Shown here: in pieces, positions 1 to 64,000 of the stretch
Numbering within the stretch: position 1 is the stretch's first letter
Layout of the letters: each line of letters begins with the position of its first letter
Assembly: GCF_018325905.1 (NCBI RefSeq)
Contig: NZ_AP021901.1
Coordinates: 5,332,001 to 5,396,000 of the forward strand
From: Pseudomonas sp. St316
GTDB lineage: Bacteria; Pseudomonadota; Gammaproteobacteria; Pseudomonadales; Pseudomonadaceae
Length of the DNA: 64,000 nucleotides
Reading direction: 5' to 3'
Made by a program: the position numbers and the translations under genes
The notes under the pieces: model-generated
Databases searched by the model: none
What the model saw: the letters and a program-made list of their open reading frames with translations, nothing else
Told to the model about the DNA's origin: nothing

Positions 1-1
1 C

Positions 2-265
2 GTGATCATGCCGTCGGCCCTGCGCCGCTCGCTGCCGTACTACAGCAATGAAGTGATCTTGATGCTGCACTCCACGACCGTGGCGTTCACCGCTACCGTT
101 CCTGACGTGCTGAAAGTCGCCCGGGACGCCAACTCGGCGACGTTCCTGACGTTCCAGTCGTTCGGGATCGCCGCGTTGATCTACCTGACCGTCACCTTTG
201 CACTGGTAGGCCTCTTCCGCCTCGCCGAACGCCGCTGGCTGGCCTTTCTCGGGCCGACCCACTAG
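2..265 (+). CDS. Amino-acid ABC transporter permease, C-terminal part
   Basis: The gene enters from the left edge, so only the last 87 codons are seen. The segment holds the end of the permease cytoplasmic loop (ALRRSLPYYSNE, the EAA-type loop that docks on the ATPase) and at least one transmembrane helix near the end (FGIAALIYLTVTFALVGLF), finishing with RLAERRWLAFL. This matches the C-terminus of HisM/ArtM-type polar amino-acid permeases of the inner membrane. The hydrolase at 293 and the ATPase at 1425 follow on the same strand with short gaps, so it is probably one operon. The substrate cannot be read from this fragment. Confidence 0.88.
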   Translation: MIMPSALRRSLPYYSNEVILMLHSTTVAFTATVPDVLKVARDANSATFLTFQSFGIAALIYLTVTFALVGLFRLAERRWLAFLGPTH

Positions 266-292
266 GGCTTTTGTTCCAGGACACACACGCAC

Positions 293-1411
293 ATGCGCCA
301 CCAGATCCACGACCTGCTGGCCCCGGTACCGGGGACCGCACGCAAGATCCACAGCTTCCACTTCGGCCCGGAAAAAGCCGTTGGCAAAATCTATATCCAG
401 TCGTCCCTGCACGCCGATGAACTGCCTGGCATGCTGGTCGCCTGGCACCTCAAGCAGCGCCTGGCCGAACTCGAAGCCTCGGGCCACCTGCGGCACGAGA
501 TCGTGCTGGTGCCCGTCGCCAACCCCATCGGCCTCGAACAGGTGTTGATGGACGTACCCCTGGGTCGCTACGAAACCGAGAGCGGGCAGAACTTCAATCG
601 CCGCTTCGTCGACCTGAGCGAAGAGATCGGCAACGAAATCCAGGACCTGCTCACTGACGATGCGCAGCACAACCTGATGCTGATCCGCACCAGCCTGCGC
701 GATGCCCTCGCGCGCCAGACCGCCGGCACGCAATTGCAATCCCTGCGCCTGGCATTGCAGCGGCTGGCCTGCGACGCCGACATGGTGCTGGACCTGCATT
801 GCGATTTCGAAGCCGTGGCCCACCTCTACACCACGCCCGAAGCCTGGCCGCAGGTCGAGCCACTGGCCCGCTACATCGGCGCCGAAGCCAGCCTGCTGGC
901 GACCGATTCGGGCGGCCAGTCGTTCGACGAATGCTTCACCCTGCTCTGGTGGCAACTCAAGGAACGCTTCGGCGAACGCTTCGAGATTCCCCTGGGCAGT
1001 TTTTCGGTCACGGTGGAATTGCGTGGCCAGGGTGACGTCAACCACGGGCTGGCGAGCCTCGACTGCCAGGCCTTGATCGAATACCTGATCCGTTTCGGCG
1101 CCATCGACGGCGAACCAATGCCCATGCCCGAACTGCCCTACCCGGCCACGCCACTGGCCGCTGTCGAACCGGTGGCGACGCCCGTGGGTGGGTTGCTGGT
1201 CTACAGCGCCCTGCCCGGCGAATACCTGGAGGCGGGGCAACTGATCGCGGAAGTCATCGACCCGGTCAGCGACACCGTTACCCCCGTTCATTGCCGTAAC
1301 GCCGGGCTGCTGTATGCCCGTTCGCTGCGCCGCATGGCCACGGCCGGCATGGTGATCGCCCATGTCGCCGGCACCGAAGCCTATCGCAGCGGCTACCTAC
1401 TTTCGCCTTGA
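293..1411 (+). CDS. Succinylglutamate desuccinylase/aspartoacylase family protein
   Basis: A 372-residue protein of the AstE/aspartoacylase zinc carboxypeptidase-like family. Expected zinc ligands are visible as HADE (His40, Glu43) and a second His in DLHCDFE (His169). The C-terminal third (about residues 290-372) resembles the beta-rich lipoyl-like tail of the family ([19 protein letters not shown]). Family members hydrolyse N-acyl amino acids such as N-succinylglutamate or N-acetylaspartate. Its place between an amino-acid permease and its ATPase suggests, by inference, that it processes an acylated amino acid brought in by the transporter. It is not part of an ast catabolic cluster here, so true AstE activity is doubtful. 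Confidence 0.85.
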
Positions 1412-1424
1412 GGATGCATGCTCC

Positions 1425-2189
1425 ATGTACAAACTGACCATCGAAGGCCTGCATAAAAGCTATGGCGAACATGAAGTGCTCAAGGGCGTTTCGCTCAAGG
1501 CCAAGACCGGCGACGTCATCAGCCTCATCGGCGCCAGCGGCTCAGGCAAAAGTACCTTTTTGCGCTGCATCAACTTCCTGGAACAACCCAACGACGGCGC
1601 CATGAGCCTGGACGGCCAGCCGATCCAGATGATCAAGGACCGCCACGGCATGCACGTGGCCGATGCCGACGAACTGCAACGCATCCGCACGCGCCTGGCC
1701 ATGGTGTTCCAGCACTTCAACCTGTGGAGCCACATGACCGTGCTGGAAAACATCACCATGGCGCCGCGCCGGGTGCTGGGTGTCAGCAAGCAGGAAGCCG
1801 ACGACCGCGCCCGTCGTTATCTCGACAAGGTCGGCCTGCCGGCACGGGTCGCCGAGCAATACCCGGCGTTCCTCTCCGGCGGCCAGCAACAGCGCGTGGC
1901 CATTGCCCGCGCCCTGGCGATGGAGCCGGAGGTGATGCTGTTCGACGAACCCACCTCGGCCCTGGACCCGGAGTTGGTGGGTGAAGTGCTTAAGGTGATC
2001 CAGGGCCTAGCCGAGGAAGGCCGGACCATGATCATGGTGACCCACGAAATGAGCTTCGCCCGCAAAGTCTCGAACCAGGTGCTGTTCCTGCACCAGGGCC
2101 TGGTGGAAGAAGAAGGTCGGCCGGAAGACGTGCTGGGTAATCCCACCAGCGAACGGCTCAAGCAGTTTCTCAGTGGCAACCTGAAATAA
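1425..2189 (+). CDS. Polar amino-acid ABC transporter ATP-binding protein (HisP/GlnQ-like)
   Basis: A 254-residue ABC ATPase. Visible motifs: Walker [10 protein letters not shown] (about 36-44), Q-loop in MVFQHFNLW, signature [15 protein letters not shown], Walker [15 protein letters not shown] and the switch His in MVTHEMSFA. The [13 protein letters not shown] stretch is typical of the HisP/GlnQ/ArtP group. The chosen start (MYKLTIEG) lies 13 nt after the hydrolase stop; an in-frame upstream ATG inside the hydrolase gene would add 21 residues unlike the family. It should energise the permease at the left edge. A REP palindrome follows the stop, suggesting the transporter operon ends here. 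Confidence 0.93.
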
Positions 2190-2217
2190 ACTTCAGCCCT
2201 CATGGCAGACTGTTCCT

Positions 2218-2324
2218 GTGGCGAGGGAGCTTGCTCCCGCTGGGCTGCGAAGCGGCCCCTTGTCTCGGCATGACACACCTTGAGGGGAGGCTGCGCCTCC
2301 AGCGGGAGCAAGCTCCCTCGCCAC
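2218..2324. repeat. REP doublet (inverted pair)
   Basis: Two 26-nt arms (2218-2243 and 2299-2324) are perfect reverse complements built on GGCGAGGGAGCTTGCTCCCGC, separated by 55 nt. This is a variant of the Pseudomonas REP palindrome. It occupies the gap between the transporter operon and the helicase gene. Confidence 0.85.
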
Positions 2325-2406
2325 AAAAGCTGCCCCGCAGTGCATTAAACCTTTCATCGCTCGCCGAGGTCACTGAAAGAAGACGTTCAGGGCGCACACG
2401 GCAGGC

Positions 2407-4893
2407 ATGGCGACATCCAATAATTTCGCGAAACAGTGGTTCGATGCCCGCGGCTGGAAACCGTTCGCCTTTCAGCAGCAGGTATGGGCCGCGGTCAAGC
2501 GGGGGGAGTCCGGGCTGTTGCACGCCAGCACGGGCGCCGGCAAGACCTACGCCGTGTGGTTTGCCGCCCTCAACCGTTTCGCCCGCACCGCACCGCCGCC
2601 GGATAAACCGCGCAAACGCAAGCCGCCGGCCGAACCGCTGACCGTCCTGTGGATCACGCCGATGCGCGCACTGGCGGCCGACACCGGCAAAGCCCTCCAA
2701 GCGCCCCTGGCAGATCTGAACCTGCCGTGGAGCGTCGGCCTGCGCACCGGCGACACCAGCGCCAGCGAGCGCGCCCGCCAGGGCCGGCGCCTGCCCACCA
2801 CGCTGATCACCACGCCTGAAAGCCTGACCCTGATGCTCGCCCGAGCCGATGCGCAAGCCGCCGTTTCGACGCTGCGTATGGTGGTGGTGGATGAATGGCA
2901 CGAGTTGCTCGGCAACAAACGTGGCGTGCAATTGCAACTGGCCCTGGCGCGCTTGCGGCACTGGCACCCCGCACTCATCGTCTGGGGCGTGTCCGCGACC
3001 CTGGGCAACCAGGCCCACGCCGAACAGGTATTGATCCCGCAAGGCAACGGGATCAGTGTGCAGGGCGCCAACGGCAAGGCGTTGCAGATCGACACGCTGT
3101 TCCCCGCCGGCCTCGAACGTTTTCCCTGGGCCGGGCACATCGGCCTGAAGATGCTGCCCCAGGTCATTGCCGAAATCGACGCCAGCCGCAGTTGCCTGGT
3201 CTTTACCAATACCCGGGCCCAATCGGAAATCTGGTATCAGGCCGTCCTTGAAGCAAGGCCCGACTGGGCCGGGCTGATTGCCCTGCACCACAGTTCGCTA
3301 TCGCGTGAGACCCGGGACTGGGTGGAACAGGCCTTGAAGGACGGCCAGCTCAAAGCGGTGGTCTGCACGTCCAGCCTGGACCTGGGGGTGGACTTCCTGC
3401 CGGTGGAACGGGTGCTGCAGATCGGTTCGGCCAAGGGAGTGGCGCGGCTGATGCAACGGGCCGGGCGCTCCGGTCACGCACCGGGGCGGACCTCCCGGGT
3501 GACGCTGGTGCCAACCCACAGCCTGGAATTGATCGAGGCCGCCGCCGCGCAGGACGCCGTGGCCCAACGGCACATCGAACCGCGCGAATCGCCCTACAAG
3601 CCGCTGGATGTGCTGGTGCAACATTTGGTCAGCATGGCGTTGGGGGGCGGCTTCGTGCCCGAGGTGTTGTTCGAGGAGGTGCGCGGCGCCTGGGCCTATC
3701 GCGACCTGAACCCGGCCGAATGGGCCTGGGCCCTGGCCTTCGTGCGCCACGGCGGCCTGTCATTGACCGCCTACCCCGATTACCGACGCGTCGAACCGGA
3801 CGAACACGGGATCTGGCGAGTGCCCGACGCACGCCTGGCCCGGCGTCACCGCATGAGCATTGGCACCATCGTCAGCGATGCCAGCCTGCAATTGAAGTTC
3901 TGGAGCAAGGGCGGAGGCGGCAAGACCCTGGGCAGCGTAGAGGAAGGCTTCATCGCCCGCTTGCGCCCCGGTGACGGTTTTCTGTTCGCCGGGCGGTTGC
4001 TGGAATTGGTCCGGGTCGAGGACATGACCGCCTACGTGCGGCGCAGCCAGGCCAAGAAGGCCGCTGTGCCGCGCTGGAACGGCGGACGCATGCCGCTTTC
4101 CAGCGAATTGGCCGCCGCCGTCGTGGCACGTTTGAGCGAAGCCGCCGCCGGCCGCTTCGAGGGCCCGGAGATGCACGCCGTGCAGCCCCTGCTCTTGACC
4201 CAACAACGCTGGTCCGGTTTGCCCACGCAAGGCACATTGCTGGCCGAAGCCCTCAAGTCCCGGGAAGGCTGGCACCTGTTCCTCTACCCGTTTGCCGGAC
4301 GCCAGGTTCATCTGGGCCTGGCCAGCCTGCTGGCCTGGCGCGTCAGTCGGCAACAACCGCTGACGTTTTCGATTGCGGTCAATGACTACGGCCTGGAGCT
4401 GCTCAGCGCCACGGCCGTGGATTGGTCGCACTACCTGACCCCGCGCCTGCTGAGTGTCGATCACCTGCTGGCCGACGTGCTCGCGAGCCTGAATGCCGGG
4501 GAGCTGACCCTCAGGCGCTTTCGCGAAATCGCCCGGATCGCCGGGCTGGTCTTCGCCGGCTACCCCGGTGCGCCAAAAAGCACCCGGCAAGTCCAGGCCT
4601 CCAGCGGGTTGTTCTTCCAGGTATTCAAGCAATACGACGCCGACAATCTGTTGCTGGCCCAGGCCGGGGAGGAAGTCTTGCGTGAAGAACTGGATATCCG
4701 TCGACTGGAGCAGACCTTGCAACGTCTCAATACCTTGAAGCTGGACCTGCACATGATCAAGCGTCCCACCCCGCTCGGGTTTGCGCTGCTGGTGGAGCGG
4801 TTCCGGGAAAGCATGAGCTCGGAAAAGCTCGCCGACCGCATCCGGCGGATGGTCAGCGAGCTGGAAAAGACTGCCGATCGCGGTGATGCCTGA
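2407..4893 (+). CDS. Ligase-associated DEXH-box helicase (Lhr-like)
   Basis: An 828-residue superfamily 2 helicase of the Lhr type found with bacterial ATP-dependent DNA ligases. Motifs in order: Q-motif area and Walker A STGAGKT (41-47), Ia-like [12 protein letters not shown] in place of DEAH/DEVH ([11 protein letters not shown]), SAT (GVSATLGN), [11 protein letters not shown], and motif [14 protein letters not shown]. The C-terminal half is the winged-helix/Lhr-core region. It overlaps pdeM by one base (TGATG), implying translational coupling. In other bacteria this set includes an exonuclease and an ATP-dependent ligase; neither lies in the 2.4 kb seen upstream. The likely role is DNA repair. 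Confidence 0.93.
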
Positions 4894-5549
4894 TGCCAGC
4901 GCCGTATCCCGTCAGCCTGGCCGGCGAAGAACTCTGGTTGCTCCCGGAAAAAGCCGTGTACTGGCCCGCCCAGGAAACCCTGATGGTGGCCGATGTTCAT
5001 TTCGGCAAGGCCGCCGCTTATCGCCGCCTGGGTCAACCGGTCCCCCATGGCACTACCGCCAGCAACATCGCCGTGCTGGATCAACTGCTGGCAAGCCTGT
5101 CATGCCGGCAGTTGATCTTTCTTGGGGATTTTCTCCACGGCCCCGGCTCTCATGCGCCCGGCACCTTGAAGGCACTTTCCGACTGGCGTGAGCGACATCC
5201 GCACCTGGCCATGACGCTGATTCGAGGCAACCACGACAAACGTGCCGGTGACCCACCGCCAGCGCTGAACATTCGTGTCGTACCGCAACCGTTGCTTCTG
5301 GGCCCCTTTGCCGTGCAACACGAGCCTACCCCCCACCCCAGCCGCCATGTCCTGGCCGGTCACGTGCATCCGGTCTATCACCTGAGCGGCAAGGGCCGGC
5401 AACGCCTGCGCCTGGCCTGCTTCCGACTGGGCAGTGAAATCAGCCTGCTGCCGGCCTTCGGTGCGTTCACGGGCGGCTATCAGGTCGGGCAGGACAGCGC
5501 TTGCAGGATTTTTGTCATCGGCGATAACGAAATATGGCCCGTCAGCTAA
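4893..5549 (+). CDS. pdeM: Ligase-associated DNA damage response endonuclease/phosphoesterase PdeM
   Basis: A 218-residue calcineurin-like metallophosphoesterase. The five metal-binding blocks are all present: DVHFGK (Asp34, His36), FLGDFLHG (Asp79), RGNHD (Asn113, His114), QHE (His143) and GHVHP (156-160). PdeM is the metallophosphoesterase of the ligase-associated set, acting with the Lhr-like helicase on DNA. The start codon overlaps the helicase stop by one base. A proline-rich small gene and dcd lie convergently downstream. Confidence 0.92.
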   Translation: MPAPYPVSLAGEELWLLPEKAVYWPAQETLMVADVHFGKAAAYRRLGQPVPHGTTASNIAVLDQLLASLSCRQLIFLGDFLHGPGSHAPGTLKALSDWRERHPHLAMTLIRGNHDKRAGDPPPALNIRVVPQPLLLGPFAVQHEPTPHPSRHVLAGHVHPVYHLSGKGRQRLRLACFRLGSEISLLPAFGAFTGGYQVGQDSACRIFVIGDNEIWPVS

Positions 5550-5585
5550 AGCACTCTGTGCTCTCGCAGGCGGGCCATCGTCTCA

Positions 5586-5792
5586 TCAGGCAACAGGCGC
5601 AGGAGGCGGCTCGTCCGGCAGGGTAGGCTCGCCGGGTTCGGTAGGTTGTTCGTTGGGGGTATCGGGATCAGGCTGACCGGGGATGCCGCCCGCCGCTTCG
5701 ACAGGATGGGCCAGCAATGACCAGGCCATGACACCGATCTGATTGGGCTCAAGCCTTGCCAGTTCGGCACTGATTCGCGGATCGATCTTCAT
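5586..5792 (-). CDS. Small proline-rich hypothetical protein
   Basis: A 68-residue product starting MKIDPRISAELARL, with an AGGAG ribosome-binding site well spaced before ATG 5792. The first 40 residues look globular; the tail is a Pro/Glu/Asp/Thr-rich low-complexity stretch (PGQPDPDTPNEQP and onward). I do not recognise a family. A longer in-frame start at 5852 lacks a comparable ribosome-binding site. It lies between convergent pdeM and co-oriented dcd. Confidence 0.6.
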   Translation of the reverse strand: MKIDPRISAELARLEPNQIGVMAWSLLAHPVEAAGGIPGQPDPDTPNEQPTEPGEPTLPDEPPPAPVA

Positions 5793-5894
5793 AGAGCAAC
5801 TCCTGAGCGAAGGCCCGCTGCGCTGACGCACAAAAACGGGCAGTACACGCAATAGAGTGTCTGCCCGCTCAGGAATTCCAACAGCTCGTCAGAT

Positions 5895-6461
5895 TCAGGT
5901 ACGCGGCAACGTCACGCCGCGCTGGCCCTGGTACTTACCACCACGATCCTTGTAGGAAACTTCGCATTCTTCATCGGATTCAAGGAACAGCATCTGCGCC
6001 ACACCCTCGTTGGCGTAGATTTTCGCCGGCAGGGTCGTGGTGTTGGAGAATTCCAGGGTCACGTGACCTTCCCACTCGGGCTCCAGCGGCGTGACGTTGA
6101 CGATGATGCCGCAACGGGCATAGGTGCTCTTGCCCAGGCAGATGGTCAGTACGTTGCGCGGAATGCGGAAGTACTCGACGGTACGGGCCAGGGCGAAGGA
6201 GTTCGGCGGGATGATGCAAACGTCGCTCTTGACGTCGACGAAGCTCTTCTCGTCGAAGTTCTTCGGGTCGACGGTGGCCGAGTTGATGTTGGTGAACACC
6301 TTGAATTCGTCGGCGCAGCGCACGTCGTAGCCGTAGCTGGAGACACCGAAGGAGATCAGCCGGTCGGCGCCTTCGCCACGCATCTGGCGCTCGACGAAGG
6401 GCTCGATCATGCCGTGCTCTTGCGCCATGCGGCGAATCCACTTGTCCGATTTGATGCTCAT
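5895..6461 (-). CDS. dcd: dCTP deaminase
   Basis: A 188-residue protein, the usual length for Dcd, which deaminates dCTP to dUTP as the first step to dTTP. Visible hallmarks: start [13 protein letters not shown], the [11 protein letters not shown] block, the substrate/active-site segments [25 protein letters not shown] (with the catalytic Glu in TLEFSN) and the C-terminal [12 protein letters not shown] trimer-closing tail. It is read alone on the minus strand. Confidence 0.97.
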
Positions 6462-6815
6462 GGCGGTTTCCTGAAATAGCGAGGTGGAAAAAATACGTCC
6501 GGCATCTTACCGGGGCACGGGGCCGGGTTCAAAGCGCCGCACGCAAATCTCGCCAATCCCCCTTGATTTCCGGCTCCTGCCGGCCATCGCCCGCGCCGTC
6601 AGTCACCAAATAAGAGAAACCTTCGCAAAGACCATTGGCACATTCTGGAAAAAGGGTTAAGGTGGCGCCACTGTGTTGCTTGTGTCACTGAGAATCTCTA
6701 CACGATATGTTGAATTTCGATCCAACCATCTACAAGAATTTTTCCTGCTCTTTGCACTCAGTCTCGGCCAGGGTTCTTCCTGAGTCGCAGTTATCTTTGT
6801 TCAAGGAGTTACACC
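6462..6815. other. Intergenic region, long leader of the cold-shock gene
   Basis: This 354-nt gap separates divergent dcd and the cold-shock gene. No open frame is convincing. The half nearest the cold-shock gene is AT-rich compared with its surroundings, as in the long structured leaders of csp mRNAs, and ends in an AAGGAG ribosome-binding site just before ATG 6816. I could not place a promoter with confidence. Confidence 0.5.
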
Positions 6816-7025
6816 ATGTCTAATCGCCAAACCGGTACCGTTAAGTGGTTCAACGATGAAAAAGGCTTCGGCTTCATCACCCCACAATCCGGTGACGACC
6901 TGTTCGTTCACTTCAAAGCTATCCAATCCGACGGCTTCAAAAGCCTGAAAGAAGGCCAACAGGTTTCTTTCATCGCTACCCGCGGTCAGAAAGGCATGCA
7001 AGCTGAAGAAGTTCAAGTTATCTAA
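6816..7025 (+). CDS. Cold-shock protein, CspA family
   Basis: A 69-residue single CSD beta barrel. RNP1 KGFGFIT and RNP2 DLFVHF are intact, with the usual [11 protein letters not shown] start. It binds single-stranded RNA/DNA and acts as an RNA chaperone. It resembles the CapA/CapB proteins of pseudomonads. A strong AAGGAG site precedes the start, and a rho-independent terminator follows within 25 nt, so it is a single-gene unit. Confidence 0.95.
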
Positions 7026-7045
7026 CTTGTCCTTGCTTTAGTAAA

Positions 7046-7075
7046 AGGCCCCGCCCTCAAAAGCGGGGCTTTTTT
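7046..7075 (+). terminator. Rho-independent terminator of the cold-shock gene
   Basis: Stem AAGGCCCCGC / GCGGGGCTTT with an 8-nt loop, followed by a T run, 20 nt after the cold-shock stop codon. Confidence 0.9.
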
Positions 7076-7109
7076 GTGCCTGTCTGTTTTTATCGGCGCA
7101 CAAAAAAAC

Positions 7110-7181
7110 TGTGGGAGCGAGCTTGCTCGCGATAGCGGCCTGTCTGTTAGACCGCTATCGCGAGCAAGCTCGCTCCCACAG
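7110..7181. repeat. REP doublet
   Basis: Head-to-head pair of the canonical REP (TGTGGGAGCGAGCTTGCTCG with its reverse complement), arms of about 30 nt and a short 12-nt centre. It lies between the convergent cold-shock and DUF481 genes. Confidence 0.9.
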
Positions 7182-7201
7182 GGTTTGTTACTCGCCTGGG
7201 A

Positions 7202-8209
7202 TTACCAGGTCACGCCAAACCCGGCCGTGTAGCGTGTCTTGCTCAAGTCGCTGTCTTCGGTCCCCTCGATGACATCCTTCTCGGCCTTGAGGTTGAGCGA
7301 CGCCCAGTCGGTGACCTTGTAGCGCAGCCCCACTTCAGCGTCATAGGCATAATCCGCCACATCGGACAGCGGTTTACCCACCTCACCGTTGGTGAAGAAC
7401 TCGACGCGCTTGCCAATCAAGTAGCGGTTGTAGTCCCACTTCATGGCCACGGAGTAGAAGTTGTCCTTGCCACCATCGCGGTATTCATAGTCGGTGCGGT
7501 TCAACAGCGAACCCAGGGAGAACGCCCCTAGCTCGTCATCCCAGAACTGATAGCCCGGACCGGTACCCACCACGCGCTGGCGCGCCAGGTCTTCGACTTT
7601 GTCACGCTTGTAGTTCAGACGGCCTTGCCAGAACCATTTGTCGGTCAGGAACCGGTCGAGGGAATATTCCAGGCGCCAGTTATCGGCGGAAACCACATCG
7701 TCCTGGAACTCGCGGTTGTATTCACCTTCGGCGGTGTGCCGCCATCTGCCGTGGCGAGCCGAGGTCTTGAAGTCGATGTCGTAATCGTCGGTATCGTTTT
7801 CCGCACGCTGGTAATCCAGCGCGGCATCGATATTACCCTTCCACACCAAGTCCTCGACCACCGGCTTGGGCTTGAGGATCTGCTGGATACTGGCCAGATC
7901 GACGGTCTTGGGTGCATCACCGTTGGCCAAGGTGACCTTGCCATCCTCGGCCGCATGCAGCGCCTTGGCTTTCTCGCCGGTATAAGCATCCTGCTTGACC
8001 AAGAGTTGCTGATCGCTCTCCAGAGTCTTGACCTGTTTCCAGTCGATAGGAATCGCACCGGCGTAATCGGTCTGGATCAGCAACTTGCCGCCATCAAAAA
8101 CGGTAATCTTGCCACTGAGCTTGTCGCCATTCTTCAACCAGACGGTATCGGCAAGCAAGGGCATGGAGGCACTGGCAACAGCCAGGCATAGCAGGGTTCT
8201 AGACAACAT
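7202..8209 (-). CDS. DUF481 family outer-membrane protein
   Basis: A 335-residue exported protein. Residues 1-20 form a signal peptide ending at LLADTVW. Residues 21-110 hold a small beta domain with LKNGDKLSGKI, and about 120-335 form a DUF481-type beta barrel rich in alternating aromatic strands, ending in the outer-membrane signature RYTAGFGVTW with a terminal Trp. Family members are putative salt-stress or pore-like outer-membrane proteins; the function is not established. It is read alone. Confidence 0.88.
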   Translation of the reverse strand: MLSRTLLCLAVASASMPLLADTVWLKNGDKLSGKITVFDGGKLLIQTDYAGAIPIDWKQVKTLESDQQLLVKQDAYTGEKAKALHAAEDGKVTLANGDAPKTVDLASIQQILKPKPVVEDLVWKGNIDAALDYQRAENDTDDYDIDFKTSARHGRWRHTAEGEYNREFQDDVVSADNWRLEYSLDRFLTDKWFWQGRLNYKRDKVEDLARQRVVGTGPGYQFWDDELGAFSLGSLLNRTDYEYRDGGKDNFYSVAMKWDYNRYLIGKRVEFFTNGEVGKPLSDVADYAYDAEVGLRYKVTDWASLNLKAEKDVIEGTEDSDLSKTRYTAGFGVTW

Positions 8210-8374
8210 AAGCGTATAAAGAGCTCAAGTTTGCGGTGAAAAGGCGGCATTATCCCCCGGGACGACACCTCAGCAAGGACTGACCAAAGTATTTGTAATG
8301 AGTTCATTTCTCAACCAGCTTTACAGGACTTAACCTACAAACGGCCACACACCCTCTTTTTCGGACGCCTGAAC

Positions 8375-8728
8375 GTGACTGATGCATCCCTGGATACCGA
8401 GAACGCCGCCCAAATCCGCCGCACCACCCTTTACCTGACCCTGGCACAGGTGCCAACGGGCAAGGTGGTCACCTATGGCCAACTGGCTGAAATGGCCGGC
8501 CTGGGCCGTGCGGCGCGCTGGGTCGGACGCACTCTCAGCCAGTTGCCGAACGACACGAAACTTCCCTGGCATCGGGTATTGGCCGCCGGCGGTCGGATCA
8601 GCCTGCCCGAGGGCAGCGCCTCAGGGGATGAACAGCGCGCACGCCTGCGCATGGAAGGGATCAGTGTCCTGAACAATCGTGTTGATATTCAGCGCCATGG
8701 CTGGCGCCCGGTAGAGCACAGCGGTTAG
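8375..8728 (+). CDS. Alkyltransferase-like protein (ATL), MGMT fold without catalytic Cys
   Basis: A 117-residue protein of the O6-alkylguanine-DNA alkyltransferase fold. It has the helix-turn-helix with the arginine finger (GRAARWVGRTL) but PWHRV where active transferases have PCHRV, so the acceptor cysteine is Trp. ATL proteins bind O6-alkylguanine lesions and hand them to nucleotide excision repair rather than reversing them. The start is GTG 8375, giving MTDASLDTE; no in-frame ATG fits. ampG follows 44 nt downstream. Confidence 0.9.
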   Translation: MTDASLDTENAAQIRRTTLYLTLAQVPTGKVVTYGQLAEMAGLGRAARWVGRTLSQLPNDTKLPWHRVLAAGGRISLPEGSASGDEQRARLRMEGISVLNNRVDIQRHGWRPVEHSG

Positions 8729-8772
8729 AGTGCGCGCTTTGTTTTCGCAATTTTTGAGGCAGACTCCAGCCC

Positions 8773-10332
8773 ATGCCCCGTAAAACCTGGCGCGCCGCCC
8801 TCGCCGCCTATGCCAGTCCCTCGACGCTCGTGCTGTTGCTGCTTGGCTTCGCCGCCGGCTTGCCGTACATGCTGGTGTTTTCCACGCTCTCGGTCTGGTT
8901 GCGCGAAGCCGGTGTGGCCCGCGAAACCATTGGCTACGCGAGCCTGATCGGCCTGGCGTACGCCTTTAAATGGGTCTGGTCGCCGCTGCTCGACCAATGG
9001 CGCCTGCCGTTGCTCGGTAAACTCGGGCGTCGGCGTTCATGGCTGGTGCTCTCCCAGGGCCTGGTGATCCTCGGCCTGATCGGCATGGGTTTCTGCGACC
9101 CGCAAAAACACCTGTCTTGGTTGATCGCCATCGCCGTCATCGTGGCCTTCGCCTCTGCGACCCAGGACATCGCCGTCGACGCCTATCGCCTGGAGATCGC
9201 CGACGACACCCGCCAGGCCGCCCTCGCCGCCAGCTATATGTCCGGCTACCGCATCGCGGCACTGCTGGCCACCGCTGGCGCCCTGTTCTTCGCCGAAGGG
9301 TTTGGCTCCACCGGCTTCAGCTACAAACACTCGGCCTGGGCCGGCACCTACCTGCTGTTCGGTGTATTGATGGTCCCGGCGTTGCTCACCTCGCTGTTCA
9401 TGCGCGAACCGCCGGTGCCACTGCGCACCCAACTGCAGGCCGGACGCTACTCGTTCGCCCATCAACTGGCGTCGGTGTTCGTGCTGATCGTGCTGCTGGT
9501 GTCGGTTCCGGCGATGTTCACCCAGCTCTACAACACCGACTTCGCCAGCGTGCTGTTCGAAGGCGTCAGCCTGCTCGACCTGCTGCTCGAAGACCGCGCA
9601 TTCCTGCGGGCCATCCTCTATATCATCCTGACCGCCCTGTGCCTGTCGGCCGTGGGCCGCCGCGGATTGGCGCCGGTGCTGACGCCGGTCAACGACTTCA
9701 TCCTGCGCTATCGCTGGCAGGCCCTGCTGTTGCTCGGGCTGATCGCGACCTATCGGATGTCTGACACGGTCATGGGGGTCATGGCCAACGTGTTCTACAT
9801 CGACCAGGGGTTCACCAAGGACCAGATCGCCAGCGTCAGCAAGATTTTCGGCCTGATCATGACCCTGGTCGGCGCCGGCATGGGCGGCCTGCTGATCGTG
9901 CGCTTCGGTATCCTGCCGATCCTGTTCATCGGCGGCGTGGCCTCGGCCGCCACCAACATCCTGTTCCTGATGCTCACCGATATGGGCGCCGACCTAAAGA
10001 TGCTGATTGTCACCATCTCCCTGGACAACTTCAGCTCCGGCCTGGCCACTTCGGCGTTCGTCGCCTACCTGTCGAGCCTGACCAACCTGAAATTCTCCGC
10101 CACCCAATACGCCCTGCTCAGCTCGATCATGCTGTTGCTGCCGCGCCTGATCGGCGGTTATTCAGGGGTGATGGTGGAGAAGTTCGGCTATCACAACTTC
10201 TTCCTGATCACCGCGTTGCTGGGCGTTCCGACCCTTCTGCTGATCGCCTTGCACTGGTTCCAGGAGAACCGCCGCAAGAACTCGACACCCATTGCAGAAC
10301 CAACGCCCACCCGGCCTGCGGAAGAGTCGTAG
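8773..10332 (+). CDS. ampG: AmpG family muropeptide transporter
   Basis: A 519-residue MFS protein of the inner membrane with the AmpG hallmarks: an early LLLLGFAAGLPYMLVF helix, LRE-AGV, and the SATQDIAVDAYR block between helices 4 and 5. AmpG imports GlcNAc-anhydroMurNAc peptides for cell-wall recycling, and through them influences ampC induction. Pseudomonads can carry two paralogues (AmpG and AmpP); length and motifs favour AmpG. The C-terminal tail is hydrophilic. It is co-oriented with the upstream ATL gene and downstream proS. Confidence 0.88.
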   Translation: MPRKTWRAALAAYASPSTLVLLLLGFAAGLPYMLVFSTLSVWLREAGVARETIGYASLIGLAYAFKWVWSPLLDQWRLPLLGKLGRRRSWLVLSQGLVILGLIGMGFCDPQKHLSWLIAIAVIVAFASATQDIAVDAYRLEIADDTRQAALAASYMSGYRIAALLATAGALFFAEGFGSTGFSYKHSAWAGTYLLFGVLMVPALLTSLFMREPPVPLRTQLQAGRYSFAHQLASVFVLIVLLVSVPAMFTQLYNTDFASVLFEGVSLLDLLLEDRAFLRAILYIILTALCLSAVGRRGLAPVLTPVNDFILRYRWQALLLLGLIATYRMSDTVMGVMANVFYIDQGFTKDQIASVSKIFGLIMTLVGAGMGGLLIVRFGILPILFIGGVASAATNILFLMLTDMGADLKMLIVTISLDNFSSGLATSAFVAYLSSLTNLKFSATQYALLSSIMLLLPRLIGGYSGVMVEKFGYHNFFLITALLGVPTLLLIALHWFQENRRKNSTPIAEPTPTRPAEES

Positions 10333-10461
10333 GAAACTTCAGGAAACGCCGGGGAAACCGGCGTTCACATCGGGCGACCCGCCACGCGCCTGTACGCCAG
10401 GGCATCTCGCCCGTACAATGCTCCGTCACTTCTCGTCATCAGCAACCGACAACGGCCAACC

Positions 10462-12177
10462 ATGCGCACCAGTCAATATTTGCTCGCCACACAGAAAGAA
10501 ACGCCTTCCGACGCCGTCGTGATCAGCCATCAGTTGATGCTGCGTGCCGGCATGATCCGCAAACTTGCCTCGGGCCTGTACACCTGGCTGCCGATGGGCC
10601 TGCGGGTCATGCGCAAGGTGGAAGCCATCGTTCGTGAAGAGATGGACGCTGCCGGCTGCCTGGAAGTGTTGATGCCGGGCACCCAACCGGCCGAGCTGTG
10701 GCAGGAATCGGGGCGCTGGGAAGAATACGGCCCTGAGCTGCTGCGCATCAAAGACCGTCACGGTCGGGACTTCTGTGCGGGTCCGACTCACGAAGAAGTG
10801 ATCACCGACCTGATGCGCAACGAGTTGAGCAGCTACAAGCAGCTGCCGATCAACCTGTATCAGATCCAGACCAAATTCCGTGACGAAATCCGTCCACGCT
10901 TCGGCTTGATGCGTGGTCGCGAATTCATCATGAAGGACGCCTACTCGTTCCACACCGACCTGGCCTCGCTGCAAGTCACCTACGACCGCATGCACCAGGC
11001 GTATTGCAACGTCTTCACCCGCCTGGGCCTGAAATTCCGTCCGGTTGAAGCCGACAACGGCTCCATCGGCGGCGCTGGCTCCCACGAGTTCCATGTACTG
11101 GCCGAATCTGGCGAAGACGACATCGTCTTCAGCAATGGCTCCGACTACGCCGCCAACATTGAGAAAGCCGAAGCCGTGCCACGGGAAACTTCCCGCGCCG
11201 CGCCGAGCGAAGAACTGCGCCTGGTGGATACGCCGAACGCCAAGACCATTGCCCAACTGGTGGAAGGCTACAACCTGCCAATCGAGCGCACCATCAAGAC
11301 CCTGATCGTGCGGGCCGAAGAGGAAGGCAAGCTGATCGCCCTGATCGTCCGTGGCGACCACGAACTCAATGAAATCAAGGCCGCCAACCAGCCAGGCGTC
11401 GCCAGCCCGCTGGTCATGGCCACCGAAGCCGACCTGCGCGACGCCATCGGTGCCGGTGCCGGCTCCCTCGGCCCATTGAACCTGCCGCTGCCGATCATCA
11501 TCGATCGCTCGGTGGAATTGATGAGCGACTTCGCCATCGGCGCCAACGTCGACGACAAGCACTATTTCGGCGTGAACTGGGAACGCGACCTGCCGGTTCC
11601 AACTGTCGCGGACCTGCGCAACGTCGTGGCCGGCGACCCGAGCCCGGACGGCAAGGGCACCCTGGAAATCAAGCGGGGCATCGAAGTCGGGCACATCTTC
11701 CAGCTGGGCAACAAGTACAGCAAGGCGATGAAGTGCGAAGTGCTGGGCGAGAACGGCAAGCCGGTCACCCTGGAAATGGGTTGCTACGGCATCGGTGTAT
11801 CCCGCGTGGTAGCTGCCGCCATCGAGCAGAACAACGACGAGAAAGGCATCATCTGGAGCGACACGCTGGCACCTTTCCAGATTGCCCTGGTGCCGCTGCG
11901 CTATGAAACCGACCTGGTGCGCGAAGCCACCGACAAGCTCTACGCCGAACTGACGGCCGCCGGCTTTGAAGTGCTGCTGGACGACCGCGACAAGAAAACC
12001 AGCCCCGGCATCAAGTTCGCGGACATGGAACTGATCGGCATCCCGCATCGGATCGTCGTCAGTGACCGTGGCCTGGCCGAAGGCAACCTGGAATACAAGA
12101 GCCGCACCGAGGCCGAGCCGCAAGCGCTGCCGGTCGCCGACGTGCTGTCGTTCCTCCAGGCCCGTATCCGCCGCTGA
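10462..12177 (+). CDS. proS: Prolyl-tRNA synthetase
   Basis: A 571-residue class II synthetase of bacterial type. Class II motif 2 ([23 protein letters not shown]) and motif 3 ([17 protein letters not shown]) are clear. Between them, about residues 230-390, sits the YbaK-like INS domain that edits Ala-tRNAPro. The C-terminal anticodon-binding domain holds [22 protein letters not shown]. Length fits E. coli ProRS (572). A lipoprotein gene begins 17 nt after the stop. Confidence 0.98.
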
Positions 12178-12194
12178 CACCAGATAGAGACGTC

Positions 12195-13148
12195 ATGTTC
12201 AAGCGAAACACCTTAGGCCTCGGTGGCGCCGCCCTGTGCGGCGCCCTGCTGGTCAGCGGCTGTGCCAACCACATGTCACAACGCAGCGAGCACGAAGAAC
12301 GGGTCGAGCGTAAATTGCTCGACCACAGCCTGCAGATCGACGTGGGCGAACCCAAGGTGCTCGACCTGCCGCAGCGTCGTGTGCGAATCAATGAGCAGAA
12401 GACCTTCGAAGTCACTGAGTTCGATGTCACTCGCCATTACGACCGCTACACGCCGTACCAACCCTGGCGGGAGATTTATGAGATCCCCTTGGGCGCGGTG
12501 GCCGTAGTGGCCGGTGTCGGCGCGAACGTGGTCAATGTGTTCACCCTGGGCAACCTGCCGGACACCGTGACCCGGGACTGGATCAGCTACGGTTTCGCCG
12601 GCCTCAACCCGTTCATGAACGTCCCTTCCCATGGCCGCGCCCAGCAGAACCTGGCGGGCATCGACGAAGTCCAGCGCGACAAGCGTACGGAACACTCGAG
12701 CCTGCCTTGGAGCGAACGCCCGGTGGAGGTCAAGGCCGCCCGGCAGACCTTCGAGCTGAGCACCGACCGTAACGGCGTGCTGCGCCTGAACCTGCTGGAA
12801 AGCCCGTTCGCCGAGCAGGACCTGAGCCAATTCGGCAAATTGCAGATCAGCGTGACCGATGCCCAGGACGAAGTGCACACCGACTCATCCCTGAGCATCA
12901 GCAGCACCTTGCGCAGCAAGCTGCTGGAAGCCCACGCGTTGATCTACGACGACCTGGAAGATGACGAGGTGAGCCAATGGGTGCATCGAGTCAAGCGGCT
13001 GTCGGAGCTGGGACTTGAAGAAGAGGCCAGCGAACTGGAACAGAGCCTGATCGAACTGACGCGCAATGATCCGGAGTTGCAGGCCGAATTCATGAAAGCC
13101 CTGACCAAGGATGGCGGGCGGTTGGTCGCGGATCCTGGCGTTAACTGA
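12195..13148 (+). CDS. Hypothetical lipoprotein
   Basis: A 317-residue protein with a lipoprotein signal peptide (lipobox LVSGC, acylated Cys23). A hydrophobic segment around residues 95-120 (IPLGAVAVVAGVGANVVNVF) could be a membrane-associated helix. The C-terminal 70 residues are acidic and helical (EEEASELEQSLIELT). I recognise no domain or catalytic motif. It follows proS by 17 nt and is probably cotranscribed, without any evident functional link. Confidence 0.8.
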   Translation: MFKRNTLGLGGAALCGALLVSGCANHMSQRSEHEERVERKLLDHSLQIDVGEPKVLDLPQRRVRINEQKTFEVTEFDVTRHYDRYTPYQPWREIYEIPLGAVAVVAGVGANVVNVFTLGNLPDTVTRDWISYGFAGLNPFMNVPSHGRAQQNLAGIDEVQRDKRTEHSSLPWSERPVEVKAARQTFELSTDRNGVLRLNLLESPFAEQDLSQFGKLQISVTDAQDEVHTDSSLSISSTLRSKLLEAHALIYDDLEDDEVSQWVHRVKRLSELGLEEEASELEQSLIELTRNDPELQAEFMKALTKDGGRLVADPGVN

Positions 13149-13169
13149 CCCCCCTCTGGCAAGGAACTG

Positions 13170-13209
13170 TGTGGGAGCAAGACCTGTGGGAATAAAGCTT
13201 GCTCCCACA
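13170..13209. repeat. REP-like short palindrome
   Basis: Twelve-nt arms TGTGGGAGCAAG (13170-13181) and CTTGCTCCCACA (13198-13209), a degenerate REP pair. It sits between the convergent lipoprotein gene and dinB. Confidence 0.75.
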
Positions 13210-13260
13210 GGATCCTCCTGACCACAAGTACCGCGCCAGACGGAGCATTCATCGGCTGCC

Positions 13261-14322
13261 TCACCGCTCGAACAACTCCAACTGCTCAAACCCACCGCGC
13301 AAATCCTCCAGCCGCACCCCTATCCCCAATAATCGCACTGGTTTGCCGCCCCGGTTGAACGCCTGGGTCAACAGCAACTGGTAGCTGCCCAGGTCCCGCC
13401 CTGCCCCGGCCTGTTCCAAGGTGGTTTGGGTGAAGTCATGGAACTTCACTTTGACGAACGGCTTGCCCGGTCGATAACTGCTGTCGATCCGTGCCATGCG
13501 TCCGCTGAGGGTTTCCATCAGTTCCGGCAGTTTGTCGAGGCAACTCACCAGGTCGGGCAGGTCGACATCGTAGGTATTTTCCACACTGATGGACTGCCGT
13601 CGGCTGTCGTTATGCACCAGCCGCTCATCGACCCCACGGGCCAGGCTCCAGAGGCGCTCACCGAAACTGCCAAATTCGCGCACCAGCGCCAACTTGTCCC
13701 ATTGGCGCAACTGCAAGCAATCGACGATGCCGAGCCGGTTCAGCTTATCGGCGGTGACCTTTCCAACACCGTGAAGCTTGCTGACCGGCAGGGCCGAAAC
13801 AAAGTCATCGACCTGATCGGGGGTAATGACGAACAACCCGTTGGGCTTTTTCCAGTCGCTGGCAATCTTGGCCAGGAACTTGTTCGGCGCGACGCCTGCA
13901 GACACAGTGATGTGCAATTGGTTGGAAACACGTCGGCGAATGTCCTGGGCGATGCGCGTGGCGCTGCCACCGAAATGGGCGCTGGCGGAGACGTCCAGGT
14001 AGGCCTCGTCCAGCGATAGCGGCTCGATCAGGTCAGTGTAATCGCTGAAAATCGTATGAATTTCCTTCGACGCTTCCCGATAAGCATCCATTCGTGGCTT
14101 GACGATCGTAAGGTCCGGGCAAAGCTTCAAGGCGTGACCGGAGGACATGGCCGAGCGCACCCCGTAGGCCCGCGCTTCGTAGTTACAGGTGGCAATCACG
14201 CCCCGCCGATCCGCCGAACCTCCCACCGCCAAAGGCTTGCCGGCCAGCCGCGGGTCATCGCGCATTTCGATAGCGGCATAGAAACAGTCACAGTCGACAT
14301 GGATGATCTTACGTTGCGTCAT
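13261..14322 (-). CDS. dinB: DNA polymerase IV (Y family)
   Basis: A 353-residue Y-family translesion polymerase. Catalytic carboxylates are in IHVDCDCFYAAIE and SLDEAYLDV. The helix-hairpin-helix GVGKVTADKLNRLG is present, and the little-finger domain follows. The C-terminus ends in LEDLRGGFEQLELF, containing a beta-clamp-binding QLELF motif. The chosen start (MTQRKIIHVD) fits the family; the frame is open 22 codons further upstream without family similarity. In Pseudomonas it is usually LexA-controlled, but I did not find a clear box. Confidence 0.96.
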   Translation of the reverse strand: MTQRKIIHVDCDCFYAAIEMRDDPRLAGKPLAVGGSADRRGVIATCNYEARAYGVRSAMSSGHALKLCPDLTIVKPRMDAYREASKEIHTIFSDYTDLIEPLSLDEAYLDVSASAHFGGSATRIAQDIRRRVSNQLHITVSAGVAPNKFLAKIASDWKKPNGLFVITPDQVDDFVSALPVSKLHGVGKVTADKLNRLGIVDCLQLRQWDKLALVREFGSFGERLWSLARGVDERLVHNDSRRQSISVENTYDVDLPDLVSCLDKLPELMETLSGRMARIDSSYRPGKPFVKVKFHDFTQTTLEQAGAGRDLGSYQLLLTQAFNRGGKPVRLLGIGVRLEDLRGGFEQLELFER

Positions 14323-14567
14323 AAATAAAGAAGCAGAGTGTGCGACGAATCGGACCACCAGTATCGCACCGACACCTGTATGTAGCACCAGTAGTTTGAA
14401 AGATCCTTCGTGGAGAGGCGAAAGTGCCTACACAAATTTACTTTCTCAATCGCAACGCCCCCTCCAATAGAGCCGCAACCCTTGCCAGGCCTGCGTCACA
14501 GCGCTGTCACAATGCCTTTTCACAAGGCTAAGCGCTTGAAGCGGAACAGGTTTTTATGAAGTCAGGG

Positions 14568-14595
14568 TTGACAGCGGCGCGATCCTCTGTAGAAT
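14568..14595 (+). promoter_or_regulatory. Promoter of first tRNA-fMet gene
   Basis: TTGACA (14568-14573), a 16-nt spacer, then TAGAAT (14590-14595), 13 nt before the mature tRNA start. The same arrangement precedes the second copy. Confidence 0.85.
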
Positions 14596-14608
14596 GCCGC
14601 CACACAGA

Positions 14609-14685
<77 letters not shown>

Positions 14686-14691
14686 AACATC

Positions 14692-14723
14692 AAAAAAGGC
14701 TACTCGAAAGAGTGGCCTTTTTT
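14692..14723 (+). terminator. Terminator of first tRNA-fMet
   Basis: AAAAAAGGC and ACTC-GAAA-GAGT form a hairpin with one T-G opposition, ending in GCC and six T. Confidence 0.88.
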
Positions 14724-14876
14724 GTGCGCGCTCGTTTTCTGACTACCCGATCAGAGAGTCGCCGCCTGCGACACCCTAAGCACAACCAGTTGTAGGACAA
14801 TTTCCTTTAAATTCCGAGCATTTAGGAAGGCAAGGAGCGGATCGAGCGTTTATTTGAGCCTATCGCCTTTTAACGG

Positions 14877-14904
14877 TTGACACTCAGGCATTCGCCTGTA
14901 GAAT
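14877..14904 (+). promoter_or_regulatory. Promoter of second tRNA-fMet gene
   Basis: TTGACA (14877-14882), a 16-nt spacer and TAGAAT (14899-14904), spaced exactly as in copy 1. The sequence from TAGAATGCCGCC into the tRNA is identical to copy 1. Confidence 0.85.
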
Positions 14905-14917
14905 GCCGCCACACAGA

Positions 14918-14994
<77 letters not shown>

Positions 14995-15000
14995 AATATC

Positions 15001-15032
15001 AAGAAAGGCTGCTCGAAAGAGTGGCCTTTTTT
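15001..15032 (+). terminator. Terminator of second tRNA-fMet
   Basis: The same GAAA-capped hairpin as after copy 1 with two substitutions, ending in GGCCTTTTTT. Confidence 0.88.
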
Positions 15033-15055
15033 GTGTCTGGCGAAAAAAGCTCTAC

Positions 15056-15074
15056 ATTACAAAGATTTTGTAAT
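15056..15074. promoter_or_regulatory. Perfect palindrome upstream of mprF, candidate operator
   Basis: ATTACAAAGATTTTGTAAT: 8-nt arms that are exact reverse complements around GAT, in an AT-rich patch about 75 nt before the mprF start. It could bind a dimeric regulator; which one is unknown. Confidence 0.4.
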
Positions 15075-15147
15075 TATTTTCCTTCGCAGGGATTGGTAAC
15101 TTGGCTGGATACCCCCATCCTGTCGCGCATAGCTCAAGAGGTGATTG

Positions 15148-17790
15148 ATGCGCGCCCACTCGTCTGACCCGCAAGACCCTGTTACTGCGACACAACCGAT
15201 CAAGGCCGAACGATTGCGCTGGCTGGACCGGATCAGTCAGTACCGCCAGCCTATTGGTCTGGCGGTCACGTTGCTGCTGTTTGCAATTGCCTTGATTGCC
15301 TGTCGCCACTTGCTGAGCGAGCTCGATCTTTACGCTCTGCACGATTCAATTCTGGAAGTGCCACGGCCGGCCCTGCTGGGCGCGATCGCAGCCACGGTAG
15401 CCGGTTTCATCATTCTCCTGGGCTACGAATGGTCCGCCAGCCGTTATGCCGGGGTGACGCTGCCGCCACAAACCATGATCCTGGGTGGGTTCACCGCGTT
15501 CGCCATCGGCAATGCCATTGGCCTGTCACTGCTGTCGGGCGGCTCGGTTCGCTACCGTCTGTATGCGCGTCATGGCCTGGGGGCCTCGGATGTCGCCCAC
15601 ATGACGCTGTTCGCCAGCCTGTCCCTGGGCTGCGCGTTGCCGCCGCTGGCGGCCCTGGCGACACTCAGCAACCTGCCCGCCGCGTCCGCCGCGCTGCACC
15701 TGCCTGCGACTTTGCTGGGGGCCATTTCCGTGGCGGTGCTGCTGCTCACCAGCGTCTTGGCCATCGGCATTTACCGCCGACGCCTGCCGGAACAGCCTCA
15801 TCGTGACAGCCTGCTGGTAAAAGCCGGTCGCCGCACACTGCGCCTGCCGGGCCGACGCCTGACCTTCCTGCAGCTGGTAATCACCGCGCTGGATGTCGCC
15901 GCCGCCGCCACCGTGTTGTATCTGTTGCTGCCCGAGGCGCCGCCGTTCGGCGCTTTCCTGCTGGTGTACCTGCTGGCGCTGGCCGCCGGGGTGCTCAGCC
16001 ATGTACCGGGCGGCGTCGGCGTGTTCGAAGCAATCCTGCTGGCCGCGTTTGCCGACAAACTCGGGGCCGCGCCGCTGGCCGCCGCGCTGTTGCTGTATCG
16101 CTTGATCTACGTGCTGCTGCCGATGCTGGTGGCCTGTGTGCTACTGCTGATTAATGAAGCGCAACGGCTGTTCCAGACGCGCCAGAGCCTGCGGGCAGCG
16201 TCGGGTTTCGCTGCGCCGATCCTGGCGGTGCTGGTATTCCTTTCAGGTGTGGTGCTGCTGTTTTCCGGGGTGACACCGGAAATCGATACCCGCCTGGAGC
16301 ACATCGGCTTCCTGATCCCTCATCGGCTGGTGGACGCTTCGCACTTCGGCGCCAGCCTGGTGGGCGTGTTGTGCCTGTTGCTCGCCCAGGGCCTGCGCCG
16401 TCGCCTCTCGGCCGCCTGGATGCTGACCACCATTTTGCTGCTGGTGGGCGCCCTGCTCTCGCTGCTCAAGGGTTTTGACTGGGAAGAAGCCACGCTGCTG
16501 ACGCTGACGGCCGCCCTGCTGGCGATATTCCGACGGTCCTTTTATCGTCCGAGTCGCCTGACCGAGCTACCGTTTTCCCCGCTGTTCCTGATCGCCAGTA
16601 TCTGCGTGCTGGGCGCGTCGATCTGGCTGCTGCTGTTTGCCTACCAGGACGTGCCCTACAGCCATCAGTTGTGGTGGCAGTTCACCCTCGATGCCGACGC
16701 CCCTCGTGGCCTGCGCTCCCTGCTGGGTGCCGCCGTACTGCTGGTGGTGGTGTCCCTGACCTGGTTGCTGCGCACCGCGCGGCCGGTGATCCATTTGCCG
16801 ACGGCAGAAGAACTGGAGCGGGCCAAGACGATTCTCATGACGTCTTCGCAACCCGACGGCGGCCTGTCCCTGACCGGCGACAAGGCACTGCTGTTTCACC
16901 CCAACGACGAAGCCTTCCTGATGTACGCCCGCCGTGGTCGCAGCCTGGTAGCGCTGTATGACCCGATCGGTCCTACCCAGCAACGGGCTGAAATGATCTG
17001 GCAGTTCCGCGACCTGTGTGACATCCACCATGCCCGCCCCGTGTTCTATCAGGTACGTGCCGAGAACCTGCCGTACTACATGGACATCGGCCTGACAGCC
17101 ATCAAGCTGGGCGAGGAAGCACGGGTAGACCTCAAGCGTTTCGATCTCGAAGCCAAGGGCAAAGAGATGAAGGACTTGCGCTACACCTGGAACCGCGGCA
17201 CCCGTGACGGCCTGTCGCTGGAGATCCATGAACCGGCCCAGGCGCCGATGGATGAGCTCAAGGTCATTTCCGATGCCTGGCTGACCGGCAAGAACGTGCG
17301 CGAGAAAGGTTTCTCCCTGGGCCGTTTCAGTAATGACTACCTCAAGCATTTCCGCATCGCGGTGATTCGTTTCGAAGGCCGCCCTGTCGCATTCGCCAAC
17401 CTGCTGGAAACCCACAACCCGGAGCTCGCCAGCCTCGACCTGATGCGCGCCCACCCCGAGGCGCCTAAGCTGACCATGGAATTCATGATGGTCGGCCTCA
17501 TCCAACATTACAAAAACCATGGCTACGCCCGCTTCAGCCTTGGCATGGTCCCGCTGTCGGGCCTGCAACCGCGGCGCGGCGCGCCGTTGACCCAGCGCCT
17601 GGGTTCGATGGTGTTCCGTCGTGGCGAGCAGCTCTATAACTTCCAGGGGCTGCGCCGCTTCAAAGACAAATTCCAGCCTGACTGGGAACCTCGTTACATG
17701 GCCGTGCCCGCCGGACTCGATCCGCTGGTGGCGCTGGCCGATACTGCCGCCTTGATTGCAGGCGGCCTGACTGGACTGGTGAAACGCTGA
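15148..17790 (+). CDS. mprF: Bifunctional aminoacyl-phosphatidylglycerol synthase/flippase MprF
   Basis: An 880-residue inner-membrane protein. About residues 20-540 contain many hydrophobic helices, the flippase half; about 560-870 form the cytosolic DUF2156 synthase domain that transfers an amino acid from tRNA to phosphatidylglycerol (blocks KALLFHPNDEAFLMYARRG, RGAPLTQRLGSMVFRRG, FKDKFQPDWEPRYMAVP). The P. aeruginosa orthologue PA0920 makes alanyl-PG, which lowers surface negative charge and aids resistance to cationic agents. ATG 15148 follows an AGAGGTG site. The next gene, the PA0919-like hydrolase, overlaps its stop by one base, so the two are coupled. Confidence 0.95.
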   Translation: MRAHSSDPQDPVTATQPIKAERLRWLDRISQYRQPIGLAVTLLLFAIALIACRHLLSELDLYALHDSILEVPRPALLGAIAATVAGFIILLGYEWSASRYAGVTLPPQTMILGGFTAFAIGNAIGLSLLSGGSVRYRLYARHGLGASDVAHMTLFASLSLGCALPPLAALATLSNLPAASAALHLPATLLGAISVAVLLLTSVLAIGIYRRRLPEQPHRDSLLVKAGRRTLRLPGRRLTFLQLVITALDVAAAATVLYLLLPEAPPFGAFLLVYLLALAAGVLSHVPGGVGVFEAILLAAFADKLGAAPLAAALLLYRLIYVLLPMLVACVLLLINEAQRLFQTRQSLRAASGFAAPILAVLVFLSGVVLLFSGVTPEIDTRLEHIGFLIPHRLVDASHFGASLVGVLCLLLAQGLRRRLSAAWMLTTILLLVGALLSLLKGFDWEEATLLTLTAALLAIFRRSFYRPSRLTELPFSPLFLIASICVLGASIWLLLFAYQDVPYSHQLWWQFTLDADAPRGLRSLLGAAVLLVVVSLTWLLRTARPVIHLPTAEELERAKTILMTSSQPDGGLSLTGDKALLFHPNDEAFLMYARRGRSLVALYDPIGPTQQRAEMIWQFRDLCDIHHARPVFYQVRAENLPYYMDIGLTAIKLGEEARVDLKRFDLEAKGKEMKDLRYTWNRGTRDGLSLEIHEPAQAPMDELKVISDAWLTGKNVREKGFSLGRFSNDYLKHFRIAVIRFEGRPVAFANLLETHNPELASLDLMRAHPEAPKLTMEFMMVGLIQHYKNHGYARFSLGMVPLSGLQPRRGAPLTQRLGSMVFRRGEQLYNFQGLRRFKDKFQPDWEPRYMAVPAGLDPLVALADTAALIAGGLTGLVKR

Positions 17791-19079
17791 TGATGCAACG
17801 CTCCTGGCGATACGTAGTGGCCGCTCTGCTGGTGCTGGCGGTGATTCTCGGTGGTGGTTACTGGTACTGGAACCGCCCGGCCCCGCAACCGACCCTGGAA
17901 CAGCTAGCGCCCACCGACGGCGTAGCGATGACCAGGGTCATCCCCGGTACCAAGCCGCGCGCCCAGGTGCTGGTGGCGGTCAATGAAGACCAGAAGCTCA
18001 GCGACACGCAGTTGACGACCCTCAGCCGCAGCGGCTCGGCGCAGATCGTCCAGGTGATCCTGCCCAAGGACTGCATGTTGCAAGGTCGCGCCCTGCAGAC
18101 GGGCTTGCGCCAGCTCCAAGGGCCAGCCACGCTGGTCAGCGGCATCGGCCCTGGCGCCGTGCTGGCCTGGCGCTGGTTGGCCGAGCAGAAGGACGACAAG
18201 GCCAAGGCCGTTTCGGTGGACCTGGCCCTGGAAAAACCCGGCTGCACTCACTTGCTGCCCAAAAGCGCAGCCCACGGCCACTGGCTGGTGGCCTGGAACG
18301 ATAACCCTGACGACACCAGCGCCGGCTTCGTACGGGATCAGAAAAATGCCGAGACCAGCATCAGCGACTACGACATCAATCTGCCGCAAGTGCTGAACAA
18401 CGAACTGCGCAAAATCCTGGTGGGCACCGACAAGGCCAAGGGTGGCCTGGCCATCCCAGTGGTAGAAGTCCCAGCCAGTCAGGCGCGGGACACCGTAACC
18501 CTGTTCCTCTCCGGCGACGGCGGCTGGCGCGACCTGGACCGCGACGTGGCCGACGAAATGGCCAAGATCGGCTACCCAGTGGTCGGCATCGACACCCTGC
18601 GCTACTACTGGCAGCACAAGAGCCCTGAACAGAGCGCGGTAGACCTCGCCGAGCTGATGCAGCACTACCGCCAGATCTGGGGCACCAAGCGCTTCGTCCT
18701 CACCGGCTACTCCTTCGGCGCCGACGTGTTGCCGGCCATCTACAATCGCCTGCCAGACACCGAACAACAGCGGGTCGATGCAATTATCCTGCTGGCCTTC
18801 GCCCGCACCGGCAGCTTCGAGATCGAAGTCGAAGGCTGGCTCGGCAACGTCGGCACCGAAGCCGCCACTGGCCCGGAAATGGCCAAGCTGCCCGCCGAGA
18901 AAGTGGTGTGCATCTATGGCGGTGAAGAGGCCGACGAAAGCGGCTGCACCGACAAGACGGCCGTGGGCGAAGCCATCAAACTGCCTGGCGGCCATCACTT
19001 CGATGAAAACTACCCGGCCCTGGCCAAGCGCCTGATCGACGAGATCAACAAGCGCCAGAGCAAACCTGCCGACCAGTGA
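17790..19079 (+). CDS. VirJ/AcvB-like serine hydrolase, probable aminoacyl-PG hydrolase
   Basis: A 429-residue protein with an N-terminal membrane anchor or signal (residues 8-28, YVVAALLVLAVILGGGYWYW) and a periplasmic alpha/beta hydrolase domain. The C-terminal half has the nucleophile elbow GYSFGAD, an upstream LFLSGDGGWRDLD loop and a candidate catalytic His in GGHHFDENYP. In P. aeruginosa the homologue PA0919 sits in an operon with the alanyl-PG synthase and hydrolyses alanyl-PG. The same order and the TGATG overlap here support that role. A second ATG at 17793 would serve equally well. Confidence 0.88.
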   Translation: MMQRSWRYVVAALLVLAVILGGGYWYWNRPAPQPTLEQLAPTDGVAMTRVIPGTKPRAQVLVAVNEDQKLSDTQLTTLSRSGSAQIVQVILPKDCMLQGRALQTGLRQLQGPATLVSGIGPGAVLAWRWLAEQKDDKAKAVSVDLALEKPGCTHLLPKSAAHGHWLVAWNDNPDDTSAGFVRDQKNAETSISDYDINLPQVLNNELRKILVGTDKAKGGLAIPVVEVPASQARDTVTLFLSGDGGWRDLDRDVADEMAKIGYPVVGIDTLRYYWQHKSPEQSAVDLAELMQHYRQIWGTKRFVLTGYSFGADVLPAIYNRLPDTEQQRVDAIILLAFARTGSFEIEVEGWLGNVGTEAATGPEMAKLPAEKVVCIYGGEEADESGCTDKTAVGEAIKLPGGHHFDENYPALAKRLIDEINKRQSKPADQ

Positions 19080-19096
19080 CCTGATGCAGGCATGAC

Positions 19097-19133
19097 AAAA
19101 AGCCCCGGCAGCCTTGGTTGCCGGGGCTTTTTT
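19097..19133 (+). terminator. Terminator of the mprF operon
   Basis: Stem AGCCCCGGCA / TGCCGGGGCT with flanking A and T runs, 17 nt after the hydrolase stop. Confidence 0.9.
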
Positions 19134-19162
19134 ATGCGGACTTGGCTTCACACACCCCCCTT

Positions 19163-19253
19163 TGTGGGAGCGAGCTTGCTCGCGATGACGGCAGCACAGT
19201 CAACATCACCGCCAACTGGCCAACAGCTATCGCGAGCAAGCTCGCTCCCACAA
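19163..19253. repeat. REP doublet
   Basis: Canonical REP arms (TTGTGGGAGCGAGCTTGCTC and its reverse complement) separated by about 40 nt, between the mprF operon and kup. Confidence 0.9.
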
Positions 19254-19285
19254 AGTTTCACTCTGGCATCAGTATTCGTATCGCC

Positions 19286-19331
19286 CATAAAAAAGCCCCC
19301 GCTGCAGCCAAGCAACGAGGGCTTTTTGTTT
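19286..19331. terminator. Terminator after kup (minus strand), bidirectional
   Basis: AAAAAAGCCCCCGC and its imperfect complement GAGGGCTTTTTG flank a GC-rich loop, 10 nt beyond the kup stop. A/T runs on both sides let it work for both converging units. Confidence 0.75.
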
Positions 19332-19340
19332 TGTTCAAGC

Positions 19341-21242
19341 TTACATCTCGACCTGGGTCCCCAGCTCGATCACCCGGTTCACCGGCAGGTTGAAGAAACG
19401 CAGGTTGCCGTTGGCGTTCTTGAGCAGGAAGGCAAACAGTATCTCGCGCCAGCGGGCCATGCCCTCCAGCTTGGAGGCAATGACGGTCTCGCGGCTCAGG
19501 AAGTAGGTGGTGCGCATCGGGCTGAAGTCCAAGTCGTCCAGATGGCAAAGCTTGAGCGCCTGCGGGACGTCCGGCTCGTCAGTGAAGCCAAAGTGCAGGA
19601 TCACCCGGAAGAACCCTTCGCCATAGGCATCGACCTCGAAGCGCCGCTGCGGCGGTACTCGGGGAATGTCTTCGTACACCACCGTCAGCAACACCACTTG
19701 CTCATGCAGCACCTGGTTGTGCAGCAGGTTGTGCAATAGCGCATGGGGCACGGCGTCCGAACGTGCAGTCAGGAACACAGCGGTGCCCTGTACGCGATGG
19801 GGCGGCTGCACACGAATACTGCTAATGAAGATCGGCAGCGGCAACGCGCCTTCGTCCAGGCGCTCCACCAGCAATTGCTTACCGCGCTTCCAGGTGGTCA
19901 TCAGCACAAACAAGGCGATACCGGCGATGACCGGGAACGCACCGCCCTGAACGATTTTCGGCACGTTAGCGGCAAAGTACAGGCCATCGACCAGCAGAAA
20001 ACCAATCAATACCGGCACCGCCAGCAGCGGCGGCCATTTCCACAACAGCAGCATGACCGCCGAGACCAGAATCGTGGTCATCAGCATGGTACCGGTCACT
20101 GCCACGCCATAGGCCGAAGCCAGCGCGCCGGAAGACTCGAACCCCAGCACCAGCAGCACCACGCCAACCATCAGCGACCAGTTCACCGCGCCAATGTAGA
20201 TCTGGCCCTGCTCGGCGCTGGAGGTGTGCTGGATGTACATGCGCGGGATGTAACCGAGCTGGATCGCCTGGCGCGTCAGGGAGAACGCCCCGGAAATCAC
20301 CGCCTGCGAGGCGATGACCGTAGCCAGTGTCGACAGGCCCACCAACGGAATCAGCGCCCAACTTGGCGCAAGCAGATAGAACGGGTTACGTGCCGCTTCG
20401 GGATCCCCCAGCAGCAACGCGCCCTGGCCGAAATAATTGAGTACCAGCGCCGGCAGCACCAGGATGAACCAGGCGCGGGCGATCGGCTTGCGGCCGAAGT
20501 GCCCCATGTCGGCGTACAGCGCTTCGGCCCCCGTCAACGCCAGCACCACGGCGCCGAGGATTGCCACGCCCATGCCCGGGTGGACGACAAAGAAACGCAC
20601 GGCCCAGGCCGGGTTCACCGCCTGCAACACTTCCGGGTGTTGCAGGATGCCGTAAACACCCAGGGCGCCAAGCACCAGGAACCAGGTCACCATGATCGGG
20701 CCGAACAGGATGCCAATGCGGGCAGTGCCGTGGCGCTGGATCAGGAACAGCCCCACCAGCACCACCAATGACAAAGGGACCACCCAGTGATCGATACCGT
20801 CGAACGCCAGGCCAAGGCCTTCAATGGCCGAGAGCACGGAAATGGCCGGCGTGATCATGCTGTCGCCGTAGAAAAGCGCCGCGCCGATCAAGCCGCAGAT
20901 CACCAGGAATGTCCGCAGCCGTGCCCTTCCCGCCGCCGCTCGCCGCGCCAGGGCAGTAAGCGCCATGATCCCGCCCTCGCCCTGGTTGTCGGCGCGCAGG
21001 ACGAACATCATGTACTTGATCGACACGACCCAGATCAGCGACCAGAAAATCAGCGAGAGAATCCCCAGCACCCCATCGTGATTGACAGACACCCCATAGG
21101 CACCGGAGAACACTTCCTTGAGGGTGTACAACGGGCTCGTGCCGATGTCGCCATAAACCACTCCGACCGCCGCGACCAGCATGCTCAGCGGCTTCGCTGC
21201 CGAATGCTCGGCACCCACCGCCTGACTACTTGCATGACCCAT
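19341..21242 (-). CDS. kup: Kup family low-affinity potassium transporter
   Basis: A 633-residue inner-membrane potassium transporter (HAK/KUP/KT). The signature [20 protein letters not shown] is near the N-terminus, followed by about 12 hydrophobic helices and a hydrophilic C-terminal domain of about 170 residues. ATG 21242 ([10 protein letters not shown]) has an AGGAG site 8-9 nt upstream; an in-frame start at 21305 lacks one. The length matches E. coli Kup (622). It probably takes up K+ by proton symport. Confidence 0.95.
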
Positions 21243-21515
21243 CCAACACTCCTGATTCCAGACCTGGCTTCTTGAACGAAGCACGATGCTTTGTTGAGGC
21301 AGCATGCGCTGTTTTACGTATTGTTACAGACGTTTTGTTGACTGCAGCAATCGTCAGAACGCAAAGGCGCGAAGCATAGCGCAGCACTCGTCGCATTTCC
21401 CGGTATAAAGCTGGTCAAGTGCCTCGACCATGGATAGAATTGCGCACTTTTTGATCAGAGGCGCGTCAGGCGCCCTGTCTCGGCAAGAGACGATCCCCCT
21501 ACACCGAGGTTAGAC

Positions 21516-22856
21516 ATGTCCACCACTACCACGCCAGCCAATCCGAAGGTCGGCTTCGTTTCCCTGGGTTGCCCGAAGGCTCTGGTCGACTCCGAGCGCA
21601 TCCTGACCCAGCTGCGCATGGAAGGCTATGACGTCGTGTCCACCTATCAGGACGCCGACGTGGTCGTGGTCAACACCTGCGGCTTCATCGATTCGGCCAA
21701 GGCCGAGTCCCTGGAAGTGATCGGCGAAGCCATCAAGGAAAACGGCAAGGTCATCGTCACCGGCTGCATGGGCGTGGAAGAAGGCAACATCCGCAACGTG
21801 CACCCAAGCGTGTTGGCCGTGACCGGTCCGCAGCAGTACGAGCAGGTGGTCAACGCCGTGCATGACGTGGTGCCGCCCCGCCAGGACCATAACCCGCTGA
21901 TCGACCTGGTGCCGCCACAAGGGATCAAGCTGACCCCGCGCCACTACGCCTACCTGAAGATTTCCGAAGGCTGCAACCACAGCTGCAGCTTCTGCATCAT
22001 CCCGTCGATGCGCGGCAAGCTGGTGAGCCGCCCGGTGGGCGATGTGCTCGACGAGGCCCAGCGCCTGGTCAAGGCCGGCGTCAAGGAACTGCTGGTGATC
22101 TCCCAGGACACCAGCGCCTACGGCGTCGACGTGAAATATCGCACCGGGTTCTGGAACGGCGCGCCGGTGAAAACCCGCATGACCGAGCTGTGCGAAGCCC
22201 TCAGCACCCTCGGCGTCTGGGTTCGCCTGCATTACGTCTACCCGTATCCGCACGTCGACGAACTGATCCCGTTGATGGCCGCCGGCAAGATCCTGCCGTA
22301 CCTGGACATCCCGTTCCAGCACGCCAGCCCGAAAGTGCTCAAGGCCATGAAGCGCCCGGCGTTCGAAGACAAGACCCTGGCCCGCATCAAGAACTGGCGC
22401 GAAATCTGCCCGGACCTGATCATCCGCTCGACGTTCATCGTCGGCTTCCCCGGTGAAACCGAAGAAGACTTCCAGTACCTGCTGGATTGGCTGACCGAAG
22501 CCCAGCTCGACCGCGTCGGCTGCTTCCAGTATTCGCCTGTCGAAGGCGCACCGGCCAACGACCTGGACCTGGCCGTGGTGCCGGACGACGTCAAGCAGGA
22601 CCGTTGGGAGCGCTTCATGGCGCACCAACAGGCCATCAGCTCGGCGCGCCTGCAAATGCGCATCGGCCGTGAAATCGAAGTGCTGGTCGATGAAGTGGAC
22701 GAGCAAGGCGCCGTGGGCCGCTGCTTCTTCGACGCCCCGGAAATCGACGGCAACGTCTTCATCGACAATGGCAGCAACCTCAAGCCGGGCGACAAGGTCT
22801 GGTGCAAGGTGACCGACGCCGATGAATATGACTTGTGGGCTGAACAGATCCACTGA
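21516..22856 (+). CDS. rimO: Ribosomal protein S12 methylthiotransferase
   Basis: A 446-residue radical-SAM methylthiotransferase. The N-terminal UPF0004 domain holds the three cluster cysteines ([23 protein letters not shown]), the radical SAM core holds CNHSCSFC, and a TRAM domain closes the C-terminus. RimO adds a methylthio group to an aspartate of S12. The S12-specific reading rather than MiaB comes from [12 protein letters not shown] and the [16 protein letters not shown] block. It is read alone. Confidence 0.96.
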
Positions 22857-22884
22857 CCTGCGTCACAGACTCACCGCTGTACCT

Positions 22885-22976
22885 TGTGGGAGCCGAGCTT
22901 ACTGGCGATAGCGTCGGATCAGTTGGCACCTTAACTGACTGACACACCGCTATCGCCAGCAAGCTCGGCTCCCACA
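22885..22976. repeat. REP doublet (GGAGCCGAGC variant)
   Basis: Arms TGTGGGAGCCGAGCTT and AAGCTCGGCTCCCACA with further pairing through GGCGATAGCG, about 40 nt apart. Confidence 0.88.
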
Positions 22977-23005
22977 GGCGCTTCGCAAACCCGGTAAAAA
23001 TTGAT

Positions 23006-23041
23006 AAGCCCTGCCTTGCGACAAGATGCGGGGCTTTTTTA
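23006..23041 (+). terminator. Terminator downstream of rimO
   Basis: AAGCCCTGC and GCGGGGCTT pair around a 13-nt loop and run into six T, about 180 nt after the rimO stop and before the acetyltransferase gene. Confidence 0.7.
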
Positions 23042-23092
23042 CGACTATCGTATGGAGAAATCCCAGGACATCAGCACAAGGAACACGCGGCC

Positions 23093-23566
23093 ATGCGTCA
23101 GCATTCGGTCATCCATACACCCAAACCGAGCGACTATCAGGAATTGACCCAGGTGTGGGAAGCCTCGGTGCGTGCCACCCACGACTTCCTGCCGGACAGC
23201 TACATCGAGCTGCTGAAAAACCTGGTGCTCACCCGTTACCTGGATGCGGTGATGCTCGTTTGCACCCGGGACGCACGCCAACGGATCACCGGTTTCGCCG
23301 GCGTTGCGGCCGGCAAGGTCGAGATGCTGTTCATCGACCCTCAACACCGCGGGCAGGGCCTGGGCAAGCAACTGCTGCACTACGCCATGGAACAGCTGAA
23401 CGCCGATCAACTGGACGTCAATGAGCAGAACCCACAGGCCTTGGGCTTCTACCTCAAGCAGGGCTTCGAGGTCATCGGCCGCTCGGAACGAGACGGCATG
23501 AACCAGCCCTACCCGCTGCTACACATGCGCTACAAGCAGCCTGACCTGAAGGCTGGGCGCGGCTAA
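23093..23566 (+). CDS. GNAT family N-acetyltransferase, YjaB-like
   Basis: A 157-residue GNAT protein. Motif A, binding acetyl-CoA, is FIDPQHRGQGLGKQLL. The motif-B region VNEQNPQALGFYLKQGFEV and the ending PYPLLHMRY match the E. coli YjaB group, as does the early RATHDFL. The physiological acceptor is unknown. It begins after a terminator and is followed by the pseudouridine-synthase-like gene about 80 nt downstream. Confidence 0.88.
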   Translation: MRQHSVIHTPKPSDYQELTQVWEASVRATHDFLPDSYIELLKNLVLTRYLDAVMLVCTRDARQRITGFAGVAAGKVEMLFIDPQHRGQGLGKQLLHYAMEQLNADQLDVNEQNPQALGFYLKQGFEVIGRSERDGMNQPYPLLHMRYKQPDLKAGRG

Positions 23567-23649
23567 AAACGGCATGAGGCAAATGGACCCGCGATTAACC
23601 GGCGCCAGGCAGGTACAATGCCCACCCTCTTTTTGTTACGGCCCCCGTC

Positions 23650-24360
23650 ATGACTGACCCGATTCGTCTCTCCAAACGCCTCATCGAACTCGTCGGCTGT
23701 TCCCGTCGGGAGGCTGAGCTGTTCATCGAGGGCGGCTGGGTCACCGTGGATGGCGAAGTGATCGATGAGCCACAGTTCAAGGTGACCACCCAGAAGGTCG
23801 AACTCGACCCCGAGGCCAAGGCCACCGCGCCGGAGCCGGTGACCCTGCTGCTGAATGTGCCGGCGGGCATGGACGTGGACACCGCGATGGCGTCCCTGGG
23901 ACCGCAGACCCTGAGCGAAGAACATCGCTTCGGCAAGCGCCCGCTCAAGGGCCACTTCCTGCGCCTGACCGCCAGCGCCGACCTGCAGGCCAACGCCAGC
24001 GGGCTGCTGGTGTTCACCCAGGACTGGAAGATCTTGCGCAAGCTCACCGCCGACGCCGCCAAGATCGAGCAGGAATACGTGGTGGAAGTCGAAGGCGAGA
24101 TGGTCGCCCATGGCCTCAATCGCCTGAACCATGGCTTGACCTACAAGGGCAAGGAGCTGCCGGCGGTCAAGGCCAGCTGGCAGAACGAGAACCGCCTGCG
24201 CTTTGCCATGAAAAACCCACAGCCCGGGGTGATCGCTCTGTTTTGCCAGGCGGTCGGGCTCAAGGTCGTCGCCATTCGCCGTATTCGCATCGGCGGCGTG
24301 TCCATCGGCAAGGTGCCGCTGGGCCAGTGGCGCTACCTGTCTGCCAAAGAGAAATTCTAA
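23650..24360 (+). CDS. RsuA/RluF-like pseudouridine synthase family protein, catalytic Asp apparently absent
   Basis: A 236-residue protein with an N-terminal S4 RNA-binding domain (RLSKRLIELVGCSRREAELFI, about residues 5-60) and a pseudouridine synthase fold of the RsuA/RluB/E/F group (GLKVVAIRRIRIGGV, GQWRYLS). The catalytic motif in that group is GRLD followed by four residues and GLL. Here the segment reads ADLQANASGLLVFTQD, so Gln occupies the Asp position and the nearest Asp is two residues earlier. It may be inactive, RNA-binding only, or use a shifted residue. The reading frame is intact. Confidence 0.82.
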   Translation: MTDPIRLSKRLIELVGCSRREAELFIEGGWVTVDGEVIDEPQFKVTTQKVELDPEAKATAPEPVTLLLNVPAGMDVDTAMASLGPQTLSEEHRFGKRPLKGHFLRLTASADLQANASGLLVFTQDWKILRKLTADAAKIEQEYVVEVEGEMVAHGLNRLNHGLTYKGKELPAVKASWQNENRLRFAMKNPQPGVIALFCQAVGLKVVAIRRIRIGGVSIGKVPLGQWRYLSAKEKF

Positions 24361-24366
24361 TTTTCC

Positions 24367-24390
24367 GGCGCCCCGTCGAACCGGGGCGCC
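24367..24390. other. Strong GC hairpin between two genes
   Basis: GGCGCCCCG and CGGGGCGCC pair perfectly around TCGAAC, just after the pseudouridine-synthase-like stop. No T run follows on either strand, so it is not a standard terminator; it may stabilise the upstream mRNA. Confidence 0.6.
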
Positions 24391-24417
24391 CACTGCCGAT
24401 TGATCAGGACTGCACAC

Positions 24418-24879
24418 ATGATTCACAACGACGTACTGCGCAGCGTGCGCTACATGCTCGACATCAACGACAAGAAAGTCATCGAGATCATCAAGCAGGG
24501 CGGCTTGGAAGTCTCCCTGGCGGACCTTACGGGCTACCTCAAGAAAGACGAGGAAGAAGGCTTCGTGTTCTGCCCTGACGAGGTCATGGCGCATTTTCTC
24601 GATGGCCTGGTGATCTTCAAGCGTGGCAAGGACGAAAGCCGCCCGCCGCAGCCGATCGAAGTGCCGGTGACCAACAACATCATCCTCAAGAAACTGCGAG
24701 TGGCGTTCGAACTGAAGGAAGACGACATGCACGCCATCCTCAAGGCCGCCGAGTTCCCGGTGTCCAAACCGGAACTGAGCGCGCTGTTCCGCAAGTTCGG
24801 CCACACCAACTACCGCCCGTGTGGCGACCAGTTGCTGCGCAATTTCCTCAAGGGCCTGACGCTGCGCGTTCGCGGCTGA
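24418..24879 (+). CDS. DUF1456 family protein (YehS-like)
   Basis: A 153-residue protein made of two similar halves, each starting with a helical repeat (NDVLRSVRYMLDINDKKVIEI and NIILKKLRVAFELKEDDMHAI), the duplicated DUF1456 domain also seen in E. coli YehS. No catalytic motif is known. The start MIHNDVLRSVRY at 24418 fits the family. It lies between RNA-modification genes, but no functional link is established. Confidence 0.9.
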   Translation: MIHNDVLRSVRYMLDINDKKVIEIIKQGGLEVSLADLTGYLKKDEEEGFVFCPDEVMAHFLDGLVIFKRGKDESRPPQPIEVPVTNNIILKKLRVAFELKEDDMHAILKAAEFPVSKPELSALFRKFGHTNYRPCGDQLLRNFLKGLTLRVRG

Positions 24880-24912
24880 CTTTCGAGATTTCCAGAGCCT
24901 CGATCCCAACCC

Positions 24913-25611
24913 ATGACCTACACCGTCTCCCCCATCGGCTTCGTCCGCTCCTGTTTCAAGGAGAAGTTCGCCATCCCCCGCCAACCGCAACTGGCCCCGG
25001 CCGCACGCGGTGTGCTGGAGCTGGTGGCGCCGTTCGATCAGGGTGAGGCCGTGCAGGGGTTGGAGCAGGTCAGTCATGTCTGGCTGCTGTTCCTGTTCCA
25101 CCAGGCCCTGGAAGACAAGCCACGGTTGAAAGTGCGGCCGCCGCGCCTGGGTGGCAATAAGACCATGGGCGTGTTCGCCACCCGCGCCACCCACCGCCCC
25201 AACGGCATCGGCCAGTCAGTGGTGAAGCTGGATCGGGTCGAAGCCGGACGCCTGTGGATCTCGGGCATCGACTTGCTGGACGGCACACCGGTGCTGGACA
25301 TCAAGCCCTATGTGCCCTACGCCGACATCATCAGCTGCGCGTCCAACCACATCGCCAGTGCAGCGCCTGAGCTGATCCCCGTGCAATGGGCGGACGCAGC
25401 CCTGTTGCAAGCCCAGGATCATGCCAGACGCCTGCAAGAGCCCTTGGTGGCGCTGATCGAGCAATGCCTGGCCCAAGACCCACGCCCGGCGTACCAGCTT
25501 CCTACCGCCGAACGGGAATATGGTGCGCAGTTCTGGGACCTGGACGTTCGCTGGCATTACCCGCAGCCGGGGTTGATTCGGGTGTTGGAAGTCGTTCCTG
25601 CGGTTAAATAG
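24913..25611 (+). CDS. trmO: tRNA (N6-threonylcarbamoyladenosine-37) N6-methyltransferase TrmO
   Basis: A 232-residue protein with the TsaA/TrmO beta-barrel fold. Signatures: PIGFVRSCFKEKFAIPRQP at the start, a VSHVWLLFLFHQ block, and the SAM-contact segment TRATHRPNGIGQSVVKL followed by GIDLLDGTPVLDIKPYVPYAD. TrmO methylates t6A37 to m6t6A in tRNA-Thr. Length agrees with E. coli TrmO (235). A terminator follows. Confidence 0.95.
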   Translation: MTYTVSPIGFVRSCFKEKFAIPRQPQLAPAARGVLELVAPFDQGEAVQGLEQVSHVWLLFLFHQALEDKPRLKVRPPRLGGNKTMGVFATRATHRPNGIGQSVVKLDRVEAGRLWISGIDLLDGTPVLDIKPYVPYADIISCASNHIASAAPELIPVQWADAALLQAQDHARRLQEPLVALIEQCLAQDPRPAYQLPTAEREYGAQFWDLDVRWHYPQPGLIRVLEVVPAVK

Positions 25612-25624
25612 ACCCCGGAAACGA

Positions 25625-25664
25625 AAAAGCCCGCACGGCCTTCATCAGGCGGCGCGGGCTTTTT
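25625..25664 (+). terminator. Terminator after trmO
   Basis: AAAAAGCCCGC and GCGGGCTTTTT pair around an 18-nt loop 14 nt after the stop. Confidence 0.88.
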
Positions 25665-25691
25665 ATGGTCTGGCAGCTGGACCGAGTCGCG

Positions 25692-25790
25692 GCCATCGCG
25701 AGCAGGCTCGCTCCCACAGGGTTTTGTGTTGAGTCAAATCTCACGAACAACACAGGTCAAATGTGGGAGCGAGCTTGCTCGCGATGGCGA
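25692..25790. repeat. REP doublet, tail-to-tail
   Basis: ATCGCGAGCAGGCTCGCTCC then, about 45 nt on, TGTGGGAGCGAGCTTGCTCG. The order of the arms is the reverse of the pairs at 7110 and 19163. Confidence 0.88.
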
Positions 25791-25817
25791 TCTATCAGCC
25801 ACCACAGATATCTAGGC

Positions 25818-26597
25818 TTACTTCTCTACAAACGCCCGCTCGATCAGGTAATCACCCGGCTCGCGCATACGCGGCGAAACGGTCAGGCCGAAGCTGTTGA
25901 GCACTTCGCTGGTCTCGTCAAGCATGCTCGGGCTGCCGCACAACATGGCGCGGTCGTCCTGCGGGTTGATCGGTGGCAGGCCGATGTCGCGGAACAGCTT
26001 GCCGCTGCGCATCAAGTCGGTCAGGCGGCCTTCGTTCTCGAACGGCTCGCGCGTCACGGTCGGGTAGTAAATCAGCTTGTCACGCAGTGCTTCGCCGAAG
26101 AACTCGTTCTGCGGCAAGTGCTCGGTGATGAACTCGCGGTAAGCGACTTCATTGACGTAACGCACGCCGTGGCACAGGATCACTTTTTCGAAACGCTCAT
26201 AGGTTTCCGGATCCTGGATGACGCTCATGAACGGCGCCAGGCCGGTGCCGGTGCTGAGCAGGTACAAATGCTTGCCAGGCTTGAGATCGTCCAGCACGAG
26301 GGTGCCGGTGGGTTTCTTGCTGATGATGATCTCGTCGCCTTCCTTCAAGTGCTGCAACTGGGAGGTCAGCGGACCATCCGGCACCTTGATGCTGAAGAAT
26401 TCGAGATGCTCTTCCCAGTTCGGGCTGGCAATCGAGTAAGCGCGCATAAGCGGGCGGCCATTGGGCTGTTGCAGGCCGATCATCACGAACTGACCGTTCT
26501 CGAAGCGCAGGCCCGGATCGCGGGTGCACTTGAAGCTGAACAGAGTGTCGTTCCAGTGATGAACACTGAGGACACGCTCGTGGTTCATGTTGCTCAT
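25818..26597 (-). CDS. fpr: Ferredoxin/flavodoxin-NADP+ reductase
   Basis: A 259-residue FAD protein of the bacterial subclass of plant-type FNR. FAD-binding RAYSIASP, NADPH-binding STGTGLAPFMSVI and CGSPSML, and the C-terminal YLIERAFVEK ending match P. aeruginosa Fpr closely. It passes electrons between NADPH and ferredoxin or flavodoxin and supports iron-sulfur and oxidative-stress metabolism. The start MSNMNHERVL at 26597 is the family start. It is divergent from the LysR gene at 26719, the arrangement of fprA and finR in P. putida. Confidence 0.96.
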   Translation of the reverse strand: MSNMNHERVLSVHHWNDTLFSFKCTRDPGLRFENGQFVMIGLQQPNGRPLMRAYSIASPNWEEHLEFFSIKVPDGPLTSQLQHLKEGDEIIISKKPTGTLVLDDLKPGKHLYLLSTGTGLAPFMSVIQDPETYERFEKVILCHGVRYVNEVAYREFITEHLPQNEFFGEALRDKLIYYPTVTREPFENEGRLTDLMRSGKLFRDIGLPPINPQDDRAMLCGSPSMLDETSEVLNSFGLTVSPRMREPGDYLIERAFVEK

Positions 26598-26718
26598 GTA
26601 CGGGGACTCCTGGGAATGATGCCTGCGCCGATAATCTGCGCAATTGCATCGCATTCTAATGGCGGCGACAATATCTGTTAAATGGATTATTAAGATAAGG
26701 GTTATCGGTTATATAGAT

Positions 26719-27645
26719 ATGCGATTTACTCTACGTCAACTTCAAGTCTTCGTCGCCGTTGCCCAGCAGGAAAGCGTCTCTCGCGCTGCGGGCCAACTCA
26801 ATCTGTCGCAGTCGGCGGCCAGCACCTCCATCACCGAACTGGAGCGGCAATCGAGCTGCCAATTGTTCGACCGTGCCGGCAAGCGCCTGAGCCTCAACGC
26901 CCTGGGCAAACAACTGCTGCCCCAGGCAGTGGCGCTGTTGGACCAGGCCAAGGAAATCGAAGACCTGCTCAACGGCAAGTCCGGTTTCGGCTCACTGGCG
27001 GTCGGTGCCACCCTGACCATCGGCAATTACCTGGCGACCTTGTTGATCGGCGGTTTCATGCAGCGCCATCCAGAAAGCCAGGTGAAGCTGCACGTGCAGA
27101 ACACAGCCAATATCGTGCACCAGGTTGCCCATTATGAAATTGATCTGGGTCTAATCGAAGGTGACTGCAGTCATCCAGACATCGAGGTACAGAGCTGGGT
27201 CGAGGACGAACTGGTGGTGTTCTGCGCACCTCAACACCCGCTGGCCAAGCGCGGCCAGGCGACCATGGAGGAACTGACCCATGAGGCGTGGATCCTGCGG
27301 GAACAGGGTTCCGGCACGCGCCTGACCTTCGACCAGGCCATGCGTCACCACCGTAGCGCGTTGAATATCCGCCTGGAGCTGGAACACACCGAAGCGATCA
27401 AGCGCGCCGTGGAATCGGGCCTGGGCATTGGCTGCATCTCACGCCTGGCCCTGCGCGACGCCTTCCGCCGCGGCAGCCTCGTCGCAGTGGAAACCCCGGA
27501 CATGGACCTGGCGCGGCAGTTCTATTTCATCTGGCACAAACAGAAGTACCAGACCTCCGCCATGCGTGAGTTCCTCGAGCTGTGCCGGGCTTTCACCGCC
27601 GGGGCCCAGCGCAGCGACGAAATTGTGCTGCCAACCATTGCCTGA
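26719..27645 (+). CDS. finR: LysR-type regulator FinR, divergent from fpr
   Basis: A 308-residue LysR regulator with an N-terminal helix-turn-helix (LRQLQVFVAVAQQESVSRAAGQLNLSQSAAS) and a periplasmic-binding-like effector domain. In P. putida FinR is divergent from fpr and activates it under redox and sulfur-related conditions. The identical arrangement, with 121 nt between the starts, supports the same role. The start MRFTLRQ at 26719 is typical; an upstream in-frame start at 26644 is not. Its stop is four bases from the stop of convergent dgkA. Confidence 0.88.
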   Translation: MRFTLRQLQVFVAVAQQESVSRAAGQLNLSQSAASTSITELERQSSCQLFDRAGKRLSLNALGKQLLPQAVALLDQAKEIEDLLNGKSGFGSLAVGATLTIGNYLATLLIGGFMQRHPESQVKLHVQNTANIVHQVAHYEIDLGLIEGDCSHPDIEVQSWVEDELVVFCAPQHPLAKRGQATMEELTHEAWILREQGSGTRLTFDQAMRHHRSALNIRLELEHTEAIKRAVESGLGIGCISRLALRDAFRRGSLVAVETPDMDLARQFYFIWHKQKYQTSAMREFLELCRAFTAGAQRSDEIVLPTIA

Positions 27646-27649
27646 GCCG

Positions 27650-28012
27650 TTACAGCAGCACCACGCCCCACACCAACGCGATCATCGTCAGGGCGACGAG
27701 CTGGGCCGCGCTGCCCATGTCCTTGGCGTTTTTCGACAATGGGTGCAGTTCCAGGGAGATACGGTCGATGGCCGCCTCCACCGCCGAGTTGAGCAATTCC
27801 ACGATCAATGCCAGCAGGCACACGGCGATCAGCAGCGCCTGCTCGACACGACTGACGTTCAGGAAGAATGACAACGGAATCAGTACGACGTTGAGCAACA
27901 CCAACTGACGGAAAGCCGCTTCGCCGACAAAAGCTGCACGCAGCCCGTCCAAGGAATAACCGGAGGCGTTGAGGATGCGTTTCAGGCCGGTCTGGCCTTT
28001 AAAAGGTGACAT
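27650..28012 (-). CDS. dgkA: Diacylglycerol kinase
   Basis: A 120-residue integral membrane enzyme of prokaryotic DgkA type. It has three hydrophobic helices and the catalytic signature VELLNSAVEAAIDR, then KDMGSAAQ. It phosphorylates diacylglycerol to phosphatidic acid for phospholipid recycling. It sits 72 nt downstream of erdR, the order of PA3603-PA3604 in P. aeruginosa. Confidence 0.96.
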   Translation of the reverse strand: MSPFKGQTGLKRILNASGYSLDGLRAAFVGEAAFRQLVLLNVVLIPLSFFLNVSRVEQALLIAVCLLALIVELLNSAVEAAIDRISLELHPLSKNAKDMGSAAQLVALTMIALVWGVVLL

Positions 28013-28084
28013 AGAGTGGGCAACTGCTCGAAAAGGAGTGGGGAAACTAATTCAAACCTGGTCAAAAAAGCGTGAACCAGAACA

Positions 28085-28738
28085 CTAAGTCTGCGGTGAA
28101 ATTGACTCAAGTTGTTGCAGCAGCAGGGCTGCCTGGGTCCGGGTGCGCACGTTCAGCTTACGAAAGATCGCCGTGACGTGGGCCTTGATGGTGGCCTCCG
28201 ACACGTTCAGCTCGTAGGCTATCTGCTTATTCAGCAAGCCTTCGCAGACCATGGTCAACACCCGGAACTGCTGCGGCGTGAGACTGGCCAAGCCTTCGCT
28301 GGCGGCCTTGGCTTCCAAGGACACGCTCACCGCTTCGAACGCCTGGGGCGGCCAGCAGACATCGCCGTCCAGGACGGCCTTCACGGCCTTCTGGATCATC
28401 TCCAGGGAACTGGACTTGGGTATGAAGCCGCTGGCGCCGAATTCCCGGGCCTTGACCATCACCGAGGCTTCTTCCTGGGCCGAGACCATGACCACGGGGA
28501 TCTGTGGATATTGGCCCCGCAACAGCACCAGCCCTGAAAAACCATAGGCACCGGGCATATTCAGGTCCAGCAGCACCAGGTCCCAATCGGCCTTCGCCGT
28601 CAACTGGACCTCCAGCTCCGCGATACTGGCCACCTCCGTCAACCGGACAGCCGGGCCGAGGCCCAGGGTCACAGCCTGATGCAACGCGCTGCGAAAGAGC
28701 GGGTGGTCATCGGCAATCAGGATTTCGTATGTGGCCAT
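28085..28738 (-). CDS. erdR: LuxR-family response regulator ErdR
   Basis: A 217-residue response regulator. The receiver domain has the acidic pair in IADDHPLF and a phospho-acceptor Asp in VLLDLNMPGAYG, with Lys in GFIPKSS. The C-terminal NarL/LuxR helix-turn-helix is LTPQQFRVLTMVCEGLLNKQIAYELNVSEATIKAHVTAI. Position beside dgkA and sequence style match PA3604 ErdR, which controls ethanol and acetate oxidation in P. aeruginosa. No sensor kinase gene is adjacent. Confidence 0.88.
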   Translation of the reverse strand: MATYEILIADDHPLFRSALHQAVTLGLGPAVRLTEVASIAELEVQLTAKADWDLVLLDLNMPGAYGFSGLVLLRGQYPQIPVVMVSAQEEASVMVKAREFGASGFIPKSSSLEMIQKAVKAVLDGDVCWPPQAFEAVSVSLEAKAASEGLASLTPQQFRVLTMVCEGLLNKQIAYELNVSEATIKAHVTAIFRKLNVRTRTQAALLLQQLESISPQT

Positions 28739-28951
28739 TTTTCAAATGATCCTGTTTTTAATGGCAGGCCCGATGCATTCGCGCCTCGCCAAGACAACTC
28801 AAGACACCGCCTTGCAGCGGCATCCACAGGGGCACATTCAACGCCAAACTCGGCGTTTCAAACATTGGCGGCGCCCTGGTCGGCGCCAAGCATGCCCAGC
28901 GCAGCCAGGGTGGTCAAGCAGCACGGCCGCCACGGTGTCCAGTATGGGCCA

Positions 28952-29698
28952 CTATTGGGCCAATACCGCTTGCGGCGTACGGATAAAGGCTTGCAACTCG
29001 GCATGGGCCGGGGTCGACACGTTTACCTCCTGCTGGCCCTTGGCACCCAGGTAATGCTGGCTGAACACATCGAAATAAGCGTCCAGGGCCGACGCGGCAT
29101 CGCTGTCCCCCGCCAGCTCCAGACACAATGCCGCCACTTCGGCAGTGCACAGGTGCTCGCTGCGGGTTGAACGGCGCAGGCGGTAACGCGACAATCTATC
29201 GGGCAGCAGGCTCAGTATCGGCAGTCGGTCGAAATACGGACTTTTACGAAAAATCTTCCGCGCCTCGGTCCAGGTCGCATCCAGCAGGATGAACAGCGGG
29301 CGCTTGGAATGATCGAGGTCGACCGTGTGGGTCACCCGCGATGGCTCGACGTATTCCCCCGGAAACACCAGGTACGGTTGCCATTGCGGATCGCCCAGCA
29401 GCGCGAGCAGTTGCTCGTCGACGTCGGTGCGCGACCAGATGAACGCGTGATTGTCGCGCACGACGTCGGCAATCAGCCAACCCGTGTTGCTCGGCTTGAA
29501 CACTTCCTTGCTGGTCATGATCAGGCAGACCCCGGAGCGGGTCTCGACACTCGGACGCCAGGCACACAGGCAATGGCTCTCGATCACTCGGCAGGCGCTG
29601 CAACGGGGGGCGCGCCAACCACGGGCCTGGATCGGCCTGATTCCTTCATCGATTCGCTGATCGCGCAGGCGGGCTACGGCGTTAGGGGCGTGATTCAT
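28952..29698 (-). CDS. tapT: tRNA-uridine aminocarboxypropyltransferase (DTW domain)
   Basis: A 248-residue DTW-domain protein. It has a zinc-like cysteine set (RCSACRVIESHCLCAW) and the family motif as DATW in FILLDATWTEARKIF, followed by PYFDRLP. Members such as E. coli TapT (YfiP) place the acp group on uridine 47 of tRNA using SAM. The start MNHAPNAVARLRD at 29698 fits. The gene corresponds to the region of PA3606 near erdR. Confidence 0.88.
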   Translation of the reverse strand: MNHAPNAVARLRDQRIDEGIRPIQARGWRAPRCSACRVIESHCLCAWRPSVETRSGVCLIMTSKEVFKPSNTGWLIADVVRDNHAFIWSRTDVDEQLLALLGDPQWQPYLVFPGEYVEPSRVTHTVDLDHSKRPLFILLDATWTEARKIFRKSPYFDRLPILSLLPDRLSRYRLRRSTRSEHLCTAEVAALCLELAGDSDAASALDAYFDVFSQHYLGAKGQQEVNVSTPAHAELQAFIRTPQAVLAQ

Positions 29699-29882
29699 CG
29701 TGGGCAACGCCGACAGACAGGAAAACTCGACACGAACGACACTCGGCAGGGCAATAAAGGCCGGCAGTCTACCAGAGCGCACGAGCCTGTACCGTCCACC
29801 CTGGCTCCCCTATAATTCCCGGCCACTGAACGCACAGTCATGTGATCGGTCGAACCACCAGTCACTGAACCAGGAGAGTTTC

Positions 29883-30305
29883 ATGCTGCGCCTTATCGTC
29901 CCTACCGTTGCCGTTCTGTTGGCGACGTCCTTCAGCGCTCAGGCTGCTTCGCTGAAAGAACTCGAACTGAACAAGATGCTGCAGAATGTCGCCAAGGAAA
30001 GTAGCGTCGGTACGCCGCGGGCGATCAACGAAGACATTCTCGACCAAGGCTATACCGTCGAAGGCACCGAGTTGATCAATCATCTCAGTGTGCAAAGCAG
30101 CCATGCCCAGAAAATGCGTGCAGACCCCAAGGCCGTGTACTTCCAGCTGGGCTCCACGGTGTGCACCAACCCGGGCTTTCGCAAGCTGATGGCCAAGGGC
30201 GCGACGATGCGCTACGAGTTCACCGAGGTTAAGACCAACCGCCCGGTCGCGACCGAGCGCTTCCAGGAATCGGATTGCCCGAAACCCGCCAAGACGAAGA
30301 AGTAA
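29883..30305 (+). CDS. PA3611-like secreted protein
   Basis: A 140-residue protein with a signal peptide (residues 1-21, ending SAQAAS). The mature part has two cysteines (STVCTNPGF and ESDCPKP) that could form a disulfide, and a basic tail. It resembles P. aeruginosa PA3611, annotated as a quorum-sensing-regulated virulence factor family protein; this assignment is from memory of sequence and gene order. An AGGAGAG site lies 7 nt before the start. Confidence 0.78.
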   Translation: MLRLIVPTVAVLLATSFSAQAASLKELELNKMLQNVAKESSVGTPRAINEDILDQGYTVEGTELINHLSVQSSHAQKMRADPKAVYFQLGSTVCTNPGFRKLMAKGATMRYEFTEVKTNRPVATERFQESDCPKPAKTKK

Positions 30306-30500
30306 TCAACCTGAGCTTGCGCGCCGCTGCTCATCGTCGGCGCGCAACTCCGCCACCAGCGCCTGCAGGTAACGCGAGCGCCACGCTCGCCCTCCCAACC
30401 GACGACAGCATTCTTCCTCAAGACTCACCCGATTGGCCTGTGCCGATTCCAACAGCATCAAGTACAACTGCCTGTCGAGCTCCAGAGTGACCTTGGTCAT
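30306..30500 (-). CDS. Small ribbon-helix-helix-like hypothetical protein
   Basis: A 64-residue protein starting MTKVTLELDRQLYLMLLESAQ, with a GGGAG site just upstream. The pattern of a short beta strand then two helices (VSLEEECCRRLGGRAWR) resembles Arc/MetJ-type ribbon-helix-helix DNA-binding proteins, but the family was not confirmed. Its stop abuts that of the convergent PA3611-like gene. A longer frame from 30515 adds five residues. Confidence 0.6.
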   Translation of the reverse strand: MTKVTLELDRQLYLMLLESAQANRVSLEEECCRRLGGRAWRSRYLQALVAELRADDEQRRASSG

Positions 30501-30967
30501 TTCTCCCGCCTCCATGCCCGATCCGCTTCAATCCATCACATGGCACCCAACCCTGGGCGTCAAATTGCATTGGAACGCTTGTTATCAGTAAATCAGAGCG
30601 GCACGCATCCGGCCGGCAATCTGACGAGCGGCGCGATATTTCAGCGCATGTATCCTGCGGTTGCCAACGGTCACTTTTGAGCGCCATGATCAGGACAGCA
30701 AAGATCGGCATGACGGTCTAGATTCAGAAGTATCCATAGTATTTTCATCGGGCAGAAAGAGGCTGCCCGGCCAACACCTTGGCGTGCGATTGTTTTTATC
30801 AAAGGGAAAAGCAGAACCCGCTGGATGGCTTGGTCGCCTTGCTGCAGACCGCGTCAAGCCAGGTCACCCTCCAGGCCTGATGCCTGGGCTGACAACGACA
30901 CACGGAGTGTCGTGGCCTCGATGAATATCTCATCCGGGCCGGGGTCCTGTTAAGAAGGAGAAGCTGA
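30501..30967. other. 467-nt intergenic region
   Basis: Separates the divergent ribbon-helix-helix-like gene and the LOG-family gene. No credible coding frame. Two small hairpins are visible close to the LOG gene (CCAGGCCTGATGCCTGG and CGACACACGGAGTGTCG), then an AAGGAG ribosome-binding site before ATG 30968. I see no recognisable promoter or repeat. Confidence 0.5.
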
Positions 30968-32086
30968 ATGCCTTACAAACCGAATGACCTGCTCAGTCGT
31001 CATTTTGAGAACCACGGCCACGACCTCACCCGCAAGGTCGAAGAACAACTCAACCTGGTGTCCCCCAACAGCCCCAACCTCCCCATTTACCGAGACATGA
31101 TCCTGACTGTGCTACGCATGGCCCAGGAAGATCACAACCGCTGGAATGCCAAGATCACGCTACAAGCGCTGAGGGAACTGGAACACGCCTTCCGTACCCT
31201 CGAGCAGTTCAAGGGCCGGCGCAAGGTCACGGTCTTCGGCTCGGCCCGAACGCCTATCGAACATCCACTGTATGGCCTGGCCCGAGAGCTGGGGGCCGCG
31301 CTGGCCCGTTCGGACATGATGGTCATCACCGGTGCCGGCGGTGGCATCATGGCCGCCGCCCATGAAGGCGCAGGCCGCGACCACAGCCTGGGATTCAATA
31401 TCACCCTGCCTTTCGAGCAACACGCAAACCCGACCGTTGAAGGCACGCCGAACCTGCTGCCGTTCCACTTCTTCTTCACCCGTAAACTGTTTTTCGTCAA
31501 AGAGGCCGACGCACTGGTGCTCTGCCCCGGCGGTTTCGGCACGCTTGATGAAGCGCTGGAGGTCCTGACGCTGGTACAGACAGGCAAGAGCCCGCTGGTG
31601 CCGGTGGTCCTGCTGGATGTCCCGGGAGGCAAATTCTGGCAAGGCGCCCTGAACTTTATCCGCGAGCAATTGGAGGAAAACCGCTACATCCTGCCCACCG
31701 ACATGAAGCTGATGCGCCTGGTGTACAACGCCGAAGAGGCCGTGGAAGAGATCAACCAGTTCTATCGCAACTTCCACTCCAGTCGCTGGCTCAAGCATCA
31801 GTTCGTGATCCGCATGAATCACAAGCTAACCGAACAGGCGTTGCAGCAGATGCAGGGAGAATTCGCCGATTTGTGCCTGAACGACTGTTTTCATCAGCAT
31901 GACTACAGCGGTGAAGAGCACGACGAAGCGCAGTTCAGTCATCTGACGCGACTGGCGTTTGCCTTCAACGCCCGGGATCACGGTCGCTTGAGGGAACTGG
32001 TGGACTACATCAACCTGCCGGAAAACTGGGCCCAACCCGCCCAAAAAACCCATCCCCTCACGTGGGAGCCGATCAAGGTAACCTGA
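30968..32086 (+). CDS. LOG-family protein (TIGR00730), nucleotide 5'-monophosphate nucleosidase-like
   Basis: A 372-residue protein with the Rossmann-like lysine decarboxylase/LOG core at about residues 75-260: TVFGSAR, ITGAGGGIMAAAHEGA and the catalytic PGGFGTLDEALEV. The extra N- and C-terminal helical regions make it longer than plant LOG enzymes (about 200) and closer to the large bacterial type, though shorter than E. coli PpnN (454). Likely activity: release of base from nucleoside monophosphates. It converges on recX across a shared terminator. Confidence 0.85.
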   Translation: MPYKPNDLLSRHFENHGHDLTRKVEEQLNLVSPNSPNLPIYRDMILTVLRMAQEDHNRWNAKITLQALRELEHAFRTLEQFKGRRKVTVFGSARTPIEHPLYGLARELGAALARSDMMVITGAGGGIMAAAHEGAGRDHSLGFNITLPFEQHANPTVEGTPNLLPFHFFFTRKLFFVKEADALVLCPGGFGTLDEALEVLTLVQTGKSPLVPVVLLDVPGGKFWQGALNFIREQLEENRYILPTDMKLMRLVYNAEEAVEEINQFYRNFHSSRWLKHQFVIRMNHKLTEQALQQMQGEFADLCLNDCFHQHDYSGEEHDEAQFSHLTRLAFAFNARDHGRLRELVDYINLPENWAQPAQKTHPLTWEPIKVT

Positions 32087-32095
32087 GCCCATAAA

Positions 32096-32130
32096 AAAAC
32101 GGCCTGCTATCGAAATAGCAGGCCGTTTTT
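32096..32130. terminator. Bidirectional terminator between the LOG gene and recX
   Basis: AAACGGCCTGCTAT and its exact complement ATAGCAGGCCGTTT around CGAA, with A and T runs on each side; serves both converging genes. Confidence 0.92.
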
Positions 32131-32132
32131 GT

Positions 32133-32600
32133 TTAGTCATCCATACCGCGACCGCTGAACAAGCGGTTGATCATTTCCATGGAGTAGCCTCGATACGCCA
32201 GGAAACGCCCTTGCTTGGCTCGTTCCCGTGCATCGATGGGTAAATGTCCTGAGAACTTGCGGCGCCAGGTGTCCATCAGTTGCTCCTGCCAATCGATACC
32301 ACTTTCGCGTAAGGCAAGTTCGATATCCGGGCGTTGCAAACCGCGCTGACCCAGTTCCTCACGAATGCGCAAAGGACCATAACCGGAACGGGCGCGATAG
32401 GAGACAAAGCTTTCCAGGTAACGGGACTCAGACAGCAAGCCCTCTTCGGTCAAACGGTCGAGGGCTGTGTCGATCAACTCATCGGTCGCGCCGCGCTGAC
32501 GCAGTTTACGCGTCAGCTCGACTCGACCATGCTCGCGCCTGGCGAGCAGGTCCATTGCGGTTCGCCGCACCGCGACGAGGGTATCGAGTACGACGGTCAT
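32133..32600 (-). CDS. recX: Regulatory protein RecX
   Basis: A 155-residue, basic, helical protein of the RecX family ([45 protein letters not shown]). RecX binds RecA filaments and limits their growth. It lies 8 nt after recA in the same direction and should be expressed by read-through from the recA promoter. Confidence 0.95.
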
Positions 32601-32608
32601 CGAATCGA

Positions 32609-33661
32609 TCAGATGTCAGCGTCAGCCAGGTCGTCCGCAGTCTCGCGATTAGCCACGGACTTGACGTCTGCCACCGGGCTCAGCAGCTTGTCACGCAGTT
32701 GCTTCTCAAGGGCAGCGGCGACTTCCGGGTTGTCCGCCAGGAACTTGGCCGAGTTGGCCTTGCCCTGACCGATCTTGGTGCCGTTGTAGGCATACCAGGC
32801 GCCCGACTTCTCGACAAAACCGTGCAGCACACCCAAGTCGATCATCTCGCCATTGAGGTAGATGCCCTTGCCGTAAAGAATCTGGAACTCGGCCTGACGG
32901 AACGGCGAAGCCACCTTGTTCTTCACGACCTTGACGCGGGTTTCGCTGCCGACAACCTCATCACCCTCTTTCACCGCGCCAGTACGGCGGATGTCGAGGC
33001 GAACCGAGGCGTAGAACTTCAGCGCGTTACCACCGGTGGTGGTTTCCGGGCTGCCGAACATCACGCCGATCTTCATGCGGATCTGGTTGATGAAGATCAC
33101 CAGGCAGTTGGCGTTCTTGATGTTACCGGTGATCTTGCGCAGGGCCTGGGACATCAGGCGAGCCTGGAGGCCCACGTGCATGTCACCCATTTCACCTTCG
33201 ATTTCAGCCTTTGGTACCAGTGCTGCCACGGAGTCGACGATGATCACGTCAACCGCGTTGGAACGCACCAGCATGTCGGTGATTTCCAGGGCCTGTTCAC
33301 CGGTATCCGGCTGGGAAACCAGCAGGTCGTCGACGTTGACACCCAGTTTGCCGGCGTATTCCGGGTCCAGGGCGTGTTCGGCGTCGACGAAGGCGCAGGT
33401 CGCACCGGCTTTCTGGGCCTGGGCGATCACCGACAGGGTCAGTGTAGTTTTACCGGAAGATTCAGGACCGTAGATTTCAACGATTCGGCCTTTTGGGAGG
33501 CCGCCGATGCCAAGCGCAATGTCCAGGCCCAGGGAGCCGGTGGAGATGGAAGGAATAGCCTGACGGTCCTGATCGCCCATACGCATTACGGCACCCTTGC
33601 CGAATTGACGTTCGATCTGACCCAAGGCCGCAGCCAAGGCTTTCTTCTTGTTGTCGTCCAT
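32609..33661 (-). CDS. recA: Recombinase RecA
   Basis: A 350-residue recombinase. Walker A is [10 protein letters not shown], Walker B is [12 protein letters not shown], loop L2 lies in [27 protein letters not shown], and the acidic C-tail is [11 protein letters not shown]. It drives homologous recombination and, as a filament, stimulates cleavage of LexA and of phage-type repressors such as the one at 49050-49784. An AGGACT site precedes ATG 33661, and a LexA box lies 41 nt upstream of that start. Confidence 0.98.
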
Positions 33662-33701
33662 TAAAGTCCTCACGTAATCAATAAGGCCTGACGGCCAACA
33701 C

Positions 33702-33717
33702 CTGTATAAGTAGCCAG
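33702..33717 (-). promoter_or_regulatory. LexA (SOS) box of recA
   Basis: CTGTATAAGTAGCCAG fits CTG-N10-CAG with the usual AT-rich centre. It lies between recA and pncC, 41 nt from the recA start, the expected place for LexA control. Confidence 0.85.
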
Positions 33718-33744
33718 TATTATTCCACAGCGTTCGAGGATCGC

Positions 33745-34245
33745 CTACCCCTGATTTGAGATTTCTACAGCGGCATGTTGCAGCAGCCCCTCTAGCGCGG
33801 CCTTCACCGTTTGTCGGCGGACCTCGTCACGGTTGCCTGCAAAGAATCGCTGCTCGCTGATCACCGCCTCTCCAACGCCCCAGGCCAGCCATACGGTACC
33901 CACCGGTTTATTCGGCGAACCGCCATCCGGCCCCGCTACGCCGCTGACCGCCACGGCAAAACGCGCCAGGCTTTTATGCTGGGCACCTCGCACCATGGCC
34001 TCGACCACCTCGCGGCTGACCGCCCCGACCTTCCCGAACAACTCGGTGGGCACATCCAGCTGCTGGGTCTTCTGGCGATTGGAATAGGTGACGAAACCGG
34101 CCTCAAACCAGGCCGAACTCCCGGGAATCCGGGTAATCGCCTCGGCAATCCCGCCGCCAGTGCAGGATTCGGCCGTGGTGACGTGGGCATTGAGCAACTG
34201 CAGGCGCCTGCCCAGCTCGGCGGCCAGTCCGGTGATGTCATCCAT
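33745..34245 (-). CDS. pncC: Nicotinamide-nucleotide amidohydrolase (CinA C-terminal family)
   Basis: A 166-residue stand-alone CinA C-terminal domain. Signature blocks: [55 protein letters not shown]. It deamidates NMN in NAD recycling. An AGGAGA site precedes ATG 34245. It marks the left border of the tailocin; the end of the Rz gene is 72 nt away in the same direction. Local SOS induction may reach it by read-through. Confidence 0.93.
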
Positions 34246-34317
34246 GGTGCCTCTCCTGATTCCACACAATTGAGGCCTACCGTACACGAGCAACGGCAGC
34301 TTGCAAGGCTCGCCGGA

Positions 34318-34833
34318 TTATCGACCCAGCGCCCTGATGTAGGCCTGGCAAGCCTGCAAGGCGATCAATCCGCGGTCACCTTCGTCGGTGATGGCGATAA
34401 TTCGTTGAGCATGCGCCGGGTCAAGTCGGGCGCGTGGGGCGCCATGATCCAGGCCGCTGGCGGGGGTGGCGGCAGGCACTGCACAACCGGCGGCAACATC
34501 GTCGGCGTCGAGGAGGACTGACAGCCGGACATCGGCAGTAGCAAGGCGATCGCGCAGGCGATCCTGATCACGTTGGGCATCGCTCAAGGCTCGGTAATGG
34601 GTTTGTTCGCTGGTGGAGAGTTGCTGTTGGAGGGCGAGGCGTTTGTCTATTTCTTTTTGCTGCGACGCGGCGGCTGCCACGGTCAGTTGTTTCAGGATTT
34701 CAGCCTGGGAATGGGCCTGTTCGGCCAACGCCTTGCCATAGCGCCAATCCTGGATTTTCCATGCGGCGCTGCTCATCAACAACGAAAAAATCAGGGTCGC
34801 GACGGGAAGAAACCTCAGCAACGCCGGATTCAT
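34318..34833 (-). CDS. Lysis i-spanin Rz (tailocin)
   Basis: A 171-residue protein with an N-terminal membrane anchor (residues 5-24, LLRFLPVATLIFSLLMSSAA) and a long charged helical periplasmic part, the design of Rz i-spanins, which fuse inner and outer membranes at the end of lysis. It overlaps the endolysin gene by four bases (ATGA) and contains a second gene, Rz1, in another frame. It is the last tailocin gene. Confidence 0.88.
   Translation of the reverse strand: MNPALLRFLPVATLIFSLLMSSAAWKIQDWRYGKALAEQAHSQAEILKQLTVAAAASQQKEIDKRLALQQQLSTSEQTHYRALSDAQRDQDRLRDRLATADVRLSVLLDADDVAAGCAVPAATPASGLDHGAPRARLDPAHAQRIIAITDEGDRGLIALQACQAYIRALGR
34365..34580 (-). CDS. Nested o-spanin Rz1 lipoprotein
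   Basis: A 71-residue frame wholly inside the Rz gene, offset +1 relative to it, as lambda Rz1 is in Rz. It has a signal peptide with lipobox LLPMSGC (Cys20) and a short proline-rich part (QCLPPPPPAAW), the hallmarks of Rz1 outer-membrane spanins. Both features occurring together in an overlapping frame by chance is unlikely. Confidence 0.85.
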   Translation of the reverse strand: MPNVIRIACAIALLLPMSGCQSSSTPTMLPPVVQCLPPPPPAAWIMAPHAPDLTRRMLNELSPSPTKVTAD

Positions 34834-35375
34834 TCGAGCACCCGCAACGCACGCTCATACAGCGCTCGCCGGTCTGCCGCACCGTTCTGGCCGCCATTGA
34901 TCCGCTGGGTGATGGTCTCGAAATCGCCGGCATCGGCGAGGGGGTTCAGCCCGCGCATAGCCCAGAACCATGCCGCCGAATGGCCGGCCCATCGTGGTTG
35001 CTCCAACAGCCCAGGCTCCGCGAGCAGATCTAGGCCGAGGGCCTCACCGCAAGCCCGATAGTTAGCACGTCCGGTAATCTGGAGCAGTCCGCGCCCCCGG
35101 TATCTTTGACCGTCACCGTCGGCTTCGAGCGTATTCCCCAGGCGCGACGCCAGTCGGCCGGTATCATATTTTTCAAGATAATCATCGCTCCCTAGTTCCC
35201 GTACGTAACGCAGCTGGCCGGACTCATGGCCGACCTGGGCGATGAACGCCGCGACACGTTTAACGCCAATGATCCGATAGCGCCCCATGGCATCGTTCAG
35301 GACCGGCGCAAAAACGCCGGCATTGGTGCCGGCGTTCGGGAGGATAAACAGCAACTGGGCTTGCGTGACGGACAT
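34830..35375 (-). CDS. Glycoside hydrolase family 19 endolysin (tailocin)
   Basis: A 181-residue GH19 (chitinase-like) muramidase-type endolysin. Catalytic Glu is in QVGHESGQLRYV, with YRGRGLLQITGRANYR and a C-terminal INGGQNG block. It degrades peptidoglycan to release tailocin particles. There is no signal peptide, so it depends on the holin at 47648. The chosen start MSVTQAQLL at 35375 has an AGGAGA site; the frame is open further upstream without similarity. Its position after gene D equals PA0629 in R-pyocin. Confidence 0.92.
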   Translation of the reverse strand: MSVTQAQLLFILPNAGTNAGVFAPVLNDAMGRYRIIGVKRVAAFIAQVGHESGQLRYVRELGSDDYLEKYDTGRLASRLGNTLEADGDGQRYRGRGLLQITGRANYRACGEALGLDLLAEPGLLEQPRWAGHSAAWFWAMRGLNPLADAGDFETITQRINGGQNGAADRRALYERALRVLE

Positions 35376-35540
35376 GGCCTTCTCCTTGAGGCGATTGAGT
35401 TCGTGCCAGCGGATGCAGACACACCTGTAATTGCTCGAACCTCGCACCGCAGCGCAATGACACAAAGGTCTCCATACCTGACGACGACGCCACTTCAGTA
35501 CGATTTCGCCCCAAGCTCGCTCCCACACAGGCGAGTGGGG

Positions 35541-36557
35541 TCAGGCCCTGGCATCCAGGCAGGTTGCATTAATCAAGCAGCGATAACTTTTTTCCCGGTC
35601 ACCGCTGGCGGTGACCTTGTCGATCGACCAGCGACCGCGCATGAAATCCGGCCAGGACGGGTCCAGCAGTACGATGCCCTCGGCGCCGAGCCCCGGGTTG
35701 CCAGGGCATTCGATCGTCACCTTGAGTGCTTCGCGCAGCATCCGGCGCACCTCTCCTTCACCGGCAGCGCGGGCGTCATCGGCACTCTGGAAGCGCTGCC
35801 GCAGGGTCTTGAACGGCGCGATGCCGCTCGCCTCGACCTGCAGCTTGCCGGCCGCCGCATCCCACCAACGGGTCTTGCAGCCCTGGTATTTCGCCCGGGC
35901 GGTTTCATCCAGCTTGGCCGAGATGAAAGCGTGGTCGCCCGGACGGTTGTTGGTCGTCACCAACAGTTTCATCTCGGGCAGGACCTTGCCCGACAACGAC
36001 TTCGCCTGACCGCGCCGCGCCAGCACATACAGCTCGTTGATCGGCTTGGCGACGGCGTCATAACGGTGGGCCAGGCGCGTCAGGAACCCCATGTCGGTTT
36101 CGTTGGATTGGTCGATGTGCTCGATTTTGATCAGCGACAGGTCCGGCGCCACACGGGGGGAAAACCCGTGCCTGGAGGTCAACTGACGAAACAGCGCCCC
36201 CAGGGTCGTCGGACCATGGCTGACAGATCGGCGTTGCTTGAATCCAGTCTGATCCGCAGCACTGAACGGCGCGGCCATGGCCACCAGCACCAGTTGCAAA
36301 GGGAACAGGAACGGCGTGCGCCGGGTGATGACGAACTCACCTTTATCCACCAGCCCCGACTCCCGATAACCGACCCGTAGACCGATCTTCCCGCCCAGGC
36401 TGGGTAACCCTTCGAGCCCCTCCAGGCTAATGGTGAGCGTCAGCTGGTCGGTCTCGATGCCCGCGGCGTCGACATGCTCCCACTTGAGCAGGCGTTCGTT
36501 GAGCAGCGCGGCGTTCGCGCCATAAATTTCCACCGTTGGCGTAAAACCCAATGACAT
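35541..36557 (-). CDS. Tail hub protein, late control D (gpD) family
   Basis: A 338-residue P2 gpD-like protein. It shows the start FTPTVEIYGANAALLNERL, the SRHGFSP block, and the HIDQSNETDMGFLTRLAHRYDAVAKP region characteristic of the family. It forms the baseplate hub at the bottom of the tube. The gene follows X with a 9-nt gap and is followed by a 165-nt spacer to the endolysin that contains a REP fragment (AAGCTCGCTCCCACA). Confidence 0.93.
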   Translation of the reverse strand: MSLGFTPTVEIYGANAALLNERLLKWEHVDAAGIETDQLTLTISLEGLEGLPSLGGKIGLRVGYRESGLVDKGEFVITRRTPFLFPLQLVLVAMAAPFSAADQTGFKQRRSVSHGPTTLGALFRQLTSRHGFSPRVAPDLSLIKIEHIDQSNETDMGFLTRLAHRYDAVAKPINELYVLARRGQAKSLSGKVLPEMKLLVTTNNRPGDHAFISAKLDETARAKYQGCKTRWWDAAAGKLQVEASGIAPFKTLRQRFQSADDARAAGEGEVRRMLREALKVTIECPGNPGLGAEGIVLLDPSWPDFMRGRWSIDKVTASGDREKSYRCLINATCLDARA

Positions 36558-36566
36558 GTCGCCTCC

Positions 36567-36779
36567 TTAATCCCAGGCCGAAACCGGTGGGGTTGCCACG
36601 GGCTTGAGGTCCACTTCCGGCAGGACCACCCATACGTCTGCCGGCAATACCGGGCCCCATTCAGCCAAGCCCGGATTGAGCAGCCAGAGCGCCTCCTCGA
36701 CGATATCGTCACAACGCCCGAGCTCGCGGTACAGCAACAGATTCACCGAATCACCGGCGATACTTCGAACCCTACGCAT
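36567..36779 (-). CDS. Tail protein X (gpX)
   Basis: A 70-residue LysM-like protein (AGDSVNLLLYRELGR, LNPGLAEWGPVLPADVWVVLPE), the size and style of P2 gpX, which helps attach the hub. It overlaps the U gene by 8 nt. Confidence 0.9.
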   Translation of the reverse strand: MRRVRSIAGDSVNLLLYRELGRCDDIVEEALWLLNPGLAEWGPVLPADVWVVLPEVDLKPVATPPVSAWD

Positions 36780-37155
36780 TGGCGAACTCCGTCAATTCAA
36801 CCACCCAGCCGACCACCATTGCCGTGCCGTCATCAATGATCTCGGTCTGGGTTTCCGTGACCTTGTTGATCTGCCACAGGCCCCAATTGCGACCGATGCC
36901 ATCGACCAACGGCACGGGCACGCGCTGCGCCTGCAAGGCGCGCAACTCATCGAGGCGATCCATGGCGGTCGCGTACATCGACTTGCCGGTGATCGTCAGC
37001 CCTTGCAGGCCTTGCCCGACTTGGCTGGACTTGGGTTTGCTGGTAAGGATATCGATGCTCTTCCAGCCACCGTCCGAGGTGCGCACCAGGCTGTGGTACG
37101 CAAAGTTTCTGGACAGGCCGAAAATGAAACTGCCCAGGGCCATTTGCTGACGCAT
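36772..37155 (-). CDS. Tail protein U (gpU)
   Basis: A 127-residue gpU-like protein (MALGSFIFGLSRNFAYHSLVRT, ending VVGWVVELTEFA). GGAGGT lies 5 nt before ATG 37155, which favours this over a GTG one codon upstream. Its start overlaps the tape-measure stop by one base (TGATG). P2 gpU is needed for tail completion. Confidence 0.9.
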   Translation of the reverse strand: MRQQMALGSFIFGLSRNFAYHSLVRTSDGGWKSIDILTSKPKSSQVGQGLQGLTITGKSMYATAMDRLDELRALQAQRVPVPLVDGIGRNWGLWQINKVTETQTEIIDDGTAMVVGWVVELTEFANA

Positions 37156-39332
37156 CACGTACCTCCGTCGGTCAGGGCCGCGTCACTGCGCATGGCGAGT
37201 GAGTTGGGCATGGTAGTCAAGCCAAACTGGCCCGAGAGCTGCTGCACCACCAGGTTGGCCAATTGACTGGCGCTGGCCTGGTCTTGGCCGTTGATGTAGA
37301 TGTTGGCGGTCATGGTGTTCTGTTGCGTGGTGGTCTGGGCGTTGGTCAGGTCTTTGCTGAGCTGGTCTGGAGCGGCGAGTCTGTCGACGGGGGCGACGAG
37401 CTTCTCACCCAGAGACGCGCCGGCATCGCTCCCCAACCAGCCGCCCAGCAGTCCGCCAATCAGGCCACCAATGGCCGTGCCAATCACCGGAACGACACTC
37501 CCCAAGGCCGCACCGGCCGCAGACCCCGCTGCAGCGCCTGCCCAGCCGCCACCCGCAGCGCCCAGGCCTGCGCCCATCATTCGTTTGTCGCCGGTAAGGA
37601 CACCCTCGGCCACATCAGCGACGGCGCCGACTACTTTCAATGGGCCGGGAGCCCTGCGAGTCATCGAGCGTAATGAGGCCGTTGGCCCGAGTGAAAGACG
37701 CCCAGCGCCGCCCAGCGAGCCTCGTGTACTGACGCGTATTTTCGGCCTGCTCGTGGACTCGGTACGCTGGTTGGCGTTGCGTGTATCCAGCTTGTCCCCA
37801 CGAGGATTTCTGAAATCTTCGGAGATCACCTCACCCAATCGGCCAGGAAGGTGCGGGGCGGCCTTACCCAATACCCGCTTGGCCGCTTGGTTGCTCATCT
37901 CATCCGCCATGGCCTTGAGCAGCGCCCCCACCAGCGGTTTGATCGCCGCGCCAATCAACACAATGGCCGCGGCGGCTTTAGGTGAGGACTCAGCCAACTC
38001 ACTCATGCCATCGGCCAGCGATCCCAGCCACTGGAACGAGGTATCCGCCAAAGGCGTCACGGCATTGCCGGTGGCCACCGACAAACGCTCGCTGCGGGCG
38101 TTAAGGACGTTCAACTGACCTTGCCGGGTTTTCGACAGCGCCAACGCGTCCTGTCGCACCGAGCCGTCGTTGCCCAGTTGTGAAGTGGCGTATTGGCCTG
38201 GGTCTTTCACCTGCCAGAACGCGGCGTTCACATCGTCGAGCTTCTGCGACATGCGCAGCACCGCTTCATCGCCAGTGCCAAACAGCGAAGAGGCAAGGGT
38301 CGAGCGTTTTTCGGGCGGCTGCGCGTTCAAGGCCGCCAGCACTGACATCACCACCCCCGGCGCGACGTCCTTGTCACGCAAGCCGCTCGCCACCTCTTTG
38401 GGATCAAGCCCCAGTTGCTTCCAGGCCGCTTGCTCGGTCGCGGAGGCCTGATCGCCCTTGCCTAAAGCGGTCGTGAAGTGATCGAGCGCCACACCCGCTT
38501 CAGCTTGTTGCGCGCCAGTATTGAGCAGTGCCGCCGTCAGTGCCGCCGCTTGGGCAGGCTGCAGGCCCGCCGAGGTGGCGGCCGCACCGTCACGCTGCAA
38601 CACAGTGCCGATCTCACTCGCTTTCGCACCACCGGGAATCTTGCTCAGGTGGTTGGTTGCATCCGCCAGATCAAACGCTCTCTCTGCGCTGAGTTTCATG
38701 GAAGTGCGCCAGCCGAGCACCATCTCAGCGGCTTCCATGGCCGGCATTTTGAACGTCGCGGCTGTGACACCTGCATCACTGGCGAAGCGCAACAGTGCCA
38801 ACTGCCGGTCCGAGGCATTGGGCAGATCGCTGCCGACTCCTGCCCTGGCCGCCAGGCTTTGCATCCTCACCACCTCAACCGCCGTGGTGCCTGCGGCCGC
38901 CACCAATGGCGCACTGGCGATACGCTGGGTTGGTTGCGCCATCTCCGCAATCTGGCGAGGCGTGAATTGGCCGGCCTGCTTCAGATCGGCCACGGCCGAA
39001 TCCATCGCTATCGCCGGTTTGAGCAGCGCCGGTGGTTCGATACCGCCCCCCGACCTACCCTTTGGCTCATTGGCCGACTCACCCTTGGCGCCTGCGCCCA
39101 TGGCTTGGGAAAACAATCGTTGCGCCGAAAGCTTCACCGTCAGCGACTCGATCGCCGTGGTCAGCAGGCCGAGCTTGAGCCCAAGCGTTTCCAACGCCAG
39201 ATCGAGGCTCGCCAGTTGATCCCTGGCGAACGCGCCTTGTGCTGACACACCGCTCGTGAGGCTGGTATTACCGAACGCCAACCCACGCTCATCGAAGGCT
39301 GCGTATTTGAGCGAATATCTATCGTCCGCCAT
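37155..39332 (-). CDS. Tail tape measure protein (gpT)
   Basis: A 725-residue protein with long helical stretches, a central hydrophobic segment (AAAIVLIGAAIKPLVGALL) and a glycine-rich, membrane-seeking region (GLGAAGGGWAGAAAGSAAGAALG) near the C-terminus, typical of tape measure proteins. Its length should set tail length. It follows the E-type chaperone and its frameshift extension, whose stop codon lies 6 nt before ATG 39332. Comparable in position to PA0625. Confidence 0.93.
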   Translation of the reverse strand: MADDRYSLKYAAFDERGLAFGNTSLTSGVSAQGAFARDQLASLDLALETLGLKLGLLTTAIESLTVKLSAQRLFSQAMGAGAKGESANEPKGRSGGGIEPPALLKPAIAMDSAVADLKQAGQFTPRQIAEMAQPTQRIASAPLVAAAGTTAVEVVRMQSLAARAGVGSDLPNASDRQLALLRFASDAGVTAATFKMPAMEAAEMVLGWRTSMKLSAERAFDLADATNHLSKIPGGAKASEIGTVLQRDGAAATSAGLQPAQAAALTAALLNTGAQQAEAGVALDHFTTALGKGDQASATEQAAWKQLGLDPKEVASGLRDKDVAPGVVMSVLAALNAQPPEKRSTLASSLFGTGDEAVLRMSQKLDDVNAAFWQVKDPGQYATSQLGNDGSVRQDALALSKTRQGQLNVLNARSERLSVATGNAVTPLADTSFQWLGSLADGMSELAESSPKAAAAIVLIGAAIKPLVGALLKAMADEMSNQAAKRVLGKAAPHLPGRLGEVISEDFRNPRGDKLDTRNANQRTESTSRPKIRVSTRGSLGGAGRLSLGPTASLRSMTRRAPGPLKVVGAVADVAEGVLTGDKRMMGAGLGAAGGGWAGAAAGSAAGAALGSVVPVIGTAIGGLIGGLLGGWLGSDAGASLGEKLVAPVDRLAAPDQLSKDLTNAQTTTQQNTMTANIYINGQDQASASQLANLVVQQLSGQFGLTTMPNSLAMRSDAALTDGGT

Positions 39333-39338
39333 CCCGCT

Positions 39339-40027
39339 CTACTCCTGTTTCACGCCAAGGCGAGTGATCGCAATGTCGTAGCGGCGCAAGGCCTTGCCGG
39401 CGTCCCACTCCAGGATTTCCGCCTCACTTACCGAGTAAATGAGCGGCACCACATCGAGAATCACTTCGATGTCGCGCTCCGAAAGAAGTCCGCCGGTTTG
39501 TTTAAAAAATCGTCAATGCGTACCTGAAGCTGTGTCCAGTCGGGCACGGTCAACAGGCCCAGGTCGGGAATCATCAGCCCAGTGCAATGGGCCGTGATGA
39601 ACTCGGCGCGTTCCTTGGCCGTCTTCAGTTTCTTCATCGCCTTGGTCGCGCGCAGCACCGGCATTTCCAGGGTCAGCGCGGTCAGGCTGCGGCCCGCTAC
39701 GTCGAGTGGTTGCAGCAGTTGCACTTGGTCGGGATCGGCCTGTGGGTCATCCAGAAAGTACGACGCCGGGCGCGTGGACATCTCGTGCACGTACTGGGCG
39801 ATGCTCACGTAGTCCGGGCGTTTGAGCTGGTCGAGTGCCTTGACCGACAGGCCGGTGGCCAATTTGGCCAGCTCGAAGAACTGATCGTCTTCGTCATCGC
39901 CGGCACGGGCCAGGGCGTCTTTCTGCGCGGCGTAGTACAGCGGCTTGAGTTGGATTTGTTCGATCTGCGACTCGTCGTCACCGGTGATCGGCGACAGCAA
40001 GACGTGAACGGGAGGTGTCCAGGACAT
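39339..40027 (-). CDS. Tail assembly chaperone E+E' made by predicted -1 frameshift
   Basis: Reading the E-type gene from 40027 to the slippery site TTTTTTAAAC (39509-39500) and slipping back one base opens a further 53 codons to a TAG at 39341-39339, just before the tape measure gene. The fusion would be 229 residues: 176 in the zero frame plus an extension containing LIYSVSEAEILEWDAGKALRRYD. The heptamer T TTA AAC is in the correct register. Long-tailed phages and P2 make E and E+E' chaperones this way. Confidence 0.8.
39461..40027 (-). CDS. Phage tail assembly chaperone (gpE-like), unshifted form
   Basis: A 188-residue protein ending ADFFRSATSK when no frameshift occurs. Middle segments (LTALTLEMPVLRATKAMKKL, HCTGLMIPDLG) are typical of tail assembly proteins of this group. 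It sits between tube and tape measure genes, the place of the chaperone pair that coats the tape measure during tail assembly. A REP pair lies between it and the tube gene. Confidence 0.85.
   Translation of the reverse strand: MSWTPPVHVLLSPITGDDESQIEQIQLKPLYYAAQKDALARAGDDEDDQFFELAKLATGLSVKALDQLKRPDYVSIAQYVHEMSTRPASYFLDDPQADPDQVQLLQPLDVAGRSLTALTLEMPVLRATKAMKKLKTAKERAEFITAHCTGLMIPDLGLLTVPDWTQLQVRIDDFLNKPADFFRSATSK
39500..39509 (-). promoter_or_regulatory. Slippery sequence for -1 programmed frameshift
   Basis: On the minus strand TTTTTTAAAC; in frame it reads GAT TTT TTA AAC, so T TTA AAC (39506-39500) fits X XXY YYZ exactly. T TTT TTA overlaps it one codon earlier. Confidence 0.8.
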
Positions 40028-40094
40028 GAAATGAATTCCTTGCTGAATCGTGGGGAGGTATTGCGCAATGCCGGTCAGTCAAGATGTGCAACCT

Positions 40095-40184
40095 GTGTGG
40101 GAGCGAGCTTGCTCGCGATGGCGGCGGTACATTCAGCATCAGGAGGTCTGATACACCGTTATCGCGAGCAAGCTCACTCCCACA
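40095..40184. repeat. REP doublet inside the tailocin operon
   Basis: GTGTGGGAGCGAGCTTGCTC and, about 45 nt on, its complement with one change (GAGCAAGCTCACTCCCAC). It separates the tube gene from the E-type gene and could form a strong hairpin in the late mRNA. Confidence 0.88.
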
Positions 40185-40214
40185 GGGGATTGTGGTTAGC
40201 TGACAGGCCGTTGT

Positions 40215-40721
40215 TTAAGGCAACAACACCGCACGCCGCGCATCACCGAGGATGTCGACGCCGTTGAGCACGAACTTCTGGGTGCGCACGTCGATGTCGA
40301 TCACCGGAACGCCGTTTTCCAGACGGTTGTAGGTGCGGCAGGACAGCTCAAGGTTGGTCTTGGGCTTCTCGCTCATTTTCAGCGGGGTTTCCTCGAGGGA
40401 TTTCAACTTGCCGCCCACCGTGTGGTAGGTGAACCAGGTGTTGCCGTCCTGATCCTGGCCAGCTTCACGCACGTTCAGCAGAATGTCGTCGCCCACGCTC
40501 ACGCCCAGTGCCAGCATGATTTCCGGGCCGAGGCCTTGCAGCGTCAACTTGGCCGTCAGTACCTTGCCGCCCTTGGCCATTTCCTCGCCAATGAAGCGGC
40601 CGCCACGCATCTCTTCCATGTCGAATTCGATCTTCGGCGGGCTGAACTCTTCCACCGTCGCCGACAACGGCAGGCCTTGCAGGGTGGCCGCGATGGCCTG
40701 TCTTACGCGGTTGGTAAACAT
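40215..40721 (-). CDS. Major tail tube protein (gpFII)
   Basis: A 168-residue tube protein of P2 FII type (PPKIEFDMEEMRGGRFIGEEMAKGG near the start, LELSCRTYNRLENGVPVIDIDV near the end). It polymerises into the inner tube. Its start overlaps the stop of the sheath gene by one base. Confidence 0.93.
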   Translation of the reverse strand: MFTNRVRQAIAATLQGLPLSATVEEFSPPKIEFDMEEMRGGRFIGEEMAKGGKVLTAKLTLQGLGPEIMLALGVSVGDDILLNVREAGQDQDGNTWFTYHTVGGKLKSLEETPLKMSEKPKTNLELSCRTYNRLENGVPVIDIDVRTQKFVLNGVDILGDARRAVLLP

Positions 40722-41887
40722 TAGAGAACGTCCTCCAGGAACTGCTCGATGATTTCATCGCGGGCATTGAGTTGATAAATCATGTGTTCGTTCGGCGCGT
40801 AGCGGCCGTAGTCAATGACCACGTACCAGGTGCCGTTCTTGTACTTCTCGACGCTGTTCAATTCCGGGTGCAGGTACACGCTGCCGCCGGGGATGGTTTC
40901 GTCGGCCACCAGGGTTTGCAGCCAGTCGTTGATGCGCTTGACCTCCTGGTCCATGAACGACTTGGTCAGGTTCTTGGCCATGGCCTTCTGGCCGGCTTTC
41001 ACCAGCTTGCGGCTGATGGCATCTTCCAGGCCGACGTAGCTGATGAACTTGCCGGTGATGGAGCGGTTACCCAGCAACGAGAAGCCGCCGAGGATGGTCC
41101 GGGCGTAGTAGCTGACGCCGTAGCGATTGAGCAGATCGCCTTCGGTGGAGGTGTCGAGGATGTTGTATTCGACGGTGCGCGAAACGTCCTCGGCATAGGT
41201 CACCTGGTTGCCCGGGCTCTCCCATTGCTTGACCTTGGCCAGCGCGGCAATCGCCAGGCTGGAAGGCGACAGGAAGACGTTTTTCTTCGCCGCTTTCGAG
41301 TACACGGCAGGCATGTTGTGCACCACCAGGCAACGGTCGAAACCCAGGTCCGCACCGCCCAGTTCCTGGCTGTAGGTCACTTGGTCGGCGACCGAGGCGT
41401 CCTTGCCGTCGAGCACCACACGCGCCTTGATGCGCTTGCCGAACGAAGCGAACTCGCTCGCCACGGCCTTGCTACCGGTAAAGCCCGGCGCGCCGATGAT
41501 GGTCAGGTCTTCAGCGACCCCACTCAACGCCGCCAGGCCCAGTTTGCGACCGGTCTGCGCTTCGATGCCGCCGATGACGTTGTTCTGCGTATCGGCCAGC
41601 GTCGCACCCTCTTCGACGATGACCACGTAGACCGGCACCTTGACCACTTTGAGAATCTGGTAGACCGCCTGGAACAGCGTCCCCGCCTCGGCACCGGTCG
41701 GGTCCAACTGGGCATGGGTGGTGAAGCTGTTGATGCGGAACGGGGTGTTTTTCGGAATCAGCAGATTGGCATTCGGCGCGGTGCCGACCAGCCCGATGAC
41801 GTTGTCCCCCAGGCCACCCATGGCCTCGGGAGATTCGGTGGCATTGACGGTAATGCCGTTGTGCTCGAAGTTCAAAACCTCAGCCAT
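40721..41887 (-). CDS. Contractile tail sheath protein (gpFI)
   Basis: A 388-residue sheath protein. Recognisable blocks: NVIGLVGTAPNA near the N-terminus, KARVVLDG, VFLSPSSLAIAAL, and the C-terminal sheath domain with FMDQEVKRINDWLQTLVADETIPGGSVYL. Its presence makes this a contractile (R-type) particle. Close in length to R-pyocin sheath (386). Confidence 0.95.
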   Translation of the reverse strand: MAEVLNFEHNGITVNATESPEAMGGLGDNVIGLVGTAPNANLLIPKNTPFRINSFTTHAQLDPTGAEAGTLFQAVYQILKVVKVPVYVVIVEEGATLADTQNNVIGGIEAQTGRKLGLAALSGVAEDLTIIGAPGFTGSKAVASEFASFGKRIKARVVLDGKDASVADQVTYSQELGGADLGFDRCLVVHNMPAVYSKAAKKNVFLSPSSLAIAALAKVKQWESPGNQVTYAEDVSRTVEYNILDTSTEGDLLNRYGVSYYARTILGGFSLLGNRSITGKFISYVGLEDAISRKLVKAGQKAMAKNLTKSFMDQEVKRINDWLQTLVADETIPGGSVYLHPELNSVEKYKNGTWYVVIDYGRYAPNEHMIYQLNARDEIIEQFLEDVL

Positions 41888-41889
41888 GG

Positions 41890-42099
41890 TTATTCAGCCT
41901 TTTTGGTGGCGGCCTTTTTGGCCGGGGTGGATGCAGAAGCCGGTTCGACGACTTCGGTTTTTTTCAGCGCCAGGCGACCGGCGCTGCGCAAGGCGTTGGC
42001 CTCGACGTCGAGCAGATCGAGTTCCTGGCCGATGCTCGACCAATGGCCGCCGCCGGTGGGGAATGGGAGGAGTACGGTGTAGGTTTGGCGTAGTGCCAT
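41890..42099 (-). CDS. Small hypothetical tailocin protein
   Basis: A 69-residue protein (MALRQTYTVLLPFPTGGGHW) with a lysine/alanine-rich tail (PAKKAATKKAE). It sits directly upstream of the sheath gene, 2 nt apart, and downstream of two terminators. No function is known to me; the conserved position suggests a small assembly or coupling role. Confidence 0.75.
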   Translation of the reverse strand: MALRQTYTVLLPFPTGGGHWSSIGQELDLLDVEANALRSAGRLALKKTEVVEPASASTPAKKAATKKAE

Positions 42100-42117
42100 T
42101 TCTGTTTCTCCGGATAT

Positions 42118-42145
42118 GAAAAAGCCCCTTGGGAAAGGGGCTTTG
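42118..42145 (-). terminator. Internal terminator 2 of the tailocin cluster
   Basis: On the minus strand AAAGCCCC-TTTCCCAA-GGGGCTTTTTC: a stem with T run, 19 nt before the start of the 69-residue gene. Confidence 0.8.
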
Positions 42146-42163
42146 AGGTTTTGGACGGATAAG

Positions 42164-42190
42164 AAAACGCCCCGACGGTGCGGGGCGTTT
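42164..42190 (-). terminator. Internal terminator 1 of the tailocin cluster
   Basis: On the minus strand AAACGCCCCG-CACCG-TCGGGGCGTTTTC, overlapping the stop codon of the fibre chaperone gene. Confidence 0.82.
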
Positions 42191-42617
42191 ACTGGGATTG
42201 CTCGGCGAGCCAGAGAGGTGCAATCGGCCGGGATTCCAAGGAAGGAAAGTCAGATGTTTGCGGCCAGTCCCGAAGCGCCTGGCGATACGAGAGCAGCACG
42301 GGAAACTGCTCTGCATTCAACGTAGGAGCCAACTCTAACTCCTGTTCTTCACGGTGACGTGCGACCAACCATTCAGTGCTTCGAATTTCAGAATCGCGCC
42401 AGTTACGCTCGAAGGCGATCAATTGATCTGGCGATATCACCCGGTCAAAGGACTTGGGCCAACCATTGACGACCTTTATTTCTTTGCCTTGATCAATCTC
42501 ATCTCTCAAGGCTTGGTACACTTCCTGAGAAAGTTCTACACACTCCTTCCCGACTGCATCGCCATAAGGTTCTCCGGGATAAAAGCCACCTGTCTCTGCG
42601 CAAAAAAATACAGTCAT
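42189..42617 (-). CDS. Tail fibre assembly chaperone
   Basis: A 142-residue protein. The C-terminal part (RDSEIRSTEWLVARHREEQELE, LLSYRQALRDWP, RPIAPLWL) is the familiar tail assembly chaperone signature. It starts 3 nt after the fibre stop; in R-pyocin the equivalent PA0621 folds the fibre. The N-terminal part (FFCAETGGFYPGEPYG) is usual for fibre chaperones. Confidence 0.88.
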   Translation of the reverse strand: MTVFFCAETGGFYPGEPYGDAVGKECVELSQEVYQALRDEIDQGKEIKVVNGWPKSFDRVISPDQLIAFERNWRDSEIRSTEWLVARHREEQELELAPTLNAEQFPVLLSYRQALRDWPQTSDFPSLESRPIAPLWLAEQSQ

Positions 42618-42619
42618 GA

Positions 42620-44515
42620 TCAATATCCCCAATATTCCCAAGTTCCAACGGTATTGCTGAGTGAAACGGCAGAGTTGTTATTCACACAGACCAAGATAGT
42701 GCTCTTGGAGGTGCCGTTAGGCCGGGGCTGAGCATTCGACAAACCTTGACTATGGACTGTCCCCGAACCGGAAAGAAGCCCATTTGGAAACGCTTTAGGC
42801 AGCGTGATTGTTAGCGTTGTATAAGCACCGCCAGCAATCGCAGAGGCCGCATTGAAGGTTCCCCATTGGCGAATTAGTCCACCCGGATAATGCTGATATC
42901 CACTCGCGCCTACCGAAACTTTAAAATCATCACTGGTGACCCCTACCAACCAACCCGTCCACTCTCCCGCGTTTTGCATGACACGCACGGCAAAGATCGG
43001 CGTCTGTCCGCTGGATAGACCTCCAGTGATTCGCTGAACCAGGTAGTTGTTACTGGCATAGCCCTCGACAACAAGGCTGTAGCGTAATGACGGAGACCAG
43101 CCGAGCGGGATGTTTAGCAAACCAGCCAAAGGGGTCAAATAATTACCGGGGACCAGATAATTATCCATGTCAACTTCAGTTCTCAAGAATCCTCGACCAG
43201 CGCCAAAGGCGCCGACGGTCATAAGTACGCCGGCAGTCAGATCAAGCGGACTTGCCTGCCTCCTCATTGCAGTAGACAACGCATCCGGGACCGATCCGTT
43301 CTCCGCATACCAGGTAATACCCGCGCCAGTCGACAGAGTGATGCTATCCAGTGTATTGAGCACCAACTGATTAGCAGCAATACCCGCCACATAATCCGTA
43401 CCTTGCAGGACGATGGTTGCAGTACCGGTCGACACGTTCAGCAGATTGATAGTGCCGCCATTGAACCCCGTGCTTGCCTTAGGCAAAGTGATATTCACCG
43501 GATTCGCCGAATTGATGATGAACGACTTACCGAACGCATCTGTGGTCAGAACGGTACTCGCGTCCAGCCCACCAATGCTTGAATGGTTACCGAGCGCACG
43601 CTGCACAAACGCAGTCGTCGCGAGTTGCTGATTGTTGTTGCTGACCGGTGCAGTCGGAGCCGTCGGGACGCCCAGCAACGCGGGCGAATTGAGCGGCGCA
43701 AACCCTTGAGTGATGTTCTGAAACGCCAACGCCGTAGTGCCCAGTACGATCAAACCATCGGTAATCAACTGCCAGATCGTATTGGCAAGCGTCGCGCCCT
43801 CCTCCACCGAGACAATCAACCCCGAAGTCACCTCGGCACTCGCATCGGCATCCTTTGCCCGAACCCAAGCGCCGTTCGCGACAACGTAAATACCGTTGTC
43901 TTTCGCCAAAGTCTGGGATTTGACCAAGACACGATTCCCGGCGATCACCGCAACACCATCGATCGCCTGCGCGCCACTCAAGACAATATTGGCTGTCGTT
44001 GCCACCCGCACAGATTGCTTGTTGTCGAGCTTGGCGAGTTCGTCAGCCACATAGCCGGCAACCCAAGCCCGCGTCGCCTTGACCACCGTATCGTCAATCA
44101 GCAACGTCACCAGCTCAGCATTACTGGTCTCGAAAATCGACCGGATGTAGAACTCTTTGCCCGAACCGGACGTCGCCAACACCGGTTTGAACGACTCCGG
44201 ATACTTGACGATCGCGTACAGGATCCCGGTATCGGTCCAGATTCCGGCCTCACGCACATACCAGCCACCCACCTCAGGTGGGATGGTGACCTCAGCGAGT
44301 AACCAGCTCGGGTTTTTCTCATCCTGGAACAGCGCGTTCAATGGCCCGCGCCACACTTCGCGCTTGAGTGCCGTCGCTGTTGCAGCCGGGTTGTATTCCG
44401 CGCCGCCGCCGTCGCCGACGGAAATCTGTGACAGTTTGATCGGTACGCCCGTCGCCTTGCAGGCGGTTTCGTAGGCAATCCCCGCGTCGGTAAGCAGGGT
44501 GTAGTAGTCGGCCAT
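42620..44515 (-). CDS. Tail fibre (receptor-binding) protein
   Basis: A 631-residue fibre. The first about 150 residues are the conserved baseplate-attachment domain (ADYYTLLTDAGIAYETACKATG, GGGAEYNP, LLAEVTIPPEVGGWYVREAGI). A repetitive shaft follows (NIVLSGAQAIDGVAVIAGNRVLV, VTSGLIVSVEEGATLANTIWQL). The C-terminus (LIRQWGTFN, ITLPKAFPNG, NTVGTWEYWGY) is a receptor-binding tip. The fibre decides which bacteria are killed, probably through LPS recognition. Confidence 0.92.
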   Translation of the reverse strand: MADYYTLLTDAGIAYETACKATGVPIKLSQISVGDGGGAEYNPAATATALKREVWRGPLNALFQDEKNPSWLLAEVTIPPEVGGWYVREAGIWTDTGILYAIVKYPESFKPVLATSGSGKEFYIRSIFETSNAELVTLLIDDTVVKATRAWVAGYVADELAKLDNKQSVRVATTANIVLSGAQAIDGVAVIAGNRVLVKSQTLAKDNGIYVVANGAWVRAKDADASAEVTSGLIVSVEEGATLANTIWQLITDGLIVLGTTALAFQNITQGFAPLNSPALLGVPTAPTAPVSNNNQQLATTAFVQRALGNHSSIGGLDASTVLTTDAFGKSFIINSANPVNITLPKASTGFNGGTINLLNVSTGTATIVLQGTDYVAGIAANQLVLNTLDSITLSTGAGITWYAENGSVPDALSTAMRRQASPLDLTAGVLMTVGAFGAGRGFLRTEVDMDNYLVPGNYLTPLAGLLNIPLGWSPSLRYSLVVEGYASNNYLVQRITGGLSSGQTPIFAVRVMQNAGEWTGWLVGVTSDDFKVSVGASGYQHYPGGLIRQWGTFNAASAIAGGAYTTLTITLPKAFPNGLLSGSGTVHSQGLSNAQPRPNGTSKSTILVCVNNNSAVSLSNTVGTWEYWGY

Positions 44516-45151
44516 TTAGGACCCCTGTGGATAAATAGTGGAAGTTTCGACGGTGTAGAGCCCTGCAGCCATGAAGGACTGGCCCGAGGCTTCAAGGCCC
44601 TGGATGACAATCGGATAAACCGTGGTCAGCTCGCCGCACACCGTGGCGGCCCCGATGACGTGGCGACCGGAGGCACTCAAGCCGACCGACACCGTCAAGG
44701 TGTCGCGTTCGCTCTTGGCGTCGGCCAGGCGCCGGTCAAGGCGGGCGTCGATTTCTTCGCTGTAGGGCTGCTCGGTAAATGCCCTGACGGAAAAACTGTA
44801 GGGCGGGCCGGGTGGCGTTTGCTCATACCAGGCGCGCACTTCAGGCATCAGTTGCAAACCCTTGGCGGCATTTTCCAGCGCCTTTCGCGTCCCGGCCTGC
44901 CGGGCGGTGGGCCAGGCGAGCTCAACGGTCAGGCGCTTCTGCGCCTCAGGTGCCGCGGAGCTCCACTCGTTGACCCCACGATCCGCCGCGAGATACGGCA
45001 GGAATGCCAGGGGCGTGGTCGCCGGGTTCATCAGTTCGGGAAACGGCGGATCGATGCCTTCGAGCAACCGGGCGAAACCCAGATCGAGCGCTCGTTCCAA
45101 CGGTGAGCTGTTGGCCGGCAACAGGCTCGGGTGAGGTGTGTCGTCACTCAT
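44516..45151 (-). CDS. Baseplate protein I (gpI)
   Basis: A 211-residue gpI-like protein (SPLERALDLGFARLLEGIDPPFPELMNP, FLPYLAADRGVNEW). The start MSDDTPHPS at 45151 overlaps the J stop by four bases (ATGA). The open frame extends upstream, but that part is antisense-like noise inside J. Confidence 0.92.
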   Translation of the reverse strand: MSDDTPHPSLLPANSSPLERALDLGFARLLEGIDPPFPELMNPATTPLAFLPYLAADRGVNEWSSAAPEAQKRLTVELAWPTARQAGTRKALENAAKGLQLMPEVRAWYEQTPPGPPYSFSVRAFTEQPYSEEIDARLDRRLADAKSERDTLTVSVGLSASGRHVIGAATVCGELTTVYPIVIQGLEASGQSFMAAGLYTVETSTIYPQGS

Positions 45152-46143
45152 AACGTATCCACCTCGACCTCGATACCCGTGCAATACGGCGCCTGGAAAG
45201 CCGTGGTCACGATCGGTGCAAGCGGCTCGAGAATCTGCAGCTGAACCGCGCCCGCGCTGTGCAGCGTGTAGTCGATCCAGCTCGGGTCCACCCGACCTTC
45301 CAGGCGATGACAAGCTTGGGCATATGCCTGCAACTGCTGCTCGGCGGCAACCTGAGTCAACCCCGAATCCGGGCCGGCATTGATCTTCGCCACGACACGG
45401 ATTTTGTAGGGTTTGATCTGCGCGGCCTGGACGATGACCCGATCCGTTTCCGGTCGCACATCAGGCCGAGCGAAATGCTCGCGAACGCCGTCGAGCAGCG
45501 CCTCGGACGGTGTGCCATTGCCCTCTCGGGACAGCACCGTGACCGTGACTTCGCCTGGCGCAGTGCGGCGGCCATTGCCGTCCTTGACCTGCGCCGCATA
45601 GCCATCCGGGTCGAAGGTGTAGGTAACCGTTACCACGCCCGCCGAGGCATTTTCCACCTTCACGACGGGCCGCTCACCCAAGGTAAAAATCTCCCGCCGA
45701 TACTGCATGCGCGAGCCGGCCGCCGGGGCATGGGGGGCCAGGTAGTAGCGCAACCGGGCGTCATCGTCGCTCTCGTAGACTGCGGGAACGGGCGGAAACG
45801 CTGCAGGATCACCGGGATCAAGCAACTGGCGCTCCAAGCCCATGTCGGCGAGCCGCGCATCGAGGTTGCTGCCCGTGGCCCACCACGCCAGCATCTGCTG
45901 GATGCGGGCGTTGTACTTGCGTTCGTGGGTTTGCAGGCGGACACAGAACGCCTCGAGGGCGAGGGTCAGCAATTCGCTTTGGTTTTCGAGACTGTCCACC
46001 AGCTTCGCCGCGCTGGCGGGCGAACGGGCACCGACGTACTCGACCACGAAGGTCTTGAATTCGGCGAGCAAATCCTCGAACGCTTCGACGGTGACGATGG
46101 CCGGTTCCGCCAGTTGGTTCTGGCCGGGTATCAACATGCTCAT
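45148..46143 (-). CDS. Baseplate protein J (gpJ)
   Basis: A 331-residue baseplate J family wedge protein with typical blocks (ARLADMGLERQLLDPGDP, DDARLRYYLAPHAPAAGS, VTVLSREGNGTPSEALL). Its start overlaps the W stop by four bases and its stop overlaps the I start, so W-J-I are translationally coupled. Confidence 0.93.
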   Translation of the reverse strand: MSMLIPGQNQLAEPAIVTVEAFEDLLAEFKTFVVEYVGARSPASAAKLVDSLENQSELLTLALEAFCVRLQTHERKYNARIQQMLAWWATGSNLDARLADMGLERQLLDPGDPAAFPPVPAVYESDDDARLRYYLAPHAPAAGSRMQYRREIFTLGERPVVKVENASAGVVTVTYTFDPDGYAAQVKDGNGRRTAPGEVTVTVLSREGNGTPSEALLDGVREHFARPDVRPETDRVIVQAAQIKPYKIRVVAKINAGPDSGLTQVAAEQQLQAYAQACHRLEGRVDPSWIDYTLHSAGAVQLQILEPLAPIVTTAFQAPYCTGIEVEVDTL

Positions 46144-46472
46144 GTCACCACCTCGAAAGTCTGTTTGCGGTTTTTCCAGGTGCCGGCGAAACGCAACAAC
46201 AAGCCGGCGCCGTGTCGGCTGGCGACAATGATCTGCGGTTCAAAATCATCGATGCCGTTGTCCGGGTTGTAGAACGCTTGGGCCGCGTGGCTCTGGGCAA
46301 GGATCAGCAGGTCGTCGCCGAGGTTCTGCCCCAGCAACTGCGTGAGGGCGCAGCCATACAGCGGACGCTTCTGGCGAGTGCCCAACGGTGTGGTCAGGGC
46401 CCGGGTGGCGCGCTGCACGAACTGCAGCCAGTCGTCGACCGTGACGCCGGTATTTCGATCGATTCCAATCAT
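46140..46472 (-). CDS. Baseplate wedge protein W (gp25-like)
   Basis: A 110-residue gpW/gp25 protein: MIGIDRNTG start, then RATRALTTPLGTRQKRPLYG, the conserved gp25 block. It contributes the lysozyme-like wedge that triggers sheath contraction. ATG 46472 is chosen over an upstream in-frame start without similarity. Confidence 0.92.
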   Translation of the reverse strand: MIGIDRNTGVTVDDWLQFVQRATRALTTPLGTRQKRPLYGCALTQLLGQNLGDDLLILAQSHAAQAFYNPDNGIDDFEPQIIVASRHGAGLLLRFAGTWKNRKQTFEVVT

Positions 46473-46483
46473 GGGGAAATCTC

Positions 46484-47095
46484 TTATGCGGTACTGATGA
46501 CACGTCCCTGGTGATCCACCACCGGGCCGCTCAGGTGCACACCGGAGGCGTCGAGCCGAATGCCGACGGCGCCCAGTTGCCATTCGATGGCATCGGGCGT
46601 CATCGCCAGCCGCGCCAGGCCAATGTTCAACTGCAGGGCTTCGCGGGAACCGCTGAACGTCGCCGGGCCGTTTTGCCAGTGCAGGACATGACTGCCGTGG
46701 TCGTAGCCGTTTTCCGTACCGTCCTGATAGAGGCGACGCGTCAGCGAGGCCTGGGTCGAGACGGGCGGGAACTGACCGCCGTTGAGGCCGAACAGCGCCA
46801 CCGCCTGTCCACCGCTCTCACCGCCGCCATGGTTGAGCAACAGGCATTGCTCGCCCACGGACGGAATCCGCGACTCGCTCTGGGTCCCGGCGCTCGGGTT
46901 GAAAAAACGGATCGCCGGGGTCAGCAGACCGCCATGGCTGACCTTGCAGGTGTTGCTGGCGGCGTCGACCTCCTGGCAAACGCCGATGCGGCAGAAACTC
47001 TCCGCCCGCCGATGCAGGTCTTCCAGCTCGGTTTCCATCTGCGCCAGACGCTCGATGATCGGCCCCAGATGCATCCGTAGCAGCGCATCAAACAT
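46484..47095 (-). CDS. Baseplate spike protein V (gpV)
   Basis: A 203-residue gpV-like central spike protein. It shows the OB-fold region with PSVGEQCLLLNHGGGESGGQAVAL and a beta-helical C-terminus (VGIRLDASGVHLSGPVVDHQG). It forms the membrane-piercing tip. Confidence 0.93.
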   Translation of the reverse strand: MFDALLRMHLGPIIERLAQMETELEDLHRRAESFCRIGVCQEVDAASNTCKVSHGGLLTPAIRFFNPSAGTQSESRIPSVGEQCLLLNHGGGESGGQAVALFGLNGGQFPPVSTQASLTRRLYQDGTENGYDHGSHVLHWQNGPATFSGSREALQLNIGLARLAMTPDAIEWQLGAVGIRLDASGVHLSGPVVDHQGRVISTA

Positions 47096-47098
47096 GGC

Positions 47099-47611
47099 TC
47101 AGCCCTCGAGTGCGGTGTATTGGTCCGGGTCGTCGATGTTCGAGACTTCCCAGGTACGGGCAAATTTCGGGATGCCCAACGGGTCCTCCAGCAGCGTCGG
47201 GCCCAAGTACAAGGTTTGGTGGAATAAAAGGGTCCAGGCGGTGTACGTCCGTGCCGGGCTGATGAACGTGGACGCAAGACCATCGATCTCCGTGGGCAGA
47301 TCGCATTGGTCGCCCGACAGTCCCCAGCGGTTGTCCACGACCAGGTGTTTCAGCTCACCGGCCAGGTCGCACGCTTCCCATCCCGGAACGGCCATGACCA
47401 CCTGCAGGGAAACCGTCAGGACATGGGCGATACGCCCGTCGTTGGCGCGGTTGCCTGACGCATCACGTTCAATGGCAATCAGCACCCAGGGCTGGTCGTC
47501 GGTGCCATCAAAATCCTGAGGGCTGCCGATTTTCAAAGTCGGATAAGTGGCGCGCAGCGTCTGGGCAATGGCGGCGAACAGCTGCGACGGTTTTTCGATA
47601 AGGACGGGCAT
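47099..47611 (-). CDS. Hypothetical tailocin protein (PA0615 position)
   Basis: A 170-residue protein between holin and gpV, the slot of PA0615 in R-pyocin. It contains LKIGSPQDFDGTDDQPWVLI and ends NIDDPDQYTALEG, with no motif I can name. By position it could be a tail completion or terminator protein, but this is inference. Confidence 0.8.
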   Translation of the reverse strand: MPVLIEKPSQLFAAIAQTLRATYPTLKIGSPQDFDGTDDQPWVLIAIERDASGNRANDGRIAHVLTVSLQVVMAVPGWEACDLAGELKHLVVDNRWGLSGDQCDLPTEIDGLASTFISPARTYTAWTLLFHQTLYLGPTLLEDPLGIPKFARTWEVSNIDDPDQYTALEG

Positions 47612-47647
47612 TGATCGCCTCCTTGTGTATGGATCAACAATGTCGAT

Positions 47648-47998
47648 TCATGGCTGGTCGGGAGGAACGTCCCGCGGTGGCACTTCGCAGACGCCAATCC
47701 GCTTGGCGACCCAGCGCTCGTAAAGACCGATCGCCACATCGGCACCGGCCATGGCGGTCAGGCAACCCAGGGCGCAGGCGCTCCAGATCGACATGCCGAG
47801 GGCGTACAACAGCATGGTTGCCGACACGCCGCAGACCACGCAGGCACCGGAGCGCAAGGCCAGGCGCCGCAACAGCGACCAGCCGCGGGCGCCCTCCTTG
47901 TCGGCGCGCCACATCTCGCCGGACACCCCGCCCACCAGGGCGAGCACGATGACCAGCCAGATCGGCATGTCCAGCAACGCTTGTTGCTCGTTTGTCAT
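47648..47998 (-). CDS. Holin (tailocin)
   Basis: A 116-residue membrane protein with a hydrophobic segment at 12-28 (PIWLVIVLALVGGVSGE) and others at about 50-90 (ACVVCGVSATMLLYALGMSIWSACALGCL), ending in a hydrophilic tail. It strongly resembles the R-pyocin holin PA0614. It makes inner-membrane lesions that release the GH19 endolysin. A start site AGGAAACGAGAC precedes ATG 47998. Confidence 0.9.
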   Translation of the reverse strand: MTNEQQALLDMPIWLVIVLALVGGVSGEMWRADKEGARGWSLLRRLALRSGACVVCGVSATMLLYALGMSIWSACALGCLTAMAGADVAIGLYERWVAKRIGVCEVPPRDVPPDQP

Positions 47999-48130
47999 GT
48001 CTCGTTTCCTGGGGATGATTAATATTGGACGGGTAAGTTTTTTTGAAATGGAATGAGATGCGGGTCGGTGAAACCCACTAAATCGCTAGAAACGGCGTTC
48101 AAGCGTTTTTCAGGTAATTGGGGGCTTACA

Positions 48131-48559
48131 TCACTTTGGCGCAGCGCAGGTCGCGCCTTTGTAAGTCATGGTGTAGGTGTAGTGCCGGTCCCAAGGCAGC
48201 GGTAGCCCGCTGGGGGCTGCCCATTCCGCGTAGTTGCCCGACATCGACCCCACGGCAACGACCTTACCCATGGCAATGGTCGCGAGATTGTTGGCGCTCC
48301 CTGCACCCGGCATTGGCACACTCCCGTTCCATTGGAGGTCTTCTCCGTTCTGGAACCATGCGCCCTTCCAGCCGGCCTGCGAGCTCGAGTACCAGGTGTT
48401 GTCTGCTTTGAAACAGATCGTTTGGTTGGCGAAAAAACCACCGCCCGGAACGTGGTAGGAAGCGAATTGCCAGGAACCGACAGGTGAGGTTTCAGCAATG
48501 GCTTGGATGGCCTGGGAGGCCAGGACTGCTGCGATCAGCACACTGAGCATTTTTTTCAT
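48131..48559 (-). CDS. Secreted protein of unknown function at the head of the tailocin operon
   Basis: A 142-residue protein with a Sec signal peptide (residues 1-22, ending AIAETS). The mature domain of about 120 residues is rich in Trp, Tyr and Gly (SWQFASYHVPGGGFF, WYSSSQAGWKGAWFQNGEDLQW) and has two cysteines. I do not recognise the family. It is the first intact gene after the operator-covered promoter (48890-48918), so it would be induced with the tailocin. It has no counterpart in R-pyocin and may be an accessory cargo gene. Confidence 0.78.
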   Translation of the reverse strand: MKKMLSVLIAAVLASQAIQAIAETSPVGSWQFASYHVPGGGFFANQTICFKADNTWYSSSQAGWKGAWFQNGEDLQWNGSVPMPGAGSANNLATIAMGKVVAVGSMSGNYAEWAAPSGLPLPWDRHYTYTMTYKGATCAAPK

Positions 48560-48678
48560 TAACTGACTTCCTTTAGGTAAGTAGCTTTGTTGGGACGTTG
48601 ATAGGAATCTTTATCGGAAGCACCTCACGGCACAGGCATTCCAAAAAGCCCGGTCGCCCAGGCTTTTCAGTAATGCGC

Positions 48679-48822
48679 TTAATCTTTCGGCGCGACTGGC
48701 GCGGTACGGATCCATTCAAATTGTTTTTCCGACCGCGGTCCCTGCCCGCCGGATAACTGCTTCTGGTGCTTTACGCTGCACACCCGGGTCAGTTGCCAAC
48801 CCTCTGAACCGTTAAGGCCGGT
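48679..48822 (-). pseudogene. Possible truncated remnant of a small gene
   Basis: A 47-codon open frame ending in TAA with coding-like composition: GSEGWQLTRVCSVKHQKQLS and a C-terminus FEWIRTAPVAPKD. The EGWQL and F-WIR pattern recalls small DUF4177-like proteins (EGWELVSV and FKR). There is no start codon of usual type; a TGA bounds it upstream. It lies in the tailocin leader. Weak evidence. Confidence 0.3.
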
Positions 48823-48889
48823 TCATCGCTGCCTGTTGGTGGAACTAAAGAGCTTCGTTGCCAGCCGCTTTGTCGAGCGGCTTGGACAT

Positions 48890-48918
48890 AGAATATGCAT
48901 GGATGCATATACAGTCAA
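48890..48918 (-). promoter_or_regulatory. Leftward promoter of the tailocin operon
   Basis: On the minus strand TTGACT (48918-48913), exactly 17 nt, then TATTCT (48895-48890). The spacer contains the perfect palindrome at 48893-48910 and the -35 overlaps the palindrome at 48917-48932, as expected for a repressed promoter. Confidence 0.75.
48893..48910. promoter_or_regulatory. Operator 1 for the tailocin repressor (predicted)
   Basis: ATATGCATGGATGCATAT, an 18-bp perfect palindrome of the form ATGCAT-NN-ATGCAT covering spacer and -10. Confidence 0.72.
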
Positions 48919-48932
48919 TGCATAAATGCATT
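48917..48932. promoter_or_regulatory. Operator 2 (predicted)
   Basis: AATGCATAAATGCATT, 16-bp perfect palindrome of the same form, touching the -35. Confidence 0.72.
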
Positions 48933-48946
48933 TATTTATGCGCGCG

Positions 48947-48964
48947 AAATGCACAAACGCATTT
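48947..48964. promoter_or_regulatory. Operator 3 (predicted, degenerate)
   Basis: AAATGCACAAACGCATTT, the same ATGCAN-NN-NNGCAT form with one mismatched pair, about 31 bp from operator 2 centre to centre. Confidence 0.6.
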
Positions 48965-49004
48965 AACCCTCGTAAACACGGGTGTTGGGAGTTTTCAGGA
49001 GGCG

Positions 49005-49032
49005 AAAAAAAACCCGCACGGCGGCGGGTTTT
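49005..49032 (-). terminator. Terminator of the repressor gene
   Basis: On the minus strand AAAACCCGC-CGCCGT-GCGGGTTTTTTTT, 18 nt beyond the repressor stop. It separates the repressor transcript from the tailocin promoter region. Confidence 0.88.
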
Positions 49033-49049
49033 ATCTGACAGCGGGGGGG

Positions 49050-49784
49050 TTAGCGGGCGTACATGCCCCACCAGAAGACATGACCGAGGATGACGATTTG
49101 CTCATCCTGCATTTCCTGGAAGGTGTAGTCCTCGTCCGGATGTTCATCACGGTTGAAGCTGCGCAGGCGAATGCCAGTGGGCAGGCGATAAAGCTGCTTC
49201 ACCCGCAATTGGCCATTGTGGTTGATGGCGTAGAGGTCACCGTCGACGATGTCGCCGATCCCACATTTACCTGCGTTCACCCCAACCGTGGCCCCGTCGC
49301 GCAGCACAGGCAACATGCTGTTGCCGCGCACCGTCACGCATTTGGCCTGGTCGAACTGCACACCGTTGTGGCGCAGGCTGCGCTTGCCGAAGCGCAGACT
49401 TGAGCGTTCGCTTTCCTCGATGACGAATCTTCCTGATCCAGCAGCCAATTCAACCTCGCGCAGAAAAGGGACCGAGACCTCGTCTTCCTCGACGGGTGTT
49501 TCGTCGTCCCACAGGCTTATGTCCTTGAGTTCGGAATGCGGCTCGTCGCGGCGGGCATTGCCGACGGGCACAACGTCCGCGCGCCCGCGCAGCTGGTCGG
49601 TGCTCACGGCAAAATATTCGGCGATCTTCGAGATGTGTTTATCCGAAGGGTCGACGATCTTGCCGCTGAGGATCCGCGAGAGGGTGGACTGAGGCACGCC
49701 GGTACGCCGGTGAAGCTCCGTGGGGGAGATCCCGTGCTGGTCGAGCAATGCTCTTAATACGGTAGAAACGTTGCGTTTTTGCAT
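49050..49784 (-). CDS. Autocleavable tailocin repressor (S24 family, PrtR/CI-like)
   Basis: A 244-residue repressor. The N-terminal XRE helix-turn-helix is HGISPTELHRRTGVPQSTLSRILSGK. The C-terminal S24 peptidase has a cleavage site in VELAAGSGRF (Ala-Gly), catalytic Ser in VRGNSMLPVLRDG and Lys in GQLRVKQLY. It should self-cleave when stimulated by RecA filaments. Start MQKRNVSTVLRALL at 49784 is favoured by the domain; in-frame starts at 49793 and 49865 exist and no strong ribosome-binding site decides. TGCAT half-sites overlap its start region. Confidence 0.88.
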   Translation of the reverse strand: MQKRNVSTVLRALLDQHGISPTELHRRTGVPQSTLSRILSGKIVDPSDKHISKIAEYFAVSTDQLRGRADVVPVGNARRDEPHSELKDISLWDDETPVEEDEVSVPFLREVELAAGSGRFVIEESERSSLRFGKRSLRHNGVQFDQAKCVTVRGNSMLPVLRDGATVGVNAGKCGIGDIVDGDLYAINHNGQLRVKQLYRLPTGIRLRSFNRDEHPDEDYTFQEMQDEQIVILGHVFWWGMYAR

Positions 49785-49828
49785 AACGCGCATAGTGCTT
49801 GTTCTTTTCGCAGAAGACAAATGCTGTT

Positions 49829-49846
49829 TTGCATAAACGTGCATAT
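49829..49846. promoter_or_regulatory. Operator-like half-site pair upstream of the repressor
   Basis: TTGCATAAACGTGCATAT carries two TGCAT half-sites but with a wider centre than operators 1-3. A similar pair, TTGCATAACGCGCATA, lies at 49780-49795 over the start codon. These may serve autoregulation. Confidence 0.4.
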
Positions 49847-49930
49847 CAATGATGAGATCGCTCACATCTGGGGCGTGTCGGACCGCGTATTGAAGACGGC
49901 GGAGCCTTCAACATCAATACAGGCTGACTT

Positions 49931-50036
49931 ACCGCTATCGCGAGCAAGCTCGCTCCCACAGAGGATCTGCGGTGGACGCGATGTCTATAACAACCCCGGA
50001 ACATAGGTGGGAACGGGCTTGCTCGCGATGACGGCA
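49931..50036. repeat. REP pair, tail-to-tail, second arm degenerate
   Basis: ACCGCTATCGCGAGCAAGCT and following (49931-49960), then GGTGGGAACGGGCTTGCTCG (50006 onward), followed at 50121-50145 by a single GGGAGCAAGCTCCCTCGCCAC copy like the one at 2299. Confidence 0.8.
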
Positions 50037-50273
50037 GCGCATTCAACATCAATGCAAGATGATCCAACGCTGTCTCTGGCTACGTAGGGCAGCCAGCTTT
50101 TTTGTGAGCGCTTCGCACTCAAGCGGGAGCAAGCTCCCTCGCCACGGATCAATCCGAAATTTTCCCTACAACCTCATGGGAAATCGCCCGATCCGCGTCC
50201 TTCAATTGTGCGGCACCAGGCTACGTCGTCTTGCGCCTCTGCCTACAACTACGCCAGAATCCGCCGGCTTGTC
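50037..50273. other. Non-coding stretch upstream of the DUF6124 leader
   Basis: Apart from the single REP copy at 50121-50145, I see no gene, promoter or repeat that I can support in this stretch. Confidence 0.4.
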
Positions 50274-50351
50274 CATCTTGGATCCCACCGGTACTTTGGT
50301 TCTCGTCACTGCCCATCAGTGATCGGGTTTAGTAGCTCGGCATCCAAGATG
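50274..50351 (+). other. Leader element A upstream of the DUF6124 gene
   Basis: CATCTTGGAT (50274-50283) is the exact complement of ATCCAAGATG (50342-50351), whose last three bases are a start codon. Inside, TCACTG and CAGTGA form a small hairpin, and GTTTAGTAGC is shared with element B. It looks like a shorter, diverged copy of element B. Confidence 0.6.
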
Positions 50352-50531
50352 TTCATTGCTCCATTCAGTCAGGTATTCCTTCTCCTGCGCTCAATGGTAG
50401 CTGTGCGCAGGGCGCCCTCGGGTGCGCCGGTTTCTTGGATCCCCGGTCTACTAACCTGCGTACAGCTGCCACCCACTTCGTTTAGTAGCGAATCGGTGGT
50501 GGCTCTCACTTCGAGGATCCAAGAATCATGA
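50349..50531 (+). CDS. Leader ORF overlapping the DUF6124 start (predicted)
   Basis: A 60-codon frame (MFIAPFSQVFLLLRSMVAV to ALTSRIQES) whose TGA overlaps the ATG of the downstream gene by four bases (ATGA). Its coding sequence contains the stem-forming element B. The product is not like a folded protein I know. Its translation would melt the leader helices and could couple to the DUF6124 gene. Whether it is translated is unproven. Confidence 0.45.
   Translation: MFIAPFSQVFLLLRSMVAVRRAPSGAPVSWIPGLLTCVQLPPTSFSSESVVALTSRIQES
50396..50527 (+). promoter_or_regulatory. Structured mRNA element B with two mutually exclusive helices
   Basis: Segment 50396-50411 pairs along all 16 nt with 50455-50470 (two G-U pairs). 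Alternatively 50464-50473 pairs along all 10 nt with 50495-50504 (two G-U pairs); the two overlap at 50464-50470, so they cannot coexist. TTCTTGGATCC (50432-50442) is the exact complement of GGATCCAAGAA (50515-50525), which ends 2 nt before the DUF6124 start codon. CTACTAA (50448-50454) also matches TTAGTAG (50482-50488). Confidence 0.6.
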
Positions 50532-50887
50532 GCAAGAACACGTCCAATCCCCCCACCCCAGACGATCACGTCTCCCGCAGCCAATCGGCCAACGCCAAGA
50601 AACTCGACGACGCGGCCACTCGCGCCCTGGACTATTACCTCAAACCAAAAGCCGACAAAGAAACCTGCGACACCCTCGACACCCTTTTCGTCATCGCCCC
50701 TAACGTCGATGCCGAATGCCTGCTCGCCAATCTCAGCGAAACCCTGGCCTCGACCAATGCCATGGTCAGCGACCTGGCATTCGACCTGAAGGGCTCGCGG
50801 CGGCATATCGCCCTGGGGGTCCAGCAGATGATCGAGCTGAGCCAGTTGCTCGCGAATCGAGCGTTGGATGTAGTCGATCCGAGGTAG
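50528..50887 (+). CDS. DUF6124-type Pseudomonas protein
   Basis: A 119-residue protein: a polar N-terminus, then DDAATRALDYYLKPKADKE and a helical C-terminal half (TLASTNAMVSDLAFDLKGSRRHIALGVQQMIELSQLL). This is the pattern of small proteins called DUF6124/DUF3077, common in multiple copies in Pseudomonas; the assignment is from memory. No function is known. The gene follows a complex leader and lies between the tailocin repressor and mutS. Confidence 0.72.
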   Translation: MSKNTSNPPTPDDHVSRSQSANAKKLDDAATRALDYYLKPKADKETCDTLDTLFVIAPNVDAECLLANLSETLASTNAMVSDLAFDLKGSRRHIALGVQQMIELSQLLANRALDVVDPR

Positions 50888-50933
50888 GCATCCGTGATGC
50901 AAACCGGGATTTAAGAGAAGCCCGAGTAATCAC

Positions 50934-51022
50934 TGTGGGAGCGAGCTTGCTCGCGATAGCGGTAGTTCAGTTACAACTAAGTTGTATTGGCTGCCGTCAT
51001 CGCGAGCAAGCTCGCTCCCACA
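50934..51022. repeat. REP doublet
   Basis: TGTGGGAGCGAGCTTGCTCG and its complement about 50 nt apart, just downstream of the DUF6124 gene. Confidence 0.9.
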
Positions 51023-51033
51023 ATTGGATCGGG

Positions 51034-51235
51034 GTACGACCGGGAGAGCCAGGTCGGCTATCAGACCGCTTCGCGAGCAAGCTTTGCTCCCACAACAGAT
51101 TTGATGGGTGTACGACCGGGAGAGCCAGGTCGGCTATCAGACCGCCTCGCGAGCAAGCTTTGCTCCCACAACAGATTTGATGGGTGTACGACCGGGAGAG
51201 CCAGGCCGGCTGTCAGGCCGCCTCGCGGTGGACGT
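51034..51235. repeat. Tandem repeat, 76-bp unit, 2.7 copies
   Basis: Units start with GTACGACCGGGAGAGCCAGG at 51034, 51110 and 51186. The first two are nearly identical; the third breaks off after about 50 nt. Each full unit contains a REP-like GCGAGCAAGCTTTGCTCCCAC, so it is an expanded single REP with its flank. Confidence 0.92.
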
Positions 51236-51265
51236 TGATCTCGGGCGCCCCATTAACCACGCTGG

Positions 51266-51490
51266 CTGAACGAAGGTGTTGCGCAGTGGGCAACCCGGCA
51301 TGAATGCCGGGTTAGCCGCGCTGGGCCATGGATGGCCCTTCGCGGCGGCCCATGGAGCAATGCCTTCGTTCAGGCATGCCGAGCCTAGGCGAGGCACCGA
51401 GTGGTGGGGCAAAAGCGCTTTGGTTACTTTCGCCTGGGCCGGCATTCCGGCTTTTCGAAAGTGACCCGCCGTCAGGGCGGAACCATAAGC
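51266..51490. repeat. Large structured repeat element (dispersed Pseudomonas type)
   Basis: Contains CTGAACGAAGG (51266-51276) and its exact complement CCTTCGTTCAG (51363-51373), enclosing hairpins CCCGGCATGAATGCCGGG and GGGCCATGGATGGCCC. Further right come GGCCGGCATTCCGGC and ACTTTCG with CGAAAGT. I recognise this from memory as a repeat present many times in fluorescent pseudomonads (possibly R178 or R200 of SBW25). No convincing coding frame. Confidence 0.6.
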
Positions 51491-51645
51491 AGCCGTTACC
51501 GAAGAATCGGATATACACCCCGTCCAAAACCACTCACATATGGGTCGCCCCCGACCACCCATGTTAACCTTGCGCCCATCGCGGAAAAGCCCGGGCCGCC
51601 GCCCTCCTTTTGCCCCACACCTTTCAACGAGCTTGCCTGACACCG

Positions 51646-54225
51646 ATGAATACAGCCGTGAACGACCTGTCCTCCCACACGCCGATGATGCAGCAATACT
51701 GGCGCCTGAAGAACCAGCACCCCGATCAGCTGATGTTCTACCGCATGGGCGACTTCTACGAAATCTTCTACGAGGACGCGAAGAAGGCCGCCAAGTTGTT
51801 GGACATCACCCTGACGGCGCGTGGGCAATCGGCGGGCATGGCAATTCCGATGTGTGGGATTCCTTACCACGCGGCGGAAGGTTACCTGGCGAAGCTGGTC
51901 AAGCTGGGCGAGTCGGTAGTGATTTGCGAGCAAGTCGGCGACCCGGCCACCAGCAAAGGGCCCGTGGAACGCCAAGTCGTACGCATCATCACCCCGGGTA
52001 CGGTCAGTGATGAAGCCCTGCTGGATGAACGCCGGGACAACCTGATCGCCGCAGTGCTGGGGGATGAGCGCCTGTTCGGCCTGGCCGTGCTGGACATCAC
52101 CAGTGGCAACTTCTCGGTGCTGGAGATCAAGGGTTGGGAAAACCTGCTGGCGGAGCTCGAGCGAGTCAATCCGGTGGAGCTGCTGATCCCGGATGACTGG
52201 CCCAAAGACCTGCCGGCAGAAAAACGCCGTGGCGTGCGGCGTCGGGCGCCGTGGGATTTCGAGCGCGACTCGGCGCTGAAAAGTCTTTGCCAGCAGTTCT
52301 CCACCCAAGACCTCAAGGGCTTCGGCTGTGAGAACCTGACCCTGGCCATTGGCGCCGCCGGTTGCCTGCTGGCCTACGCCAAGGAAACCCAGCGCACCGC
52401 CCTGCCCCACTTGCGCAGCCTGCGTCACGAGCGCCTGGATGACACGGTGGTGCTGGACGGCGCGAGCCGCCGCAACCTGGAACTGGACACCAACCTGGCC
52501 GGCGGCCGCGACAATACCCTGCAATCGGTGGTCGACCGTTGCCAGACCGCCATGGGCAGCCGCCTGCTCACCCGCTGGCTGAACCGTCCGCTGCGTGACC
52601 TGACGGTGCTGCTGGCGCGCCAGACTTCCATCACCTGCCTGCTGGACCGTTATCGCTTCGAGCAACTGCAACCACAGCTCAAGGAAATCGGTGACATCGA
52701 GCGGATCCTCGCCCGTATCGGCCTGCGCAACGCCCGTCCCCGCGACTTGGCACGCCTGCGCGATGCCCTCGGCGCCTTGCCCGAACTGCAAGTGGCGATG
52801 ACCGACCTCGAAGCGCCGCACCTGCAGCAACTGGCGCGCACCACCAGCACCTATCCGGAGCTGGCCGCGCTGCTGGAAAAAGCCATCATCGATAATCCAC
52901 CGGCAGTGATCCGTGACGGCGGCGTGCTGAAAACCGGCTACGACGCCGAACTCGACGAGTTGCAATCGCTGAGCGAAAACGCCGGTCAGTTCCTGATCGA
53001 CCTCGAAGCCCGGGAAAAAGCCCGCACCGGCCTGGCCAACCTCAAGGTCGGCTACAACCGCATCCACGGCTACTTCATCGAGTTGCCGAGCAAGCAGGCC
53101 GAGCAAGCCCCGGCCGATTACATCCGCCGCCAGACCCTCAAGGGCGCAGAGCGTTTCATCACCCCGGAACTCAAGGCGTTCGAAGATAAGGCGCTGTCGG
53201 CCAAGAGCCGCGCCCTGGCTCGGGAAAAGATGCTCTATGAAGCGCTGCTCGAAGATCTGATCAGCCAACTGCCGCCCTTGCAGGACACCGCCGGCGCCCT
53301 GGCGGAACTGGACGTGCTAAGCAACCTGGCCGAGCGCGCGCTGAACCTGGACCTCAACTGCCCGCGCTTCGTCAGCGAACCGTGCATGCGCATCAGCCAA
53401 GGCCGTCACCCGGTGGTCGAGCAAGTACTGAGCACGCCGTTCGTGGCCAACGACCTGAGCCTGGACGACAACACCCGCATGCTGGTGATCACCGGTCCGA
53501 ACATGGGCGGTAAATCCACCTACATGCGCCAGACCGCATTGATCGTGCTGCTGGCCCACATTGGCAGCTTCGTGCCGGCGGCGAGCTGCGAATTGTCCCT
53601 GGTGGACCGGATTTTCACCCGGATCGGCTCCAGCGATGACCTGGCCGGCGGACGTTCGACGTTCATGGTGGAAATGAGCGAAACCGCGAACATCCTGCAC
53701 AACGCCACCGAACGCAGCCTGGTGCTGATGGACGAAGTCGGACGTGGCACCAGTACGTTCGACGGCCTGTCCCTGGCCTGGGCAGCGGCCGAACGCCTGG
53801 CGCACTTGCGGGCCTACACGCTGTTCGCCACCCATTACTTCGAACTCACCGTGTTGCCGGAAAGCCAGCCTTTGGTGGCGAACGTGCACCTCAATGCCAC
53901 CGAGCACAACGAACGCATCGTGTTCCAGCACCACGTGCTGCCCGGCCCGGCCAGCCAGAGCTACGGCTTGGCGGTGGCGCAACTGGCCGGTGTGCCAAGT
54001 GAAGTCATTACCCGTGCCCGTGAACACCTGAGCCGCCTGGAAACCACCAGCCTGCCCCACGAAACGCCGCGCCCGACCAAAGGCAAACCGGCCGCACCGC
54101 AGCAAAGCGACCTGTTCGCCAGCCTGCCGCATCCGGTACTCGATGAACTGGCCAAGCTCGATCTGGATGACCTGACACCTCGTCGGGCACTGGATTTACT
54201 CTATACATTGAAGACACGGATCTAA
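51646..54225 (+). CDS. mutS: DNA mismatch repair protein MutS
   Basis: An 859-residue MutS. The mismatch-contacting Phe-X-Glu is in [12 protein letters not shown] near the N-terminus, Walker A is [14 protein letters not shown], Walker B is [16 protein letters not shown], and FATHYFELT follows. The C-terminus ([14 protein letters not shown]) holds the tetramerisation region. It recognises mismatches and recruits MutL. Start MNTAVNDLS at 51646 is preferred over an upstream alternative inside the intergenic region. It marks the right border of the tailocin locus. Confidence 0.97.
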
Positions 54226-54367
54226 CACACAGGCTTTCAAGCTGTTAGAATCGCGCGCGGTTTGGGATGCTGCGAACTATTAGCCTGGTTCGCAGACTAT
54301 CGCTCCCAAACCTGGCGACCCCACCGTGAAGGGGCTTCGCTGCCGCCGCCTGAGGAGAGAATTAGAA

Positions 54368-54691
54368 ATGACCTTCGTCGTCACCGACAACTGCATCAAG
54401 TGCAAGTACACCGACTGCGTAGAAGTGTGTCCGGTGGACTGCTTTTACGAAGGGCCGAATTTCCTGGTCATTCACCCGGACGAGTGCATCGACTGCGCCC
54501 TGTGTGAACCGGAATGCCCGGCGAATGCCATTTTCTCGGAAGACGAAGTGCCGACCGGTATGGAGAACTTCATCGAGCTGAACGCCGAACTGGCGGACAT
54601 CTGGCCGAACATTACCGAGAAGAAAGACGCGCTGCCTGACGCTGAAGAGTGGGATGGCAAGACTGGCAAGATCGCAGACCTGGAACGCTGA
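54368..54691 (+). CDS. fdxA: 7Fe ferredoxin
   Basis: A 107-residue Azotobacter-type 7Fe ferredoxin. The cysteine sets [17 protein letters not shown] and [17 protein letters not shown] can bind one 3Fe-4S and one 4Fe-4S cluster. ATG 54368 follows a GAGGAGAGA site. A terminator follows, and the divergently read rsmZ lies beyond it, as in other Pseudomonas. Confidence 0.97.
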
Positions 54692-54709
54692 TTACCATCG
54701 TTCGCTGAG

Positions 54710-54731
54710 AAGGCCCCTTGCGGGCCTTTTT
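54710..54731 (+). terminator. Terminator of fdxA
   Basis: AAGGCCC and GGGCCTT around a short loop, then a T run, 19 nt after the stop. Confidence 0.88.
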
Positions 54732-54756
54732 GCTGCCTGGAACAAAATCGCAGGCA

Positions 54757-54889
54757 AAAAAAAGGGGCGGTTTGACCCGCCCACATTTTTTCCCTAATCC
54801 CTTTAATCCTTTTCATCATCCTGATGAATCGCGTCCTGCGATGTCCTTCCTTCCCATCGTCCTTGACGGGTGTGTCTGTCCGTCGACAC
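54757..54889 (-). ncRNA. rsmZ: RsmZ regulatory RNA
   Basis: Minus-strand RNA of about 130 nt between fdxA and rpoS, the conserved rsmZ place. It begins TGTCGACGGACAGACAC and carries about ten GGA motifs (such as CAAGGACG, GGAAGGACAT, GCAGGACGC, TCAGGATGA, AAGGATTA), the RsmA/RsmE binding signature. It ends with terminator GGGCGG-GTCAAA-CCGCCC and a T run. RsmZ sequesters Rsm translational repressors downstream of GacS/GacA, turning on secondary metabolism. Exact ends are estimated. Confidence 0.92.
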
Positions 54890-54896
54890 AGGGCTG

Positions 54897-54924
54897 ATAT
54901 TAGTGTTTTCCCGGGCGAGTGCAA
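54897..54924 (-). promoter_or_regulatory. rsmZ core promoter
   Basis: Minus strand TTGCAC (54924-54919), 16 nt, TAATAT (54902-54897), about 8 nt before the inferred RNA start. Confidence 0.65.
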
Positions 54925-55060
54925 CGCGGCTGATACAGGTGGCCGGCTCTGTCACACTACATTCATCAGAAAATTCCCCTTATAAATCAGTTAAATATAA
55001 AAATATCACGGCGTTTATAGCGGTCTGTCCCGCCGATGAGAAACCAATCGCTTACGTAAC

Positions 55061-55078
55061 ACTAGGCAAAGGCTTACA
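55061..55078 (-). promoter_or_regulatory. Candidate GacA upstream activating sequence of rsmZ
   Basis: Minus strand TGTAAGCCTTTGCCTAGT: the left half TGTAAGC fits the GacA box (TGTAAGC-N4-GCTTACA) exactly, the right half only partly. It lies about 180 nt upstream of the rsmZ start, the distance remembered for P. fluorescens rsmZ. Confidence 0.6.
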
Positions 55079-55175
55079 CGCTAAATCTATAAATAGAATA
55101 AGCGTGGGAACACTCACCGGCCGCCCTCGCCACAAGAATGTGGTGCCCCCTGGACCACGGCCCATGCTCACAAAC

Positions 55176-55205
55176 GAAAAAGCCCCGAACCAGTCGGGGC
55201 TTTTG
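55176..55205 (-). terminator. Terminator of rpoS
   Basis: Minus strand AAAAGCCCCGA-CTGGT-TCGGGGCTTTTTC, 20 nt after the rpoS stop. Confidence 0.88.
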
Positions 55206-55225
55206 CTGTTGCACTGAGCTTTATG

Positions 55226-56233
55226 TCACTGGAACAGCGACTCGCTCGACAAGCCGTTTTTCTCCAGGATCTCACGCAGACGCTTGAGACCTTCCACCTG
55301 GATCTGCCTGACCCGCTCACGGGTCAAACCAATCTCCAAGCCCACATCTTCAAGCGTGCTGCTTTCATGACCGCGCAAGCCGAAGCGGCGAATCACCACT
55401 TCCCGTTGCTTGTCCGTAAGTTCCGAAAGCCACTGGTCAATGCTCTGGGACAAGTCATCGTCCTGGAGCAACTCGCAAGGATCGGTCGGACGATCGTCGG
55501 TCAGGGTATCCAGCAGGGTCTTATCCGAGTCCGGCCCCAGCGAGACGTCTACCGAAGAGACCCGCTCGTTGAGCCCAAGCATGCGCTTGACCTCCCCTAC
55601 CGGTTTTTCCAGCAGGTTGGCGATTTCTTCGGGTGAAGGTTCATGGTCGAGTTTTTGGGTCAACTCACGGGCAGCCCGCAGGTAGACATTCAGCTCCTTG
55701 ACCACATGAATCGGCAACCGGATGGTCCGGGTCTGATTCATGATTGCACGTTCGATGGTCTGGCGGATCCACCAGGTGGCGTAGGTCGAGAAACGGAAGC
55801 CGCGTTCGGGGTCGAATTTCTCGACGGCGCGAATCAGGCCCAGGTTGCCCTCTTCGATCAGGTCCAGCAGTGAAAGTCCACGATTGACGTAGCGTCGGGC
55901 GATTTTCACCACCAGGCGCAGGTTGCTTTCAATCATGCGTTTTCGACCGGCCGGGTCGCCACTTTGCGACAGCCGCGCAAAATGAACTTCTTCCTCGGGG
56001 GAGAGCAGCGGCGAGAAACCGATTTCGTTGAGGTACAGCTGAGTGGCGTCAAGCGCCCGGGTGTAATCGATGTACTTATGTTGTTTAAGTGAAGCGGAGT
56101 GTTTGGATTTGGCACGAACGGAAGGTGGAGTCGCCCCTTCATCATTCGACATCGAATCCATAGCGATGCCGGTCTCCATAAGGAGAACCTCATCGTCGAT
56201 GTCAAACTCCGGCACTTCTTTACTGAGAGCCAT
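55226..56233 (-). CDS. rpoS: RNA polymerase sigma factor RpoS
   Basis: A 335-residue stationary-phase sigma factor. Region 1.2/2 includes [17 protein letters not shown] and [55 protein letters not shown]; region 4.2 is [26 protein letters not shown]. It directs general stress and stationary-phase genes. The main rpoS promoter probably lies within nlpD just upstream, as in other gamma-proteobacteria. Confidence 0.98.
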
Positions 56234-56339
56234 TGTTATAGTCCTTTGGTGAGTTCGACCTCAAGCTCAAGCGACGCCTTTATCCTTGGCAACGCTGGAG
56301 CCTGTTCCCTCTACGTGACGGAACAGGCTGACAATCAAA

Positions 56340-57185
56340 TCAACGCCGTGGCAGGAATTGCAGCGGATCTACTGGTTTACCTTGTCGGCGAATCTCAAAG
56401 TGCAGTTTCACCCGATCTGTTCCCGTCGATCCCATTTCGGCAATTGTCTGTCCGACCTTGACCTGCTGCCCCTCCCGAACCAACAGCCTGCGGTTGTGGC
56501 CGTAGGCACTGACGTAGGTATCGCTGTGTTTGATGATCACGAGTTCGCCGTAGCCCCTCAAACCACTCCCGGCGTACACAACCGTGCCATCAGACGCGGC
56601 TAAAACAGGCTGTCCCAAATCCCCGGCGATATCAATTCCTTTATTCAAACTACCGTTTGAAGAGAATTTTCCAATGAGAACGCCATTAGAAGGCCATCCC
56701 CAGCCTGTCGGGGCGGGGCCTGCCGGAGGCATCGGAGCGGGGGCTGGTTTGCTCGCGACGGACGGTACTGTCGCCGTTTCAGCCCCCGCCGGCCGGCGAA
56801 TGACCGTGGTTTTACTCGACGAAGAAGGGGTCGAACCCGACTGCGTCACCACCGCGGTAGGCGTTGAACCGTTACGGCCATCAAAGCGAATTGTCTGACC
56901 GGGGTGAATCGTATAAGGCGCAGGAATGTTGTTACGCGCCGCGAGGGCTTTGTAGTCCCAGCCGTAGCGGAAAGCGATGGAAAACAGCGTATCGCCGCGA
57001 CGGACTACATATTGGCCGGTCGTTACTGTAGGACGTTGAGGTGCTGCACTGTTGCGATCGACAACCCGGACATTACTCGACGGCGTACTGGAACATCCGA
57101 CCAGCAAAGTGCTCAAGACAAGGCCAGTCACCAGGCGCTGAAAGCTCGTGATACCCATACGCTGCGCAATGACTGTGAGACTCAC
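56340..57185 (-). CDS. nlpD: Murein hydrolase activator NlpD (LysM, degenerate LytM)
   Basis: A 281-residue lipoprotein: lipobox LLVGC near residue 30, LysM domain at about 55-100 (YVVRRGDTLFSIAFRYGWDYKALAARN) and a C-terminal M23/LytM domain. Metal ligands of active M23 enzymes are not intact: the first motif reads NKGIDIAG instead of HxGxD, and the last reads VKLHFEIR instead of HLHFE, so it is an activator of cell-division amidases rather than a hydrolase. It precedes rpoS by 106 nt. Confidence 0.94.
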   Translation of the reverse strand: MSLTVIAQRMGITSFQRLVTGLVLSTLLVGCSSTPSSNVRVVDRNSAAPQRPTVTTGQYVVRRGDTLFSIAFRYGWDYKALAARNNIPAPYTIHPGQTIRFDGRNGSTPTAVVTQSGSTPSSSSKTTVIRRPAGAETATVPSVASKPAPAPMPPAGPAPTGWGWPSNGVLIGKFSSNGSLNKGIDIAGDLGQPVLAASDGTVVYAGSGLRGYGELVIIKHSDTYVSAYGHNRRLLVREGQQVKVGQTIAEMGSTGTDRVKLHFEIRRQGKPVDPLQFLPRR

Positions 57186-57396
57186 CCGCCGCTCCCTTTG
57201 TGGTGGCTGAAAAATTGGAAACTGCCTGTCCAGGCAGAACTCATATAAATATAGCTGGCAACGACAGCGCCTCTATTAATGAAGCACAACGTGTCGCCGC
57301 ACACGTTTGCTCGACGCCGTTGGACTCTGTTCAGCAAATCGGTGCCGCTGTAAGACACAGGCCAGGCCACGGAATTCAGCGTCTGTTTATAAATGC

Positions 57397-58810
<1,414 letters not shown>

Positions 58811-58823
<13 letters not shown>

Positions 58824-59869
58824 GGGCTGTCCGTCTGCCCCACCGGCACCAGATCGACGAGTTCGCGCACCAAGACAGTGGCGAAACATCCGGCCGGCAG
58901 GACGAATTCCAGTTGCAGAATGTCAGGCGAGGGATAATGCCACGACAGCCCGCCAATGGGCAGTCGCAGGATGCGACGTTCGTGACTCATTCCCGCGTTT
59001 ATCAACCAGTCGCGTAAATCGGCTTCGCCTGCGGCGATGGCTTGTTCCAGTTCGAACGTCGCACCGGCGGCAGGCGAAGGCCCCTCGCCCCACTGCGGCC
59101 CGGTCGGATGCACGTCGAGGATCGCCAGGCGCGGGTCGCTGCACTCAGCCTCGCCGGCCGGGAAGAAACTGCGACTGTCGGTGAAGGCGAGCAAATCGCC
59201 CACCTGGGCTTGCTGCCAGGTACCGTCGGCGACCCGCGCCGCCAGCACCCGGTTGAACAGAAAACTGCGGGCGGTGGATAACAGACGCGAGCGCACATTG
59301 CGCTGTTCCGGCAACGCCTTGCGCGCCGCCCAGGCCCGGGCATCGACGACATTGCCGCCGTCGTGGCCGAAACGCTGGGCGCCAAAATAGTTGGGGATGC
59401 CCTGGCGGACAATCTGTTGTAGACGCGCATCGATCGCCGCCGCGTCGCCCGTAAACTGGGTCAGGCGCAAGGTAAAGCCATTGGCCGAGTGCGCGCCGCG
59501 TTGCAGCTTGCGCCTGTGGCGTGCGGTCTTTAGGATCTTCAGCGTGTCGTTCTCTGCCGCCGACAGGTCCGGATCGGCCTTGCCCGGCAACTGAACGCTG
59601 AACCACTGGCGGGTCAGGGCCTGGCGGTCCTTGAGCCCGGCGTAGCTGACGGTGCGCAACGGCACGCCGGCAGCCTTGGCGATTCGCCGGGCCGCTTCTT
59701 CGGTGTTCAAGCCACGCTTTTCAACCCAGATCCACAGGTGCTCGCCATCGCCGGTCAACGGGATGTCGAGCACTTCATCGACCTGGAAGTCTTCAGCGGT
59801 GGCTTTGAGTACCGCGCGACCCAGTGACTCGCCGTAGGCACGTGGCCCCAACAATTCCAATTCGGTCAT
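58811..59869 (-). CDS. truD: tRNA pseudouridine synthase D
   Basis: A 352-residue TruD making pseudouridine 13 in tRNA-Glu. Catalytic Asp lies in [18 protein letters not shown], with the [28 protein letters not shown] start block and [15 protein letters not shown]. It overlaps ispF by four bases. Confidence 0.97.
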
Positions 59870-60339
59870 GAGCGCAGCAACAAGGCGATGGAATGGACGG
59901 CAATGCCTTCTTCGCGACCGACGAAGCCAAGCTTCTCGGTGGTGGTGGCTTTCACGTTCACTTGGTCCAACTCAACTTGAAGATCCTCGGCGATCGACTG
60001 GCGCATCGCTTCGATGTGCGGCGCCATCTTGGGGGCCTGGGCAACGATGGTGTTATCGACATTGCCGACTTTCCAGCCCTTGGCATGGATCAGCGAGACC
60101 ACATGACGCAGCAGCACGCGGCTGTCGGCGCCCTTGAATTGCGGGTCGGTGTCGGGGAAGTGTTTGCCTATGTCACCCAGGGCAGCCGCGCCGAGCAAGG
60201 CATCGCTCAAGGCGTGCAGCAGGACATCACCGTCAGAATGCGCGAGCAGCCCGAAGCCGTGTGCGATCCGCACGCCGCCCAGGGTAATGAAGTCGCCTTC
60301 AGCGAAACGGTGAACATCGTAGCCGTGGCCAATACGCAT
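59866..60339 (-). CDS. ispF: 2-C-methyl-D-erythritol 2,4-cyclodiphosphate synthase
   Basis: A 157-residue IspF of the non-mevalonate isoprenoid pathway. Zinc ligands are in [11 protein letters not shown] and [19 protein letters not shown]; the [10 protein letters not shown] and [13 protein letters not shown] blocks are typical. It is separated from ispD by the formaldehyde genes, though both serve the same pathway. Confidence 0.97.
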
Positions 60340-60342
60340 AAA

Positions 60343-60370
60343 AAAACGCCCCGATTTTTGTCAGGGCGTG
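60343..60370 (-). terminator. Terminator downstream of fghA
   Basis: Minus strand CGCCCTGAC-AAAAA-TCGGGGCG then a long T run, 13 nt after the fghA stop. Confidence 0.82.
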
Positions 60371-60382
60371 ATTCTACCTGCA

Positions 60383-61228
60383 TTAGGCGTTTAGAGCGCG
60401 CGCATGATGCTGTAAGTGGTCAACAATGAAGCTGGCAATGAAGAAATAACTGTGGTCGTAGCCCGGTTGCAGGCGCAGTTGCAACGGATGGTTGGCAGTC
60501 TTGGCCGCTTGTTGCAGGGCTTCGGGCTTGAGCTGGTTGGCCAGGAAATCATCGCGATCGCCTTGGTCCACCAACAGGGGCAGCTTTTCCTGGGCCTCGG
60601 CAATCAAGGCGCAGGCATCCCATTCACGCCATTTCGAACGGTCTTCCCCCAGGTAACGAGAGAAAGCCTTCTGGCCCCAAGGGCAATCCATCGGATTGTT
60701 GATCGGCGAAAAAGCCGACACCGAACGGTAACGCCCCGGGTTGCGCAAGGCGCAGACCAGCGCGCCATGACCGCCCATGGAATGACCACTGATGCCACGC
60801 CTGTCCGAAGCCGGGAAATGCGCTTCGACGAGTGCCGGCAATTCCTGCACCACGTAGTCATGCATCCGATAGTGCCGTGCCCACGGATCCTGCGTGGCGT
60901 TCAGATAAAAGCCCGCCCCCAGGCCGAAGTCCCAGGCACCGTCCGGATCGCCCGGCACATCGGCGCCACGGGGGCTGGTGTCTGGCGCAACGATGATCAG
61001 GCCCAACTCGGCGGCCATGCGCTGGGCACCGGCCTTTTGCATGAAGTTCTCGTCGGTGCAGGTCAGCCCGGACAACCAATACAGCACGGGCAACTTGCCG
61101 CCCTGCTCGGCTTGCGGCGGCAGGTACACGGCAAACACCATGTCACAACCGAGCACTTCGGAACGGTGCCGGTAACGTTTGTGCCAGCCGCCGAAACTTT
61201 TCTGGCAGGAGATGTTTTCCAGACTCAT
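60383..61228 (-). CDS. fghA: S-formylglutathione hydrolase
   Basis: A 281-residue serine esterase. The nucleophile elbow is [13 protein letters not shown], and the family oxyanion block is [22 protein letters not shown]. The catalytic His is in [11 protein letters not shown]. It hydrolyses S-formylglutathione to formate and glutathione, the second step of formaldehyde detoxification. It starts 8 nt after frmA in the same operon. Confidence 0.96.
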
Positions 61229-61236
61229 GACCGACC

Positions 61237-62430
<1,194 letters not shown>

Positions 62431-62456
62431 TTATTGCCGTACAGGGATAATCCTTC

Positions 62457-63353
62457 ATGTCCGATAACCGCTGGGAAGGGATCGACGAATTCGTCGCCGT
62501 GGCCGAATGCAGTCAATTCACTGCCGCAGCCGAACGCCTCGGGGTTTCTTCCTCCCACATCAGCCGGCAAATCGTACGACTTGAAGAGCGATTGCAGACA
62601 CGATTGCTCTACCGCAGCACCCGGCGGGTCACCCTCACCGAGGCCGGCCAGACGTTTTTGCAGCATTGCCAACGCCTGCAGGACGGACGCGAGGAAGCAC
62701 TGCGGGCGGTAGGCGATCTCACCAGCGAACCCAAGGGCATGCTGCGAATGACCTGTGCCGTGGCCTATGGCGAACGATTTATCGTGCCCCTGGTGACGAG
62801 TTTCATGGGGCTGTACCCGCAGTTGCGGGTAGACATCGAACTGAGCAACCGCCCTCTGGACCTGGTGCATGAAGGCCTGGACCTGGCGATTCGCCTGGGT
62901 CGCTTGCAGGACTCGCGCCTGGTCGCCACGCGCCTGGCGCCGCGGCGCATGTATCTGTGCGCTTCACCCTCTTATCTGGAACGTTATGGGCGGCCCCATA
63001 GCTTGTCGGAATTGAGCCGCCACAACTGCCTGATCGGCAGTTCCGACATTTGGCAACTGGAGCAGAACGGGCGGGAATTTTCCCAGCGGGTACAGGGAAA
63101 CTGGCGCTGCAACAGTGGGCAAGCGGTGCTCGATGCAGCGTTGCAAGGGGTGGGGTTGTGCCAACTGCCGGATTATTACGTGCTGGAGCATTTGCACAGT
63201 GGTGCATTGATCTCGCTGCTGGAGGCACATCAGCCGCCGAATACGGCGGTGTGGGCGTTGTACCCGCAGCAGCGGCATCTGTCGCCGAAGGTGCGCAAGT
63301 TGGTGGATTATTTGAAGGAAGGGTTGGCGCAGCGGCCGGAGTATCGGGGATAG
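62457..63353 (+). CDS. LysR-type regulator divergent from frmA-fghA (GfnR-like)
   Basis: A 298-residue LysR regulator (helix-turn-helix FVAVAECSQFTAAAERLGVSSSHISRQIVRLE). It belongs by sequence to the CrgA-like branch, and by position corresponds to P. aeruginosa PA3630 (GfnR), which activates the glutathione-dependent formaldehyde genes. That role is inferred from the shared divergent promoter region with frmA. Confidence 0.88.
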   Translation: MSDNRWEGIDEFVAVAECSQFTAAAERLGVSSSHISRQIVRLEERLQTRLLYRSTRRVTLTEAGQTFLQHCQRLQDGREEALRAVGDLTSEPKGMLRMTCAVAYGERFIVPLVTSFMGLYPQLRVDIELSNRPLDLVHEGLDLAIRLGRLQDSRLVATRLAPRRMYLCASPSYLERYGRPHSLSELSRHNCLIGSSDIWQLEQNGREFSQRVQGNWRCNSGQAVLDAALQGVGLCQLPDYYVLEHLHSGALISLLEAHQPPNTAVWALYPQQRHLSPKVRKLVDYLKEGLAQRPEYRG

Positions 63354-63383
63354 CACTGATTGTTCGGGTTGCCTGAGCGATTG

Positions 63384-63480
63384 CTATCGCGAGCAAGCTC
63401 GCTCCCACAGGGGTTCTGTGCTGAACACACTATTTGTGCTCAATGAAATCCAGTGTGGGAGCGAGCTTGCTCGCGATGGC
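63384..63480. repeat. REP doublet, tail-to-tail
   Basis: CTATCGCGAGCAAGCTCGCT then TGTGGGAGCGAGCTTGCTCG about 45 nt on, between the convergent LysR gene and ispD. Confidence 0.9.
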
Positions 63481-63523
63481 GCCGGCCCAAACAATGGTGA
63501 TCCAACGAGGAAACACAACCCGC

Positions 63524-64000
63524 TCAATGACCATTCGCCCACCGCTGGCGCAACCACTCCAGGTCTTCCGGCCGAGTGACCTTGATGTTATCGGCCCGCC
63601 CTTCGATCAACCGCGGAGCCTGCCCCGCCCATTCCATGGCGGACGCTTCGTCGGTAATCACCGCATCTGCAACCAGGCTGTCGGCCAAGGCCCGATGCAA
63701 GGCGCCGAGGCGGAACATCTGTGGCGTGTAGGCTTGCCAGATCACACTGCGATCAACGGTTTCCAGCACCCGTCCATGCTTGTCGACGCGCTTGAGGGTG
63801 TCGCGCGCAGGGACAGCCAGCAGGCCGCCGACCGGGTCGTTCGCCAACTCGCTGAGCAATGAATCCAGGTCATCCCGGGCCAGGTTCGGCCGGGCGGCGT
63901 CGTGCACCAGCACCCAATCGTGATCGTCGGCGCCCTGCTCGTGCAGGTGCAGCAAGGCATTGAGCACTGAATCCGAACGTTGTTCGCCACCGTCGACGCG
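63524..64000 (-). CDS. ispD: 2-C-methyl-D-erythritol 4-phosphate cytidylyltransferase, C-terminal part
   Basis: The gene runs off the right edge; the last 158 codons are present. The frame continues to the edge as RVDGGEQRSDSVLNALLHL, matching the conserved GG-x-R-x-x-SV stretch of IspD. VLVHDAARPN and the ending IEGRADNIKVTRPEDLEW are also diagnostic. It makes CDP-methylerythritol in the pathway that includes ispF. Confidence 0.96.
   Translation of the reverse strand, partial: RVDGGEQRSDSVLNALLHLHEQGADDHDWVLVHDAARPNLARDDLDSLLSELANDPVGGLLAVPARDTLKRVDKHGRVLETVDRSVIWQAYTPQMFRLGALHRALADSLVADAVITDEASAMEWAGQAPRLIEGRADNIKVTRPEDLEWLRQRWANGH

Follow-up and report, generated by a model that had tools for sequence, protein, structure and literature searches.

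Within the window (the whole 64,000-nucleotide stretch of Pseudomonas sp. St316 DNA that was analysed), a gene coding for a DUF6124 protein is preceded by a leader (50274-50531) with several mutually complementary segments, which raises the question of what kind of RNA the leader represents and how it might control the adjoining gene. A preliminary description made from the sequence alone took it for a translational switch or attenuator and knew of no previous description of such an element. In fact, an Rfam scan matches 50390-50476 of the forward strand to the C4 antisense RNA family (RF01695; 81.9 bits, E 1.6e-14, gathering score 45), which, together with an upstream c4-a1b1 element (RF03163), constitutes the C4 system of phages P1 and P7; no other Rfam family matches within 50274-50531 at E up to 1. 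The element is thus a genuine C4 antisense RNA, a well-supported member of a known RNA family, and we hold with high confidence that the leader is a C4 antisense RNA cassette controlling the DUF6124 gene.

Identity and architecture of the leader RNA

The minimum free energy structure of the C4 segment coincides with the family consensus, in which a closing stem and two hairpins surround an unpaired junction. Folded in isolation, the 87-nt element lies 5.6 standard deviations below its shuffles (z -5.6), and the longer leader 50305-50600 lies 3.3 standard deviations below its own. Several observations of the preliminary description find their place in this architecture (Table 1). Its 16-nt helix (50396-50411 with 50455-50470) pairs at all 16 positions, two of them as G-U, and is the closing stem of C4. 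Similarly, 50432-50442 is indeed the exact reverse complement of 50515-50525 (11/11), the two being loop b' and its target site b2; an exact inverted repeat of at least 11 nt occurs in none of 300 dinucleotide shuffles of 50274-50531.

Table 1. Parts of the C4 cassette and the gene that it precedes (coordinates of the window)
Feature	Coordinates	Strand	Remarks
Predicted promoter of the cassette	50269-50297	+	TTGTCC, 17 nt, TACTTT; by eye, in upstream sequence conserved among many C4 paralogs
c4-a1b1 element (most of Element A)	50292-50343	+	RF03163, 30.1 bits, E 3.1e-05, below the gathering score of 46.7
a1 target site	50329-50335	+	TTAGTAG; 7/7 complementary to a'; in a predicted hairpin loop
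b1 target site	50339-50349	+	partial complement of b', score 8.5
C4 antisense RNA	50390-50476	+	mature form probably about 50396-50473, ends by analogy with P1 and A. baumannii
Loop b' of C4	50431-50442	+	50432-50442 exactly complementary to b2
Junction loop a' of C4	50448-50454	+	CTACTAA; exact complement of a1 and a2; not listed in the preliminary description
Alternative helix, 5' strand (also C4 3' arm)	50464-50473	+	pairs with 50495-50504
a2 hairpin	50477-50492	+	TTCG/CGAA stem, 8-nt loop; 87.2% of lettered cells paired
a2 target site	50482-50488	+	TTAGTAG; 7/7 complementary to a'
Alternative helix, 3' strand	50495-50504	+	pairs with 50464-50473
b2 target site	50515-50525	+	11/11 to b'; overlaps the Shine-Dalgarno sequence GAGGA (50513-50517, by eye)
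DUF6124 gene (controlled gene)	50528-50887	+	119 aa; PF19619, 107.7 bits, cut-off 27

For comparison we assembled 88 C4 loci, comprising 25 from the same genome and 63 from relatives, the latter being the best-scoring matches listed rather than a random sample; five further fetched loci from relatives were dropped, four with no nhmmer C4 match (L045, L046, L065, L082) and one as a duplicate (L083). In the alignment of 85 of these (A3; L025 and L095, with no clear a2, and L085, with no clear b2, were left out, which favours the pairing counts), 98.3% of the cells of the 27 pairs of the C4 stems are paired and 20 of the 27 pairs are changed on both sides. Covariation, which the preliminary description had named as the check on its two helices, is present in both across these 85 loci, if more weakly in the 10-nt one discussed below. 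In the a2 stem all four pairs are changed on both sides, one of them being gapped in 63 of the 85 rows.

The upstream part of the leader had been described, as Element A, as a shorter second copy of the main structure. It turns out to be the a1/b1 target site, which shares only short words with the main element. The 5' half of the supposed second copy (50275-50289) falls in the predicted promoter spacer and is unconserved in four aligned homologues, and we treat its likeness to b' as due to chance, helped by a CCTTGG-like word that is common in the promoter spacer. A consensus promoter scanner reported nothing at its threshold at 50269-50297; the distance from the predicted -10 element to a1 is 31 nt, the same as from P1c4 to a1 in phage P1. 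As to the a1b1 element itself, 11 of the 28 RF03163 matches listed in this genome pass the curated cut-off, and a match to the model at E up to 1 is situated 37-62 nt upstream of 21 of the 25 C4 copies.

Cassette-specific pairing of C4 RNAs with their targets

The genome encodes 25 C4 copies above the cut-off, and in these a' is complementary over 7 nt to its own a2 in 22 cases and to its own a1 in 23. Pairing was measured by an ungapped complementarity score with a permutation test, in place of RNAduplex energies. Over the 25 loci the mean score of cognate against non-cognate combinations is 6.88 vs 4.29 for a'-a2, 8.48 vs 5.11 for b'-b2, 6.88 vs 4.85 for a'-a1 and 7.20 vs 5.42 for b'-b1. Among the paralogs, b'-b1 is the poorest match of the four. 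The cognate partner is joint best in 22, 17, 24 and 9 of the 25 rows, respectively, and none of 20,000 permutations, which treat related loci as independent, reaches the cognate mean in any of the four. With RNAduplex energies the cognate means are better in all four tests, and the cognate comes first in 6, 12, 16 and 3 of the 25 rows in the same order, these low ranks probably arising because GC-rich flanks dominated the energies and locus L018 was mis-parsed.

The same pattern extends to the relatives. Across all 88 loci a 7-nt match of a' is found at a2 in 80 and at a1 in 79, and the matches at a2 comprise 32 different words, a few deviating from the 7-nt length either way. As before, no permutation attains any of the four observed cognate means, and the cognate ranks joint best in 53 (a'-a2), 49 (b'-b2), 63 (a'-a1) and 22 (b'-b1) loci; these modest counts may in part be due to words and orthologs shared between loci. 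Over the 85 aligned loci, a'-a2 is paired in 98.3% of cells vs 72.3% when shuffled, with a covariation of 0.771 vs 0.232; the counts of double-changed pairs and of pair types do not rise above those of the shuffles. Among 24 loci of the genome (L025 left out), a full a match is seen in 38 of 552 non-cognate pairs, and a full a match combined with at least 85% of the cognate b score in just two of the 552, so that cross-talk between cassettes looks limited. Comparison of these sequences thus indicates that the pairing of C4 with its own targets is under selection.

A further view of the same relationship is offered by homologues of this very locus. The phage record EU982300 (host P. fluorescens Q8r1-96) has a DUF6124 gene beside prtR, as in the window, and carries CGACTAA as a' with TTAGTCG at both a1 and a2; a single substitution is thereby answered at two distant sites. 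Over 26 homologues (EU982300, L105 and 24 viral-contig loci with a PrtR-like gene, together 22 distinct leaders), a' reads CGACTAA in 18 and CTACTAA in eight, and the two targets agree with a' in all 26; since these are related sequences, the co-changes may amount to few events.

These data bear on the possibility that the cassette is a decayed relic of phage immunity devoid of present function. Decayed copies do exist: the C4 copy L025 has lost its target, and the DUF6124 locus L027 keeps an a1b1 match upstream with no C4 match between it and the gene; L006, with a poor b2, is a further exception to the pairing pattern. Against decay at the locus under study speak pairings that are still specific both here and across most paralogs, the concordance of both targets with a' throughout the 26 homologues and the intact coding frame of the DUF6124 gene. 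We therefore regard a functionless relic as very improbable and retain the C4 antisense cassette as the preferred reading.

An alternative helix and a leader ORF

The second helix of the preliminary description (50464-50473 with 50495-50504) is likewise real: all 10 positions pair, two as G-U, and some of its bases are common to the 16-nt helix, with which it is mutually exclusive. It is possibly a switch component, as judged from sequence, and could form the basis of a self-contained cis switch, in which the C4 fold and this hairpin would set ribosome access between them without any RNA being released. Taken together with the a2 stem over the 85 aligned loci, 82.8% of its cells are paired vs 79.6% in shuffles, covariation is 0.215 vs 0.164, and 56 cells are changed on both sides vs 16.8, of which 34 lie in the exclusive helix itself. 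The helix with the own C4 arm also outscores that with other arms, with 1 of 20,000 permutations reaching its mean for 24 loci of the genome (again without L025) and 0 of 20,000 for the wider set of 88 that includes the 63 from relatives, and by eye it can be drawn for phage P1 with eight of nine pairs.

Nevertheless, the margins are small: cognate 6.32 vs 5.57 and joint best in 3 of 24 for the own loci, and 6.41 vs 5.87 and joint best in 10 of 88 for the wider set. The exclusive helix alone has 81.6% of its cells paired over the 85 loci, with the outermost-numbered pair (columns 110/137) open in 42 of 84. On its own, C4 folds with a much lower energy, -48.3 kcal/mol vs -24.8 kcal/mol for the fragment able to form the alternative (50455-50535), so that on an intact transcript C4 is probably not displaced by the alternative helix; the latter may have a part to play while the RNA is being transcribed, or where the 5' arm is missing. 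Moreover, the complementarity of a' and b' to the a and b sites, including a site upstream of C4, is accounted for by antisense pairing, unlike by a switch, and the C4 of P1 and P7 is a released RNA. A switch operating purely in cis is on these grounds distinctly unlikely.

A different mode of cis-control would be a leader-peptide attenuator, with translation of a short ORF deciding which helix forms. An ORF of 60 codons plus stop does run from the ATG at 50349 to the TGA at 50529-50531, as previously noted; it traverses the structures without a stop, its end overlapping the start codon at 50528 in an ATGA, and the same ORF is kept in five of 28 homologous leaders (L105, L134, L140, L141, L149). 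It is absent from the other 23, including L103, where the AAGATG of the window reads AAGGCG, and an ORF running through C4 to overlap a nearby ATG is found in merely five of the 88 C4 loci, the window locus included. Some ORF passes through C4 in 60 of the 88, with stops 4 to 117 nt past it. The leader ORF was thus ruled out as a working part by its poor conservation, despite its being kept in the closest homologues, and an attenuator of this type appears hardly credible.

The translation of 50349-50531 gives a weak match to the Phage_ASH family (E 0.03, below the cut-off), which may reflect spurious ORFs annotated over C4-like RNAs elsewhere; some annotated 'Ash' proteins may be such spurious ORFs.

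Of the earlier interpretation, what stands is that the leader is a regulatory RNA which, by the complementarity between 50432-50442 and 50515-50525, very probably governs translation of the DUF6124 gene; an antisense RNA excised from the leader is a likelier reading than a self-contained switch or attenuator.

Genomic association with DUF6124 and DUF3077 genes

The genome has 22 DUF6124 and three DUF3077 matches. In 17 of its 25 C4 copies a DUF6124 domain lies 176-215 nt downstream, and in three more a DUF3077 domain; that leaves five, of which L003, L012, L016 and L019 have downstream ORFs without any Pfam match at E up to 0.1, while L025 has lost its target region. Conversely, five of the 22 DUF6124 matches have no C4 within 500 nt upstream. 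Across the 88 loci a downstream ORF was found in 86; in the 82 that were scanned (alignment A1, from which L063, L085, L095 and L100 were left out) the ORF matches DUF6124 in 41, DUF3077 in 13 and Bro-N in two (L037, L038), with no other Pfam family at E up to 0.01.

The association also holds when starting from the gene. In named genomes, C4 lies within 260 nt upstream in 73 of the best 80 DUF6124 loci, all from records titled Pseudomonas, and is lacking there in seven of them; in viral contigs (best 80 of 83 loci, two of the 80 having too little upstream DNA to judge) it does so in 65 of 78 and is lacking in 13. Both sets were obtained with a Pseudomonas-built query. As a PrtR-like gene is present in the fetched flank of 24, and mutS in that of 19, of these best 80 viral-contig loci, a good part of them represent the same repressor/tail-gene region. 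A mobility check returned 1 of 50,697 phage records and 0 of 72,556 plasmid records.

C4 matches at E up to 0.001 occur in 54 of 59 genomes of the genus (this one counted; the genus is taken from the named matches to be Pseudomonas), and matches above the cut-off in 53. A total of 1011 was counted, with a median of 17, a maximum of 54 and at least 10 in 37 genomes. The number of C4 tracks that of DUF6124 plus DUF3077 genes (Spearman 0.93 over the 59 genomes, phylogeny ignored), and the five genomes without C4 have neither family. Outside the genus, a single C4 was found in one of six genomes of the same order. The family membership, architecture, pairing specificity and gene association of the C4 under study are thus all established by comparison.

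The DUF6124 protein itself is modelled by AlphaFold (32 sequences) as three helices, with a mean pLDDT of 76.8 and a pTM of 0.47. No fold in the PDB matches the model at E 0.001 or lower, and the protein has no PDB sequence match and no PADLOC match at E up to 1. The protein of L089 combines a DUF3077 match with a weak DUF6124 match (E 0.025, below the cut-off), hinting that the two families are related. In the A1 and A2 alignments, an N-terminal motif like MxKxTPNPP or MKKxVPDPP is common to proteins with differing C-terminal parts, e.g. before the DUF3077 domain in L089 and before a stretch without Pfam match in L090; either an exchange of modules or constraint close to the start codon could account for it.

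As regards the neighbourhood, the cassette lies next to phage-tail baseplate genes and a gene for a CI-like repressor with an S24 peptidase and a helix-turn-helix domain (46140-49865). Inverted and tandem repeats built on GAGCAAGCTCGCTCCCAC-like units occupy 50932-51210, downstream of the DUF6124 gene; the plant microRNA matches that they give are below the cut-off and probably false. A TwoAYGGAY RNA motif (RF01731; 51260-51379, forward strand; 48.7 bits, slightly over the cut-off of 43) lies upstream of a mutS-like ORF, and a PrrB/RsmZ small RNA (RF00166; 133.6 bits) at 54757-54890 on the reverse strand.

Comparison with previously described systems

The C4 antisense RNA of phages P1 and P7 is reportedly the subject of work by Citron and Schuster from 1990, to which PMC2864571 and PMC5320573 refer. 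In the phage P1 record, a promoter, a1 (48255-48261), b1 (48269-48276), c4 (48343-48419), a2 (48423-48429), b2 (48452-48459) and the icd start (48470) follow one another on one strand. The present cassette has the same order, a1-b1-C4-a2-b2-gene, on a single strand with similar spacing, and shares with P1/P7 C4 the fold, the a' and b' loops, the flanking of C4 by a1/b1 and a2/b2 and the location of b2 at the ribosome-binding site. The words differ, both a1 and a2 being TTAGTAG here and TTGACAG in P1. The antirepressor arrangement of the P1/P7 immI region is not found at this locus: the downstream gene codes for a DUF6124 protein (PF19619), which is controlled instead of icd-ant, and the cassette occurs on the chromosome in multiple copies whose addresses vary. 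Among the downstream ORFs, two members match antirepressor PHROGs. The C4 copies of relatives that precede Bro-N proteins (L037, L038) present a P1-like situation. As in c4-a1b1 (RF03163), the upstream element has an a1 hairpin whose loop contains the target word; it is situated 47 nt before C4, and its score is below the curated cut-off.

The sar RNA of phage P22 is, like C4, an antisense RNA acting on translation initiation in a phage immunity region (PMC12197685). It is a different RNA with an antirepressor target, and is not known to have a C4 fold or an upstream second target. According to PMC5320573, C4 of P1/P7 is excised from a longer transcript, with RNase P acting at its 5' end; in that paper and in PMC12197685, b' covers the ribosome-binding site and a' adds specificity, whereupon translation stops. 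Multiple copies in one genome are known from Acinetobacter baumannii AB5075, whose Group 1 comprises 21 similar C4-like sRNAs in one genome, of which 15 are full length; they are expressed, read coverage is consistent with processing at GGW sites in most, and a' varies (PMC5320573). There the targets, in the passages considered, are left open between incoming phages and bacterial transcripts, whereas here, with few exceptions, a matching target lies just downstream.

C4 and c4-a1b1 are listed in a table of PMC2864571, and the passage of PMC9630843 that mentions a DUF3077 gene does not bring in C4. In the excerpts of the literature searched, we found no link of C4 to DUF6124 and no paper on DUF6124. 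The supplement of PMC2864571, which lies outside the literature covered, possibly contains a prior mention of DUF3077-type genes. Relative to those excerpts, the DUF6124 target family and the many-copy arrangement with private addresses appear undescribed.

Proposed mechanism and implications

By analogy with P1, we infer the following course of transcription, processing, repression and its relief at this locus. A single transcript that begins near 50305 would span the whole cassette, from a1/b1 through C4 and a2/b2 to the gene, and C4 would be cut out of it, as in P1, where RNase P acts at the 5' end. Loop a' would then pair with a2 and loop b' with b2, masking the Shine-Dalgarno sequence; as the pairing at b2 covers the latter, the DUF6124 protein would not be made. 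The a1/b1 element would serve as a second binding site near the 5' end of the transcript. Given that the address differs between cassettes, each C4 should silence mainly its own neighbour.

A broader proposal, which we put forward as speculative and on balance unlikely, is that Pseudomonas chromosomes have domesticated arrays of C4 cassettes, mostly with small genes of the DUF6124/DUF3077 type that are each silenced by their own C4 by means of a private two-part address, with the conserved exclusive helix deciding whether a transcript turns into antisense RNA or into message. If true, such an array would keep a large number of genes each under its own lock, which phage or stress signals might open. 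At the level of the family, the cassette provides a likely control mechanism for DUF6124, which is annotated only as being of 'unknown function', and links the number of DUF6124/DUF3077 genes in the genus to C4 RNAs. It also suggests that the targets of the C4-like RNAs of A. baumannii be sought directly beside each RNA. Finally, the many matched RNA-target pairs within a genome offer natural material on how short loops avoid antisense cross-talk.
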